Origin: Eubacteriales bacterium
GTDB taxonomy: Bacteria > Bacillota > Clostridia > Lachnospirales > Lachnospiraceae
Direction: 5' to 3'
DNA length: 51,035 nucleotides
NCBI GenBank assembly: GCA_030536755.1
Contig: JAUNPJ010000019.1
Span: forward strand, 1 to 51,035
Under the pieces are notes generated by a model that was not told the origin of the DNA, made no database searches, and worked only from the letters and a program-made list of their open reading frames with translations. This document shows positions 1 through 51,035 of this stretch, piece after piece; position 1 is the stretch's first letter, and every line of letters starts with the position of its first letter. Position numbers and translations under genes: made by a program.

Positions 1-54
1 TACTACGACTGGGCAGTTACAAGCCCATGACCTTTAGGTCGTGGGTAGTTGACA
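1..54. mobile_element. End of a probable IS200/IS605-type insertion element (runs off the window)
   Basis: Bases 24-32 and 37-45 form a 9-bp stem (CCCATGACC / GGTCGTGGG, one wobble pair) around a TTTA loop. A short imperfect hairpin built on a CACGACC/GGTC core is typical of the subterminal hairpins recognised by TnpA of IS200/IS605 elements. The neighbouring restriction gene loses its family sequence at about position 54, just outside the hairpin, which fits a junction there. The transposase and the other end would lie to the left, outside the window, so the family assignment is inference. Confidence 0.5.
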
Positions 55-501
55 ATAGTCCTGCATCAGAAAAAGAAGAACCTCCAGCAAATGAAACGAA
101 TGGCTCTCGCTGCTGTCATTGGACATTCTGACCATCTGTTCGCTGGTATGATACTTTTGCAGTACCTTGAGCACCTGCTGCAATTCCTTCCCGGGAGCTG
201 TTGCATGCATCAGATACTTCGGATAACACTTCAGCACACATCCTGCAACAACAATCACTCCGACAAAAGTAAATACATACAAATACGCATTTTCGCCAGC
301 CTCGATGTCAGCTACCTCGACGTCCTCATCCAGGAGAACGGACATATCCCGCTGTATTTGCGATGCTCTTACCGCTTTCAGCACACCAAACTCCTTCAAT
401 TTTCGAATCAAAGAGATTGCCCTGTCCTCCGTGCAATTCAATATCCTGCATAATTCCTTTTTCGTGTATCTTTTCTGCTCTCTCACAAATTCCGAAATCA
501 T
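34..501 (-). pseudogene. LlaJI-family restriction subunit, N-terminal fragment cut by the insertion element
   Basis: About 155 native residues remain. An N-terminal winged-helix-like region (YTKKELCRILNCTEDRAI) is followed by the stretch FVGVIVVAGCVLKCYPKY and LLEVLLFLMQDY, which match my memory of LlaJI-type restriction subunits. These proteins are normally several hundred residues long and carry the nuclease domain further on. After QDY the frame reads six residues from the insertion-element end and stops, so the nuclease part is missing here. I placed the start at the ATG at 501, behind GAGGAGG. An ATG at 519 overlaps the upstream stop as ATGA. The gene follows the McrB-like partner in one operon. 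It is probably non-functional unless the element excises. Confidence 0.6.
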
Positions 502-515
502 ACATGAAGGCCTCC

Positions 516-2822
516 TCATTCTGTTTTTCCAGATTGCGTCTGAACTTCTTCCGGTTCCGTGTCCACCTGAATATCATGGTGAAAAATCCCAATTCCTTTT
601 GCCTCAAATTCCCTGCAGATTTCAGAAAATCTGCTGCTGTTCTGGAAGCAGCCCTCAAACAGCTTCGAGCGTTTTTGCCTGGCTGCATCTTCAAAAAGAT
701 ACATAATCACTTTATTCTTGAAAGTACGGATAAATCTGTCTCGATCAATCTCATCTCCTTCGTCCGGAACAACGATGTTTTTTGAGATAAAGTATGGTCC
801 CAACTGCTTGTCTTCGTTGATTTTTTCTTTCGCAAGAAAATGGTTGATTGCCTTTCGCAGCTTATTCCACTCGACCTTCTGTGATTGATCCTCTGCGAGA
901 TAAACATATTTCCCACGTATCTTTTCATCGTTGTCATCAATTCCGAGATATGTAAAATCCCATCTGCGTTTGAATGCGGTATCCATAGGAAATACTCCCT
1001 GGTCAGCACTGTTCATCGTTGCCCAGAGAAACATATGATCAGGAATGCGAAGTTTCAAGTAATCGTCCGGTGTTCCCCCCAGTTCCTCACACAGATATTT
1101 TTTCATCTCCTCGGATGCCTGGATTGGATACTCGCTGATATTCTCCTCATTACGGTCAAGTAATTGAAATATATCGCCAAAAACGGCCGCCGCGTTTGCA
1201 CGGTTCATTTCTTCAATAATCAGAAGAAATGGTTTGATATTCTTCTCACGGCTGTTTTTGAGAGCTTTGACATAGACTCGCATAAACGGTCCCGGAACGT
1301 ACGCATAGGTAATTATCTCATTGCCATTGGAATCCTTGCAGGGAACTGGCTTATACGTTCCTACAAAATTGGCATAGGAATAGTCCGGATGAAAGGTCAC
1401 TCGCTCATAATCGTTTTCATTCTCCTCTCCAAGCAATTCCTTTGCCTCACGATTCAGAGTAAAACTTTTTCCTGTTCCAGGTGCTCCGAAAATGATTCTG
1501 TTCCTTTCAAAGGAGGATTGATAGCCGGTATGAAAGCAAACCGCTTTTTCTTTCGGAACATCCTCTTTCTGTATTTCTTCTCCATGAAAAGGATTTCCAA
1601 AATCCTCACCATAATAATATCTCTCATACAAAAACAGAAGATTTTCCTTATTCTTCAATTGATAGCAGGATGTTAGCTTGCCCTCTGATTTTTCCGGCAT
1701 TTTCGCATCTGATTCAAATACAAACTTCCAGGAAGCAGTCCTCTGATGAGGCATGTTTTCATCACCATGATCGCCATTAAAATAATAGGCACCAACATTA
1801 TCCGCCAAAGCGATCAGACGTTCTCCGTCCATAACCACAAAAACGGTATTGCTCTCGCATTTGTAATAAAGAACGATTTCACCAGCTTTTCTCGACGCCA
1901 GTCTTTCATTCGATTGATAATACCGTTCTTTTAATTGATTCTGTATCGCTTTTCGGTCAATACTGTCTCCCTTTGTATATTCCGTAAGATTTCCAAGCTT
2001 CGCCCATCCCATAGCAATGACACCACGTTTTGCCCATTGTGCGGCATAATTCTTTACTCCATCCGACGTTCCAATCCTGACAAACTGGCGCGGGCCGCCA
2101 AACTTTTCATAAAAAGCCTCAAAAAATTGTCCGTAATACCAGTTGAGATGCTTCTGAACCATCGCAATCTGACCGCTTCGTGCATAGTATTTGTCACTTG
2201 GACGAATTTTCAATGCACGCAATACATGTATTTGCCAGTCTGTAGAGTGAAAACTGCTTAGTCTGTCGCAAAAGAGAACGCTGAAGTATTTATGAATCCA
2301 ACTCCAATTGCAATATTGTTCTCCAATCCCTGCTGCCAGATTATCATGAAGTGTTTCATATGCCTCAAGCGAATCCAGAACGGTGTTTTCAATGATGTGT
2401 GCACCCTTTACCAATGCATCGCGGATATTTTTCCCAAGAGACAACGCCTCACTTTCTGACAATTCCTGCGGCTTCTGAGGACTGCCCGTCATCCATACAC
2501 CATTTTCTTTTTTCTGAAACAGACCAAATTTATATGCCGATCCTCCCGATATACTTCCAAAATAATCTTTACATTCTTTATTCATCTCCAGCCAACAACA
2601 GAGCGCATTCGTATTGTCACCAGTTGTATAAAACATGAATGATAACAAAGAATCGTCATCGAGTGCAGCTAACTCACTCGGACCGTACTGACTCTTGAAT
2701 TCCTCTCTCATCTTTTCTATTTGATCTGAACGAACATTGAGTTCAAGGTTATTTTCTAATACATACGCTTTTAGAAATTTGACTGCGTTTACATATTCGT
2801 CATTGATACGTGTGATATTCAA
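516..2822 (-). CDS. McrB/LlaJI-type AAA+ restriction NTPase
   Basis: This large NTPase is the motor subunit of a McrBC/LlaJI-like DNA restriction system. The C-terminal half has Walker A GAPGTGKS (about residues 446-453), Walker B FLLIIEEMNRA (about 535) and the McrB signature TMNSADQG with a later FKRRW arginine motif. Residues 245-380 (FVRIGTSDG, ALGW-like and EIVLYY strands) resemble a PUA/EVE-like DNA-reading domain, which is inference. I chose the TTG at 2822 because AAAGGAGGG lies 6 nt upstream. An in-frame ATG at 2879 would place the leader hairpin inside the coding region. The nuclease gene downstream is truncated and no methyltransferase is visible, so this is probably an orphan motor. 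Confidence 0.8.
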   Translation of the reverse strand: MNITRINDEYVNAVKFLKAYVLENNLELNVRSDQIEKMREEFKSQYGPSELAALDDDSLLSFMFYTTGDNTNALCCWLEMNKECKDYFGSISGGSAYKFGLFQKKENGVWMTGSPQKPQELSESEALSLGKNIRDALVKGAHIIENTVLDSLEAYETLHDNLAAGIGEQYCNWSWIHKYFSVLFCDRLSSFHSTDWQIHVLRALKIRPSDKYYARSGQIAMVQKHLNWYYGQFFEAFYEKFGGPRQFVRIGTSDGVKNYAAQWAKRGVIAMGWAKLGNLTEYTKGDSIDRKAIQNQLKERYYQSNERLASRKAGEIVLYYKCESNTVFVVMDGERLIALADNVGAYYFNGDHGDENMPHQRTASWKFVFESDAKMPEKSEGKLTSCYQLKNKENLLFLYERYYYGEDFGNPFHGEEIQKEDVPKEKAVCFHTGYQSSFERNRIIFGAPGTGKSFTLNREAKELLGEENENDYERVTFHPDYSYANFVGTYKPVPCKDSNGNEIITYAYVPGPFMRVYVKALKNSREKNIKPFLLIIEEMNRANAAAVFGDIFQLLDRNEENISEYPIQASEEMKKYLCEELGGTPDDYLKLRIPDHMFLWATMNSADQGVFPMDTAFKRRWDFTYLGIDDNDEKIRGKYVYLAEDQSQKVEWNKLRKAINHFLAKEKINEDKQLGPYFISKNIVVPDEGDEIDRDRFIRTFKNKVIMYLFEDAARQKRSKLFEGCFQNSSRFSEICREFEAKGIGIFHHDIQVDTEPEEVQTQSGKTE

Positions 2823-2843
2823 AAAAAGCCCTCCTTTACTATA

Positions 2844-2876
2844 ATATGCCCCCTGTCTACCTGACAGAGGGCATAT
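2844..2876. promoter_or_regulatory. Leader palindrome in front of the restriction operon
   Basis: Two 14-base arms with one mismatch (ATATGCCCCCTGTC and GACAGAGGGCATAT) surround a 5-base loop. The palindrome lies between the predicted transcription start (about 2896) and the AAAGGAGGG ribosome site of the McrB-like gene. It could be an operator for a control protein or an RNA hairpin that limits translation. It has no T-tract directly after it in the sense of the gene. Confidence 0.5.
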
Positions 2877-2902
2877 CAATATGAACCTGGTTTCCTACCT
2901 GT

Positions 2903-2931
2903 ATCTTATCATTCTATTCAAAATTGTGCAA
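2903..2931 (-). promoter_or_regulatory. Promoter of the restriction operon
   Basis: On the minus strand TTGCAC (2931-2926) and TAAGAT (2908-2903) are separated by exactly 17 bp, a good sigma-A arrangement. It points into the McrB-like gene. Confidence 0.6.
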
Positions 2932-3024
2932 TCTGATTCCCCGATATTTTCCCTTATATTTGAAATAATTCCAGTCTTATGATGAGCCTATTTGGAAAAT
3001 ACAGCGATTGATGATTGTTATCTG

Positions 3025-4059
3025 TTATTTCGCCGTACTGTTTGCGATTTTCACCAACGTCAGCATGACAGGAACCTCTGTCAACACTCCCACAGTAGTC
3101 GCAAGTGCTGCAGGACTGGTTGTCCCAAACAGTGCCACTGCTACTGCTACCGCCAGTTCAAAAAAGTTGGATGCACCAATCATCCCGGCAGGTGCTGCTA
3201 TATCATGTGGAAGTTTTAACAGTTTGCAGGTACCATAAGCAATTGCAAATATAAAGAAGGTTTGTAAAATCATTGGTATTGCAATCAGGACGATATGTAA
3301 TGGATTTCCAAGAATCACCTCACTTTGTCCCATGAAAATCAGCACCAACGTCAATAGTAAACCAATTGTTGTGACAGAGTCGAATTTATGGATGAACACG
3401 TTTTCAAAATACTCTGTCCCCTTGTTCTTTGTAATCAATATCCGAGTCAGGATACCTCCTGCCAGAGGAATCACCACAAACAACACCACACTGAGGATCA
3501 GCGTATCAAAAGGTACCGTTACATTGGACACACCCAACAGGAATTTTACAATAGGAACAAAGGCAACCAGAATAATCAGATCATTCGTTGCCACCTGCAC
3601 CACCGTATAAGCCGGATTGCCATGAGTCAGTGTACTCCATACAAACACCATAGCGGTACAGGGTGCTGCGCCAAGCAGCACTGCACCTGCCAGATATTCT
3701 GTTGCCAGTTCCGGTGTAATGAAACCCTTAAAGATCACAAAGAAAAACAAAGAAGCAATTCCATACATCGTAAACGGCTTAATCAGCCAGTTGACAATCC
3801 ATGTAACAAAAAGTCCTTTTGGATTTTTACCAACATTACGGATACTCTGGAAATCTACCTTCAGCATCATCGGGTAGATCATTATCCAAATGAGTACCGC
3901 CATTGGAATAGAAATCCGGGCATACTCAAATTTATTCAAAAGTGCTGGTAATTCTGGAATAAAATGACCAAGCAATACTCCAACAACCATACAAAGAAAT
4001 ACCCATACTGTCAGGTATCGCTGAAATGAACTGATACCGGAATTATTTTCTCTGCTCAT
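3025..4059 (-). CDS. acr3: ACR3-family arsenite efflux permease
   Basis: This is an integral membrane antiporter that exports arsenite, and possibly antimonite, across the cell membrane. The 344-residue length is standard for ACR3. The sequence shows about ten hydrophobic segments, the conserved GAAPCTAMVFVWS motif with the essential cysteine (Cys134), and the NFFELAVAVAVALFG motif late in the protein. The ATG at 4059 has AGGAGG 8 nt upstream. It is the last gene of the arsR operon, 12 bp after the thioredoxin-like gene. No terminator is obvious between its stop and the restriction promoter at 2931, so read-through is possible. Confidence 0.93.
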   Translation of the reverse strand: MSRENNSGISSFQRYLTVWVFLCMVVGVLLGHFIPELPALLNKFEYARISIPMAVLIWIMIYPMMLKVDFQSIRNVGKNPKGLFVTWIVNWLIKPFTMYGIASLFFFVIFKGFITPELATEYLAGAVLLGAAPCTAMVFVWSTLTHGNPAYTVVQVATNDLIILVAFVPIVKFLLGVSNVTVPFDTLILSVVLFVVIPLAGGILTRILITKNKGTEYFENVFIHKFDSVTTIGLLLTLVLIFMGQSEVILGNPLHIVLIAIPMILQTFFIFAIAYGTCKLLKLPHDIAAPAGMIGASNFFELAVAVAVALFGTTSPAALATTVGVLTEVPVMLTLVKIANSTAK

Positions 4060-4071
4060 GTTTCCATCCTC

Positions 4072-4440
4072 CTAATATCCCAATTTATGCAGCAGTTTCT
4101 CTATGTCGGCAACTTTCAGCACTTTTCCCATAGATACAACCTTTTCGTTGACCACAATGGCAGGCATACTCATCACGCCGTACTCCATGACTTTCTCCAT
4201 GTCGGTGATATATTCCACTTCCACAGACAGATCCATAGCCCTGACAGCGGTCTTTGCGTTCTCATACTGCTCATGGCATGATTTGCAGCCAGCACCCAGA
4301 ATCTTTATGCTGGAGATACCTTCACCAGCACCACCACAGCAGCAACCAGAAGATTCCTCTGTCTTAGCATCAAAACCACAACAACAAGTGGCAGCCTTCT
4401 TTTCTTCTTCCTTTTTCTTACCAAAACCAAACAAACCCAT
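4072..4440 (-). CDS. Cys-rich thioredoxin-family protein of the arsenic operon
   Basis: A small redox protein. The C-terminal ~80 residues form a compact thioredoxin-like fold with the CxxC motif in ILGAGCKSCHEQYENA and a cis-proline in MSMPAIVV, matching the small redox-active disulfide protein 2 type (TIGR00412). Before it lies an unusual N-terminal tail with a lysine-rich stretch and two cysteine clusters (ATCCCGF and SGCCCGG) that could bind As(III) or a soft metal. That binding is inference. It is encoded between the ArsP-like permease and ACR3, so it may reduce or hand arsenic species to either pump. The start has GGGAGG upstream. Confidence 0.85.
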   Translation of the reverse strand: MGLFGFGKKKEEEKKAATCCCGFDAKTEESSGCCCGGAGEGISSIKILGAGCKSCHEQYENAKTAVRAMDLSVEVEYITDMEKVMEYGVMSMPAIVVNEKVVSMGKVLKVADIEKLLHKLGY

Positions 4441-4454
4441 AATCTTATCCTCCC

Positions 4455-5471
4455 TTATATTAACATATATTGAAACCCATTAAACAGATAACCAACTATC
4501 ATAATTCCTGTGGTGCAGATTGCAATAAAAATTCCGAGCAATTTCGGTTTCACAGCCTTCTTCAGCATAATCATGGATGGCAGGCTCAGTGTTGTAACAG
4601 CCATCATAAAGCTGAGGATCGTACCAAGCTGTGCGCCCTTTGCGAGCAATGCTTCCGCAACAGGAATCGTACCAAAAATATCAGCATACATCGGGACGCC
4701 AACCAGAACAGCCAGTACAACACCAAAAGGATTTTTACTTCCAAGGACTGTCTGAATCCAGGTTTCCGGAATCCAGTTGTGAATGACTGCACCGATACCT
4801 ACACCAATCAGAATGTAAGGAAATACTTTTTTGAAAGTTTCCGTTACCTGCTCTTTTGCATAAACAAAACGGTCTTTTACCGTCAAATCGGGTGATTCGA
4901 TATCTACACTTCCTTTGGCATTACGAATAAATTCTTCGACATAGTTTTCCATATGCATTTTTTCTATCAGTGTACCGCCAATGACTGCAATCACCAGTCC
5001 CACGATGACATACACCACAGCAACCTTTGTGCCAAAAATGCTCATCAACAGGACAAGGCTTCCCAGGTCAACCATCGGAGAAGAAATCAGGAAGGAGAAT
5101 GTCACACCGAGAGGCAGGCCTGCACTGGTAAATCCAATAAATAACGGGACAGACGAACACGAGCAGAACGGCGTAACTGTACCAAGCAGAGCAGCAATGA
5201 TGTTTGCCCAGATTCCTTTGAATCGTCCCAAAATCCGTTTACTTCGCTCAGGAGGGAAATAGCTCTGGATATACGAAATCACAAAAATCAGGAAACAGAG
5301 CAGTACCGTAATCTTTATCACATCATAGAGAAAAAACTGAATACTGCCTCCCCATCGGGATGTGGTATCAATTCCAACAGCCGAAAGGCAATTTCCAATC
5401 ACAGCGTTCAGCCATTTCATTCCGAGCACCTGATCCTGTATAACACTCCAGAAAGAACGTAACTCATTCAT
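4455..5471 (-). CDS. ArsP-like permease (DUF318 family)
   Basis: A membrane permease of 338 residues with two bundles of hydrophobic segments. Its hallmark is LGTVTPFCSCSSVPLF; the TPFCSCSS motif is shared by the DUF318/YraQ family, which includes ArsP, an exporter of trivalent methyl- and aromatic arsenicals. The second half-repeat begins near FKKVFPYILIGVGIGAVIHN. It is second in the arsR operon, followed 14 bp later by the thioredoxin-like gene. The context supports an arsenic role. The exact substrate cannot be read from the sequence, so ArsP is the likely but unproven name. Confidence 0.82.
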   Translation of the reverse strand: MNELRSFWSVIQDQVLGMKWLNAVIGNCLSAVGIDTTSRWGGSIQFFLYDVIKITVLLCFLIFVISYIQSYFPPERSKRILGRFKGIWANIIAALLGTVTPFCSCSSVPLFIGFTSAGLPLGVTFSFLISSPMVDLGSLVLLMSIFGTKVAVVYVIVGLVIAVIGGTLIEKMHMENYVEEFIRNAKGSVDIESPDLTVKDRFVYAKEQVTETFKKVFPYILIGVGIGAVIHNWIPETWIQTVLGSKNPFGVVLAVLVGVPMYADIFGTIPVAEALLAKGAQLGTILSFMMAVTTLSLPSMIMLKKAVKPKLLGIFIAICTTGIMIVGYLFNGFQYMLI

Positions 5472-5557
5472 AAAATAAAGTTCCTTTCAAATAGATAGAT
5501 TCAAAATTATCTAAATGTTGTTTCAAAGAAAAGCCACCATTTCAGATGGCCTGTGTA

Positions 5558-5875
5558 TCAGCTGTCACAGCAACTTGCATCCTGCTCTCCTGGAAATTCC
5601 AAAGTAACCTGCTGCTCCAAAAGCTTCTTTGCACGTTCTGCACCAGCCGGATTGAGGGAATAATGAACCCATTTTCCCTCCTTACGCCCCTGTACGATGT
5701 CTGCATCGCACAAGATCTTCATATGATGGGAAAGTGTAGGCTGTGTAATATGCAATTCGTCCAACAGCTTGCAGGCACATTTTTCACCTGTCCGAAGCTG
5801 TTCTAATATTTTCAGTCTGTTTTCATCGCAAAATGCTTTAAACACCTTTACAGTTTCATTATATGACGATACCAC
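5558..5875 (-). CDS. arsR: ArsR/SmtB-family repressor
   Basis: A winged-helix metalloregulator that should repress the arsenic operon until As(III) or Sb(III) binds. The DNA-recognition region is HITQPTLSHHMKIL. The inducer site is visible as CACK in GEKCACKLLDEL at the start of helix 3, the classic position of the ArsR cysteine pair, and the tail ends in a further CC (DASCCDS). I prefer the GTG at 5875 because GAGGTG lies 6 nt upstream. Another GTG at 5884 would add three residues. It is the first gene of the operon, 86 bp before the permease. Confidence 0.9.
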   Translation of the reverse strand: MVSSYNETVKVFKAFCDENRLKILEQLRTGEKCACKLLDELHITQPTLSHHMKILCDADIVQGRKEGKWVHYSLNPAGAERAKKLLEQQVTLEFPGEQDASCCDS

Positions 5876-5905
5876 TTTATTCACCTCACATTCAAACTTT
5901 TAAAT

Positions 5906-5942
5906 CTATTTATATAATAATCTTCAAATAGAAATCTGTCAA
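5906..5942 (-). promoter_or_regulatory. ars operon promoter with ArsR operator
   Basis: TTGACA (5942-5937) and TATTAT (5919-5914) on the minus strand are spaced by 17 bp. An inverted repeat CTATTT (5906-5911) / AAATAG (5926-5931) spans the -10 box, the position expected for an ArsR operator. A repressor bound there would block polymerase. Confidence 0.7.
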
Positions 5943-5992
5943 TATATTTTTTCTCTTTAAACTTCTTAATGAAATACTATCTTAGAGATGCA

Positions 5993-6030
5993 GCAGTCAT
6001 GCACTTCGATGTGTGGCTGCTTTTCTTTTT
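5993..6030 (+). terminator. Rho-independent terminator without an upstream gene
   Basis: A stem of about 11 bp (GCAGTCATGCA with TGTGTGGCTGC, several G-U pairs) is followed by TTTTCTTTTT. It reads on the plus strand, but the only gene to its left is arsR on the minus strand. It may be the remnant of a lost gene or end an unrecognised short transcript. The 5876-6231 gap otherwise holds the ars promoter, two 31-bp repeats and the next promoter. Confidence 0.55.
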
Positions 6031-6098
6031 CCTAAAGTAGATGAAAGATTACAATACGGGATAATACTTGCTACTAAAGCATATAATATAGTTGTAGG

Positions 6099-6213
6099 AT
6101 AGAAAAGTGTATCAAGTTGCAAAAATCTTCCCCGAAACCATTTGTACATATTGAATTGAACGTGTTGATATGGTAATATAGAATAGAAAAGTGTATCAAG
6201 TTGCAAAAATCTT
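6099..6213 (+). repeat. Duplicated 31-bp sequence upstream of the DUF4143 ATPase
   Basis: The 31 bases at 6099-6129 recur exactly at 6183-6213, 84 bp apart. Each begins ATAGAAAAGTGTATCAAG and ends TTGCAAAAATCTT. The second copy covers the predicted transcription start and leader of the ATPase gene, just ahead of its ribosome site. The duplication could be tandem operators or the scar of an insertion. Confidence 0.85.
6151..6179 (+). promoter_or_regulatory. Promoter of the DUF4143 ATPase gene
   Basis: TTGAAT (6151-6156) and TAATAT (6174-6179) are separated by 17 bp. Transcription would start near 6186, inside the second 31-bp repeat. Confidence 0.5.
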
Positions 6214-6231
6214 TCCTAAGGAGGTTGCTAT

Positions 6232-7527
6232 ATGGAAATTCGCAGAGATTTCTACTTAGATAAATTGATCAAAAGAAAGAACAACGGGCTGATTAAGGTG
6301 ATTACCGGCATTCGCAGGTGTGGAAAGTCTTATCTGCTGAATAATATTTTCTATAATCACTTACTGGCATCAGGTGTTGAAGCTGATCACATTATTCGTT
6401 TTGCATTTGACTCAGCTGATGACTTGTATTTGATCGGTGAAAGCCTTATTCAAATTGAAAAGGCAAAACGAGGAGTTGATCCGGAAAAATTCATGGCATA
6501 TATCCGTTCTAAAGTTACTGATAATGGTATGTACTATTTGCTTCTGGATGAAGTGCAATTGATGGACTGTTTTGAATCAGTATTAAATGGTTATCTTCGC
6601 AAAGACAATATGGATGTTTTCGTAACCGGAAGTAATGCAAAATTTCTGTCTAAAGATATTGTAACAGAGTTTGCCGGACGTGGAGATAAAGTTCATATGT
6701 ATCCGCTGAGTTTTGCAGAATTTATGTCTGTATATAAAGGCGATAAATATATGGGATTGTCCGAATACATGCTCTACGGAGGTATTCCTCTTGTTGTTCT
6801 TCGTGAAGATGCCAGCGACAAGGCTGCAGCATTGCAAAATTTGTTCAGCGAAATATATATTAGAGATATTTTCAAACGTAACCGCATCAAAAATATTGGC
6901 GAACTGGAAGATTTATTGAATATCCTTTCTTCTGCCATTGGTTCTCTGACAAATCCTGAAAAGTTAAAGAATACTTTCAAGACTGTCAAAAAATCTAAAA
7001 TTACCTCTAAGACTATTAAAAAATATCTGGACTGTTTTGAGGATTCTTTCTTAATCGAATCGGCGCAGAGATATGACATTAAGGGAAAGGCATATATTGA
7101 GACTCCGAAGAAATATTATTTCTCTGATCTTGGACTTCGCAACGCCAGAATCAATTTCCGTCAATTTGAGCAGACCCATTCTATGGAAAATGTAATCTAC
7201 AACGAATTGCGTATGCGTGGCTATAATGTAGATGTTGGTGTTGTTATTGTTGCTGAAAAAAATCAAGATGGCAAGGTGAATCGAAAACAATTGGAAGTAG
7301 ATTTTGTATGCAATCTTGGTTCTTCGAGATACTATATCCAGTCGGTGTATTCGCTGCCTGATGAATCGAAACGTACTCAGGAAATCAGACCGTTCAGAAA
7401 GATTGATGATTCTTTCAAAAAGATTGTTATCACAAAAGATATTGTGCAGCCCTATTATGATGACTATGGTATCTTGACTGTGAACATATATGATTTTCTT
7501 CTTGATCCGCAGCTTCTCGAAAAATAA
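6232..7527 (+). CDS. AAA ATPase with C-terminal DUF4143 domain
   Basis: A 431-residue P-loop protein of the large prokaryotic AAA/DUF4143 group, whose cellular role is poorly defined. Walker A is GIRRCGKSYLL (about residues 26-36), Walker B is YYLLLDEVQ (about 101-109), and FVTGSNAKFLS is a sensor-1 strand. The C-terminal DUF4143 part contains LEVDFVCN and YYIQSVYSL, resembling a PD-(D/E)XK nuclease core with Gln where catalytic enzymes have Glu. This is usual in the family. The ATG has AAGGAGG 8 nt upstream. It is a single-gene unit that often occurs in accessory positions, and no partner gene is adjacent. Confidence 0.85.
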   Translation: MEIRRDFYLDKLIKRKNNGLIKVITGIRRCGKSYLLNNIFYNHLLASGVEADHIIRFAFDSADDLYLIGESLIQIEKAKRGVDPEKFMAYIRSKVTDNGMYYLLLDEVQLMDCFESVLNGYLRKDNMDVFVTGSNAKFLSKDIVTEFAGRGDKVHMYPLSFAEFMSVYKGDKYMGLSEYMLYGGIPLVVLREDASDKAAALQNLFSEIYIRDIFKRNRIKNIGELEDLLNILSSAIGSLTNPEKLKNTFKTVKKSKITSKTIKKYLDCFEDSFLIESAQRYDIKGKAYIETPKKYYFSDLGLRNARINFRQFEQTHSMENVIYNELRMRGYNVDVGVVIVAEKNQDGKVNRKQLEVDFVCNLGSSRYYIQSVYSLPDESKRTQEIRPFRKIDDSFKKIVITKDIVQPYYDDYGILTVNIYDFLLDPQLLEK

Positions 7528-7646
7528 TCAATGAAACTATCAGATACCATTATCAAATTAAGAAAATACATCGTATCCAGTATGGGAAAAGCACGAAATC
7601 CCCTCACTCCTCATAGACTATATAGAAACCCATTGAGGTGCATTCT

Positions 7647-8276
7647 GTGAAAACATTCCAAAAGCCCCTCACCGCCCAGGAGGAAAAAGAATATCTCGAC
7701 CGCTTTCAGGCAGGCGATCAAAACGCCAGAGATATTCTGATTGAGCGCAACATGCGGCTTGTCGCCCATGTAGTCAAAAAATATCAGGGACTGGATGAAG
7801 ATCTGGATGATTTGATTTCTGTCGGAACCATCGGTCTGATCAAAGCAGTATCCACCTTTGATGCCTCAAAGTCGGTACGGCTGTCCACTTATGCGGCACG
7901 CTGTATTGATAATGAACTTCTTATGCTCCTGCGGCAGCGCAAGAAAAAATCGCGGGAGGTATCTCTCTACGATCCAATCGGTACCGACAAGGAGGGAAAC
8001 GAGATCAGCCTTCTTGACATTATTGAGACGATTCCGTTTGATGTGGTGGAACATTACGCCACCAATGAAGATATCCTGCTGCTGTCCCGTTTTTTAAACA
8101 GCAGCCTTAGTGATAAAGAATATGAAGTCATTAAGCTTCGCTATGGATTGTTTGGGGAGGAAGAGCTCACCCAACGGGAAATAGCAAAGCGGCTGAATAT
8201 CAGCCGCTCCTACGTTTCAAGAATTGAAAAAAATGCACTTTTAAAATTACGCCAATGCTTCCTGGCGGCGAAGTAG
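7647..8276 (+). CDS. sigK: Sporulation sigma factor SigK
   Basis: An RNA polymerase sigma factor that drives late mother-cell genes in spore formers. It has region 2 (NMRLVAHVVKKYQ, DLISVGTIGLIKAVSTFD, YAARCIDNELLM), the SigK-like linker DPIGTDKEGNEISLLDII, and region 4 (LTQREIAKRLNISRSYVSRIEKNAL). I chose the GTG at 7647 because GAGGTG lies 6 nt before it. The protein then starts MKTFQKPLT, with no room for the pro-sequence that delays B. subtilis SigK. The gene is uninterrupted (no skin-type element). Its last 30 bases overlap the 3' end of trhP on the other strand. Confidence 0.9.
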   Translation: MKTFQKPLTAQEEKEYLDRFQAGDQNARDILIERNMRLVAHVVKKYQGLDEDLDDLISVGTIGLIKAVSTFDASKSVRLSTYAARCIDNELLMLLRQRKKKSREVSLYDPIGTDKEGNEISLLDIIETIPFDVVEHYATNEDILLLSRFLNSSLSDKEYEVIKLRYGLFGEEELTQREIAKRLNISRSYVSRIEKNALLKLRQCFLAAK

Positions 8277-9479
8277 ATCATACTGACACAACTCGATACC
8301 CAAATCCACATAAAGCCGCTGCTGTGGATGGGGCGCACTCTCAACGGAATTTCCGTCTTCATCCAGAATTCTCTGAACTGTCACTTCCACATTCTCACCA
8401 TTTGGCTTCATAACTTCAATCGTCTCACCGACAGAGAACTTGTTTCGCTGTGTGATACGTCCCAGACCTTCCTCTGTCACTTCCTCAATATAACCGAGAT
8501 ACGTGTATTCCTTCACATATGTGTTGCTGTCATAAATCTGGGTATTCTCATCCGGCTTTCCGTAGAAAAAGCCCGTGGTAAACTGGCGGTAGGTACAATT
8601 GGATATCTGTTCCTGATACCACTGCATATTGGCACGATACTTTTGGGGACTTTCCAGATAATCATCAATCGCCTTGCGGTAGGTTCTCGCTACCGTTGCC
8701 ACGTAAAGAGCTGTCTTCATGCGGCCCTCGATTTTCAGACTGTCAATGCCGCTGTCCATGATATCATCGATATGTTCAATCATACAAAGATCCTTGGAAT
8801 TAAAGATGTAAGTACCACGTTCATTTTCGTATACCGGAAGATATTCTCCCGGACGTTTTTCTTCCACAACCGCATATTTCCAGCGGCATGGATGCGTACA
8901 TGCTCCCTGATTGGCGTCTCTTCCCGTAAAATAATTGCTGAGAAGACATCTTCCAGAATAGGAAATACACATCGCGCCGTGAATAAACGTCTCAATTTCC
9001 AGATCATCCGGAATGTTGGCTCTGATTTCTTTGATTTCTTTCAGGGAGAGCTCTCTGGCAGAAACAACACGCTTCGCACCCTGCTGATACCAGAACTGAT
9101 ACGTTCCGTAATTGGTGTTGTTGGCCTGTGTGCTGACATGACGCTCAATCTCCGGACAAACCTCCTTGGCGATCATAAAGACACCCGGATCCGAAATGAT
9201 CAGCGCATCCGGCTTAATCTCCTTTAATTCCTGAAAATACTCCCGGACACCTTCCAGATCATCGTTGTGCGCCAGGATATTGGCAGTTACATATACTTTT
9301 ACGCCATGTTCATGGGCAAAAGCAATTCCTTCCTTCATATCTTCCATTGAGAAATTTTTTGCCTTGGCGCGAAGTCCGAAAGCCTCGCCGCCGATATATA
9401 CGGCATCTGCTCCGAAAATCACAGCAATCTTCAGCACCTCAAGACTGCTGGCAGGCACTAATAATTCCGGTTTTCTCAT
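8247..9479 (-). CDS. trhP: U32-family tRNA hydroxylation protein TrhP
   Basis: A peptidase-U32-family protein, the group now linked to prephenate-dependent 5-hydroxylation of the wobble uridine (ho5U34). The N-terminal barrel starts ELLVPASSLEVLKIAVIFGADAVY-like. The family signature is ETFIHGAMCISYSGRC-like, with the further cysteines in GACTHPCRW and NSKDLCMIEH that are expected to hold an iron-sulfur cluster. A C-terminal beta domain (YIEEVTEEGLGRITQRNKFS) resembles a TRAM/OB fold. Length 410 is typical. It follows trmR by 12 bp. TrmR methylates the ho5U product, so the two form one pathway. Confidence 0.87.
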   Translation of the reverse strand: MRKPELLVPASSLEVLKIAVIFGADAVYIGGEAFGLRAKAKNFSMEDMKEGIAFAHEHGVKVYVTANILAHNDDLEGVREYFQELKEIKPDALIISDPGVFMIAKEVCPEIERHVSTQANNTNYGTYQFWYQQGAKRVVSARELSLKEIKEIRANIPDDLEIETFIHGAMCISYSGRCLLSNYFTGRDANQGACTHPCRWKYAVVEEKRPGEYLPVYENERGTYIFNSKDLCMIEHIDDIMDSGIDSLKIEGRMKTALYVATVARTYRKAIDDYLESPQKYRANMQWYQEQISNCTYRQFTTGFFYGKPDENTQIYDSNTYVKEYTYLGYIEEVTEEGLGRITQRNKFSVGETIEVMKPNGENVEVTVQRILDEDGNSVESAPHPQQRLYVDLGIELCQYDLLRRQEALA

Positions 9480-9491
9480 AATACTCCTCCA

Positions 9492-10133
9492 TCAAACTTT
9501 CACGCTTATGGTAATTCCGTCCCCCAGCGGAACAACGGAAGTCATAAGCTGTTCATTGTGCTTTAGCTCAAAAAGATATTCCCGCATTCTCTTATGAATG
9601 GTCCGGTTGCGTCGTTCCACCAGAAAACGCGATTCCACAATATCTCCATCCTGCAGTACGTTATCCGAGATCAGGACACTACCCTTTTTCATCAATCTCA
9701 GAATATCCGGCAGGAAATGAATGTATTGTCCTTTTGCGGCATCCATAAAAATAAAATCATAGCTGTCATCCAGCTTTTTTAAGATCTCTGTGGCATCGCC
9801 TTCCAGCAATATAATCTGCTCTTCCCGTCCCGCTTTTTTAAAATTTTCACGGGCAATCGGAATTCTGACCGGATAATTTTCAATCGTTGTAATATGACAC
9901 GCCACAGGATTATATTCACACATAAGAAGTGTGGAGAAGCCAATGGCTGTCCCCACCTCCAATATTTTTTCCGGTCTTATGATTGACAGCATCACTTTCA
10001 AAAAGCTCTGCATTTCTTTTCTGATAATGGGTACATACGTATCCACTGCCTCCTGCTCCAATTCATTCAGAAACGGTGTATTTCCCGGATCCAATGAATT
10101 GATATAGGCAGTCATCCTTTCATCTACGATCAA
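9492..10133 (-). CDS. trmR: tRNA 5-hydroxyuridine methyltransferase TrmR
   Basis: An SAM-dependent O-methyltransferase of the catechol-O-methyltransferase fold that should convert ho5U34 to mo5U34 in tRNA. The SAM-binding motif is ILEVGTAIGFSTLLM (about residues 57-71), followed by the acidic motif ITTIENYP and the metal-binding DFIFMDAAKGQY and ISDNVLQDG. I keep the TTG start at 10133. It has GGGGGAG 7 nt upstream and overlaps the stop of the preceding gene (TTGA). The ATG at 10115 is an alternative. It sits directly upstream of trhP, as its B. subtilis homologue yrrM does next to yrrN/yrrO. Confidence 0.87.
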   Translation of the reverse strand: MIVDERMTAYINSLDPGNTPFLNELEQEAVDTYVPIIRKEMQSFLKVMLSIIRPEKILEVGTAIGFSTLLMCEYNPVACHITTIENYPVRIPIARENFKKAGREEQIILLEGDATEILKKLDDSYDFIFMDAAKGQYIHFLPDILRLMKKGSVLISDNVLQDGDIVESRFLVERRNRTIHKRMREYLFELKHNEQLMTSVVPLGDGITISVKV

Positions 10134-10525
10134 TTCGAATCTCCCCCTGAAGCATCGTCTTCCTCACCGGCAAGAATCGCCATAATACGATCCGCGTCAT
10201 ATGCTGTGCTCAAAATATAAGTTCCAGGTTTCAGTTTCCCCTTATGAACAGACAGCTTCTCCTGCACAGCGAAAATTTTGGCATCTTCAATCAGTTTTTT
10301 CTTTTCCAGAGTCTTTCCAATCTGGTATACGGAAGATCCCTCTTTGATCACGACAGTTACTTCCTGCCCCTCTCCCGGACTCATCGGCTGCTGATTAAAC
10401 ACATGATAGCCAAAGCTGTAAACAGATTTGCCAATCCAGATAATCAATACACAGACAGCCACATATACGGCGATTCGAAAAAAGCCTCCGGCTACAATGA
10501 CTCCGGCTTCATCTTTCTTACTCAT
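10130..10525 (-). CDS. Short MltG-like membrane protein without catalytic domain
   Basis: A 131-residue protein with one membrane helix near the N-terminus (about residues 15-38) and an extracytoplasmic LysM-like segment (VTVVIKEGSSVYQIGKTLEKKKLI and LKPGTYILS) like the N-terminal part of the endolytic transglycosylase MltG. It stops before the MltG catalytic domain, so a murein-cleaving role is not supported. It may bind or scaffold peptidoglycan. The ATG has AAGGAGAG upstream. It lies between ylbF and trmR, in the place where full-length mltG sits in Bacillus. Confidence 0.75.
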   Translation of the reverse strand: MSKKDEAGVIVAGGFFRIAVYVAVCVLIIWIGKSVYSFGYHVFNQQPMSPGEGQEVTVVIKEGSSVYQIGKTLEKKKLIEDAKIFAVQEKLSVHKGKLKPGTYILSTAYDADRIMAILAGEEDDASGGDSN

Positions 10526-10536
10526 TTTGTCTCTCC

Positions 10537-10875
10537 TTATACGTTGGGGATGTGAATGTTGACCCCCTCGATGATCTCCAGGCTGACATTTTGCAGTAAA
10601 CGGCAGACGCCAAGCTCTGCCTGGAGATAATCATGTACCACAGGAATCTTATGAAGCTCTTCCGATTCATGACTCAATTCCGCCATAACCTGAAAGGCAT
10701 TCGTATCATCCACACTGTTTTGTGTTTTAAAATTGCGTGCCCGGTACTCATCGGCTCTCGTCTTTAACTCCGGATACTTTTTCAGTGCTTCCTCACTTCG
10801 TTTGTATTCTTTGTACTCCGGACTCCGTTTGATGGACCAGATCAGTAACTGCACATTTGTCTCTATTGTTTCCAT
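10537..10875 (-). CDS. YlbF/YmcA-family protein
   Basis: A 112-residue, nearly all-helical protein of the YlbF/YmcA (Com_YlbF) family. In B. subtilis these proteins form a complex that tunes RNase Y activity and affects competence and biofilm. The helical repeats SPEYKEYKRSEEALKKYP and VHDYLQAELGVCRLLQNVS fit the family. Its location 8 bp after the RNase J gene supports a link to mRNA turnover. The ribosome site (GGAGGC) lies inside the end of the RNase J gene and is about 12 nt from the ATG, so translational coupling is likely. Confidence 0.82.
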   Translation of the reverse strand: METIETNVQLLIWSIKRSPEYKEYKRSEEALKKYPELKTRADEYRARNFKTQNSVDDTNAFQVMAELSHESEELHKIPVVHDYLQAELGVCRLLQNVSLEIIEGVNIHIPNV

Positions 10876-10883
10876 ACTGCTTT

Positions 10884-12782
10884 TTAAGCCTCCATAATGA
10901 TCGGAAGAATCATCGGTCTTCTCTTTGTACGCTTCCAGACAAAATCTCCCAGTGCGTCTTTGACTTCACTCTTAATCTTGCCCCAGTCTGTGATATGGCG
11001 TTCCAGACACGCATCCAGCGCATCTTCCACAACAATCTGCGCATCACCCATTAGATCCTCCGATTCCCGCACATAGACAAATCCTCTGGATACAATATCC
11101 GGTCCTGCCAGAATTACATTGCTGTGGTGCTCCAGTGTCATAACCACAATGATAATGCCATCTTCTGCCAGATGCTGACGATCACGCAGAACAATATTTC
11201 CAACGTCACCGACACCAAGTCCATCGACCAGAATCGTTCCCACAGGAACTTTTCCCGTCACTTCCGCGCCGCTATCATCCATTTCCAGAACATCTCCGGA
11301 AGAAAGAATAAAAATGTTATCTTTATGGATGCCAAGGCTCTCCACAATCTGTGCATGCGCTTTCAGGTGGCGGTATTCTCCATGTACCGGGATTGCATAT
11401 TTCGGGTGTACCAGAGAATAGATCAGCTTGATTTCTTCCTGACACGCATGTCCGGAAACATGGGCATCCTGGAAAATAACATCTGCCCCTTTCATGGACA
11501 GTTCATTGATGACCTTAGATACCGCTTTCTCATTGCCCGGAATCGGGTTAGAACTAAAAATAATCGTATCGCCCGGCTTAATGGTAATCTTGCGATGAAT
11601 GCTGGCAGCCATACGTGACAGCGCAGCCATGGACTCTCCCTGACTTCCTGTTGTAATCAACACCACTTTATCATCGGGATAATTCTTAACCTCGTCAATT
11701 TCAATCAGTGTTTTGTCCGGAATCTTCAGATAGCCAAGCTCGGATGCCGTTCCGATTACATTCACCATGCTTCGACCCTCTACGGCTACCTTTCTTCCGT
11801 ACTTATAGGCAGAATTGATGATCTGCTGTACACGGTCTACGTTGGATGCAAACGTAGCGATGATGATACGCGTATTCTTATGTTCATTAAAAATGTTGTC
11901 AAATACACGGCCTACCGTTCTCTCAGACATCGTAAATCCGGGACGCTCCGCATTCGTACTGTCGCACATGACAGCCAGAACGCCTTTTCTTCCAATCTCC
12001 GCAAAACGCTGCAGATCGATCGCGTCACCGTATACCGGTGTATAATCTACTTTAAAGTCTCCTGTGTGGACCACGATACCTGCCGGTGAATAGATGGCAA
12101 GCGCCGATGCGTCCTGAATACTGTGATTTGTCTTGATAAATTCGACCGAAAATTCGCCGAGGTTGATGACCTGTCCGAATCGTACTTCTTTTCTCTTTGT
12201 CGTGCGCAGTAAATTATGTTCCTTCAGCTTGTTGTCAATCAATCCAATCGTAAGTTTCGTCGCATAAATCGGAACATTGATTTCTTTCAAAACATACGGC
12301 AGGGCACCGATATGATCTTCATGCCCATGAGTGATCACGAATCCTTTTACTTTCGAAATATTGTCTTTCAAATATGTGATATCTGGAATGACAAGGTCAA
12401 TTCCCAGCATATCATCCTCTGGGAAGGACAATCCACAGTCTACGACTACAATACTCTCTCCATATTCAAATGCAGTAATGTTCATTCCAATCTGTTCCAG
12501 ACCGCCCAGAGGAATAATCTTTAATTTTGATTTCTTTCCTTTTTTCGAATAATTTTTCACGGGCTTCTCAGTCTTCTCTGCAATCTTCACAATCTTATCC
12601 GAATTCTTTGCTGCAGGCTTTCCATTACTCCTGTAATTCTTCTGTCCGCTCTTTCCATTAAATTTTCCATTGTTCTTTACTGGTCCACGTCCATTACCCT
12701 TCTGTTTTCTCGAATTTTTCTGTCCGTTCTCATACCTGTAATCGTCCGACATTTGAACATTTGCATTATTTTCTGTTTTCAA
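10884..12782 (-). CDS. rnj: Ribonuclease J
   Basis: A metallo-beta-lactamase/beta-CASP exo- and endoribonuclease for mRNA decay and rRNA maturation. The zinc motif is THGHEDHIG (about residue 152), followed by HTGDFK, the beta-CASP part with TTGSQGESMAALSRMA, and the late motif VHGEYRHLKAHA. I moved the start to the TTG at 12782, which has GGAGGTG 5 nt upstream. The GTG at 12806 would place that site inside the gene. The enzyme carries an extra N-terminal tail of about 85 residues rich in Asn, Lys and Gly, probably disordered and RNA-binding or membrane-tethering. Bases 12783-12997 upstream hold no gene I recognise. Confidence 0.93.
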   Translation of the reverse strand: MKTENNANVQMSDDYRYENGQKNSRKQKGNGRGPVKNNGKFNGKSGQKNYRSNGKPAAKNSDKIVKIAEKTEKPVKNYSKKGKKSKLKIIPLGGLEQIGMNITAFEYGESIVVVDCGLSFPEDDMLGIDLVIPDITYLKDNISKVKGFVITHGHEDHIGALPYVLKEINVPIYATKLTIGLIDNKLKEHNLLRTTKRKEVRFGQVINLGEFSVEFIKTNHSIQDASALAIYSPAGIVVHTGDFKVDYTPVYGDAIDLQRFAEIGRKGVLAVMCDSTNAERPGFTMSERTVGRVFDNIFNEHKNTRIIIATFASNVDRVQQIINSAYKYGRKVAVEGRSMVNVIGTASELGYLKIPDKTLIEIDEVKNYPDDKVVLITTGSQGESMAALSRMAASIHRKITIKPGDTIIFSSNPIPGNEKAVSKVINELSMKGADVIFQDAHVSGHACQEEIKLIYSLVHPKYAIPVHGEYRHLKAHAQIVESLGIHKDNIFILSSGDVLEMDDSGAEVTGKVPVGTILVDGLGVGDVGNIVLRDRQHLAEDGIIIVVMTLEHHSNVILAGPDIVSRGFVYVRESEDLMGDAQIVVEDALDACLERHITDWGKIKSEVKDALGDFVWKRTKRRPMILPIIMEA

Positions 12783-12997
12783 ATTTGCACCTCCATTTTG
12801 GGGCACATTATTTACGTGGAATCGTACCTGCTAAACCATTATGAAATTTTTTACCAAAAGGTACAATTCCCCCTTTCTTATTTCTTCACTACAAATAACA
12901 TGCTCCTTTTTATTTATATAGAATGTTCCGGATATCCCCTTTTTACGCACACACCCGTGATCCGGAATCCTCATTCTCGCATTCTACAGCTTAATTT

Positions 12998-13255
12998 TTA
13001 TAGCTCAATATCAACCTCATCCAGCATCTGCTGAAATACACTGCTTACAGCTTCCAGTTCCAGATCATCTTCTACAAATTCATAACAGGCCTCACTGTCT
13101 GTCTCCTCCGAAACATCCTTCATGATATACGCCTGTGCTTCCTCTTCCTGTGAATCCGATACAAGCAGATACGTTTTTCCTCCGATTCTCGCCTGCTCCT
13201 CCACAAAAAATTCTACTACTTCACCATCATCTTCTATAAATTTGATTTTATCCAT
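12998..13255 (-). CDS. DUF1292 (YrzB-like) protein
   Basis: An 85-residue acidic protein with the DUF1292 pattern IKFIEDDGEVVEFFVEEQ...GKTYLLVSD...AYIMKDVSE. Its function is unknown. It consistently follows ireB-ruvX in Firmicutes, and here it starts 6 bp after the ruvX stop, which supports the assignment. The C-terminal part beyond the DUF (DLELEAVSSVFQQMLDEVDIEL) is a short acidic helix. Confidence 0.85.
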   Translation of the reverse strand: MDKIKFIEDDGEVVEFFVEEQARIGGKTYLLVSDSQEEEAQAYIMKDVSEETDSEACYEFVEDDLELEAVSSVFQQMLDEVDIEL

Positions 13256-13261
13256 AAATCC

Positions 13262-13693
13262 CTATTCTAATCCTTTCGAACGATAGTCAAGATATCCCTG
13301 TAAAATAAAAATGGCCGCCAACTCATCTACATACTTTCCCCGATTTTCTCTTCGAATCTTACTCTCGATCATCGTACGGTTCGCTTCCACCGTTGTCAGC
13401 CGTTCATCCCACATCACAACAGGAAGACCGGTCCGTCTTTCCAGAGTCTTCTTAAACTCCAGCGACTTCTCGGCCCTGTCGCCAATGGTATTATTCATAT
13501 TTTTCGGGAAGCCCAGAACAATGGACTCCACCTCATACTCCTGAATCAGCGCCTCGATCCTTGCGAGAGTCTGACGGAGCTTGTTTTCCTGTTTTCTTCG
13601 TATGATCTCAATGCCCTGCGCGGTGTAGCCAAGCGGATCGCTGATGGCAACACCGACGGTCTTAGAGCCGAAATCCAGTCCCATAATCCTCAT
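13262..13693 (-). CDS. ruvX: Putative pre-16S rRNA nuclease / Holliday junction resolvase RuvX (YqgF)
   Basis: An RNase H-fold protein of 143 residues. It has the family starts [42 protein letters not shown], and a closing [16 protein letters not shown] with the third acidic residue. It was named as a Holliday junction resolvase and is also implicated in 16S rRNA 5' processing in E. coli. It lies one base after ireB and 6 bp before the DUF1292 gene. Confidence 0.92.
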
Positions 13694-13694
13694 A

Positions 13695-13967
13695 TTAACA
13701 TTCCCAGGACTTATTCTTAATGTACTCTGTCAGCAATTCTTCCACAAGTTCATCACGCTCGACTTTCATGATCATGCTTCGCGCTCCCTTGTGGCTTGTG
13801 ATATAAGTCGGGTCACCGGACATAATATATCCCACAATCTGGTTGACCGGATTGTAGCCCTTCTCATCCATTGCATTATAAACCAGATTCAGGATTTCCT
13901 TGATCGGCACCTCAACCTCTGGTTTTGTTTTAAAAAACTGTGTATGATTTAAATTATGATCTGCCAT
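13695..13967 (-). CDS. ireB: IreB-family regulatory phosphoprotein
   Basis: A small protein (UPF0297/YrzL) of about 90 residues. In Enterococcus its homologue is phosphorylated by the Ser/Thr kinase IreK and affects cephalosporin resistance. The family block [29 protein letters not shown] and [13 protein letters not shown] is present. The ATG at 13967 and a GTG at 13976 are both possible starts; AAGGG lies upstream of both. It opens the ireB-ruvX-DUF1292 string. Confidence 0.9.
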
Positions 13968-14000
13968 AAAACTCACGCCCTTATCTAAATATTTTTTTGC

Positions 14001-14028
14001 TTTTTATTATTCTAATATAAACTGTCAA
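14001..14028 (-). promoter_or_regulatory. Candidate promoter of ireB
   Basis: TTGACA (14028-14023) and TAAAAA (14006-14001) are spaced by 16 bp on the minus strand, just beyond the mtaB stop. It would start the ireB-ruvX-DUF1292 run, and possibly the rnj run, independently of mtaB. Confidence 0.45.
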
Positions 14029-14031
14029 AAA

Positions 14032-15372
14032 TTACAACCCCACATTCGCGGATAACTCTGTGCACCTGAGCACATGGGGTTTCAGAAAGCCCTGCGCACG
14101 GCATACAAGAACATCATTTTGTTTCATACCCGGTTTTCTCTCTACAGCACCTTTGATATATTCTCTTGTATGTCCGATAAAATATTCTTTTCCATTTTCC
14201 TGCACGATTTCCTCCAGAAGGATTTCCACCTGTTTTCCCAGAAACGATTCTTCGAACTTCTGTGCCTGACCTTCATGAAGCTTCAGCATTTTGTCGCTTC
14301 GGACTGCCTTTGTCTGCTCCGGAATCTGATTGTCCATTGCGGCAGCCTTTGTTCCTTTTCGCATGGAATACTTGAAAATATGTGTTTCATAAAAATCAAT
14401 CTGTTTCACAAATTCATATGACTGCTCAAATTCTTCCTCCGTCTCCCCCGGAAATCCGACGATCACATCTGTTGTGAGAGCCGGATTTTCATAGACCTTT
14501 CTGAGAAGCTGGCACTTCTCGGCGTATTCCTGACTGTCATAGCGACGGTTCATTCTCTTCAGAGTCGCATCACATCCGCTCTGCAGCGACAGATGAAAAT
14601 GCGGGCATACCTTATGAAGAGAGGCGATTCCCTGGGCAAATTCTTCCGTCACGATCCTTGGCTCCAGAGATCCGAGACGGATTCTGGTGATTCCCTCTAC
14701 CTGATGAACACTCTGAATCAGAGAAAGCAATGTCTCCTTCTCTTCCCCGGAAAAATCGATTCCGTAAGAGCTCAGATGGATTCCGGTGAGAACTACTTCT
14801 TTGTATCCGGCAGCTGCCAAACGCTCTACTTCACGGACAACCTCTTCTCTTCTTCTGCTTCTGACTCTTCCTCTTGCATAAGGAATGATGCAGTAGGTGC
14901 AGAACTGGTTGCAGCCATCCTGCACTTTGATATAAGCTCTCGCATGCTCTGCGGTCTTCTCGATCTGCAGCGGCTCATACTCTTTTGTCGTATTGATGTT
15001 GATCACGCTGCTGATTTCCTGCTGCGTCTTTTCATATTCCTGCAGAAGCTCCACAATATTCTGCTTCTGATTATTTCCGATTACCAGATCAATAGCCTCA
15101 TCTGTCTCCAGGCGTTCTTTGTCTGCCTGGACATAGCATCCTGTGGCCGCAACAACAGCCTGCGGATTCATTTTTTTTGCTTTATGAAGCATCTGTCTTG
15201 ATTTTCTGTCTGCTATGTTGGTAACTGTACAGGTATTGATAATATAGATATCTGCGCCCGGTGCAAAGGGTACGATCTCATATCCCGCATGTTCCAGAAG
15301 CTGCTGCATCGCTTCTATTTCATACGCATTTACCTTACATCCCAGATTGTGCAGTGCAACTTTTTTGTTCAT
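14032..15372 (-). CDS. mtaB: tRNA t6A37 methylthiotransferase MtaB
   Basis: A radical-SAM enzyme that adds a methylthio group to t6A37 of tRNA, giving ms2t6A. The N-terminal UPF0004 domain has its three cluster cysteines (NLGCKVNAYE, INTCTVTN, ATGCYVQ). The radical-SAM domain has CNQFCTYCIIPYARGR at about residue 155. A C-terminal TRAM domain follows. The start at 15372 has GAGGG 7 nt upstream; the ORF could extend to 15384. The length of 446 is typical. It reads away from the HPr-like gene and leads into ireB. Confidence 0.92.
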   Translation of the reverse strand: MNKKVALHNLGCKVNAYEIEAMQQLLEHAGYEIVPFAPGADIYIINTCTVTNIADRKSRQMLHKAKKMNPQAVVAATGCYVQADKERLETDEAIDLVIGNNQKQNIVELLQEYEKTQQEISSVININTTKEYEPLQIEKTAEHARAYIKVQDGCNQFCTYCIIPYARGRVRSRRREEVVREVERLAAAGYKEVVLTGIHLSSYGIDFSGEEKETLLSLIQSVHQVEGITRIRLGSLEPRIVTEEFAQGIASLHKVCPHFHLSLQSGCDATLKRMNRRYDSQEYAEKCQLLRKVYENPALTTDVIVGFPGETEEEFEQSYEFVKQIDFYETHIFKYSMRKGTKAAAMDNQIPEQTKAVRSDKMLKLHEGQAQKFEESFLGKQVEILLEEIVQENGKEYFIGHTREYIKGAVERKPGMKQNDVLVCRAQGFLKPHVLRCTELSANVGL

Positions 15373-15433
15373 TTTGACCCTCATTCTTTCTACATTTTCA
15401 CTATTTTTAGCAAAAACTTTCGTTGTTTTTACC

Positions 15434-15462
15434 TTGACTTTTGATATTTGAAATTGTAAGAT
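15434..15462 (+). promoter_or_regulatory. Promoter of the HPr-like gene
   Basis: TTGACT (15434-15439) and TAAGAT (15457-15462) are separated by 17 bp, a strong sigma-A arrangement about 40 bp before the ATG. Confidence 0.65.
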
Positions 15463-15501
15463 AACGATAGTAAATAAAAAACATATGGGAGGAAATTTAT
15501 C

Positions 15502-15735
15502 ATGAAAACAGTACAGATTTCATTAAACTCAATTGATAAAGTAAAAGCATTCGTTAACGAGATCAGCAAATTTGATTGCGATTTCGATCTGGTTTCCGGA
15601 AGATATGTGATCGATGCAAAATCTATCATGGGTATCTTCAGTCTGGATTTATCCAAACCGATCGACCTGAACATTCATGCTGATGGCACTGCTCTTGACG
15701 AAGTTATGAGCAAAATTGAGCCATACGCTGTTTAA
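15502..15735 (+). CDS. HPr-like protein lacking the phosphocarrier histidine
   Basis: A 77-residue protein of the HPr fold. The region around the regulatory serine is intact (DAKSIMGIFSLDL, Ser41 equivalent to HPr Ser46). The usual GIHARPA segment with phospho-accepting His15 is replaced by NSIDKVKA, with no histidine there. It therefore cannot carry phosphate for the PTS, but it could act like Crh as a Ser-phosphorylated CcpA partner. That is inference. It stands alone with its own strong promoter, a GGGAGG ribosome site and a terminator, so it may be abundant. Confidence 0.82.
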   Translation: MKTVQISLNSIDKVKAFVNEISKFDCDFDLVSGRYVIDAKSIMGIFSLDLSKPIDLNIHADGTALDEVMSKIEPYAV

Positions 15736-15758
15736 TTACTATATTCAATTGAACGTTT

Positions 15759-15788
15759 CCTGTGGCATAAAAGCCACAGGATTTTTTT
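15759..15788 (+). terminator. Terminator of the HPr-like gene
   Basis: A perfect 8-bp stem CCTGTGGC / GCCACAGG with an ATAAAA loop is followed by ATTTTTTTC. It lies between convergent genes and has a T-tract only for the plus strand. Confidence 0.85.
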
Positions 15789-15797
15789 CATTCTTTT

Positions 15798-16979
15798 TTA
15801 TTCGATGTTAATAATCTCCGTCGTAGAAATCGCCTCTTCCATCAATTGATCAATCTTTTCTTCCAGATGTGTCTCGGAACGTTTGATCACCTTGATATTT
15901 GGTTTTGTGACTGGATGCTTCGCCACAAAAATGGTACAGCAGTCTTCAAACGGAAGAATCGATGTCTCATACGTATTGATTTTCAACGCGATATCTACAA
16001 TATCCTGTTTGTCAAATCCGATAACCGGACGGTAAACAGGCAGGGTGCACACTTCATTGGTCGCGGCAAGGCTGTGCATCGTCTGGCTTGCCACCTGTCC
16101 GATACTCTCTCCTGTAATCAGTCCAAGACAATTGCTTTCTTTCGCAAAATGCTCTGCGATCTTCATCATGTAACGGCGCATAATAATCGTCAGCTCGTCA
16201 TGCGGACATTTCTCATAAATATACAGCTGAATATCGGTAAAGTTCACGACATGCAGACGGATCGGTCCGCTGTATTTTGCTACAAGTTTTGCCAGATCTA
16301 CCACCTTCTGTTTTGCGCGCTCACTGGTATACGGCGGTGCATGGAAATAAACCGCATCAATCTGCACACCACGCTTGGAAATCATGTAGCCGGCAACCGG
16401 GCTGTCAATTCCGCCGGATAACAAAAGCATTGCCTTACCGTTCGTTCCAACCGGCATACCGCCCGGTCCCGGAATCGTCTCGGAATACACATAGATTTTT
16501 TCGCGTATTTCCACGCACAGCAGCACCTGTGGCTCGTGAACATCTACATGACAGCCTGCAAACGCATTCAGGATCACACCGCCCAACTCGGCATTCAGCT
16601 CCATGGAAGTCATCGGATAATTTTTTCTTCCGCGGCGCGCATGTACCTTAAAGCTCTTGTCAAACTCTCCATACATATCCCGCAGATATTTCACAATATC
16701 CTGTCCAAGCTTCTCAAAGCCCTCGTCCTCCAGCACAACAACCGGACAGATTCCGGCAATGCCAAAGACGCGCTGCAAAGCTTCCACTGTCTCATCGTAA
16801 TCATACGCACTCAGACAGTCCACATAAATTCTTCCCTGCTCTTTTCGTACTTTAAACTCTCCTTCCACCTTTGCAAGTGCAAATTCCATCTGACGCACAA
16901 GAGCATCTTCAAAAAGATAACGGTTCTTGCCTTTTAATCCAATCTCCGCATACTTGATCAAAAACGAATGAAATGTCAT
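15798..16979 (-). CDS. thiI: tRNA 4-thiouridine synthase ThiI (short form)
   Basis: An ATP-dependent sulfurtransferase that makes 4-thiouridine at tRNA position 8. The order is an N-terminal ferredoxin-like domain, THUMP, then a PP-loop ATPase with LLLSGGIDSPVAGY (about residues 185-198). At 393 residues it lacks the C-terminal rhodanese domain of the E. coli protein, as is usual in Firmicutes. The start at 16979 is set by AAAGGAGAG just upstream. The cysteine desulfurase gene ends 11 bp before it and presumably supplies the sulfur. Confidence 0.93.
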   Translation of the reverse strand: MTFHSFLIKYAEIGLKGKNRYLFEDALVRQMEFALAKVEGEFKVRKEQGRIYVDCLSAYDYDETVEALQRVFGIAGICPVVVLEDEGFEKLGQDIVKYLRDMYGEFDKSFKVHARRGRKNYPMTSMELNAELGGVILNAFAGCHVDVHEPQVLLCVEIREKIYVYSETIPGPGGMPVGTNGKAMLLLSGGIDSPVAGYMISKRGVQIDAVYFHAPPYTSERAKQKVVDLAKLVAKYSGPIRLHVVNFTDIQLYIYEKCPHDELTIIMRRYMMKIAEHFAKESNCLGLITGESIGQVASQTMHSLAATNEVCTLPVYRPVIGFDKQDIVDIALKINTYETSILPFEDCCTIFVAKHPVTKPNIKVIKRSETHLEEKIDQLMEEAISTTEIINIE

Positions 16980-16990
16980 ACTTCTCTCCT

Positions 16991-18145
16991 TTAATGCCGT
17001 GTGAATCTTTTCAGCATCGGCAGTACCTCCTGCAGTACCTGCAGGCAATAGTCAATCTGTTCCTTTGTATTTTCTTCTTCAAAACTGAAACGAACGGTCG
17101 CCTCCATCTGTGCTTTCTTCATGCCAAGTGCTGTCAGCGTAGGACTTCCGGCACGTTTATGCGTAGAGCAGGCAGAACCTGCCGATACATAAATTCCCCG
17201 GTCTTCCAGCGTGTGAAGCAGCACTTCACTTCTGACACCCAGAAAGCTCGCACTGACAATGTGAGGAGCGCCTTCCATCACCGGCATCCCATTGACAATC
17301 ACGCCATCTATGTTCTCCAGCCCTTCCACCAGCTGTTGTTTCAGTTCATACATATGAGCAATTTTCTCTTCGAAATTCTCATAGCTCATTTTTGCAGCCA
17401 GGCCAAGTCCGGCAATTCCAGGCACATTGTCTGTTCCGGAACGCATTCCGTTTTGCTGTCCGCCTCCTAAAATCTGCGGAATGATACGCACTTTCTCATT
17501 GATATACAAAAATCCCACACCCTTTGGTCCGTGAATTTTATGTCCGCTGACAGAGAGCAGATCAATCCCTGCTTTTTTCGGGAAAATACGGTATTTTCCA
17601 AACGCCTGAATCGCATCGACATGATACAGTGCCTTCGGACAGTTCTCATGCACCAGTTTCCCGATCTCTTCCACTGGTTCCACCGCACCAATCTCATTGT
17701 TGACATACATCGTCGACACAAGGATCGTATCCGGCGTCAACGCCTCTTTCAGCGCATCCATCTTAACAACACCCTGTCCATCCACCGGCAGCACCACCAG
17801 ATCAAAGCCCTGTTCCTTCAAAAACTGCATCGGTGCAGACACGGCCGGATGCTCGATTTCTGTCGTAATGATGCGATTTCCAACACGCCGGTTCGCCATC
17901 GCACCTCCGATCAGTGCCAGATTGTTCGATTCCGTTCCTCCGGAAGTAAACAGAATTTCTTTCTCATTAACTTTCAGTGTTCTGGCAATGCGCTCTTTCG
18001 CTTCTTTCACATATGTTTCTGCCTCAACACCTTTTTGATGCATGGAAGAAGGATTTCCATAATCCTCCAGCATCATTTTATATACAAGATCTGCCACCTC
18101 TTTATAACAACGGGTGGTGGCAGAATTATCCAAATACGCTTCCAT
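16991..18145 (-). CDS. Cysteine desulfurase (NifS/IscS-type)
   Basis: A PLP enzyme that takes sulfur from cysteine as an enzyme-bound persulfide. It starts with YLDNSATT, has the cofactor-contacting SGGTESNNLA, the Schiff-base Lys203 in SVSGHKIHGPKG, and the persulfide Cys326 in SAGSACSTHK. The length of 384 is normal for the class. Its place directly before thiI suggests dedicated sulfur delivery for s4U8, as with NifZ-ThiI pairs in Bacillus. The ribosome site GGAGGAG lies in the rsmE 3' end. Confidence 0.92.
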   Translation of the reverse strand: MEAYLDNSATTRCYKEVADLVYKMMLEDYGNPSSMHQKGVEAETYVKEAKERIARTLKVNEKEILFTSGGTESNNLALIGGAMANRRVGNRIITTEIEHPAVSAPMQFLKEQGFDLVVLPVDGQGVVKMDALKEALTPDTILVSTMYVNNEIGAVEPVEEIGKLVHENCPKALYHVDAIQAFGKYRIFPKKAGIDLLSVSGHKIHGPKGVGFLYINEKVRIIPQILGGGQQNGMRSGTDNVPGIAGLGLAAKMSYENFEEKIAHMYELKQQLVEGLENIDGVIVNGMPVMEGAPHIVSASFLGVRSEVLLHTLEDRGIYVSAGSACSTHKRAGSPTLTALGMKKAQMEATVRFSFEEENTKEQIDYCLQVLQEVLPMLKRFTRH

Positions 18146-18149
18146 TTAA

Positions 18150-18890
18150 TTAATTCTCCTCCAAATGAAACATCAGAATCGAAAGCACCGCAAGACCCGC
18201 CGTCTCCGTCCTTAAGATTCGCTTTCCCAGAGTAATCGGCTGTACCTGATGTTCTGTTGCCTGTGCAATCTCCTCCTCGGAAAATCCGCCTTCCGGACCG
18301 ATAAATACAGCCACCGACTGTCCCGGAGCAATCTGACTGATGATTTTTTTTGTCGCTGTCATTCCTTCCGCCAGTTCGTAAGGAATCAGTTTGACCTCAC
18401 AGCTTTGTGCATACTGCAGTGCCTCACGGAAACTGCACACGGAATGCACCTGCGGGATGCGCATTCTCTTTGACTGTTTTGCCGCACTTTCCGCAATCTG
18501 CTGCCAGCGTGCCACCTTTTTGGTTGCTTTTTTCTCATCCAGCTTCACAACAGCACGGCTGGTTGCCACAGGAATGATTTCCCACGCTCCAAGCTCCACG
18601 GCCTTCTGAATAATCAGTTCCATCTTATCGCTTTTGGGAAGCCCCTGAAACAGATAAATCTTACTGGAAAGTTCCAGCCCGGACTCCTGCACATACATCA
18701 CGTGCGCCACAATCCCTTCCTGTTTCATTTCTTCTATATAACAGGTATATTCCTGTCGGTCACCGTCACTAATGAGAATCTCATCTTTTATCTTCATACG
18801 GAGAACATTTTTGATGTGATTGACATCTGTCCCCGTAATATGAATCTGATGTCCTTCAATCTGGGAAGGCTCTACGAAAAAACGATGCAT
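18150..18890 (-). CDS. rsmE: 16S rRNA m3U1498 methyltransferase RsmE
   Basis: A SPOUT methyltransferase for uridine 1498 of 16S rRNA. The N-terminal PUA-like part starts HRFFVEPSQ. The knotted C-terminal domain has KSDKMELIIQKAVELGAW, VFIGPEGGFSEEEI and LGKRILRTETAGLAVLS. The ATG at 18890 lies 2 bp after the prmA stop with AAAGGG upstream. An ORF extension to 18926 would overlap prmA and is unlikely. Confidence 0.93.
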   Translation of the reverse strand: MHRFFVEPSQIEGHQIHITGTDVNHIKNVLRMKIKDEILISDGDRQEYTCYIEEMKQEGIVAHVMYVQESGLELSSKIYLFQGLPKSDKMELIIQKAVELGAWEIIPVATSRAVVKLDEKKATKKVARWQQIAESAAKQSKRMRIPQVHSVCSFREALQYAQSCEVKLIPYELAEGMTATKKIISQIAPGQSVAVFIGPEGGFSEEEIAQATEHQVQPITLGKRILRTETAGLAVLSILMFHLEEN

Positions 18891-18892
18891 AC

Positions 18893-19849
18893 TTAACAGC
18901 CCTTTCTCGCTGTGACGGATACCCACTCACCCTGGTATGTCACTTCTACAATCTCCAGTCCTGCAGCTTCCACTGCCTGACGAACTTCTGTTTCTTTCAT
19001 ATCAATGATACCGGATGTGATGTACAGGGCACCCGGTTTCATCTGGTTTACGATCACCGGTGTCAGAGGAACAAGAACATCCGCCAGAATATTGGCCACA
19101 ACAATGTCATATTTTTCGTATCCAACCTGATCCTGTACCTCTTTGTCATCAATAATATTTCCAATCATCATGTCAAAAGCACCTTCCGGCACACCGTTCA
19201 CCTGGGTATTTTCTGCAACTGCCGACACCGCACATGGATCCAAATCCGTTCCAACCACATGCTTTGCGCCCAGTTTCAGCGCAATGATGCCAAGAATACC
19301 GCTTCCTGTTCCAACATCCAGAAGCTCGGTATCCGGTGTTACATATTTTTTGAGCTGACGGATACAAAGCTGCGTGGTTTCATGCATACCTGTACCAAAC
19401 GCTGTACCCGGATCGATATGAAGAATCATCTTGTCCTCATCTTCCGGCTTGACCTGCTCCCAGGACGGAATGATCAGAATATCATCGACATAAAACTGAT
19501 GAAAATGCTCTTTCCAGTTGTTGATCCAGTCTTTATCCTCCGTCTCAGACTCCACAATGCTACACTCGCCAAGATTCATATAGCTGGCCATATTTGCAAG
19601 TTCTGCACAGATATCGCTCAAAATTGCATCTTTGTCATCCTCCGGATCCAGATAAAAGTTCAGATAAGCCACTCCGTCATCTGCCGGACCTTCCGGCATG
19701 ATATCGACAAACATCTGCTTTTTATCTTCCTCCGTCAGAGGCTGTTTGTCCTCAATCTCCACACCCTGAATACCAAGGTCTGCCAGCATGGCGATTACCA
19801 CATCTTCTGCCTCTGTCGTTGTCTTCAGCGTAAATTTATTCCATTTCAT
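18893..19849 (-). CDS. prmA: Ribosomal protein L11 methyltransferase PrmA
   Basis: An SAM-dependent methyltransferase of ribosomal protein L11. The SAM site is LLDVGTGSGILGIIALKLG (about residues 180-198), followed by VVGTDLDPCAV and VANILADVL. The start at 19849 has AAAGGGTG at correct spacing; a GTG at 19858 is the longer option. At 318 residues it matches the family. prmA-rsmE pairs are common in Firmicutes. Confidence 0.93.
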   Translation of the reverse strand: MKWNKFTLKTTTEAEDVVIAMLADLGIQGVEIEDKQPLTEEDKKQMFVDIMPEGPADDGVAYLNFYLDPEDDKDAILSDICAELANMASYMNLGECSIVESETEDKDWINNWKEHFHQFYVDDILIIPSWEQVKPEDEDKMILHIDPGTAFGTGMHETTQLCIRQLKKYVTPDTELLDVGTGSGILGIIALKLGAKHVVGTDLDPCAVSAVAENTQVNGVPEGAFDMMIGNIIDDKEVQDQVGYEKYDIVVANILADVLVPLTPVIVNQMKPGALYITSGIIDMKETEVRQAVEAAGLEIVEVTYQGEWVSVTARKGC

Positions 19850-19869
19850 ATGCTTCACCCTTTCTATAT

Positions 19870-20793
19870 TTATACAAACATTACTACCAGAGGTATCGTA
19901 ATCACCGACAAAATGGTGCTGACAATAATTCCTCTGGAAAACAGACTTCCATCCACTCCAGCTTCCTCCGCCATCATCAGCGGCATATTTCCGACCGGCA
20001 TCGCCATGATCAGGATTGTCACGCCATACATCAGTTCATCATGAATAAACGGACGAATCACCATTCCAATCAAAATCGGAAGCAGCACCTGACGAACCAG
20101 CACAAACAGATACACTCTCTTGTCGCCAAAGATTTTCTTCAGCGGAGCCTGTGCCAGGTTCACTCCAATGACAATCATACTCAAAAAGGTCGTTGATCTT
20201 CCCATGTAATCAAGCGTCGTCTTGACCATCTCGGGTACCTGGAGCTGTGTCAGATACATCAGAATACTCAGCACACAGCTGACACTTCCGATATTGATGA
20301 TGTCTTTCGGACTCATTTTTGCCTCTCTGCCCGGCTCATCCTTCACAACAAGCATTCGCCCGTATGTATAAATGAGCAAAGTAAAAAATACATTGAATAC
20401 CAACGCATAGAGAACACCAGATGCTCCCAGCACAGCCGTAATCACAGGATAACCGATAAACCCAATATTTCCAAATATAGACATCATATTGTAATGGCTT
20501 CGCTGTCTTTTGGGTGCGCGGATGATGTGAGGAATGACAAGTCCGAGAAGAACCAGTCCAAGATACAGCAAAAATCCAAGAATCGTCACCTGTATCAAAT
20601 GTTCCTTTGTGATGCTGTTATCCGCATTCCAGATGCTGGTAAACATCAGTGCCGGATTACATACATTTACGACAAGACCAGAGAGTTCCTTCGATGCATT
20701 TGCTGTCAGAATGTTCTTTTTTGTCAGCAGATAGCCCGCCATGACAAGAATAAAAATCATGAGCATCTGCTTCATCACCACGAATGTACTCAT
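19870..20793 (-). CDS. AEC-family (auxin efflux carrier-like) transporter
   Basis: A 307-residue membrane protein with about ten hydrophobic segments in two half-repeats. The pattern near residue 45 (NVCNPALMFTSIW) and the later FGNIGFIGYPVITAVLG are typical of AEC carriers, which move organic acids or similar anions. The substrate cannot be told. It lies 20 bp upstream of prmA on the same strand and may head that transcript. Confidence 0.85.
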   Translation of the reverse strand: MSTFVVMKQMLMIFILVMAGYLLTKKNILTANASKELSGLVVNVCNPALMFTSIWNADNSITKEHLIQVTILGFLLYLGLVLLGLVIPHIIRAPKRQRSHYNMMSIFGNIGFIGYPVITAVLGASGVLYALVFNVFFTLLIYTYGRMLVVKDEPGREAKMSPKDIINIGSVSCVLSILMYLTQLQVPEMVKTTLDYMGRSTTFLSMIVIGVNLAQAPLKKIFGDKRVYLFVLVRQVLLPILIGMVIRPFIHDELMYGVTILIMAMPVGNMPLMMAEEAGVDGSLFSRGIIVSTILSVITIPLVVMFV

Positions 20794-20885
20794 TTTCTCT
20801 CTTCCACACTTTCCCCTTTTTTCATTATCTTATCTATGATACACGAATCTACAAAAAATGAAAAGAGGAAATATCCACAAATTCA

Positions 20886-20914
20886 TTGAAAACCTCTTCG
20901 AATCCGACTAAAAT
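20886..20914 (+). promoter_or_regulatory. Promoter of the ABC-ATPase gene
   Basis: TTGAAA (20886-20891) and TAAAAT (20909-20914) are 17 bp apart, about 45 bp before the ATG. Confidence 0.5.
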
Positions 20915-20958
20915 AAGAAAACATAAGCAGATTTAAAAATGGAGGACTACAAATACCT

Positions 20959-22653
20959 ATGAAAAATCAAGCAGATTTGAAAAATTTATTAAATGCCATC
21001 AACCGAAAAAGCTATCCCGCCTACAAAGACACCCGGGGCAGCTATCAATTCGGCTCATACATTCTCAACATTGACCATGTACAGGGAGACCCGTTCGCTT
21101 CTCCTTCCAAAGTAAGCATTCTTGTCAAGGGAGAGCATGCCGCTTTTCCCGCAAATTTATATGACGCCCCACACAAACGCATCGCACTGCAGGATTACCT
21201 GACACGACTGTTTCACCAGCGCATTGAAAAATATAATTTCAAAGCAAAAGGCTCCGGCAAAAGCGGCCTCATTGCTATCAGCCGCCCCGGGCAGGAGATT
21301 TTAGAGCGCAGTGCCTGCAAGATCACACCGAAAAACGGGGATGTTTTGCTTCGTCTGGAAATCGGCTTTCCGGCCAACGGACGAACCATCAATTCCATGG
21401 AGTTGATGAAAATCCTCTACGATTTTCTCCCGGACTGCGTGGAGGAAACCTTGTTTTACAAACGTCTGAACCAAAGACAGGTGACTTCTGTGATCCATCT
21501 CGCAGAAGATCAGCAGTATATTCGCGAGCAATTAGACAAACGCGGTCTGGTGGCATTTGTCGCCAATGGTTCTATTTTGCCAAGAGAAAGCGGCGTCTCT
21601 TCCCGTCCGATGAAACAGGCAATTCCATTTGTCTCACCTCAGTCGATGGAAGTCACCATGACACTGCCGCACAAAGGAGAAGTAAAGGGAATGGGAATAT
21701 CCAAGGGTATCACGCTGATTGTCGGAGGCGGCTATCACGGAAAATCTACACTTTTAAAAGCACTGGAGCTTGGCGTGTATAATCATATTGCCGGAGACGG
21801 ACGAGAATACGTTATCACAAATCCCTCCGCGATGAAAATCCGTGCTGAAGACGGACGAAGCATCCGAAACACAGACATCTCCATGTTTATCAACAACCTT
21901 CCGAATAAAAAGGATACTGCTTCCTTCTGCACCGAGGATGCCAGCGGCAGCACCTCACAGGCAGCCAATGTCATCGAGGCGATTGAGTCAGGCACAACGC
22001 TCTTTCTCATCGACGAAGACACCTGCGCGACTAACTTTATGATTCGTGATGAGCTGATGCAGCGCGTCGTGCACCGCGACCAGGAACCAATCACGCCATT
22101 TATCGAGCGAGTGCAATCTCTGTATCAGCAACAGGGGATTTCCTGCATCATGGTTGCCGGAAGCTCCGGTTCCTACTTCCACGTAGCAGACTCCATCATC
22201 CAGATGGATCGCTATATTCCAAAAGAAATCACCGCATTTGCAAAAGAAGAAGCCAGCCGTTTCCCGGGACTGGACATTCCTTCGGACGATGTTATTCTTC
22301 CGGACTTTCGCAGAACGCCAAAGGCAGGACGGGAATTTAAGGGAAATGACCGCATCAAGATGAAGACACTTGGCAAAGATGCCTTTTCCCTGAACCGGGA
22401 AACCGTTGATTTGAGATATGTCGAGCAGCTCGTCGACAGCGAGCAGACCACCGCACTTTGCTATATGCTCAAATATGCCATGCTCCACTACTGCGATGGA
22501 AGACATACACTGACGCAAATCGTAGACACACTTTTAAAGCTGGTGGAGACGAAAGGACTGGAATCACTGTCAGACGGCAGTTATCTGTCCGCAAATCTGG
22601 CAATGCCAAGGCGACAGGAAGTTTTTGCATGCTTTAACCGTTATCGAGGATAA
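20959..22653 (+). CDS. PF09818-type ABC-ATPase domain protein
   Basis: A 564-residue soluble ATPase of the family annotated as predicted ABC-class ATPase. Walker A is GGGYHGKSTLL (about residues 255-265). Walker B is LFLIDEDTCATNFM (about 347-360). A signature-like SGSTSQAANVIEAIESG lies between them, and VAGSSGSYFHVADSI follows as the switch region. No transport partner is adjacent, so it is unlikely to power a permease. Its biological role is unknown. The nearest ribosome site GGAGG is about 14 nt from the ATG, which is long. The gene ends in a shared terminator. Confidence 0.85.
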   Translation: MKNQADLKNLLNAINRKSYPAYKDTRGSYQFGSYILNIDHVQGDPFASPSKVSILVKGEHAAFPANLYDAPHKRIALQDYLTRLFHQRIEKYNFKAKGSGKSGLIAISRPGQEILERSACKITPKNGDVLLRLEIGFPANGRTINSMELMKILYDFLPDCVEETLFYKRLNQRQVTSVIHLAEDQQYIREQLDKRGLVAFVANGSILPRESGVSSRPMKQAIPFVSPQSMEVTMTLPHKGEVKGMGISKGITLIVGGGYHGKSTLLKALELGVYNHIAGDGREYVITNPSAMKIRAEDGRSIRNTDISMFINNLPNKKDTASFCTEDASGSTSQAANVIEAIESGTTLFLIDEDTCATNFMIRDELMQRVVHRDQEPITPFIERVQSLYQQQGISCIMVAGSSGSYFHVADSIIQMDRYIPKEITAFAKEEASRFPGLDIPSDDVILPDFRRTPKAGREFKGNDRIKMKTLGKDAFSLNRETVDLRYVEQLVDSEQTTALCYMLKYAMLHYCDGRHTLTQIVDTLLKLVETKGLESLSDGSYLSANLAMPRRQEVFACFNRYRG

Positions 22654-22654
22654 A

Positions 22655-22712
22655 AATTAGGATTAAGGAGTTATCTATTCCCGATATGCTCCTTAATCCT
22701 AATTCCTTTTTT
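22655..22712. terminator. Bidirectional terminator between the ABC-ATPase and treC
   Basis: A perfect 16-bp stem (AATTAGGATTAAGGAG and its complement) has an 18-base loop. It is flanked by TTTTTT on the plus side and by a complementary T-run on the minus side, so it can end both convergent genes. Confidence 0.9.
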
Positions 22713-22723
22713 ATTTATTAAAA

Positions 22724-24364
22724 TTATTTTAATAATACAATACTCTCATACGGTCTCAGAACCTTCCAATCACCTTCCAGCTTTCCACGATTGTAATTGC
22801 TGATCAGGCACTCATATCCTGTGCAAGAGATAACTTCTGCCAATAATATCTCCCTGGCCGAAAAATTATTCAATACAATCACTTCCTGGCCATCCAATGA
22901 TCTTTTATACGCAAAAACTTCTGTCTGTTCCTGAAAGAGAAATTCAATGCTGCCATCCTGAATGACTTTATATTGTTTTCTTAAGTCTACAAGTTTCCGA
23001 TAATAATTAAGAATGGAGTCCTCATCCTTATCTTCATCCTCAACATTGATGTACTTATGATTTACCGGTATCCCAATCCATGGTTCTTTCTCTGAAAATC
23101 CCGCATACTTCCCGGAATTCCACTGCATTGGAGATCTGCCATTGTCTCTTGAGCGCTGACCAAGTATCTCCAAAGCCTCTTCCTTTGTTTTCCCTGATTC
23201 CAACAATATATGATAATAATTAATACTTTCTACATCCCTGTATTCGCAGATTTCTTTATATCCAGGATTCGTCATTCCCAGTTCTTCACCCTGATAAATA
23301 TAGGGAGTCCCCCTTAACATATGGATACACGTTGCAAGCATTTTTGCTGATTCTTTCCAGTACTTCTTCTCATTTCCCAAACGTGATACAATTCTTGGCT
23401 GGTCGTGATTACACCAGAAAACAGCATTCCATCCGTTTTCTTTCTCCATCTCTGTCTGCCATGTTTCAAACAATTCTTTCAGTCGTTGATAATCCGGATC
23501 CATCAATTCCCATTTATTTCCGTCTTTATAATCCACCTTCAGATGATGAAAATTAAAGCACATGGAAAGTTCTTTTTCATCAGGATTCGAATACTTAACA
23601 CAATGCTCCAGACTTGTTGAAGACATTTCTCCTACAGTAATCATATCTTCTATTCCGGTATCCGCAACCAATTCTTTCAAAAATTCATGGACATGCGGTC
23701 CATCTGAATAAAATCTTCTTCCATCTCCAATTGTATCATTCTCAAATATCTTTGGCTTGGAAATCAGATTGACTACATCAAAACGGAATCCTTTCACGCC
23801 TTTTTCTTTCCAGAATCGAATGACTTCTTTTAATTCTTCTCTCACATCTGGATTGTTCCAGTTTAAATCTGCCTGTGTCACATCGAACAAATGGAGGTAC
23901 CATTTTTTTAAGGATGGCACGTATTCCCATGCAGATCCACCAAATTTAGACTGCCAATTAGTAGGAGGCATATCTGGTTCCCCATCTTTAAAGATGTAAT
24001 AATCCATATACTTCTTGTCACCAGACAAGGCTTTCTGAAACCATTCGTGTCGTGTAGATGTATGATTGAATACCATATCAAACATAAGACCCATACCACG
24101 TTCTTCTGCCCTTGCAATAAGCTCTTCCACATCTTCCATCGTTCCAAAAAGTGGATTAATCTTCTGATAATCTTCGACATCATATCCGTTATCATTTAAA
24201 GGCGATACAAAAAATGGTGTACTCCAAATATAATCGACTCCAAGACTTTTGATATAATCCAATTTACTGATGATTCCCTGTATATCGCCGATTCCATCTC
24301 CATTGCTATCGCAAAATGATTTAGGATAAATCTGATAGATTGTACTTTGTTTAAAATTGTTCAT
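22724..24364 (-). CDS. treC: Trehalose-6-phosphate hydrolase (GH13)
   Basis: An intracellular alpha-glucosidase of the GH13 oligo-1,6-glucosidase group. It starts IYQIYPKSFCDSNGDGIGDI. The nucleophile is in GFRFDVVN, the acid in TVGEMSS and the third acidic residue in CNHDQPR. The paired PTS transporter and TreR-type regulator point to trehalose-6-phosphate, giving glucose and glucose-6-phosphate. From sequence alone another alpha-glucoside phosphate is possible. It has 546 residues and no signal peptide. It lies 9 bp after treP in one operon. Confidence 0.87.
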   Translation of the reverse strand: MNNFKQSTIYQIYPKSFCDSNGDGIGDIQGIISKLDYIKSLGVDYIWSTPFFVSPLNDNGYDVEDYQKINPLFGTMEDVEELIARAEERGMGLMFDMVFNHTSTRHEWFQKALSGDKKYMDYYIFKDGEPDMPPTNWQSKFGGSAWEYVPSLKKWYLHLFDVTQADLNWNNPDVREELKEVIRFWKEKGVKGFRFDVVNLISKPKIFENDTIGDGRRFYSDGPHVHEFLKELVADTGIEDMITVGEMSSTSLEHCVKYSNPDEKELSMCFNFHHLKVDYKDGNKWELMDPDYQRLKELFETWQTEMEKENGWNAVFWCNHDQPRIVSRLGNEKKYWKESAKMLATCIHMLRGTPYIYQGEELGMTNPGYKEICEYRDVESINYYHILLESGKTKEEALEILGQRSRDNGRSPMQWNSGKYAGFSEKEPWIGIPVNHKYINVEDEDKDEDSILNYYRKLVDLRKQYKVIQDGSIEFLFQEQTEVFAYKRSLDGQEVIVLNNFSAREILLAEVISCTGYECLISNYNRGKLEGDWKVLRPYESIVLLK

Positions 24365-24373
24365 AACTACCTC

Positions 24374-26320
24374 TTATTCAAATTCTGCCACAACAGTTAC
24401 ATTTGCCTGCGCATTTATTCCTGCCATAAAACTGATTTTTTCAACCTCTGCCTGCTCCGTAATCACACATACCGTTGTATCCGGATATCCTGCTTTTTTG
24501 ATTTTATCTCTGTCAAACTGAATCAATGGTGTTCCTTCTTTTACTTTCTGACCTTCTGTAACCAGATACTGAAATCCGTCTCCTTTCATATTGACGGTAT
24601 CAATGCCAATATGAAGCAATAGTTCCACTCCATTGTCCAACGTTAAACCACAGGCATGTCTGGAATCCTGCATCAGTACACTGACTGTCGCATCCGCTGG
24701 AGCATACAAAATATTATCTTCAGGAATAATCGCCATTCCTTCTCCCATAAATCCCTCTGAAAACACGCCATCGTTTACGTCTTTTAATGTAATCACTTTT
24801 CCCGTAAGAAACGCCTTTAAATTTTTTATCTTTTTTTCTTCATCTACTGCAATAATTGTTTCACTGTCTTTTTCTTCATCCGTTGTCTGGGTAGTAGCTT
24901 TGCAAGTATCCTGCAATTTTTTCTTACCCACAATTGTTGTCAATACAAAAGGTACCACAACAGCAATCACCATACAAATTGCAAAACTTCCCATGGAATC
25001 CGGTTTAATCGAAAGAATGCCGGGAAGTCCTCCAACACCAATTGCATTTGCTGTTGTTCCCATTGCCACGCATACGACTGCCGCACACGCAGAGCCAATC
25101 ATTCCGCATATAAACGGAAATACATGTTTTAAATTCACACCAAAAATAGCCGGTTCTGTTACTCCAAGATAACAGGAAATACAAGCTGGCACATTTACTT
25201 CCTGTGCTTCTGCATTTTTTCTTTGAAGTGCGATCATTCCCAAAACAGCTGAGCCCTGTGCAATATTTGACAACGCGATCATAGGCCACAGCATGGTTCC
25301 GCCATAGTCTGCGATCAACTGTAAATCAATAGCATTTGACATATGATGAAGCCCGGTAATCACCAGTGGAGCGTATACAAAACCAAAAACAGCTCCAAAA
25401 ATAACTTTAAAGGAACCTGTAATCCCTGCATAGACAACAGCCGAAATCGCTGAACCAATTTTCCATCCAACAGGTCCAAGTACAAAATGTGCAGCAACAA
25501 CTGCCAACAGTAAACTACAAAATGGAACAACAATCATAGATATTACCTGCGGTGTTATCTTTCGAAAAAACTTTTCCAGATAAACCAGTGTTAACGCAGC
25601 TAAAATCGCAGGAAGAACCTGAGCCTGATAGCCAATCATATTTACTTTAAAAAATCCAAAATCCCATGCAGGAATATCTGCTGCGGCAGTTCCCGCCACA
25701 GCATATGCATTCAACAGCTGTCCCGAAACTAACGTAAGACCAAGTACAATTCCAAGCATCTGTGTCGTCCCCATTTTCTTTGTCACAGACCAACAGATTC
25801 CTACTGGCAACATATGAAATACCGCTTCACCAATCAACCACAAAAAGCTGTCCATTCCTGACCAGAACTGACTGATATCACATAACGTCTTTGTACCATT
25901 CTCAAACAAATACAAACTGTCAATACAGTTTCTGAATCCCAATATCAAACCGCCCGTAATAATCGCCGGAATTAATGGAGCGAATATCCCAGCCAGCACT
26001 GCAACAATTCTTTGTAATATATTCTGATTCTGTTTTGCCGCTTTCTTTACAGCATCTTTCGAAACGCCCTCAACTCCAGAGACAGCAATAAAATCATTAT
26101 AGAAATCTGCTACAGTATTTCCAATGATCACCTGAAACTGTCCTGTCTGTGTAAAGCTTCCCTTTACCACTTTCATGGCCTCAATTTTCTCAATATCTGC
26201 CTTTTTCGGCTCATGAAGCACAAATCTCATTCGTGTCATACAATGAGACACCGCTGCAATGTTCTCTCTGCCACCAATCAACCGCAATAATTCTTTTGCG
26301 TCTTCCGCATACTTACCCAT
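24374..26320 (-). CDS. treP: PTS trehalose transporter, EIIBCA fusion
   Basis: A phosphotransferase permease that imports trehalose as its 6-phosphate. The EIIB domain has phospho-Cys27 in SHCMTRMRF. The EIIC membrane domain occupies about residues 105-470, including PAIITGGLILGFRN and GLHHMSNAIDLQL. A C-terminal EIIA of the glucose type has the active His570 in LLLHIGIDTVNMKG. Because EIIA is fused, no separate enzyme is needed. It heads the treP-treC operon behind a promoter embedded in TreR operators. Confidence 0.9.
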   Translation of the reverse strand: MGKYAEDAKELLRLIGGRENIAAVSHCMTRMRFVLHEPKKADIEKIEAMKVVKGSFTQTGQFQVIIGNTVADFYNDFIAVSGVEGVSKDAVKKAAKQNQNILQRIVAVLAGIFAPLIPAIITGGLILGFRNCIDSLYLFENGTKTLCDISQFWSGMDSFLWLIGEAVFHMLPVGICWSVTKKMGTTQMLGIVLGLTLVSGQLLNAYAVAGTAAADIPAWDFGFFKVNMIGYQAQVLPAILAALTLVYLEKFFRKITPQVISMIVVPFCSLLLAVVAAHFVLGPVGWKIGSAISAVVYAGITGSFKVIFGAVFGFVYAPLVITGLHHMSNAIDLQLIADYGGTMLWPMIALSNIAQGSAVLGMIALQRKNAEAQEVNVPACISCYLGVTEPAIFGVNLKHVFPFICGMIGSACAAVVCVAMGTTANAIGVGGLPGILSIKPDSMGSFAICMVIAVVVPFVLTTIVGKKKLQDTCKATTQTTDEEKDSETIIAVDEEKKIKNLKAFLTGKVITLKDVNDGVFSEGFMGEGMAIIPEDNILYAPADATVSVLMQDSRHACGLTLDNGVELLLHIGIDTVNMKGDGFQYLVTEGQKVKEGTPLIQFDRDKIKKAGYPDTTVCVITEQAEVEKISFMAGINAQANVTVVAEFE

Positions 26321-26351
26321 TTTTCTCCTCCTACTTTTTCTTTCCTTTTAT

Positions 26352-26503
26352 CTTGTTTAAACAAGTTCTGTATATTATATACCACACTTGTTTAAACATG
26401 TCAATATCATTTTCAAAATTTGTTTAAACAAGTTGCATGCATCGACTTCTGTACTTGACTTTCTCATAGTATGAATTATAATAAAACTATATGTTTAAAC
26501 AAG
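26352..26503. promoter_or_regulatory. tre intergenic region: four TreR operators and two divergent promoters
   Basis: Four near-identical palindromes built on TTGTTTAAACAAG lie at 26352-26365 (perfect), 26387-26400 (one change), 26419-26432 and 26490-26503. For treP (minus) TTGACA at 26404-26399 and TATATA at 26381-26376 are 17 bp apart, with the second operator on the -35 box and the first just downstream. For treR (plus) TTGACT at 26455-26460 and TATAAT at 26477-26482 are 16 bp apart, with the fourth operator over the start region. TreR should therefore repress both itself and treP-treC. Confidence 0.85.
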
Positions 26504-26518
26504 TAGGAGTGATTCATC

Positions 26519-27244
26519 ATGCCAAAAGCCAAATACGTTGAAATATATCAGGATTTAAAAAATAAAATAGAAACAGGAGAATATGAATTTCAGGAACTTC
26601 TTCCTTCAGAAAATCAATTAATCGTAACTTATGACTGTTCACGAAATACCATAAGAAGAGCAATCAGCACTCTGGTCACAGATGGATATGTGCAGACTAT
26701 GCAGGGAAAAGGCGTGCGCAATATTTTTCAGCCAACGATTCAGACTTCTTTTACCATCGGCGGCATTGAATCATTTAAAGAATCTGCGATTCGAAATCAT
26801 CAGGTTCCAGAAACAAAAGTTCTGTACTTTACAGAAATTATTGCAGATAAAAAAATAGCCCATCGAACAGGTTTTCCTGTAGGTGCTGAATTATACTACC
26901 TTCAACGCCTTCATTATCTTGACGGGACAGCTCTTATTCTAAATCACAATTACTTTTTAAAAGATGTAGTCACCAATCTTACAAAGAAGATTGCAGAGAA
27001 TTCTATTTATGAATATTTGGAGAATGTACTGCACATTTCCATTGTAAACAGCAAAAGAGTAATGACTGTTGAAAAAATGACCGAGATTGATGAAAAATAT
27101 CTGAATTTGGGTGATTATAATTGTCTTGCTGTCGTCAGCAGTCAAACTTACAACAGTGATGGAGTCATGTTTGAATATACCCAATCCCGCCACCGTCCAG
27201 ACTATTTCCGTTTTCAGGATAACGCAGTAAGACGCATTATATAA
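26519..27244 (+). CDS. treR: GntR/HutC-family trehalose operon repressor
   Basis: A 241-residue regulator. The N-terminal winged helix has LLPSENQLIVTYDCSRNTIRRAISTLVTDGYV. The C-terminal UTRA ligand domain has YYLQRLHYLDG and the family-like TMTVEKM. TreR-type proteins are released from DNA by trehalose-6-phosphate. The gene is divergent from treP across a region with four copies of one palindrome. The ATG has AGGAG upstream. Confidence 0.9.
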   Translation: MPKAKYVEIYQDLKNKIETGEYEFQELLPSENQLIVTYDCSRNTIRRAISTLVTDGYVQTMQGKGVRNIFQPTIQTSFTIGGIESFKESAIRNHQVPETKVLYFTEIIADKKIAHRTGFPVGAELYYLQRLHYLDGTALILNHNYFLKDVVTNLTKKIAENSIYEYLENVLHISIVNSKRVMTVEKMTEIDEKYLNLGDYNCLAVVSSQTYNSDGVMFEYTQSRHRPDYFRFQDNAVRRII

Positions 27245-27279
27245 ACTTCTTTCGTCAACAATATCAGGGGTAAAAATTA

Positions 27280-27304
27280 AGGGGGCTTTACGCCCCCTCT
27301 TTCT
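27280..27304. terminator. Terminator between treR and purD
   Basis: The stem AGGGGGC / GCCCCCT with loop TTTAC is followed by CTTTCTT on the plus strand and by TTAATTTTT on the minus strand. It can serve both convergent genes. Confidence 0.85.
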
Positions 27305-27311
27305 TGTGTGT

Positions 27312-28583
27312 TTACGCCTCGTCAATCGCTTTTCCGATATCATGACGCATATATTTGTTGGAGAAAGAAATCCACTCGGTTGCAGCGTAAGCATTCTTAC
27401 GTGCTTCTTTCAGATCACTTCCCTTTGCTGTGATACCAAGAACACGTCCTCCGTTTGTGACGATCTGGTCACCGTCGAATTTTGTTCCGGCATGGAAACA
27501 GTAATATCCGTCTTTGTCCTTGAAGTTCTCAAATCCGCTAATCGGAATACCCTTCTCGTATTTGACCGGATATCCTTCCGAAGCCAGTACAACACAGACT
27601 GCTGCATTGTCCTCAAACTGCAGATCTACCTCGTCCAGCTTGCCTTCCAGACATGCCTCAATGACTTCGATGATATCATTTTTCATACGAGGAAGCACCA
27701 CCTGCGCTTCCGGATCACCGAATCTCGCATTGTACTCCAGTACTTTCGGTCCGTCTGCTGTCAGCATCAGTCCAAAGAAAATGATTCCTGTGAATGGACG
27801 GCCCTCTGCTGCCATGGCATCTACCGTTGCCTGGTATACATATTTGTTGCAGAAATCTTCTACTTCTTTTGTATAGAACGGACTTGGAGAGAAGGTTCCC
27901 ATACCACCGGTATTCAGTCCGGTGTCGCCGTCGCCAGCTCTCTTGTGATCCTGTGCGGAAGTCATCGTCTTAATTGTCTTTCCGTCTACGAAAGATAACA
28001 CAGATACCTCACGGCCTGTCATAAACTCTTCAATTACCATCGTGTTTCCGGAATCACCGAACTTCTTGTCCAGCATGATTTCCTGCACGCCTGCTTTTGC
28101 CTCTTCCAGCGTATTGCAGATCAATACACCTTTGCCGAGTGCCAGTCCGTCTGCCTTCAAAACAATCGGAAATTTGGCTGTCTCCAGATATTCCAGTGCT
28201 TTCTGAGGATCGTCAAAATTCTCATACGCAGCGGTAGGAATGTTGTATTTTTTCATCAGATCTTTCGAAAATGCCTTGGAACCTTCCAGAATGGCTGCAT
28301 TTTTTCTCGGTCCGAACACGCGCAGTCCTTCTGCCTCAAACGCATCGACAACGCCGCCTACCAGCGGGTCATCCATACCAATAATCGTCAGATCAATTTC
28401 ATTTTCTTTTGCAAAAGCAACGAGTTTGTCAAACTCCATCGCACCGATGTTGACGCACTCTGCATACTCTGCAATTCCGGCATTGCCCGGTGCGCAGTAA
28501 ATCTTTGTTACCTTCGGGCTCTTTGCGACACTCCATGCAATGGCATGCTCTCTTCCGCCGCTTCCTACAATTAATACTTTCAT
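27312..28583 (-). CDS. purD: Phosphoribosylamine-glycine ligase
   Basis: An ATP-grasp enzyme for step 2 of purine synthesis: phosphoribosylamine, glycine and ATP give GAR. The N-terminus MKVLIVGSGGREHAIAW, the ATP-grasp strand FPIVLKADGLALGKGV and the metal-site block LEYNARFGDPEAQVVLPR are typical. The length of 423 is normal. It is the last gene of purE-purM-purN-purD, 7 bp after purN. Confidence 0.96.
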   Translation of the reverse strand: MKVLIVGSGGREHAIAWSVAKSPKVTKIYCAPGNAGIAEYAECVNIGAMEFDKLVAFAKENEIDLTIIGMDDPLVGGVVDAFEAEGLRVFGPRKNAAILEGSKAFSKDLMKKYNIPTAAYENFDDPQKALEYLETAKFPIVLKADGLALGKGVLICNTLEEAKAGVQEIMLDKKFGDSGNTMVIEEFMTGREVSVLSFVDGKTIKTMTSAQDHKRAGDGDTGLNTGGMGTFSPSPFYTKEVEDFCNKYVYQATVDAMAAEGRPFTGIIFFGLMLTADGPKVLEYNARFGDPEAQVVLPRMKNDIIEVIEACLEGKLDEVDLQFEDNAAVCVVLASEGYPVKYEKGIPISGFENFKDKDGYYCFHAGTKFDGDQIVTNGGRVLGITAKGSDLKEARKNAYAATEWISFSNKYMRHDIGKAIDEA

Positions 28584-28590
28584 TTGTCTT

Positions 28591-29217
28591 TTACTCCTTT
28601 ATCTTCACCAGGCCATCGACAACTTCGACTTTTCCATTTGCAATCAAATCAATAGCCTTTGGCATAATGATCCATTCTGCCTGCTCCATCACCCTGCGCT
28701 GTAATACCTCAGGTGTATCACCCTGCTGCACTTCCACAGCCTTCTGCAGAATGATCGGACCGGTATCGGTTCCCGCATCCACAAAATGAACGGTCGCACC
28801 TGTCACCTTCACGCCTCTTTCAAGAACACCTTCATGCACTTTCAGGCCATAGTAGCCGGTTCCGCAGAAAGATGGAATCAGTGCCGGATGAATGTTGATA
28901 ATCTTATTTGGATAAGCATCGACCATACATTTCGGAATTACCACAAGACAGCCTGCCAGAACAACAAGATCAACACCATAAGACTGAATGGTATCTAAAA
29001 GAGCCTGGTTAAATGCCTCTCTGTCTGCAAAGTTTTTCGGTGATACGCATTTTGCTTCAATTCCATGCTTTTTCGCACGTTCCAGGGCATAGGCATTCGC
29101 ATTGTTGCTGATCACAACCTCGATCTTGGCATTGGTGATCGTACCCTGGTCAATCCCGTCTATAATCGCCTGAAGATTGGTTCCGCCTCCGGACACCAGA
29201 ACTGCCATTTTTAGCAT
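28591..29217 (-). CDS. purN: Phosphoribosylglycinamide formyltransferase
   Basis: This enzyme transfers a formyl group from 10-formyltetrahydrofolate to GAR (step 3 of purine synthesis). It has [14 protein letters not shown] at the phosphate site, the catalytic block [11 protein letters not shown], and [17 protein letters not shown]. At 208 residues it is typical. The start at 29217 has GGAG upstream and overlaps the purM stop by 7 bp, so the genes are translationally coupled. Confidence 0.96.
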
Positions 29218-30236
29218 AAGGTCACTCCCTTTTCGCCTTCTTCAATCTTACCAACTATATATGGTGTCTCGCCTGCAGCTTTGATCGCTTCCATTGTCTT
29301 ATCAACGTCAGCAGCATCTACTGCTACAATCATGCCAAGTCCCATGTTGTATGTATTGTACATCATCTGCTCGTCGATGTCCCCTGTCTTTGCCATCAGC
29401 TTGAAGATTGGAGGAACCGGATAACTGTCTTTCTCTACGACTGCACGTGTTCCTTCTCTTAACATTCTCGGAATGTTCTCATAGAATCCGCCGCCTGTGA
29501 TATGGCTGCAGGCTCTTACGCGAACGCCAGCTTCTTTGATGCTTCTTAAAGCCTTCACATAAATCTTTGTCGGAGCAATCAGAGCCTCACCAAGTGTTGT
29601 TCCCAGTTCATCATAATAAGTATCCAGAGATTCTTTTGTCATCTCAAATACTTTACGAACGAGAGAAAAACCGTTGCTGTGAACACCGGAGGAAGCCATA
29701 CCGATCAGAACATCGCCTGCTTTGAGGTCTTTTCCTGTGATCAAATCTTTCTCGTCTACCACACCAACTGCAAATCCAGCCAGATCGTACTCATCTTCCG
29801 GATAGAATCCAGGCATCTCTGCTGTCTCGCCGCCGATCAAAGCTGCGGAAGACTGCTGACATCCTTCTGCTACGCCACTGACGATTGTTGCAATTTTTTC
29901 AGGAATGTTCTTGCCACATGCAATATAGTCCAGGAAAAACAGAGGTTCTCCTCCGGCACATGCAATATCGTTTACACACATGGCAACACAGTCGATACCT
30001 ACGGTATCATGTTTGTCCATAATAAATGCAAGTTTCAGCTTTGTACCAACACCGTCTGTACCGGATACCAGAGTTGGTTTCTCCATATCTTTGAATGCTC
30101 TCATGGAAAAAGCACCGGAGAATCCTCCGATATTGGTCAGTACCTCAGGACGCATCGTTTTTTTAATGTGTTCTTTCATTAACTCTACTGATTTGTATCC
30201 GGCTTCAATATCAACGCCTGCTTTCTTATAATCCAT
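29211..30236 (-). CDS. purM: Phosphoribosylformylglycinamidine cyclo-ligase (AIR synthetase)
   Basis: This ATP-dependent enzyme closes the imidazole ring to give AIR. It has the start [19 protein letters not shown], the phosphate-binding [14 protein letters not shown], and [14 protein letters not shown], all conserved in PurM. The length of 341 is standard. It lies 29 bp after purE and overlaps purN. Confidence 0.96.
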
Positions 30237-30265
30237 AACGTTCTCCTTTATCTTATATATTCTTT

Positions 30266-30772
30266 TTATTTTCCGTAATTTTTATATCCTTTTTCCTGCA
30301 GAATCATGTCTTTGGCTTCTACCTGATTTTTCAGATGCTCTGAATATTTTTTGAGTCTGTCAAGAAGCTCAGGATCTGACATCGCCAGCATTTTTGCTGC
30401 CAGAATTCCTGCGTTGGCACCGCCATTGATTGCAACGGTTGCTACCGGAATTCCGCTTGGCATCTGAACGATAGAATAGAGAGAATCTCTTCCTCCCAGT
30501 GAAGTTGTATGCATTGGAATTCCAATGACCGGCATCGGGAAAATTGCTGCACACATACCCGGCAAATGAGCTGCCATTCCTGCGCCTGCGATAATTACCT
30601 TAAAGCCCTTCTCCTCTGCTGTCTTTGCATAGTCAAAAAACACATCCGGTTCTCTGTGAGCAGAGATGATTCTCATCTCGTAATCAACTCCGAGCTCATC
30701 CAACACAGCGGCTGCTTTTGCCATAATCGGCATATCCGAGTCGCTTCCCATTACAATTCCTACTTTTGGCAT
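30266..30772 (-). CDS. purE: N5-carboxyaminoimidazole ribonucleotide mutase
   Basis: This enzyme moves the carboxyl group of N5-CAIR to carbon 4. It begins [13 protein letters not shown], has [10 protein letters not shown] at the active site and [12 protein letters not shown] later. The size of 168 is normal for the bacterial class I form, though no purK is nearby. It is first in the operon, with a 60-base leader behind its own promoter and with the large palindromic repeat just upstream. Confidence 0.95.
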
Positions 30773-30840
30773 GGTAATCTCTCCTTTTCTGTCATATGTG
30801 AAAAAATTTGCTATTTTATAGTATTCTCTTTAACGTTTTC

Positions 30841-30869
30841 ATTTTAATTGTGCTGTCTAAATATGTCAA
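30841..30869 (-). promoter_or_regulatory. Promoter of purE-purM-purN-purD
   Basis: TTGACA (30869-30864) and TAAAAT (30846-30841) on the minus strand are spaced by 17 bp. I see no purine riboswitch in the short leader (30773-30835). Confidence 0.65.
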
Positions 30870-30940
30870 TAACAATATTTTTAAGTCCATCTAATTTTTA
30901 TTTCCTTACTTTTCAAGGCTCGTACACCTGTCCGAAATCG

Positions 30941-31443
30941 TATGGGCACCACTTTCCTCGTCAACGTAGCACTTTCAAACGGCAAAGTTTGACTTGAGGA
31001 CTTCCGAACAGCCATTTGCACAGGGAAGGCTTTCCACATCAAGTGCGATCTCTCCGCTTGTGCAGTCAACCTGTTGATTTTCTTGTTTGGCTGCGCCGCC
31101 TATGGATTGCTTTTCAAACGAACTCGCGCCCTGCGCTCAAACAGTGTTTTCAAAGCAATCGCTGTGCTCGTCCGGGAGGGATACCACCACACAGGCATTT
31201 GGAGAAATTTTCGCAGATTTTTCGAGCATAGCGATTGCTCGCGACGCACTGTTTGAGCGCAAAGCGCGAGTTCGCGGCAAGAGCAATCCATAAGCGGCGC
31301 AGAAAAAGCAAGAAAATCGACATGCCTGTACGGTGGTATCCCTCCCGGGCGAGTGCAGGTCATGTGGAAAGACTCCGGAAGTTATCGACCCGAAAACCGT
31401 GCCATTGGGAAGTGTTCCGTTGACCAGGAAAGCGATGCCCCTA
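30941..31443. repeat. Large nested palindromic intergenic repeat, copy A
   Basis: This roughly 500-bp block has no convincing gene and folds on itself at several levels. Outer arms: about 30941-31050 pairs in part with 31353-31443 (shared TTTCC..GTCAACG..A.CACTT). Main arms: 31076-31146 with 31247-31318, about 60 of 72 positions complementary by hand alignment. Inner arms: 31154-31170 with 31223-31239, one mismatch. The 52-base tip contains CCGGGAGGGATACCACC (31172-31188), perfectly complementary to 31332-31348 outside the main stem. It fills most of the 681-bp gap between purE and the aminopeptidase gene, starting 11 bp past that gene's end. Short ORFs in it are by-products of the symmetry. 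Confidence 0.88.
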
Positions 31444-31453
31444 CGACCTGAGG

Positions 31454-33478
31454 CTAATCCATGAGTGGAAGGTTTAATTCTTCGGTTCCCGGAAGTGTAA
31501 ATTTGCCATTCTCAATGATGGAGATTTCTCTGCCGTCTTTCGTGATGACGCGAATGTATTCCAGTTCTTCATATGGAATTGTGATATCGGTATGGCATCC
31601 CATATAAGCCCTCCCCGGATCTTCTTTGCGCAGGATTGACACTTCATTGTCCCTGGCAATGATTTCCCTGCCATCCGGATTAAAGACAGCCGTATCTTCC
31701 GACCAGCTGTAGCAGGTATCTCCGACTGCAAAATGCGGTCCCATCTTTTCCGCGATCAGAATCGGCAGCTTGTCCTGAATGTGATACTTCTGTGCCATGG
31801 CATACGCCGTCGTATTTGTTCCGATTGCGAACTCGCCAAGCGGAAGGGACTCATGGTGAAACAGCACATTGTCCAGAATGTAATTTCTATTTTCTTCTTC
31901 CTGCTCAAAGTTGCTGCAGGAATACTCTGCCGTCATTCCATCCCGGAACACGATTTTGAGATTTTTGTACAGCAATTCGTCCAGATAGACCTGGCTGACG
32001 TGGAGCACACCGTTGGTTCCGGTCAAAAGCGGCGAAGTAAATACCTCTCCCACCGGAATATTAACATCTGCCACACAGTTTTCAAAATTCGTCTGTTTCG
32101 TCACATTCTCCAGCGGATGCAGCTGCACATAAAGATCGGTCTCATTCGCGCCACAGCCTTTGATGTGTACTTTTTCACCCTGATCCAGTGCCTCGATCAA
32201 AGTCTGCTGAATTTTCTCATATAACTGATAATCTAATGTATTGATCTTCACCGTTTCTTTGAACAATTCCTCGAAATTTTCTCCGATTTCCGGCACCGGA
32301 TACGCAATGATCGTAAAGCTTCTCTCTTCTCCTTTGATGTAGCGATTCGTGATTTGTCCCATCTCACTGCTGCATTTGACCTGGAGTTTCTGCTGTTCCG
32401 GGCTCAATTTCAAGCTTTGCGGTTTTGCCTGCGGTGTAAAAGGAGTCTCCCCAAAAATCTCAATGCAGGCCGGTCCTCCATGCTGACGCGCCAATTCCTT
32501 ATGCTGTTCATAACAATTCTGCGCCACACGCAGTTTACGATGAACAAAATCCTCATCCAGAAACAACGCACAATCATCCTTGTGATCGTACTCATACTGT
32601 TTGTTTGGAATTGCACCATAGTATCCAATGCGAAGATGCTGTCTCTTATTCACCACATGCACAGCACTTCTGAAAATCGTAGGCTGCAGTCCCATCTGGG
32701 CAAACTGTTCCATAGCAGCCTTTACCATTCGCTCAAATCCAAGGCAATAGCGGATATTGACAGTTTTCTTTTTCTCCAGCGGCTTTCTTCCATTGACAAA
32801 TCCAATGCGGTATCCTTCTGTATACGTTCTTGCCATGCTGTCGATTTCTTCCTGCGACATCGAGGCAAGATAACGTGCCACTCCAATCTCATTGTCTGAC
32901 ACATACTCTCCGTATTCATAGAGATAGTCGACAGACTGCAGATCACTGTTTTGAATGATATCTGCCGCAAAGGAATACTGTGGATCTATATTTTCCAGAA
33001 TCCGTCTGCCGACCATTTCTTCACTGTAATCGCTGACATACCAGTACAGGATTTCCCGCAATTCTTTCAGTGATGGAAGTTCTTCCTGACAAAAAGCACT
33101 GTAGATTTCCAAAAATAATTCCTGGCAGACTGTCATATCCCACAGACGTTTTTCTGCAACAAAAGCCGTCATGCCCCGCAGTTCTGCGTAAAGGAAGCAA
33201 AGATACGGCCCATACTGTCCCAGTGTTTTCTCTGCATAAACCGGATTTCCATAACTTTCTTCGTAATGCTCCGGTAAAATGTCTTCATAGATTCTGTAAT
33301 TGTAGTTTTGTTTTTCTTCCAGAGATGCCTCCTTTGGCGGACGTTCTGTCACAAGGCAGAGAAATTCTGCCACACGCTGAAAATATGCCTGATAAGGCAT
33401 GATCACTTCCTTCTCTTGTCTAATATCCCGAATTCTTTCTCTGGATAGTTCATACCGCTCTTTTAAAATATCTTCCAT
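31454..33478 (-). CDS. M29-like aminopeptidase with long N-terminal extension
   Basis: A 674-residue protein whose C-terminal ~350 residues resemble the M29 leucyl aminopeptidases: VNIPVGEVFTSPLLTGTNGVLH, LPLGEFAIGTNTTAYAM, ILIAEKMGPHFAVGDTCYS and GCHTDITIPYEE supply the Glu, His and Asp metal ligands. The N-terminal half (about 320 residues) is a helical extension seen in related clostridial proteins; its function is unknown. It should trim N-terminal residues from peptides in the cytoplasm. The ATG directly follows the HD-protein stop (TAATATG), suggesting coupling. An ATG at 33400 with a good AAGGAAG site is a possible shorter start. Confidence 0.8.
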   Translation of the reverse strand: MEDILKERYELSRERIRDIRQEKEVIMPYQAYFQRVAEFLCLVTERPPKEASLEEKQNYNYRIYEDILPEHYEESYGNPVYAEKTLGQYGPYLCFLYAELRGMTAFVAEKRLWDMTVCQELFLEIYSAFCQEELPSLKELREILYWYVSDYSEEMVGRRILENIDPQYSFAADIIQNSDLQSVDYLYEYGEYVSDNEIGVARYLASMSQEEIDSMARTYTEGYRIGFVNGRKPLEKKKTVNIRYCLGFERMVKAAMEQFAQMGLQPTIFRSAVHVVNKRQHLRIGYYGAIPNKQYEYDHKDDCALFLDEDFVHRKLRVAQNCYEQHKELARQHGGPACIEIFGETPFTPQAKPQSLKLSPEQQKLQVKCSSEMGQITNRYIKGEERSFTIIAYPVPEIGENFEELFKETVKINTLDYQLYEKIQQTLIEALDQGEKVHIKGCGANETDLYVQLHPLENVTKQTNFENCVADVNIPVGEVFTSPLLTGTNGVLHVSQVYLDELLYKNLKIVFRDGMTAEYSCSNFEQEEENRNYILDNVLFHHESLPLGEFAIGTNTTAYAMAQKYHIQDKLPILIAEKMGPHFAVGDTCYSWSEDTAVFNPDGREIIARDNEVSILRKEDPGRAYMGCHTDITIPYEELEYIRVITKDGREISIIENGKFTLPGTEELNLPLMD

Positions 33479-33479
33479 A

Positions 33480-34064
33480 TTATGGTTCTATATTTCCTTT
33501 CTCAATGTTTCTGTCAATAATCTGTTCTATATATTCGTTGATCCTCTTTGAGCCTTTCGATGTCTTTCTGTTTCGTTTTTCAATGTTTGCCCGTTTGACC
33601 TGATGCTCTTTCCAGCCCTTTCCATCGGCTGCATCGTTGAGTAAAAGCGGCTGAAAATTATCCATCACGTGCGCAAATCTTGCTTCCGGTGTCTCATATT
33701 CCTCAAATTCATCCCAGAGGCCTCGAAATTCCTGTCTCTGATCTTTTGGAAGCATTCCGAAAATCCGGTCGGCTGCCTTTTGCTCCCTCTCATGCGCAGT
33801 CGCCTGCGCTGCCTCATCGTAAGCATAGCTGTCACCGGCATCAATCTCTACCAGATCATGGATCAACAGCATTTTCACGACCTTCAAAATATCCACCGGT
33901 TCATTGGAATATTCCGCCAGAATCACCGCCATCAACGCGGCATGCCAGGCATGTTCCGCATCATTTTCTTTTCTGCCTCCGTCTGCCAGCCATGTCTGCC
34001 GGAAAATATTTTTGACTTTATCAATCTCTACCGCAAAAGCAGCCTGCTGTTCTAACCGTTCCAT
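33480..34064 (-). CDS. HD-domain hydrolase (YfbR/HD_3-like)
   Basis: A 194-residue metal-dependent phosphohydrolase of the HD superfamily. The metal ligands appear in order as ENDAEHAWHAALMA, LLIHDLVEIDAGD and the final Asp in FAHVMDNFQPLLLN. Related proteins are 5'-deoxynucleotidases, but the substrate is not defined here. The ATG at 34064 has AGGAAGG upstream; the ORF could begin at a GTG at 34073. It lies 16 bp after the DUF6142 gene. Confidence 0.85.
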   Translation of the reverse strand: MERLEQQAAFAVEIDKVKNIFRQTWLADGGRKENDAEHAWHAALMAVILAEYSNEPVDILKVVKMLLIHDLVEIDAGDSYAYDEAAQATAHEREQKAADRIFGMLPKDQRQEFRGLWDEFEEYETPEARFAHVMDNFQPLLLNDAADGKGWKEHQVKRANIEKRNRKTSKGSKRINEYIEQIIDRNIEKGNIEP

Positions 34065-34080
34065 TTCTTTCACCTTCCTC

Positions 34081-34401
34081 TCAAACTCCCATCAAATACA
34101 AGCCAAGCCATCCGATCATAATCATCCCGTTGGCCACTGCTCCCACCTTACTATACGTATGCCTCCGATTCTCATGAGCCATTCCTTTGAGTCCTTGTAT
34201 AAATCCATAAACAGCCAGCAGTGTTGCACATACGCTCATTCCACCCATCACCGGTCCAGCGGCTCCTTTTCCTCCGGAAACACAGGAAACCACCACCGCA
34301 GCGACAAAAAGAGCCACAGAAACGCCCGCAAGTACGGTTGCCAGACAACCTTCTTCCGCCTCTTTTTGTCTGGCAAACGCATATCTATATCTCTTCGCCA
34401 T
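34081..34401 (-). CDS. Small membrane protein, DUF6142-like
   Basis: A 106-residue protein with three hydrophobic segments (about residues 20-42, 48-68 and 85-105) and the motif HENRRHTYSKVGAVANGMI between the last two. It matches the pattern of DUF6142 proteins of Lachnospiraceae, whose function is unknown. GGAGGTG lies 5 nt before the ATG. It overlaps the end of the VanZ-like gene by 17 bp. Confidence 0.7.
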   Translation of the reverse strand: MAKRYRYAFARQKEAEEGCLATVLAGVSVALFVAAVVVSCVSGGKGAAGPVMGGMSVCATLLAVYGFIQGLKGMAHENRRHTYSKVGAVANGMIMIGWLGLYLMGV

Positions 34402-34858
34402 GATACCACCTCCTGACTTTATTACATGCCATAAATAACAGACATCCCAGAAATGCTCCCAGTGTATTCAAAATCAGATCATCCACGTCAAAGCTTCCAA
34501 CCCTGGTAATCAACTGAACCGTTTCCACCAGAAGGCTTCCCAGAAATCCCGTTGAAGTCACAAACAGAAGATTTTCTGTCTTTTTGCTGATAATCGGCAG
34601 AATAAATCCATATGGAATAAATCCAATCACATTGCCGAAAATATTAGTAAATACAGCCAGCACTCCCAGCTGCTCCCGATAGATCCAAAATCTCCGAATT
34701 TCCACAAACGGCATCAGATTGTAACGATACTCCCTCTCTTGTGAAGGCACTCTTCCATATCCTTCTGCAAAAAACAGAAAATACACAAGGAGTACAATAT
34801 AAAGACAGAACAAAACCATGCCAAACGCACGTATTTTTTTCTTCGTTCCTGTTTTCAA
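34385..34858 (-). CDS. VanZ-family membrane protein
   Basis: A 157-residue protein with four hydrophobic segments and the VanZ pattern: YNLMPFVEIRRF, FTNIFGNVIGFIPYGFILP, ETVQLITRVGSFDVDDLILNTLGAFLG. VanZ of Enterococcus gives low-level teicoplanin resistance. Chromosomal homologues like this one have no proven role. The start is a TTG at 34858 with AGAGG 8 nt upstream. Confidence 0.9.
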   Translation of the reverse strand: MKTGTKKKIRAFGMVLFCLYIVLLVYFLFFAEGYGRVPSQEREYRYNLMPFVEIRRFWIYREQLGVLAVFTNIFGNVIGFIPYGFILPIISKKTENLLFVTSTGFLGSLLVETVQLITRVGSFDVDDLILNTLGAFLGCLLFMACNKVRRWYHGEEI

Positions 34859-34887
34859 CTTTTTAACCTCTTACTTTTTTATAGTTC

Positions 34888-34950
34888 AAAAGAGCCGCTG
34901 CACAATGTTTCTGTAGCATAAGCATTTTCATTTGTGCAGCAGCCCCTTTT
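34888..34950 (-). terminator. Hairpin after pyrE and the 50-residue gene
   Basis: Arms AAAAGAGCCGCTGCACAA (34888-34905) and TTGTGCAGCAGCCCCTTTT (34932-34950) pair over about 16 bases. On the minus strand the stem ends in CTCTTTT. It is probably the terminator of the pyrE unit, although the tract is short. Confidence 0.6.
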
Positions 34951-34966
34951 ATTCTTTTTCCTGAGA

Positions 34967-35119
34967 TCAAATCATAATCTCATACTTTTTTTTGATCAAT
35001 TTTGCCCCATTTATAATCAATATGATTCCGGCAGCCACACCGGTCACCAACACAACAACGCCAACAGCCAACGTGCCGCCGCCGATGCGCGATAAACTCT
35101 TATACAATTTTTCGTTCAT
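34967..35119 (-). CDS. 50-residue single-span membrane protein downstream of pyrE
   Basis: A short gene missed by length cut-offs. GGAGG lies 5 nt before an ATG at 35119, followed by 50 codons and TGA. The peptide reads MNEKLYKSLSRIGGG, then a hydrophobic span TLAVGVVVLVTGVAAGIILI, then NGAKLIKKKYEIMI. The basic tail after the span suggests a small membrane protein with an N-out or hairpin-free topology. It starts 11 bp after the pyrE stop and ends before a hairpin, so it is cotranscribed with pyrE. I do not recognise a family. Confidence 0.7.
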   Translation of the reverse strand: MNEKLYKSLSRIGGGTLAVGVVVLVTGVAAGIILIINGAKLIKKKYEIMI

Positions 35120-35130
35120 AAGCGCCTCCT

Positions 35131-35814
35131 CTAGCGAGCACCGTACTGTTCATAATACGCATCAATGGCAGCTTTGAGGGTATCATCGATGACCACCTCA
35201 CCGTTGCACTCTTTGTTGTACAGACACTCCACAACTTCCTCCATCGTCACGATGGCCGCTGTGTCAAATCCATACAGATCTTTGATCTCATCCAGTGCAC
35301 ATTTTTCTCCGCCTTTTCCGACTTCCATACGGTTGAGAGATACCATCAGTCCCTTTACCTCTACATTCGCCTGACTTTTCAGAATCGGGAATGTCTCTTC
35401 GATGGACTTTCCGGATGTTGTCACATCTTCAATGATGACCACACGGTCTCCGTCCTGCAGCTTGCTTCCGAGCAAAATACCGGTATCTCCATGATCTTTT
35501 ACTTCTTTTCTATTAGAACAGTAACGGATATCCTTTCCGTACAGTTCACTGATTGCCATTGTTGTCGCAACAGTCAGCGGGATTCCTTTGTATGCCGGTC
35601 CAAACAGGACATCAAAATCCAATCCATAATTGTCATGAATTGCCTTTGCATAATACTCTCCCAGTTTACGAAGTTGTGTTCCTGTCACATAAGCACCTGC
35701 ATTCATAAAAAACGGGGATTTTCTTCCACTCTTTAATGTAAATTCTCCAAACTTGAGCACCTTGCTCTCTACCATAAATTCAATGAATTCCTGTTTGTAG
35801 CTTTCCATCGTCAA
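35131..35814 (-). CDS. pyrE: Orotate phosphoribosyltransferase
   Basis: This enzyme joins orotate to PRPP to give OMP. It has GEFTLKSGRKSPFFMNAG, the orotate-side FGPAYKGIPLTVA and the PRPP loop VVIIEDVTTSGKSIEE. At 227 residues it is full length. The TTG at 35814 has GGAGG 5 nt upstream; the ATG two codons later is an alternative. The other late pyrimidine genes, pyrF-pyrK-pyrD, lie about 12 kb away on the same strand, with a sugar locus between. Confidence 0.95.
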   Translation of the reverse strand: MTMESYKQEFIEFMVESKVLKFGEFTLKSGRKSPFFMNAGAYVTGTQLRKLGEYYAKAIHDNYGLDFDVLFGPAYKGIPLTVATTMAISELYGKDIRYCSNRKEVKDHGDTGILLGSKLQDGDRVVIIEDVTTSGKSIEETFPILKSQANVEVKGLMVSLNRMEVGKGGEKCALDEIKDLYGFDTAAIVTMEEVVECLYNKECNGEVVIDDTLKAAIDAYYEQYGAR

Positions 35815-35886
35815 TCAAACCTCCTGTATCAAAAGACTGTTCGCCTTCTATTGTTTTTCCTATTCATCTTCATGAAATATGTTTTT

Positions 35887-35915
35887 ATTCTACCATATCA
35901 TTTCCAAAATAACAA
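35887..35915 (-). promoter_or_regulatory. Promoter of pyrE
   Basis: TTGTTA (35915-35910) and TAGAAT (35892-35887) on the minus strand are 17 bp apart. It gives pyrE its own start, separate from pyrF-pyrK-pyrD. Confidence 0.5.
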
Positions 35916-35930
35916 TTATTAAGTAGTCAA

Positions 35931-35968
35931 AAAGACCGAAAACCCTTTTTTGAGGGTTTTCGGTCTTT
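35931..35968 (-). terminator. Terminator of the ABC-GH3 operon
   Basis: A perfect 15-bp stem AAAGACCGAAAACCC and its complement, loop TTTTTTGA, continues into TTTTTGAC on the minus strand, 40 bp after the GH3 stop. Confidence 0.9.
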
Positions 35969-36008
35969 ACAAAAACAGATGTCAATCAAGATCATCGATA
36001 TCTTGCTA

Positions 36009-38456
36009 TTATTTGTCTAATTTGCAAATCATTGCCAGAATGCGTCCGGCACAGCTTCGAATTTCTTCTTCGGTAAGCCATCCCTGTGCATATGCCTCAC
36101 GAATATTCGCATCATCATTTGCATTTCCCGGCATAATGATATCATTTCCTGCCGCCGCACACTTCCATGATACACTTCCATCCGCCGGACATGTCGTATT
36201 CCAGTCCGACATGATGGCACCTTCAAATCCCCATTCTTCGCGTGCAACTGTCGTACACAAATCTTTGCTGTTTGCTGCATGCACGCCATTAATCAGATTG
36301 TAGGAAGACATAATGGCAACTGGATTACTCTCTTTTACTGCAATTTCAAATCCACGAAGATAAATCTCTCTGAGCGCACGTTCCGATACACAGGCATCCA
36401 CTCCCATACGATTGTCTTCCTGATTGTTGCAGGCAAAATGTTTGATGGTGACACCGCATCCGCCCTTGCTCTGCACTCCTTTTGTTACAGCTGCCGCCAT
36501 GACGCCGGACAACAGCGGATCTTCCGAATAATACTCAAAATTACGACCACACAGCGGATTTCTATGAATATTCATGCCTGGTGCCAGCCATAAATCTACC
36601 TGAAATTCTTTCATCTCCACAGCGATTGCTTCGCCAAATCTCTGCATGAGATCTTTATCCCAGGTCTGTGCCAGCGCTGTTCCTACCGGAAATGCTGTAC
36701 AATACTGATAATAGATATCGGCGCCTTCATGATTCTCCATCGGCTCTAAAAAGCCATTTTCCAAAGACCCGAGAACACCAACACCGTAAACATGATCGGT
36801 TTCTCTGTCCACCTCATAGCTCTGGCGAAGTCGAAGTCCTGCAGGTCCATCTGCCATAATCAGGGAACGCATACCATATTTTTCTTCCAATGCCTCTGTT
36901 GTCTCTCCGGCAGACCCCGGCACACGAATTCCTGCTGAACCCAATGTGCTGGCTCCCTGTGTGATATTTCCATACAGAAGCGGTATCAGTTCTTCCACAG
37001 ACTGCTCTGTAGCCATCTGTGTCTGGAACTCTTTCTTTTTCTCTTCCTTCGGTGTAAACAAAACTTTTAAAATTTCGTTTTTCTTCGCATTTTTTAACCA
37101 GTCTGCTTTGGCAGTCAAAGCAGGTTTTTCAAATTCTGCGAATTCAATTTTTCTCGGACATATAGCCTGTGTCTTCTCAAGAACCATTTGCTCAGATATA
37201 TCCAGCACTGCTACGAGCTGCAGATCCGCGGAATGTTTTCCAATCCAGATGCCGTATACTCCGCCGTCCATGTACCACGCATGCAGTTCTTCCGAAAAGC
37301 TTGCCAGCTGCTTTTGCTCGATCAAAATAGTTACTTTTTGTTCTTCCTTTGGCTGTAAGACAGATGTCTTTGCAAACCCTGCCAGTCTGTGATACTCTTT
37401 TGCCTCTCCATTCTGAGGAAGTGTCACATACACCTGCACAACTTCGCGGCCGGCATAAGCATCCCCTGTATTTTTCACCATCACATCAATTTCAATGCCA
37501 GAATCTTTCACCCGCAGTTCTTCAAACTTCATCTCAAATGAAGTATAGGAGAGTCCGTATCCAAAAGGAAACAGAGGTTCTACACCAAAACTGTCAAAAT
37601 AACGGTATCCTACATAGATGCCTTCTTTGTATTCTTCCGTCTCTAAATTCCCATTCAAATAACTGAAAGTTTCGGCACAGGGATAATCCTCATACCGTTT
37701 TGCCCATGTTGCCGTCAGTCTTCCTCCCGGAACCGTCTTACCAAGTAAGACATCCGCAACCGCATGTCCGCCTTCCTGACCGGGCTGAGAAATCTGTAAA
37801 ACGGCCTTGATGTTCTGTGCCTGCTGCAAAATTTCTGTCAGTTCCACAGGACCTCCGGCATTTAAGATCAATACGGTCGGGACATTCTCCTGATTCAGAT
37901 ACAGAATGTCCTCCCTCTCTCTTTTGCTCAAATAATAATCGCCTTCTATCCTACGTCGATCCTTTCCTTCACCGGAAATACGGCTGATGACATAAACTGC
38001 AGCCTCTGCATGTTCGATATCCTGCTTTGACACCGGGCGTCCTTCCGGCAAAACAAACGGATTCGCTGCGTATGCATCAAACACATTTTCTACACCTTTG
38101 GCATCCTCCAGCACTTTTTCTTTCCATTCGTTCCTGGCATTTGTGTATCGACATTCATAGTCTGCAAGCCAGTTTTCACTTGTAATCGATACACCGGCCT
38201 CTTTTAACCCTTCGTAGATTGAAATATTTTCCCGGTTGTTGACATCACCGGAACCGATGCCACCTTTTACTGTTTTCCCTGCACCACATCCCAGTAATAC
38301 AATCGATGTTGATTCTTTGAGTGGAAGCAGACCTTCATTTTTCAATAAAACCATTCCCTCTGCCGCCATTTCCCTGACCAGACGACTATGAGCAATTTCT
38401 CTCTGTGAAGGCTGCTGTTTTAATGTTCCGCTGTGAACCCAATTCTTTCTTTCCAT
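36009..38456 (-). CDS. GH3 beta-glucosidase with swapped domain order
   Basis: An intracellular beta-glucosidase-type enzyme of 815 residues. Domains are circularly permuted. The usual C-terminal alpha/beta sandwich comes first (MAAEGMVLLKNEGLLPL, then GIYVGYRYFDSFGVEPLFPF). A fibronectin III-like domain follows (about 340-430). The catalytic barrel is last (SLIMADGPAGLRLR, RNFEYYSEDPLLSG, GVTIKHFACNNQ, MSSYNLINGVHA), with the nucleophile Asp751 in AIMSDWN. This order is known from Ruminococcus albus and Butyrivibrio enzymes. The start at 38456 has AAAGGG upstream. It lacks a signal peptide and follows the ABC permeases, so it acts on imported sugar. Confidence 0.9.
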   Translation of the reverse strand: MERKNWVHSGTLKQQPSQREIAHSRLVREMAAEGMVLLKNEGLLPLKESTSIVLLGCGAGKTVKGGIGSGDVNNRENISIYEGLKEAGVSITSENWLADYECRYTNARNEWKEKVLEDAKGVENVFDAYAANPFVLPEGRPVSKQDIEHAEAAVYVISRISGEGKDRRRIEGDYYLSKREREDILYLNQENVPTVLILNAGGPVELTEILQQAQNIKAVLQISQPGQEGGHAVADVLLGKTVPGGRLTATWAKRYEDYPCAETFSYLNGNLETEEYKEGIYVGYRYFDSFGVEPLFPFGYGLSYTSFEMKFEELRVKDSGIEIDVMVKNTGDAYAGREVVQVYVTLPQNGEAKEYHRLAGFAKTSVLQPKEEQKVTILIEQKQLASFSEELHAWYMDGGVYGIWIGKHSADLQLVAVLDISEQMVLEKTQAICPRKIEFAEFEKPALTAKADWLKNAKKNEILKVLFTPKEEKKKEFQTQMATEQSVEELIPLLYGNITQGASTLGSAGIRVPGSAGETTEALEEKYGMRSLIMADGPAGLRLRQSYEVDRETDHVYGVGVLGSLENGFLEPMENHEGADIYYQYCTAFPVGTALAQTWDKDLMQRFGEAIAVEMKEFQVDLWLAPGMNIHRNPLCGRNFEYYSEDPLLSGVMAAAVTKGVQSKGGCGVTIKHFACNNQEDNRMGVDACVSERALREIYLRGFEIAVKESNPVAIMSSYNLINGVHAANSKDLCTTVAREEWGFEGAIMSDWNTTCPADGSVSWKCAAAGNDIIMPGNANDDANIREAYAQGWLTEEEIRSCAGRILAMICKLDK

Positions 38457-38548
38457 AATTCCCTTTCTTTTTCCTGACATCATGAAATGTACTGACAAAG
38501 AAACCTACATTCCAATGCCAGTACATTCGTCATTTTTTTGTTTTATTT

Positions 38549-39394
38549 TTATTCTTTTACACCACCGAGTGTAACACCTGCAATGATGTATTTGGAGAGA
38601 AGCAGATAAATGATAATGATCGGCACAATTGCTACTGTGATCATCATGTAAATTTTGGCCATATCAAAGTTCATGTAATCTGCGCCTCGAAGTGTTGCAA
38701 TCAGAACCGGAACAGTCATTTTGTTCTTGGACTGAATAACCAGAGCCGGAACGAAGTAGTTGTTCCAGGAACCGACAAAGGTAAAGATTGCCTGCACGGC
38801 GATTGCCGGTTTCATGATTGGAAGCACAATCTGATTAAAAATCCGGAATTCTCCGCAACCGTCAATTCTTGCGGCCTCTACCAATGACAGCGGGAGGGAA
38901 GACTGGAGATAACTGTACATAAAGTAGAAGACCGCCGGGGAGGCAATAGATGGAATAATCAGTGGAAGCAAGGAGTCATACATCCCCATATTTGTGATCA
39001 AACGCAAAAATCCCATTGCCGTAACCTGTGTCGGCATAACAAGGATTGCCATAATAAACGTAAAGGCAACTTTTTTCAATTTAAAATCATATGCATACAG
39101 ACCATATGCAGTCAATGATGAAAAATATGTACACAGTGCTGCCGAACAGCCAGATACAATCACGCTGTTGATAATACCACGAAACATCGGGAATGTTCCA
39201 TCATTTGCCACATTTTTTAAATTTTCCAGAAAATATTTACCCGGCAGTGCCGAAAATCCTTTCTGCAGGTCTGCATGAGAACGTGTCGCATTTACAATCA
39301 GAATATAGAAGAAGAACAGACACATAAAGGACAAAAGAATCAAAACGATATGTGCAAAAATGCTCTGTCCTCGCTTTTCTTTTTTTGATTTCAT
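38549..39394 (-). CDS. Sugar ABC transporter permease (MalG-type)
   Basis: An inner-membrane permease of 281 residues with six hydrophobic segments. The EAA loop that contacts the ATPase is VEAARIDGCGEFRIFNQIV-like, ending LPIMKPAI. It pairs with the MalF-type permease encoded 3 bp upstream. Together with the lipoprotein they form a CUT1-type importer for oligosaccharides. Confidence 0.92.
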   Translation of the reverse strand: MKSKKEKRGQSIFAHIVLILLSFMCLFFFYILIVNATRSHADLQKGFSALPGKYFLENLKNVANDGTFPMFRGIINSVIVSGCSAALCTYFSSLTAYGLYAYDFKLKKVAFTFIMAILVMPTQVTAMGFLRLITNMGMYDSLLPLIIPSIASPAVFYFMYSYLQSSLPLSLVEAARIDGCGEFRIFNQIVLPIMKPAIAVQAIFTFVGSWNNYFVPALVIQSKNKMTVPVLIATLRGADYMNFDMAKIYMMITVAIVPIIIIYLLLSKYIIAGVTLGGVKE

Positions 39395-39397
39395 GAC

Positions 39398-40357
39398 TTA
39401 TTTCCTCCTTCTTCTTTCTTGTCTTGCTTTCTTTCTCGCAGCCGCTTTCGATCCATCCGGATCGTTGTCGTTTGTCATCTTATATACAATGAAGCACAAA
39501 ATACCGCTGACAATAAACAGATATACCGACAGCGCACCTGCCATACCATAGTTTTTGCTCTTCAGATGACTGTTCAGAAACATAATCAATGTCATAGAAG
39601 TACGGTCTGGACTTCCCTGTCCATTTGTCAAAATCTGTGGAACATCAAACATCTGGAGACCACCAATGATAGCAGTAATCAATGTGTACGCAAGAATCGG
39701 ACGGATCAGAGGCAGAATGATGTAGAAAAATCTCTTGATGCTATTACATCCGTCAAGCTCAGACGCCTCAAAAATATCTACACTGATTCCCATAATCGCA
39801 GCCATCAGCATAATCGTTGTATTACCAAACCACATCAAAAAGTTCATAAATCCAATTAAAGATCTTGTTCCAAATACGGAGCCAAGGAAATCAATTCGCT
39901 CATGAATGATTCCAAGCGACATCAAGATTGAGTTTACTGGTCCGTTCGAGGAAAACATGGTAAAGAACAGCATGGCAAACGCAGATGCCATAATCAGGTT
40001 TGGAAGATAAATGACAACCTTGAAAAACTGCTTACAATGAATTTTCATACGAATATCGGTAAACCATACAGCCAGAAGCAATGCAATGACAATCTGAGGA
40101 ATAAATCCGATTACCCATAAAATCAGCGTATTGATTCCATATTTGATCATATCTGAATCCAACAGGCTGAAATAATTTTGCATTCCGACAAAATTAGGTC
40201 CGATTTCCTTGATTCCTGAGCGATAATATTCAAAAAAGCTGTATCGAATTGTATCTGCAAGAGGAATCAGAGAAAAAATAAAGTAGCACAGAAAGAATGG
40301 CAGGATAAAGAAATATCCCCATTTCGCATAACTGATGCTTTTGCGCTTTTTCTTCAT
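39398..40357 (-). CDS. Sugar ABC transporter permease (MalF-type)
   Basis: A 319-residue permease with six hydrophobic segments and the EAA loop FEASELDGCNSIKRFFYII followed by LPLIRPIL. An N-terminal basic stretch MKKKRKSISYAKW precedes the first helix. It lies between the binding-protein gene and the MalG-type gene. No ATP-binding subunit is encoded in the window, so a shared MsmK/MalK-like ATPase elsewhere is probably used. Confidence 0.92.
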   Translation of the reverse strand: MKKKRKSISYAKWGYFFILPFFLCYFIFSLIPLADTIRYSFFEYYRSGIKEIGPNFVGMQNYFSLLDSDMIKYGINTLILWVIGFIPQIVIALLLAVWFTDIRMKIHCKQFFKVVIYLPNLIMASAFAMLFFTMFSSNGPVNSILMSLGIIHERIDFLGSVFGTRSLIGFMNFLMWFGNTTIMLMAAIMGISVDIFEASELDGCNSIKRFFYIILPLIRPILAYTLITAIIGGLQMFDVPQILTNGQGSPDRTSMTLIMFLNSHLKSKNYGMAGALSVYLFIVSGILCFIVYKMTNDNDPDGSKAAARKKARQERRRRK

Positions 40358-40420
40358 AATTCAACATTCCTTTCTCTGTGTTCTGTGGAGCAGCTATATG
40401 CCCCACAGAAAGTTTCGTCA

Positions 40421-41812
40421 TTACTCAGCCCATTTAATCTCGGTAATATCCGGATAACGCTCTTTGATCGCTGTCTCAAAGTTCACCTTTGCCTTTTCGT
40501 AATCTACTTTGCCCTGGAAGTAATCACTGAAAGAATTCTGAATCAATTCTACACATCCCTGGTCATAAGCAGACAGAGGTGCGATCTGAATGTTTTCTGC
40601 AACCGGTGCAAAATATTTGAACGGATTCTGTCCTCCAAGAAACTCTGAAGAGAAGTTTGCATCATCTTTTGCAGCTTCCTGCATTCCGCTTGTGGTATTT
40701 GTAAAGTCGGCATAATCTTTTGAGATTTTCAGCAGATTATCTTTATCTGCAGTTAATGCAAGAATGATATCTTTTACGTGCTCTGGATTGTCAGTGCCTG
40801 TACAAGCATGAATGTAGGAGCCGCCCCAGTTGTATTCCTGTGGAGGATTCGTAACGGCCCAGAATCCTGCTTCTCCATCCCAGTTTTTAGACAAGACGAA
40901 GTCAATGCCCCATGCCGGAAGAAGGAAAGCAAATACTTTCGATTTGGAGCCCATTGCTTTGTTCCAGTCATCGTTCCACTGACCTTTTACTGTTTTATCC
41001 AGATAACCGGCATCCAGCCATTCCTTGGAATCATTTACCCAGTCCATAATCTTCTGATCCACATTTAAGGTTGTCTCACCTGGTTTCACCCAGGACTCTT
41101 CGATGCTGTTTCCATACAGACGGAACGTATCTGCATAAGAGGAAAATGTGTAATAACCTTTTGCTTTCAGTTCTTCAGCCGTTGCTTTAATGGTATCCCA
41201 GTCTTTTACTTTCTCACCAACAACCTCAGGATCGTCTGTTCCGAACACATCGTTGGCAATATCACGGCGATATACCAGAAGTCCCGGACAACACTGCCAT
41301 GTAGAACCTCTCTGCACACCGTTCTGGTCGGATGCTGTTGTTTTTGTGAAGCTGTACTGATCTGCCAGATCTGCCTCCGGATCAATACCAAGATCGGTAA
41401 GCGGCATAGCCACATCAGCGTCCGCATCTGTATATTTGTTTACGTAGTCTGTCTCCGATAAGAAAATATCTACCTTATCGTCTGCCGCTGCATCTGCCTG
41501 TTTGAGCAGTGCCTCATCCAGCTTCTGCTGATAAACACCATCCTGATTTGGATTGATGATCCAATGAATCTCTGTTCCATCCTTTAAAGTTGTTACCGTT
41601 CCATCATCGGATGTTTTTTCAACCTCCGGATAAACTGCCTCCAGACGCTCACGAAATTCTTCGTTCCAGGAATAAATGTTAATCACCTTTCCCTCCTCAG
41701 CGGCTGCCTGTTCTGCTCCTCCTTCTGATTTAGCAGCACCTCCGCCGCAGCCGGTCAATGTACCGGCGCACATTGCTGTTGCAAGCAATGCTGCAATCAC
41801 TTTCTTTTTCAT
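40421..41812 (-). CDS. Sugar ABC transporter substrate-binding lipoprotein
   Basis: A 463-residue secreted lipoprotein. The signal peptide KKKVIAALLATAMCAGTL ends in the lipobox LTGC, giving a lipidated Cys. An acidic linker (GGAEQAAAEEG) leads to the binding fold VINIYSWNEEF. Mature-region features such as GSTWQCCPGLLVYRRDIAND and FAFLLPAWGIDFVL are typical of family 1 oligosaccharide-binding proteins. I set the start at 41812 behind AAAGGAGG; the open frame extends to 41884 without a ribosome site. Its likely ligand is a beta-gluco-oligosaccharide, from context. Confidence 0.9.
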   Translation of the reverse strand: MKKKVIAALLATAMCAGTLTGCGGGAAKSEGGAEQAAAEEGKVINIYSWNEEFRERLEAVYPEVEKTSDDGTVTTLKDGTEIHWIINPNQDGVYQQKLDEALLKQADAAADDKVDIFLSETDYVNKYTDADADVAMPLTDLGIDPEADLADQYSFTKTTASDQNGVQRGSTWQCCPGLLVYRRDIANDVFGTDDPEVVGEKVKDWDTIKATAEELKAKGYYTFSSYADTFRLYGNSIEESWVKPGETTLNVDQKIMDWVNDSKEWLDAGYLDKTVKGQWNDDWNKAMGSKSKVFAFLLPAWGIDFVLSKNWDGEAGFWAVTNPPQEYNWGGSYIHACTGTDNPEHVKDIILALTADKDNLLKISKDYADFTNTTSGMQEAAKDDANFSSEFLGGQNPFKYFAPVAENIQIAPLSAYDQGCVELIQNSFSDYFQGKVDYEKAKVNFETAIKERYPDITEIKWAE

Positions 41813-41872
41813 TCTTTTTTTCCTCCTTTTCTGATTTTTTTGTGTAGCATACGCCTCACTTGGATTGTCTGT

Positions 41873-42073
41873 ATTATATCGCAATCATTTTTGAGGATAT
41901 ATTATATATTTCAACAAAATATCAGATTCATGACATGATTTCATTCTTTCCTTTTTTCTTGTTTTTTTCGGCTTTCTTCGCCTCATTCAGGTAAAAAAAT
42001 TGCAATTTAGGTCATGATTCTGATATTTTTCACACGTTTCTTATTTTAACAAAACTTTTTCTCTTTGTATAAT
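41873..42073. promoter_or_regulatory. Divergent promoter region of the beta-glucoside locus with paired operators
   Basis: For the GH94 genes, TTAACA (42046-42051) and TATAAT (42068-42073) are 16 bp apart. For the ABC genes, TATAAT (41878-41873, minus) lacks a good -35, suggesting activator dependence. Two copies of one 18-base motif face each other: AAAATATCAGATTCATGA at 41916-41933 and its inverted copy (one change) at 42012-42029. Each lies upstream of one promoter, as expected for sites of the AraC-type regulator of the locus. The 295-bp gap 41813-42107 holds no gene. Confidence 0.7.
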
Positions 42074-42107
42074 AGCAGATACATCATATGAAAGGAGACA
42101 ACAGAAA

Positions 42108-44807
42108 TTGAAACATTTACATTTTATTGACGGAAACGGCAGTTTTTCCATTGAACGACCGGAAAATACAAGTTACCTTTACTTTCCACTTGCATCAGAA
42201 GCAGGATTGAAAAGCGCTGTTACGCCAAACCTTGGCGGAGATTCCAAAGTGAATCAGGACAGCTTTCTGCTTGAGCCGGTAAGTTCCGAAAATCTGCATA
42301 ACAACCGTTCTGTCCGAAACTTCTGGTGTGTCATAGACGGTGTTGGCGTTTACTCGGCTGTCGGAGCATCTGGCGAACAGGAAGCCTCCAAATTTTCCAA
42401 AGTTCAGGATGAAAGTGAACTCACTGCCGGATTGATGTGGCATACATTAAAAAGAAATTCCAAAATTCTCCAAATTTCCTCTGAGATAACCTCCTTTGTT
42501 CCAAGAGACAACAACGTGGAAATTATGTATGTGACGATTCAAAATCAGTCAGAACGCACACAGAACATCACTGCCTATGCCGCTGTTCCTCTTTACGGCC
42601 GCAGTGCGGACAATATACGTGATCACCGCAATGTTACTTCTATGCTCCATCGCATACAGACGACAGAGCATGGTGTTTTTGTACGCCCGACTATGTCTTT
42701 TGATGAACGTGGCCATCAGGTAAACCACCGAATTTATTATGTTGCCGGATGCACGGGCAGCAGCCAGACACCAGAGTCCTTTTATCCTACCGTTGAGGAT
42801 TTCATCGGTGAGGGCGGCACCTATACACATCCACGCGCAGTATATGAAACCCATCCGGGTGTACCTGCGTCCCACCGTGCAGCCGGAAAAGAAGCAATGG
42901 GAGCCTTTCGTTTTCAAAAGGTTACGCTCGCTCCCGGCGAAAAAGCAGACTATATCGTTCTTCTTGGCACAGAGGAAAGCGAAGAGCCAATTGCACATCT
43001 TCTTGAGAAATACAATTCTTCTGCTAAAGTGAACATGGTACTGGAAGAAACAAAAAAATACTGGATAAATAAAGTTAATGTTGATTTCCACACCAAAGAT
43101 ACCAATTTTGACGGTTTCATGAAATGGGTCAGCTTTCAGCCTTTCCTGCGCCGTTTATTCGGATGTTCGTTCCTGCCTCATCACGATTACGGACGCGGAG
43201 GACGCGGCTGGCGTGATTTGTGGCAGGACTGCCTTTCTCTTTTGTTGATGGATCCACAGGATGTCGGAGCCATGATTGCCCAAAATTACGGCGGTGTCCG
43301 CATTGACGGAACCAATGCCACAATCATCGGTGACGGTGACGGCAATTTTATCGCAGACCGAAACGGCATTGCCCGTGTCTGGATGGATCATGCTCTCTGG
43401 CCGCTTATGACAACAAAGCTTTATATCGATCAGACCGGCGATATCGATATTCTAAAAAAAGAAGTTCCTTATTTTAAGGACACACAGACAATGCGCGGAA
43501 CCCAAATCGATACACTCTGGAATGATACCTACGGAAACCAGCAGCGCACAGACACAGACGAGATTTATACAGGAAGCATCCTGGAACACATTCTAATTCA
43601 GCAGCTTGCCGCATTTTATGAGGTCGGAGACCATAACATTTATCAACTGCGCGGTGCAGACTGGAACGATGCTCTTGACATGGCAGCTGAACACGGAGAA
43701 AGCGTTGCCTTCACCTGTGCCTACGCCGGAAACCTGAGACTGCTTGCCGAACTGCTTCACCTTATGGAAAATCAGCAACCGGGACAGACAATAGAACTTC
43801 TGGAGGAAATCGAAATTTTGCTAAATTCTGATCCGGAACTGTTTGACAATATTGATAAAAAGCATGAGATTTTATCGCAGTATGCTTCCCGGTGCAAGCA
43901 TAACGTCAGCGGAAAAAAAGCAGCCTTCACACTTACTCAGATTGCTTCCAATCTAATTCAGAAAGCAAACTGGCTGACTGAGCACGTAAGAGCTCAGGAA
44001 TGGATCGAAGGTTCCTCCGGCGAAGGCTGGTTCAATAGCTATTACGACAATCACGGACAGGCGGTAGAAGGATTCCGTGATGATTCCGTGCGCATGATGC
44101 TCACCGGACAGGTATTTTCCATTATGGGACACATTGCCACCAACGAACAGATTCAGAAAATCGTAAAAAGTGCCGATCATTATCTGTATCAGAAGGAAAT
44201 CGGCGGCTATCGCCTGAATACCGATTTTCAGGAATTAAAATTTGACATGGGACGTATGTTCGGATTTGCTTATGGAGAAAAGGAAAACGGTGCCGTTTTC
44301 TCTCATATGACTGTTATGTTCGCAAATGCATTATATCGCTGTGGATTCGCGAAAGAAGGATGGAAGGCATTAAAAACACTGGCAAATACTGCGTTGAATT
44401 TTGATACTAGCCATATCTATCCGGGCATTCCGGAATATTTCCGTTCTGACGGACGCGGCATGTATCACTATCTGACCGGTGCGGCAAGCTGGTATATGAT
44501 GACGATGATCACAGAAGTCTTTGGTGTCCATGGATCTGCAGGCGATCTCATTTTGTATCCAAAGCTTCTGGCAGAACAGTTTGACGAAGATGGAATCGCC
44601 TCCATCCACGTTTCTTTCGCCGGTAAACAGCTTAAGGTTATCTACAAAAATGAACCGGGCAAAGATTTTGGATCCTACACTGCTGCATCTGCCGTATGCG
44701 ATGATACGCCAATTGAGATTGTGAAAGACTCCTATGCCATTGTTTCCCGCAAGATGCTGGAAGAGCTTTCAGACGAACCACATACCATCACCATCACATT
44801 ACTCTAA
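42108..44807 (+). CDS. GH94 phosphorylase, long form (laminaribiose-phosphorylase-like)
   Basis: An 899-residue GH94 enzyme that should split a beta-glucosyl disaccharide with phosphate, releasing glucose 1-phosphate. The N-terminal beta-sandwich contains SYLYFPLASEAGLKSAVTP and LHNNRSVRNFWC. The (alpha/alpha)6 barrel has GRGGRGWRDLWQDCLSLLL, GVRIDGTNATIIG and the acid motif ADWND (517-521). KENGAVFSHM and LTGAASW form the phosphate side. Its length and these motifs fit the group that includes laminaribiose phosphorylase better than classic cellobiose phosphorylase, but the substrate is uncertain. The start is a TTG with AAAGGAGA 9 nt upstream. The second GH94 gene follows after 26 bp. Confidence 0.85.
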   Translation: MKHLHFIDGNGSFSIERPENTSYLYFPLASEAGLKSAVTPNLGGDSKVNQDSFLLEPVSSENLHNNRSVRNFWCVIDGVGVYSAVGASGEQEASKFSKVQDESELTAGLMWHTLKRNSKILQISSEITSFVPRDNNVEIMYVTIQNQSERTQNITAYAAVPLYGRSADNIRDHRNVTSMLHRIQTTEHGVFVRPTMSFDERGHQVNHRIYYVAGCTGSSQTPESFYPTVEDFIGEGGTYTHPRAVYETHPGVPASHRAAGKEAMGAFRFQKVTLAPGEKADYIVLLGTEESEEPIAHLLEKYNSSAKVNMVLEETKKYWINKVNVDFHTKDTNFDGFMKWVSFQPFLRRLFGCSFLPHHDYGRGGRGWRDLWQDCLSLLLMDPQDVGAMIAQNYGGVRIDGTNATIIGDGDGNFIADRNGIARVWMDHALWPLMTTKLYIDQTGDIDILKKEVPYFKDTQTMRGTQIDTLWNDTYGNQQRTDTDEIYTGSILEHILIQQLAAFYEVGDHNIYQLRGADWNDALDMAAEHGESVAFTCAYAGNLRLLAELLHLMENQQPGQTIELLEEIEILLNSDPELFDNIDKKHEILSQYASRCKHNVSGKKAAFTLTQIASNLIQKANWLTEHVRAQEWIEGSSGEGWFNSYYDNHGQAVEGFRDDSVRMMLTGQVFSIMGHIATNEQIQKIVKSADHYLYQKEIGGYRLNTDFQELKFDMGRMFGFAYGEKENGAVFSHMTVMFANALYRCGFAKEGWKALKTLANTALNFDTSHIYPGIPEYFRSDGRGMYHYLTGAASWYMMTMITEVFGVHGSAGDLILYPKLLAEQFDEDGIASIHVSFAGKQLKVIYKNEPGKDFGSYTAASAVCDDTPIEIVKDSYAIVSRKMLEELSDEPHTITITLL

Positions 44808-44833
44808 ATTTATAAAGGACAGGTACAACAACT

Positions 44834-47245
44834 ATGAAATATGGCTATTTTGATGACAATAACCGTGAATACGTGATTGAACGCCCAGATACTCCGGCAC
44901 CATGGGTAAACTATCTGGGTTCCCCAGAATACGGTGCAATCATTTCCAACAACGCAGGCGGCTACAGCTTTGCAAAGTCTGGTGCAAACGGACGAATCCT
45001 GCGCTACGTCTTCAATGATTTTGACCAGCCCGGACGCTACATCTATATCCGTGACAACAAATCCAACGATTACTGGTCTGCTTCCTGGCAGCCGGTAGGC
45101 AAGGATCTTGACAGCTATCACAGCGAATGCCGCCATGGCATCGGTTATACAAAAATGACTGCCGACTATAACAAGATTCACTCAGAGGTACTTTATTATG
45201 TTCCTCTGGGAAAAGCCTACGAAGTATGGGCACTTTCCGTGACAAATAATTCTGATGAGACAAGAGATCTGACGCTGACCGGTTATGCTGAATTTACCAA
45301 TCACAGCAATTACGAACAGGACCAGGTCAATTTGCAGTACTCTCTGTTCATCACAAGAACACTTTTTGAAGAAAATCGTATCATGCAGCAGGTACACGGA
45401 AATCTGGACGCGCTTAAGCCCGAAGAACAAGTGGATAACAAAAACGTAACGGAGCGCTTTTTCGGTCTCGCAGGTGCTGACGTTTCCTCTTACTGCGGAG
45501 ATAAAAACAGCTTCCTCGGGAACTATCACGGATATGGAAATCCACATGGCGTTATATCCGGTAGTCTCGGAAATATCACCAGCTACAACGAGAATTCCTG
45601 TGGTGCTCTTTCCAGCAGCGTAACGCTGGCACCGAGCGAGACAAAAACGATCGTTTTCCTGCTTGGCATGAAGCCTTCCGCCGAAGCTGCCCAAGTGATC
45701 GCTTCTTATGCAGATCCGGCAAAGACGGTTGTTCAGGAGTTATCTGAACTGAAAGCAGACTGGAATGCCAAACTGGAAAACCTCAAAGTAACCACACCAA
45801 GCCCGGAATTTAATACCATGATCAACACATGGAACGCTTACAACTGCTTTATGACCTTTATCTGGTCACGTGCAGCTTCCTTTATCTACTGCGGTCTGCG
45901 CAATGGCTATGGCTACCGCGACACAGTACAGGATATTCAGGGAATCATCCACCTCGCTCCGGAAATGGCGATAGAAAAAATCCGCTTTATGCTCTCCGCG
46001 CAGGTAGACAACGGCGGCGGTCTTCCACTCGTAAAATTCACACATAACCCGGGACACGAAGATACACCGGACGACGCCTCCTACGTAAAAGAGACAGGAC
46101 ATCCGGCATATCGCGCAGACGATGCACTGTGGCTTTTCCCAACGGTATATAAATACATTTCCGAGACTGGCAACACGGCATTCCTGGATGAAGTAATCCC
46201 ATTTGCAAACAAAGACGAAGGAACGGTTTATGAGCATTTAAAACGTGCCGTACAATTCTCCTTTGACCACCTTGGTCCTCACGGTATGCCTGCCGGACTG
46301 TATGCAGACTGGAACGACTGCCTCCGCCTGGGAGCAGATGGAGAATCCTCCTTCGTAGCACTGCAATTCTACTATGCAATGATCATCTTAAAGAAATTTG
46401 CAGAACACAAGCAGGACTCTGCTTATATCAGCTATCTAGAAGACAAACTGCAGGAAACTGCAGAGAAAATCCAGAAGCTTTGCTGGGACAATGACCGTTT
46501 CATCCGCGGCTATACAGAAGCAGGCGAACGCATCGGTGCCGCTGCCGATCCTGAGGCAAATATGTGGTTAAATCCACAGAGCTGGGCAGTTATCAGCGGA
46601 CTGGCTAGCAAAGAACAGGCAAATGCTGCGCTTGACAATGTATATGAGCGCTTAAATACACCATATGGCGCAATCCTGATGGATCCGCCGTATCATGCAC
46701 ACGCATTTGACGGTGCACTTGCCGTTATTTATAACCAGGGAACAAAAGAAAACGCCGGTATCTTCTCCCAGTCTCAAGGTTGGCTGATTCTTGCCGAGGC
46801 ACTCTGCGGACATGGAGACCGTGCATTTACCTATTTTATGGAAAACGCACCTGCTGCACAAAATGGCCGAGCAGAAATCCGTCATCTGGAGCCGTACTGT
46901 TATGGACAGTTTACGGAAGGAAAGGCAAGCGAACATTTCGGCCGTTCTCACGTACACTGGCTGACAGGAACAGCTTCCACCGTCATGGTAGGATGCGTGG
47001 AAGGTATCCTTGGACTCCGTCCGGATTTAAACGGTCTCAGACTTGCTCCATCTATCCCAAAAGACTGGAAGAGCTTTGAAATGGACAAAAATTTCCGCGG
47101 AAAGCATCTGCACATTGCTGTGGAAAATCCGAACGCAAAAGAATCCGGATGTACAAAACTGATTCTAAACGGCACAGAACTTCCTGACAATTACATACCG
47201 GTTGACCTCTTACAGGATACCAACAACATTACCTTCATTCTTTAA
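44834..47245 (+). CDS. GH94 phosphorylase (cellobiose/chitobiose-phosphorylase type)
   Basis: An 803-residue GH94 enzyme with the typical start GYFDDNNREYVIERPDTP and PWVNYLGS. It has the subsite loop YGYRDTVQDIQGIIHLAPE, the acid motif ADWND (491-495), and the phosphate-site block HVHWLTGTAS. The start resembles cellobiose phosphorylases, but the region GLYADWNDCLRLG with ESSF is closer to chitobiose phosphorylases, so the acceptor is not certain. It lacks a signal peptide and works inside the cell on imported disaccharide, forming glucose 1-phosphate. It is second in a two-gene unit and ends in a strong terminator. Confidence 0.88.
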   Translation: MKYGYFDDNNREYVIERPDTPAPWVNYLGSPEYGAIISNNAGGYSFAKSGANGRILRYVFNDFDQPGRYIYIRDNKSNDYWSASWQPVGKDLDSYHSECRHGIGYTKMTADYNKIHSEVLYYVPLGKAYEVWALSVTNNSDETRDLTLTGYAEFTNHSNYEQDQVNLQYSLFITRTLFEENRIMQQVHGNLDALKPEEQVDNKNVTERFFGLAGADVSSYCGDKNSFLGNYHGYGNPHGVISGSLGNITSYNENSCGALSSSVTLAPSETKTIVFLLGMKPSAEAAQVIASYADPAKTVVQELSELKADWNAKLENLKVTTPSPEFNTMINTWNAYNCFMTFIWSRAASFIYCGLRNGYGYRDTVQDIQGIIHLAPEMAIEKIRFMLSAQVDNGGGLPLVKFTHNPGHEDTPDDASYVKETGHPAYRADDALWLFPTVYKYISETGNTAFLDEVIPFANKDEGTVYEHLKRAVQFSFDHLGPHGMPAGLYADWNDCLRLGADGESSFVALQFYYAMIILKKFAEHKQDSAYISYLEDKLQETAEKIQKLCWDNDRFIRGYTEAGERIGAAADPEANMWLNPQSWAVISGLASKEQANAALDNVYERLNTPYGAILMDPPYHAHAFDGALAVIYNQGTKENAGIFSQSQGWLILAEALCGHGDRAFTYFMENAPAAQNGRAEIRHLEPYCYGQFTEGKASEHFGRSHVHWLTGTASTVMVGCVEGILGLRPDLNGLRLAPSIPKDWKSFEMDKNFRGKHLHIAVENPNAKESGCTKLILNGTELPDNYIPVDLLQDTNNITFIL

Positions 47246-47251
47246 TCTATA

Positions 47252-47288
47252 AAAAAGGCGCAGCATCATAATCTGGCTGCGCCTTTTT
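47252..47288. terminator. Bidirectional terminator between the GH94 genes and araC
   Basis: The stem GGCGCAGC / GCTGCGCC with an 11-base loop is flanked by AAAAAA on the left and TTTTT on the right, so it works for both convergent genes. Confidence 0.92.
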
Positions 47289-47304
47289 CAATCTTATCAT
47301 GATT

Positions 47305-48078
47305 TTATTTTTTCTTAGCGTCCACTTCCTTTTCAATATCCCATTGAATCATATAATGCAAATCCCGATATTTCTTCGGTGTCATACCAACACTTTCACG
47401 AAATTGCTGTATAAAATGACTCTGTGAAGAAAACGACAAACGATTTGCAATGTCAATGATTGAATAATCACTAAACTGCAGGAGATTCTTGGCAATGTCT
47501 ATTTTCTGCTGCCGGATGTAAGCACTGACAGAAATTCCTGTCTCTTTTTTAAACAGCCGTGAAAGGTAACTGGCCGAAACACCAAATTCATCCGCCAAAT
47601 CCTCAATCGTAATACGCTCCTTGATATGAGAATAAATATACTCTTTGCATGTATTGATATGCTTAGAATTTGTATCATTTCGAAAATGTCTGCGCATTTT
47701 CTCCGCATAGTCTATAACCATCTCATCATGCAGACACTTCACTCCCTCTACCGTATGAATATCATCTAGCTTCTGGATGTAAAAATCGCTCAGACGAAAG
47801 GCCTGCTCCAACTCCATACCACTTTGTCTGCATAAGCGTGTAATCATCGCAGTTGTAATGACAAAATGATATTTTAAATTTGTCACAGGATTTCTGGAAA
47901 GCACACCAACACCTTCACTTTCCACAAACCTGCCCTGCTCACAGTTCTTCCGCACAGCCTCCACATCTCCAGACACAACTGCCTGGTAAAACATAAATTC
48001 TTCTGTCGGATGTCTATGCTCAATCTCGTCAATATCATCTCCAGCCTCAAAAAGAAGCCATTCGTCCTGGTATGTCAT
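47305..48078 (-). CDS. AraC-family regulator of the beta-glucoside locus
   Basis: A regulator of about 257 residues. The N-terminal helical sensor part (FMFYQAVVSGDVEAVRKNC, NPVTNLKYHFVITTAMITR) belongs to a Firmicutes type without the cupin of AraC. The C-terminal DNA-binding domain has two helix-turn-helix units (ITIEDLADEFGVSASYLSRLFKK-like, and IIDIANRLSFSSQSHFIQQFR) and ends GMTPKKYRDL. It probably controls the divergent GH94/ABC promoters. I favour the ATG at 48078 with GAGG 10 nt upstream. It lies 16 bp after pyrD on the same strand and may be co-transcribed with pyrF-pyrK-pyrD. Confidence 0.87.
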   Translation of the reverse strand: MTYQDEWLLFEAGDDIDEIEHRHPTEEFMFYQAVVSGDVEAVRKNCEQGRFVESEGVGVLSRNPVTNLKYHFVITTAMITRLCRQSGMELEQAFRLSDFYIQKLDDIHTVEGVKCLHDEMVIDYAEKMRRHFRNDTNSKHINTCKEYIYSHIKERITIEDLADEFGVSASYLSRLFKKETGISVSAYIRQQKIDIAKNLLQFSDYSIIDIANRLSFSSQSHFIQQFRESVGMTPKKYRDLHYMIQWDIEKEVDAKKK

Positions 48079-48094
48079 ATCACATTTTCCTCTC

Positions 48095-48997
48095 TTATCG
48101 AACTGCACCGATCAGTTCGTTGATGTCTTCGATATGATTTCTCTTCATATAAGCCTCAATGCCTTCAATGACATCCAGTGTTGTTCTCGGATTGTTAAAG
48201 TTGGCCGTTCCGACTGACACTGCCGTTGCACCTGCCAGAATAAACTCCAATGCATCCTCCGCACAGGTAATTCCGCCCATTCCGATGATCGGCAGAGAGA
48301 CGGCCTGAGCAACCTGGTATACCATGCGCACGGCTACCGGGCGGATCGCAGGACCGGAAAGACCGCCTGTCTTATTGGCTACCGCAAACGTGCGGCGATT
48401 GACGTCAATTTTCATGCCCGTCAGTGTATTGATGAGTGAAAGGGCATCTGCACCGCCTGCCTCTGCCGCTTTTGCAATCTCCACGATGCTTGTGACATTT
48501 GGAGTCAGCTTCATAATAACCGGCTGTTTTGCTACTTTTTTGATCTCTTTTGTCAATTCTTCCACATGCTTTGGATCCTGTCCAAATGCCAGAAAGTCGG
48601 CATTGACATTCGGACAGGAGATGTTGATCTCCATCATGTCAATGTCCTCCTCTGCCAGACGCTCTACAACTGCCAGATATTCTTCAGGTGCATGACCGCA
48701 TACATTGACAATGATCTTTGTATCAAACTGCTGCAGATACGGAATGTCTCTTTTACAGAATACTTCTACGCCAGGATTCTGCAGACCGATCGCATTGATC
48801 ATACCGCTGCTTGTCTCTGCAATACGCGGAGTCGGATTGCCCGGCCATGCCACATGAGCAACGCCTTTTGTCACAACAGCTCCCAGACGATTCAAATCTA
48901 CATACTCTGCGTACTCTGCTCCCGATCCAAATGTCCCGGAGGCTGTCATTACCGGATTGGCAAGTTCTACTCCCGCCAGATTTACTTTCATATTCAT
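48095..48997 (-). CDS. pyrD: Dihydroorotate dehydrogenase, catalytic subunit (class 1B)
   Basis: An FMN enzyme that oxidises dihydroorotate to orotate using NAD through its PyrK partner. It has PVMTASGTFGSG at the FMN site, EINISCPNVN with the class 1 catalytic Cys, and IGMGGI and GATAVSVGTANF near the phosphate site. The start at 48997 has GGAGGTGG 7 nt upstream and shares one base with the pyrK stop (TAATG). The length of 300 is normal. Confidence 0.95.
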   Translation of the reverse strand: MNMKVNLAGVELANPVMTASGTFGSGAEYAEYVDLNRLGAVVTKGVAHVAWPGNPTPRIAETSSGMINAIGLQNPGVEVFCKRDIPYLQQFDTKIIVNVCGHAPEEYLAVVERLAEEDIDMMEINISCPNVNADFLAFGQDPKHVEELTKEIKKVAKQPVIMKLTPNVTSIVEIAKAAEAGGADALSLINTLTGMKIDVNRRTFAVANKTGGLSGPAIRPVAVRMVYQVAQAVSLPIIGMGGITCAEDALEFILAGATAVSVGTANFNNPRTTLDVIEGIEAYMKRNHIEDINELIGAVR

Positions 48998-49773
48998 TAC
49001 AGCTCCACCTCCGTACACAAAAATACAGGACCATCTTTACAAATCCTCTTATTATTTACATGAGAGTGCGGATCCAGCTCTGCGGATTTGCAGACACAGG
49101 CAAGACATGCACCGATTCCGCATGCCATCTTCTCTTCCATAGAAATCCAGCACTCGATGTCATGCTCCAGTGCATACGCTTTGATGGCACGAAGCATCGG
49201 TGTTGGACCACACGCAAAAATCACGTCCGCTCTGAGTCGATTTGCTTCAATCGCATCCAGAACATTTCCTTTCGTTCCGCAGCTTCCGTCCTCCGTCGCA
49301 ATGTAAAGATTTCCGTTTTCTTCTAATTCTTTATTCAAAAACAGCTCATCGCGGTATCCCGCAATGATCATTTTTTCCGCTTCGAGCTGCTTGGCAGTCT
49401 CTACCATGGGAGGTACGCCAATGCCGCCACCCATCAGAAATACTCTTCTGTCTTTGGCTCTCTCCAGAGGGAATCCGTTGCCGAGAGGTCCCATCACATC
49501 GACAGAATCTCCCTCTTTTAAACGGGAAAACTCTTCCGTTCCTTTTCCTGCCACACGATATACAAGACGCAGTGCGTTTTTGTCTTTATCAATTTCGCAA
49601 ATACTGATCGGTCTCGGCAGCATACGGCTTTTGTCTGCGCTGTATACAGATACAAACTGTCCCGGTTTTGCCTGTGCCGCAATAGTTTCCGTCTGAATCC
49701 AGAGGCTGTAGATACCCTCTGCAATAGTTTCCTGGCTGATCACCAGGCAGTTTTCTTTCTTCTTTTCGCTCAT
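48997..49773 (-). CDS. pyrK: Dihydroorotate dehydrogenase electron-transfer subunit
   Basis: A ferredoxin-reductase-type subunit binding FAD and a [2Fe-2S] cluster, passing electrons from PyrD to NAD. It has the FAD motif MLPRPISICE, the NAD site FLMGGGIGVPPMVE, and cluster cysteines in CGIGACLACVC plus the late RICKDGPVF. The length of 258 is standard. It lies 12 bp after pyrF and overlaps pyrD by one base. Confidence 0.95.
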   Translation of the reverse strand: MSEKKKENCLVISQETIAEGIYSLWIQTETIAAQAKPGQFVSVYSADKSRMLPRPISICEIDKDKNALRLVYRVAGKGTEEFSRLKEGDSVDVMGPLGNGFPLERAKDRRVFLMGGGIGVPPMVETAKQLEAEKMIIAGYRDELFLNKELEENGNLYIATEDGSCGTKGNVLDAIEANRLRADVIFACGPTPMLRAIKAYALEHDIECWISMEEKMACGIGACLACVCKSAELDPHSHVNNKRICKDGPVFLCTEVEL

Positions 49774-49785
49774 GATACTTTTCCT

Positions 49786-50715
49786 TTATTCTCTGTTCTC
49801 CAATGCTCCGTTAATATCTGCAACCATATCCAATACAGCCTGACGGGATGCGTCTGCATAATTCTCAGCACCGAAAGAAGCATACTTCTCCTGTTTGTAA
49901 GCAGCAATGATTCCACGGGAGGAGTTCACGATCGCGCCAAGTCCATTCTCATCAAAGAAATGAACCAGATCTGCACCTTTTCCGCCCTGTGCACCATATC
50001 CCGGCACCAGAATGAAGGATTTCGGCATTACTTTACGCAGCACCTTGCCCATCTCCGGATAAGTTGCTCCGACAACTGCGCCGATGTAGCTGTACTCGTC
50101 ACCCATCAGTTCTTCGCCCCACTGGGCAACCTTCTCACCGACCAGTTCATACAGCGGACGGCCATCTACCAGCTGATCCTGGAATTCTCCACTAGAAGGA
50201 TTGGATGTCTTAACAAGAATAAATAAACCTTTTTTATGCTCCTTGCATACTTCTGCAAATGGTTTCACACCGTCAGAGCCAAGATACGGATTAACCGTTG
50301 CAAAGTCTTCATCAAACGGCAGATAAGATTTGGAACCTACCTGCACACTGCCCAGGTGACCTACGGCATAAGCAGCAGATGTGGAACCAATGTCTCCTCT
50401 CTTGATATCACCGATTACGATCAGGCCTTTTGATTTACAGTAATCAACAGTCTTTTTGAAAACTTTTAATCCCTCGATACCAAACTGCTCATACATCGCG
50501 ATCTGTGGCTTCACAGCCGGAATCAGATCGCACGTTGCATCTACGATTCCCTTGTTGAACTGCCACATGGCTTCTGCCGCACCTTCCAGAGTCTCACCGT
50601 ATTCTGCAAAAGCAGCTTTCTGGATATGCTCCGGAATATAATTCAGCATCGGGTCAAGTCCTACAACGATTGGTGCATTTGTTTTTTTGATTTTTTCTAC
50701 TAATTTATTGATCAT
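49786..50715 (-). CDS. pyrF: Orotidine 5'-phosphate decarboxylase (type 2)
   Basis: This enzyme decarboxylates OMP to UMP. The long, 309-residue type 2 form has VVGLDPML at the start, PQIAMYEQFG, the catalytic charged set GDIKRGDIGSTSAAYA, and PGYGAQGG at the phosphate site. I set the start at 50715, where AGGAGGG lies 6 nt upstream; the open frame to 50772 would include the promoter. It heads pyrF-pyrK-pyrD-(araC). Confidence 0.95.
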   Translation of the reverse strand: MINKLVEKIKKTNAPIVVGLDPMLNYIPEHIQKAAFAEYGETLEGAAEAMWQFNKGIVDATCDLIPAVKPQIAMYEQFGIEGLKVFKKTVDYCKSKGLIVIGDIKRGDIGSTSAAYAVGHLGSVQVGSKSYLPFDEDFATVNPYLGSDGVKPFAEVCKEHKKGLFILVKTSNPSSGEFQDQLVDGRPLYELVGEKVAQWGEELMGDEYSYIGAVVGATYPEMGKVLRKVMPKSFILVPGYGAQGGKGADLVHFFDENGLGAIVNSSRGIIAAYKQEKYASFGAENYADASRQAVLDMVADINGALENRE

Positions 50716-50743
50716 GGTAAGCCCTCCTAATATCATTTGTTCT

Positions 50744-50772
50744 ATCATACACGAAAATACGCGGTAATTCAA
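50744..50772 (-). promoter_or_regulatory. Promoter of pyrF-pyrK-pyrD
   Basis: TTGAAT (50772-50767) and TATGAT (50749-50744) on the minus strand are 17 bp apart. The leader is under 30 bases, so no PyrR-type attenuator fits. Confidence 0.6.
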
Positions 50773-50855
50773 GCGTCCACCATCAGGTAATGTTTTGCCT
50801 TTTGAAAGGATAAAATATTTTTCAATACTTCCACAATTTCCTGTTTGTAGGGTTG

Positions 50856-51035
50856 TATGTGCACCGCTTTCCTGGTCAACGGAACACTTTCCAACGGCAG
50901 AGTTTGGCTTGGGGCTTCCGAACAGCCATTTGCACAGGGAGGACTTTCCACATCAAGTGCGATCTCTCCGCTTGTGCAGTCAACCTGTTGATTTTCTTGG
51001 TTTGGCTGCGCCGCCTATGGATTGCTTTTCAAACG
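50856..51035. repeat. Large palindromic intergenic repeat, copy B (runs off the window)
   Basis: These 180 bases align with 30941-31120 of copy A, in the same orientation, with 11 substitutions and two single-base gaps by hand count. The last 120 are almost identical. Only the left outer arm and part of the left main arm are inside the window. The block starts about 84 bp upstream of the pyrF -35 box. The rest of the 50716-51035 gap holds only the pyrF promoter. Confidence 0.88.

What the first reader, a model, noticed from the sequence alone, without database searches (positions are those of the whole stretch)
30941..31443. Undescribed ~500-bp nested palindrome between purE and an aminopeptidase gene
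Three nested sets of arms make this intergenic block a giant hairpin, in DNA as a cruciform or in RNA as a long duplex. It has no gene, no transposase and no obvious target duplication. Arms contain frequent GCGC-rich words unlike the surrounding A+T-rich gaps. It repeats elsewhere, so it is either a non-autonomous mobile element or a structured RNA or chromosome-organising element.
Basis: seen in the sequence. Interest (0 to 1): 0.7.

Follow-up and report, generated by a model that had tools for sequence, protein, structure and literature searches.

The report
Giant flipping DNA hairpins in Clostridia
The odd block beside purE is one copy of a kind of giant DNA hairpin that recurs behind genes in Clostridia; a related species keeps it at the same places but often turned round, and its arms change sequence while staying matched to each other, which suggests an unrecognised hairpin repeat maintained at the DNA level.

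Summary
The palindrome is real (fold z -14; score against its own reverse complement 160, best of 100 shuffles 32). It is a 0.5-kb copy, about 265 bp short in the centre, of a 0.8-kb element with 77 distinct termini in this genome; 34 of 47 exact termini lie within 400 bp of contig ends. An outer inverted repeat encloses hairpins whose apexes read AACTC-[small hairpin]-TCAAACAG, one on each strand. The apex occurs in 26 of 299 genomes of the family (reversed control 0), with long matched arms at 27 of 29 testable loci; arms differ widely between loci yet stay complementary. G.T and A.C mismatches are equally common, so pairing looks maintained on DNA, not RNA. In a congener, 14 orthologous termini have the same orientation and 15 the opposite; 12 of 13 orthologous copies are less alike than the closest paralog. 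A third congener has an empty site. The searches made found no cognate transposase, and Y1 transposases are not associated. Best reading: a non-autonomous DNA hairpin repeat at gene 3' ends, exchanged and inverted by recombination between copies, perhaps after hairpin cleavage (inferred). How it first spreads is unknown.

The parts
30917..31454 (.). Whole element with its outer, poorly conserved arms (ends approximate)
   Evidence: GGCTCGTA..TACGACCTGAGGC outer arms; alignment with other copies; both arms absent from the empty site of G001
30940..31003 (+). Left terminal inverted repeat (GTATGGGCACCACTTTCCTCGTCAACG...), left-type interior follows
31375..31444 (-). Right terminal inverted repeat, right-type interior precedes (bounds approximate)
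31072..31170 (+). Core hairpin c, sense orientation, cut short in this copy at about 31166
   Evidence: deletion seen by comparison with the C112 copy
31121..31144 (+). Apex motif AACTCGCGCCCTGCGCTCAAACAG
   Evidence: family-wide search
31089..31106 (+). Second shared internal-loop motif, 5' side (GGCTGCGCCGCCTATGGA); 3' side at 31159-31170
31192..31326 (-). Second, inverted core hairpin, a highly conserved block of the element
31249..31272 (-). Apex motif on the minus strand, AACTCGCGCTTTGCGCTCAAACAG
31454..33478 (-).
   Evidence: no family search was run on it
30266..30772 (-). purE, next gene; a promoter-like site at 30869-30841 (-) lies between it and the element
   Evidence: name taken from the finding, no family search run
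50856..51035 (+). Another copy, cut by the contig end (left-type end)

Best explanation
It is a copy of a dispersed, non-coding, non-autonomous DNA element of Clostridia built as a giant hairpin: a shared apex (AACTC-[tip hairpin]-TCAAACAG) and a few shared internal-loop motifs, joined by long arms whose sequence is largely free as long as the two arms match. Copies lie between genes, mostly behind a gene's 3' end. SHOWN: many copies, shared apex, arms complementary although different between loci, no strand preference, conserved sites with about half of the orthologous copies inverted, and copies more like paralogs than orthologs. INFERRED: the hairpin forms on single-stranded DNA at replication forks; it is cut near the apex (SbcCD-like nuclease) or used as its own template; repair copies one arm onto the other and takes the core from another copy in either orientation. 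That would keep arms complementary, homogenise cores and randomise orientation. INFERRED AND OPEN: rare spread to new sites by an unidentified trans-acting enzyme that recognises the folded apex.
For: Copies and sites. Inversion: 14 same, 15 inverted, 6 unclear among 35 own termini with an orthologous flank (77 examined), which I reduce to about 12 against 11 elements. Exchange (13 of the 14 same-orientation termini compared): ortholog identity 0.77-0.88 in 12 and below the best own paralog (0.88-0.99) in those 12; below the mean paralog in 10 of 13; more than 0.05 below the flank identity in 10 of 13. One G002 element joins flanks of two own elements. DNA-level pairing: G.T 140 vs A.C 146 over 96 hairpins, 41 vs 51 for isolated stem mismatches. 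G017: 7 of 9 usable copies have an arm of 55-60 bp with 0-1 mismatch, while similarity between copies is near that of shuffles; strong matches of these arms in that genome are only their own two sides. Apex in 26 of 299 family genomes, control 0; long arms at 27 of 29 testable family loci. Context 24 tandem, 6 convergent, 1 divergent. Empty site. Own genome has an SbcD over the model cut-off. E. coli SbcCD cleaves the hairpin of a 246-bp interrupted palindrome (PMC3315005, passages).
Against: No nuclease or recombinase is tied to the family: SbcD with E below 1e-30 in 18 of 26 apex-positive genomes (my count from the list), against 206 of 299 genomes over the cut-off; 8 apex-positive genomes have a weak or no SbcD match. 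Gene conversion alone does not explain why unpaired loop motifs stay conserved across genera. The best paralog is a maximum over many copies, so that comparison is biased; against the mean paralog, 2 of 13 orthologs are closer and 1 is equal, and one element is more alike (0.86) than its flank (0.79). One pair is 1.00 identical, flank included, perhaps transfer or contamination (own genome 5.12% contaminated). Contigs are drafts that break at the repeat, so joins, including that, may be wrong. No expression data.
Confidence: 0.58

Rival explanations
1. A MITE or REPIN-like element moved by a transposase in trans (Y1/RAYT or other); inverted copies at shared sites are independent insertions at preferred targets such as terminators.
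For: Terminal inverted repeats; three near-identical copies with ends GACAAACGCATGAAT/ATTCATGCGTTTGTC in G281, perfect in one; random orientation; empty site. Many own termini share an outer CCTGTTTGT motif (41 genome matches of the outer pattern against 5 for its control), and a solo hairpin with that motif followed by T's exists at C23:64268.
Against: Y1_Tnp in 17 of 26 apex-positive genomes against 175 of 299 overall, and not among the matches for G321, a one-contig genome with 16 apexes. No transposase-like family was seen to recur beside the hairpins (ORFs of 100 aa or more in the fetched flanks). No clear target duplication. Independent insertion at about 23 shared sites is less economical than inheritance.
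Confidence: 0.25
2. A structured RNA with conserved internal loops, transcribed and selected as RNA.
For: 25 of 55 pairs with two-sided changes in 12 G321 copies; shared unpaired motifs across genera; very low folding energy.
Against: No wobble bias; no strand bias with respect to genes; inversion between congeners; no Rfam match in the element.
Confidence: 0.08
3. A site-specific invertible switch (recombinase acting on the terminal repeats) controlling neighbouring genes.
For: About half of the orthologous termini inverted; outward promoter-like TTGACG-16-TACGAT at the left end.
Against: Inversion comes with exchange between paralogs; in the loci the hairpins lie mostly behind gene 3' ends. 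Neighbours of own copies outside the window were not surveyed for recombinases.
Confidence: 0.07

Closest known systems
REPINs with RAYT transposases (PMC3116915, abstract and passages seen)
   Same: Intergenic, non-autonomous, hairpin-forming repeats with compensatory changes in the stem
   Different: REPINs conserve both ends and vary the middle, and sit in genomes with a RAYT; here the apex is conserved, arms vary, lengths are several times greater and Y1 transposases show no association
MITEs (definition recalled)
   Same: Short, gene-free, terminal inverted repeats, many copies
   Different: No parent transposon found, no clear target duplication, paired arms that differ between copies of one family, non-complementary apex shared across genera
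Integron attC sites (recalled, no call)
   Same: Recognition by a folded strand with free stem sequence and conserved unpaired bases
   Different: Conserved part is the apex, not the base; far longer; integrases were not searched for
Terminal repeats of parvoviruses (recalled, no call)
   Same: Outer palindrome enclosing two smaller ones; occurs in two orientations
   Different: Chromosomal and internal; no replication protein known here
Intrinsic terminators
   Same: Hairpins directly behind genes
   Different: No terminator-like site in the window copy; hairpins far longer

Membership tests
REPIN/RAYT | RAYT (Y1) transposase in the genome | tested here: not met
   PF01797 in 17 of 26 apex-positive genomes, 175 of 299 overall; G321 not among the matches; own genome has one. 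The model also finds IS200 transposases, so this is a lenient test
REPIN/RAYT | Conserved REP sequences at both ends with a variable middle | tested here: not met
   Conserved apex, variable arms
MITE | Terminal inverted repeats, non-coding, multicopy | tested here: met
MITE | Cognate transposase with the same ends | tested here: inconclusive
   Of 77 own termini 69 have left- or right-type interiors of this element and 8 are unclassified; no transposase-like neighbour recurs in the loci compared; divergent parents could be missed
MITE | Target-site duplication | tested here: inconclusive
   None evident in the G281 copies; the one empty site is too diverged
Structured ncRNA | Covariation with tolerated G-U pairs on one strand | tested here: not met
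   Covariation yes, wobble bias no
Structured ncRNA | Known Rfam family | tested here: not met
   (window stretch and nine loci)
Structured ncRNA | Transcription | not testable with these tools
   no reads available
Intrinsic terminator | GC-rich stem followed by a T run | tested here: not met
   0 sites in 30700-31700; loops over 8 bases are outside that scan, and other copies were not scanned
Integron attC site | Integron integrase and core sites | not tested
   no search made

The most novel reading that the evidence does not exclude
A Clostridia-wide class of DNA elements recognised by the shape of a folded strand: conserved apex and loop motifs, free but self-correcting arms, fixed chromosomal sites whose content is exchanged and inverted among copies. 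They would act as programmed hairpin-break and gene-conversion points, with an unknown protein reading the apex. The commonest apex tip, T-N-C, is GNA on the other strand, the unusually stable d(GCGNAGC) DNA mini-hairpin (stability recalled, no call), which would favour single-stranded DNA as the working form.
Probability: 0.3. Interest if true: 0.85.

Novelty: new variant of a known kind. Interest (0 to 1): 0.68.

Why it matters
In E. coli, SbcCD cleaves the hairpin of a long interrupted palindrome and the break must be repaired (PMC3315005, passages); yet this genome carries dozens of giant hairpins next to genes while encoding an SbcD. If the reading is right, bacteria keep a dispersed set of giant hairpins whose pairing is maintained on DNA, whose content is shared between sites and whose orientation is scrambled within a genus. 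That gives natural material for testing how replication copes with hairpins, how quasi-palindromes are corrected and whether dispersed palindromes drive gene conversion. It also helps to explain why these genomes assemble into fragments.

Tried and rejected
Rfam: nothing above chance for the window stretch; on nine other loci two hits, both outside the element. Reverse-read pattern control: zero in every genome row shown. Idea that the variable arms of G017 are guides or captured host DNA: not supported. The 14 strong matches (100 bits or more) are the two sides of seven arms; of ten weaker hits (38-47 bits) two are the own sides of an eighth arm, four form two opposite-strand pairs 225-247 bp apart (C1, C71), as expected for other hairpins with related arms, and four are single. 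Idea that arms are inverted copies of the flank made at insertion: no arm remnant at the empty site of G001, but that stretch is short and diverged, and in G017 conserved base motifs lie outside the arms. Y1 transposase and SbcD: no association with the apex. Neighbouring proteins: the largest cluster spans 4 loci, all IMG/VR contigs; one that looks like an ABC transporter spans 3. IMG/VR: 39 contigs with the pattern, but only 9 of 39 testable apexes (40 in all) had arms above shuffles, so most are chance or ordinary hairpins. Class-level search: 37 of 391 genomes, 6 of them of the same family; the long-arm test passed in 8 of 15 fetched loci, one of which (L332) is of the family, so the range outside the family is less certain. 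Papers: 10 searches listed no description of this family; the library is open-access PMC text only. PMC2864571, PMC2267715, PMC8040213, PMC3116915 and PMC3315005 were seen as passages only.

Counts to qualify: Of 12 G017 loci three lacked the core motif and were dropped; of the nine, two arms ran only 25 and 18 bp before an indel. In one search, 12 of 13 G321 copies were used; L235, whose 3' arm is broken, was left out. One search used 13 of the 14 same-orientation termini; the second end of a doubled terminus was left out. The tip-loop count includes own copies, none of which is T-N-C. The gene-context count used a simple ORF caller; 3 of 34 loci had no gene on one side and were left out, and some genomes give more than one locus. 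Wobble counts pool paralogs, which are not independent, and include the 15 class-level loci. The output was cut in the middle. Element counts (12 same, 11 inverted) and the PF01797 and SbcD counts for the 26 apex-positive genomes were made by me from the lists.

Full report
The block at 30941-31443 has nested inverted arms, folds far better than shuffles (z -14.2) and aligns to its own reverse complement with score 160 against a best of 32 in 100 shuffles. ORFs over it are at most 87 aa and Rfam gives nothing beyond chance. It lies between the stop of the gene the finding calls an aminopeptidase (31454, minus strand) and a promoter-like site in front of purE.

It is one of many copies. BLAST of the block in its own genome gives 120 matches. 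A terminus pattern gives 80 forward and 77 reverse matches with up to two mismatches against 19 and 21 for the reversed control; 47 matches are exact, and 34 of these 47 lie within 400 bp of a contig end (positions, contig lengths), so the element breaks the assembly. After removing duplicates, 77 termini with distinct flanks were counted, 37 left-type, 32 right-type and 8 unclassified. Full copies such as C112:11064-11904 are about 840 bp; the window copy lacks about 265 bp of the centre. The full copy folds to -445 kcal/mol, z -18.

Architecture. Outer terminal repeats of about 80 bp (GTATGTGCACCRCTTTCCTGGTCAACGG...) enclose a sense hairpin and an inverted hairpin whose inner 116 bp are 82% complementary to each other. 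Each core has the apex AACTC-[small hairpin]-TCAAACAG: in the window + 31121-31144 and - 31249-31272. Some copies carry further hairpins inside loops (L037 and L055).

The apex is shared widely. AACTCGCN{2,9}GCTCAAACAG occurs in 26 of 299 genomes of the family (26 of 298 genera), with no match to the reversed pattern, and in 37 of 391 genomes drawn from the class, 6 of them of the same family. In most cases the bases between the two halves form a small hairpin themselves. Around it a fold of 150 nt on each side shows about 50-130 enclosing pairs in the loci displayed, apart from those cut by contig ends. Long matched arms above shuffles were found for 27 of 29 testable apexes in L189-L218, which cover all 26 genomes, for 52 of 53 in L219-L269, but only for 8 of 15 in the class-level loci (one of them of the family) and 9 of 39 testable in IMG/VR contigs. 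Arms differ between genomes and between loci; a second motif, CTGCGYCGYYTAT / CTATRCTCG, recurs in several genera.

Pairing is maintained on DNA. In 12 of 13 copies from G321 (one broken copy left out), 25 of 55 predicted pairs have two-sided changes. If this were selection on RNA, G.U should far exceed A.C mismatches on the apex strand. Over 96 hairpins the counts are 140 and 146, and 41 and 51 for isolated mismatches inside stems. In G017, nine usable copies share base and core but between these have an arm that is almost unrelated between copies (normalised alignment score 0.30, maximum 0.61, against 0.25, maximum 0.60, for shuffles) and complementary within the copy; in seven of the nine it runs 55-60 bp with at most one mismatch. 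In that genome these arms have strong matches only to their own two sides; two further pairs of weak, opposite-strand matches look like other hairpins with related arms. The simplest account is that one arm is repeatedly copied onto the other.

Position and strand. Of 31 apex loci with genes on both sides (34 examined), 24 lie between tandem genes, 6 between convergent and 1 between divergent genes, in many cases starting right behind a stop codon; in the tandem cases the apex is on the coding strand in 11 and on the other in 13. This speaks against a strand-specific RNA.

History at orthologous sites. Of 77 own termini, 35 had an orthologous flank with an element among the G002 loci held; 14 were in the same orientation, 15 inverted and 6 unclear, by my reduction 12 against 11 elements. 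For 13 of the 14 same-orientation termini, ortholog identity was 0.77-0.88 in 12 and 1.00 in one. The best own paralog was closer than the ortholog in those 12; the mean own paralog was closer in 10, equal in 1 and more distant in 2. The element was more than 0.05 less alike than its flank in 10 of 13; in one case it was more alike than its flank. One G002 element joins flanks that in our genome belong to two different elements, either recombination or a misassembly. Thus sites are inherited while their content is exchanged and inverted. The third congener, G001, has an empty site of 88 bp with neither arm, no exact apex and no BLAST match except two 29-bp pieces that belong to another palindrome.

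Mobility. In G281 three near-identical copies bounded by GACAAACGCATGAAT and its inverse (perfect in one copy, one or two changes in the others) lie at three sites, so the family has spread recently somewhere. No transposase is linked: no transposase-like neighbour recurs in the loci compared, and Y1 transposases are not associated (17 of 26 against 175 of 299; G321 not among the matches).

Mechanism proposed. A hairpin formed at the fork is cut near the apex or used as its own template; repair homogenises arms and takes the core from another copy in either orientation. E. coli SbcCD cleaves the hairpin of a 246-bp interrupted palindrome and the break needs recombination (PMC3315005, passages). 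Our genome encodes an SbcD over the model cut-off, though SbcD is no commoner in apex-positive genomes than elsewhere. This step is inference. It does not by itself explain why apex and loop motifs stay conserved; that argues for a protein that reads the folded strand. The commonest tip loop is T-N-C (59 of 124 apexes; commonest in 25 of 41 groups, a group being a genome or a single locus), which on the other strand is the GNA loop of a very stable DNA mini-hairpin (recalled). Own copies do not follow this.

Novelty. The nearest described kind is the REPIN, with conserved ends, variable middle and a RAYT (PMC3116915, passages); neither feature is met here. Ten searches of open-access papers listed no description. 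I file it as a new variant of dispersed palindromic repeats, with a substantial chance that it is a class of its own.

Noticed in passing
L044, L045, L049 (G001, G029) and the centre of L031: Another palindromic repeat of about 150 bp (TAACTGTTCAGTACC...CCCGAGACATACAAGC...); a decayed piece of it lies in the centre of full copies.
   Followed up: partly
G000:C23:64268-64305 (L146): A hairpin CCTGTTTGTCGGGGG..CCCCCGACAAACAGG directly after a stop codon, with the outer motif of the element but no element inside.
   Followed up: partly
L037 and L055: Extra hairpins inserted into loops of the element (GTACAGCGAATCATAAGT... and a longer relative).
   Followed up: no
L270 (G120:C13:103500-111500): Two apex hairpins in inverted orientation bracket about 3.7 kb with a protein that looks like a small serine recombinase (no family search).
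   Followed up: no
flanks L033, L090, L098, L110, L138: A short palindrome of the type GGACAGGNNNCTGTCC, with variants, lies next to several copies.
   Followed up: no
L354 (G002:C30:2700-4500): Element whose two flanks match two different loci of our genome (C39 at 94%, C68 at 81%): recombination between copies or a misassembly.
   Followed up: partly
L026/L073: Own and G002 copies identical with flanks 1.00 identical, unlike the other 12 pairs compared; may be contamination or transfer.
   Followed up: no
window:30937-30964: Outward promoter-like TTGACG-16-TACGAT in the terminal repeat.
   Followed up: no
window:35787-35800: Isolated outer motif ATTCCTGTTTGTAG away from the element ends that I examined.
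   Followed up: no
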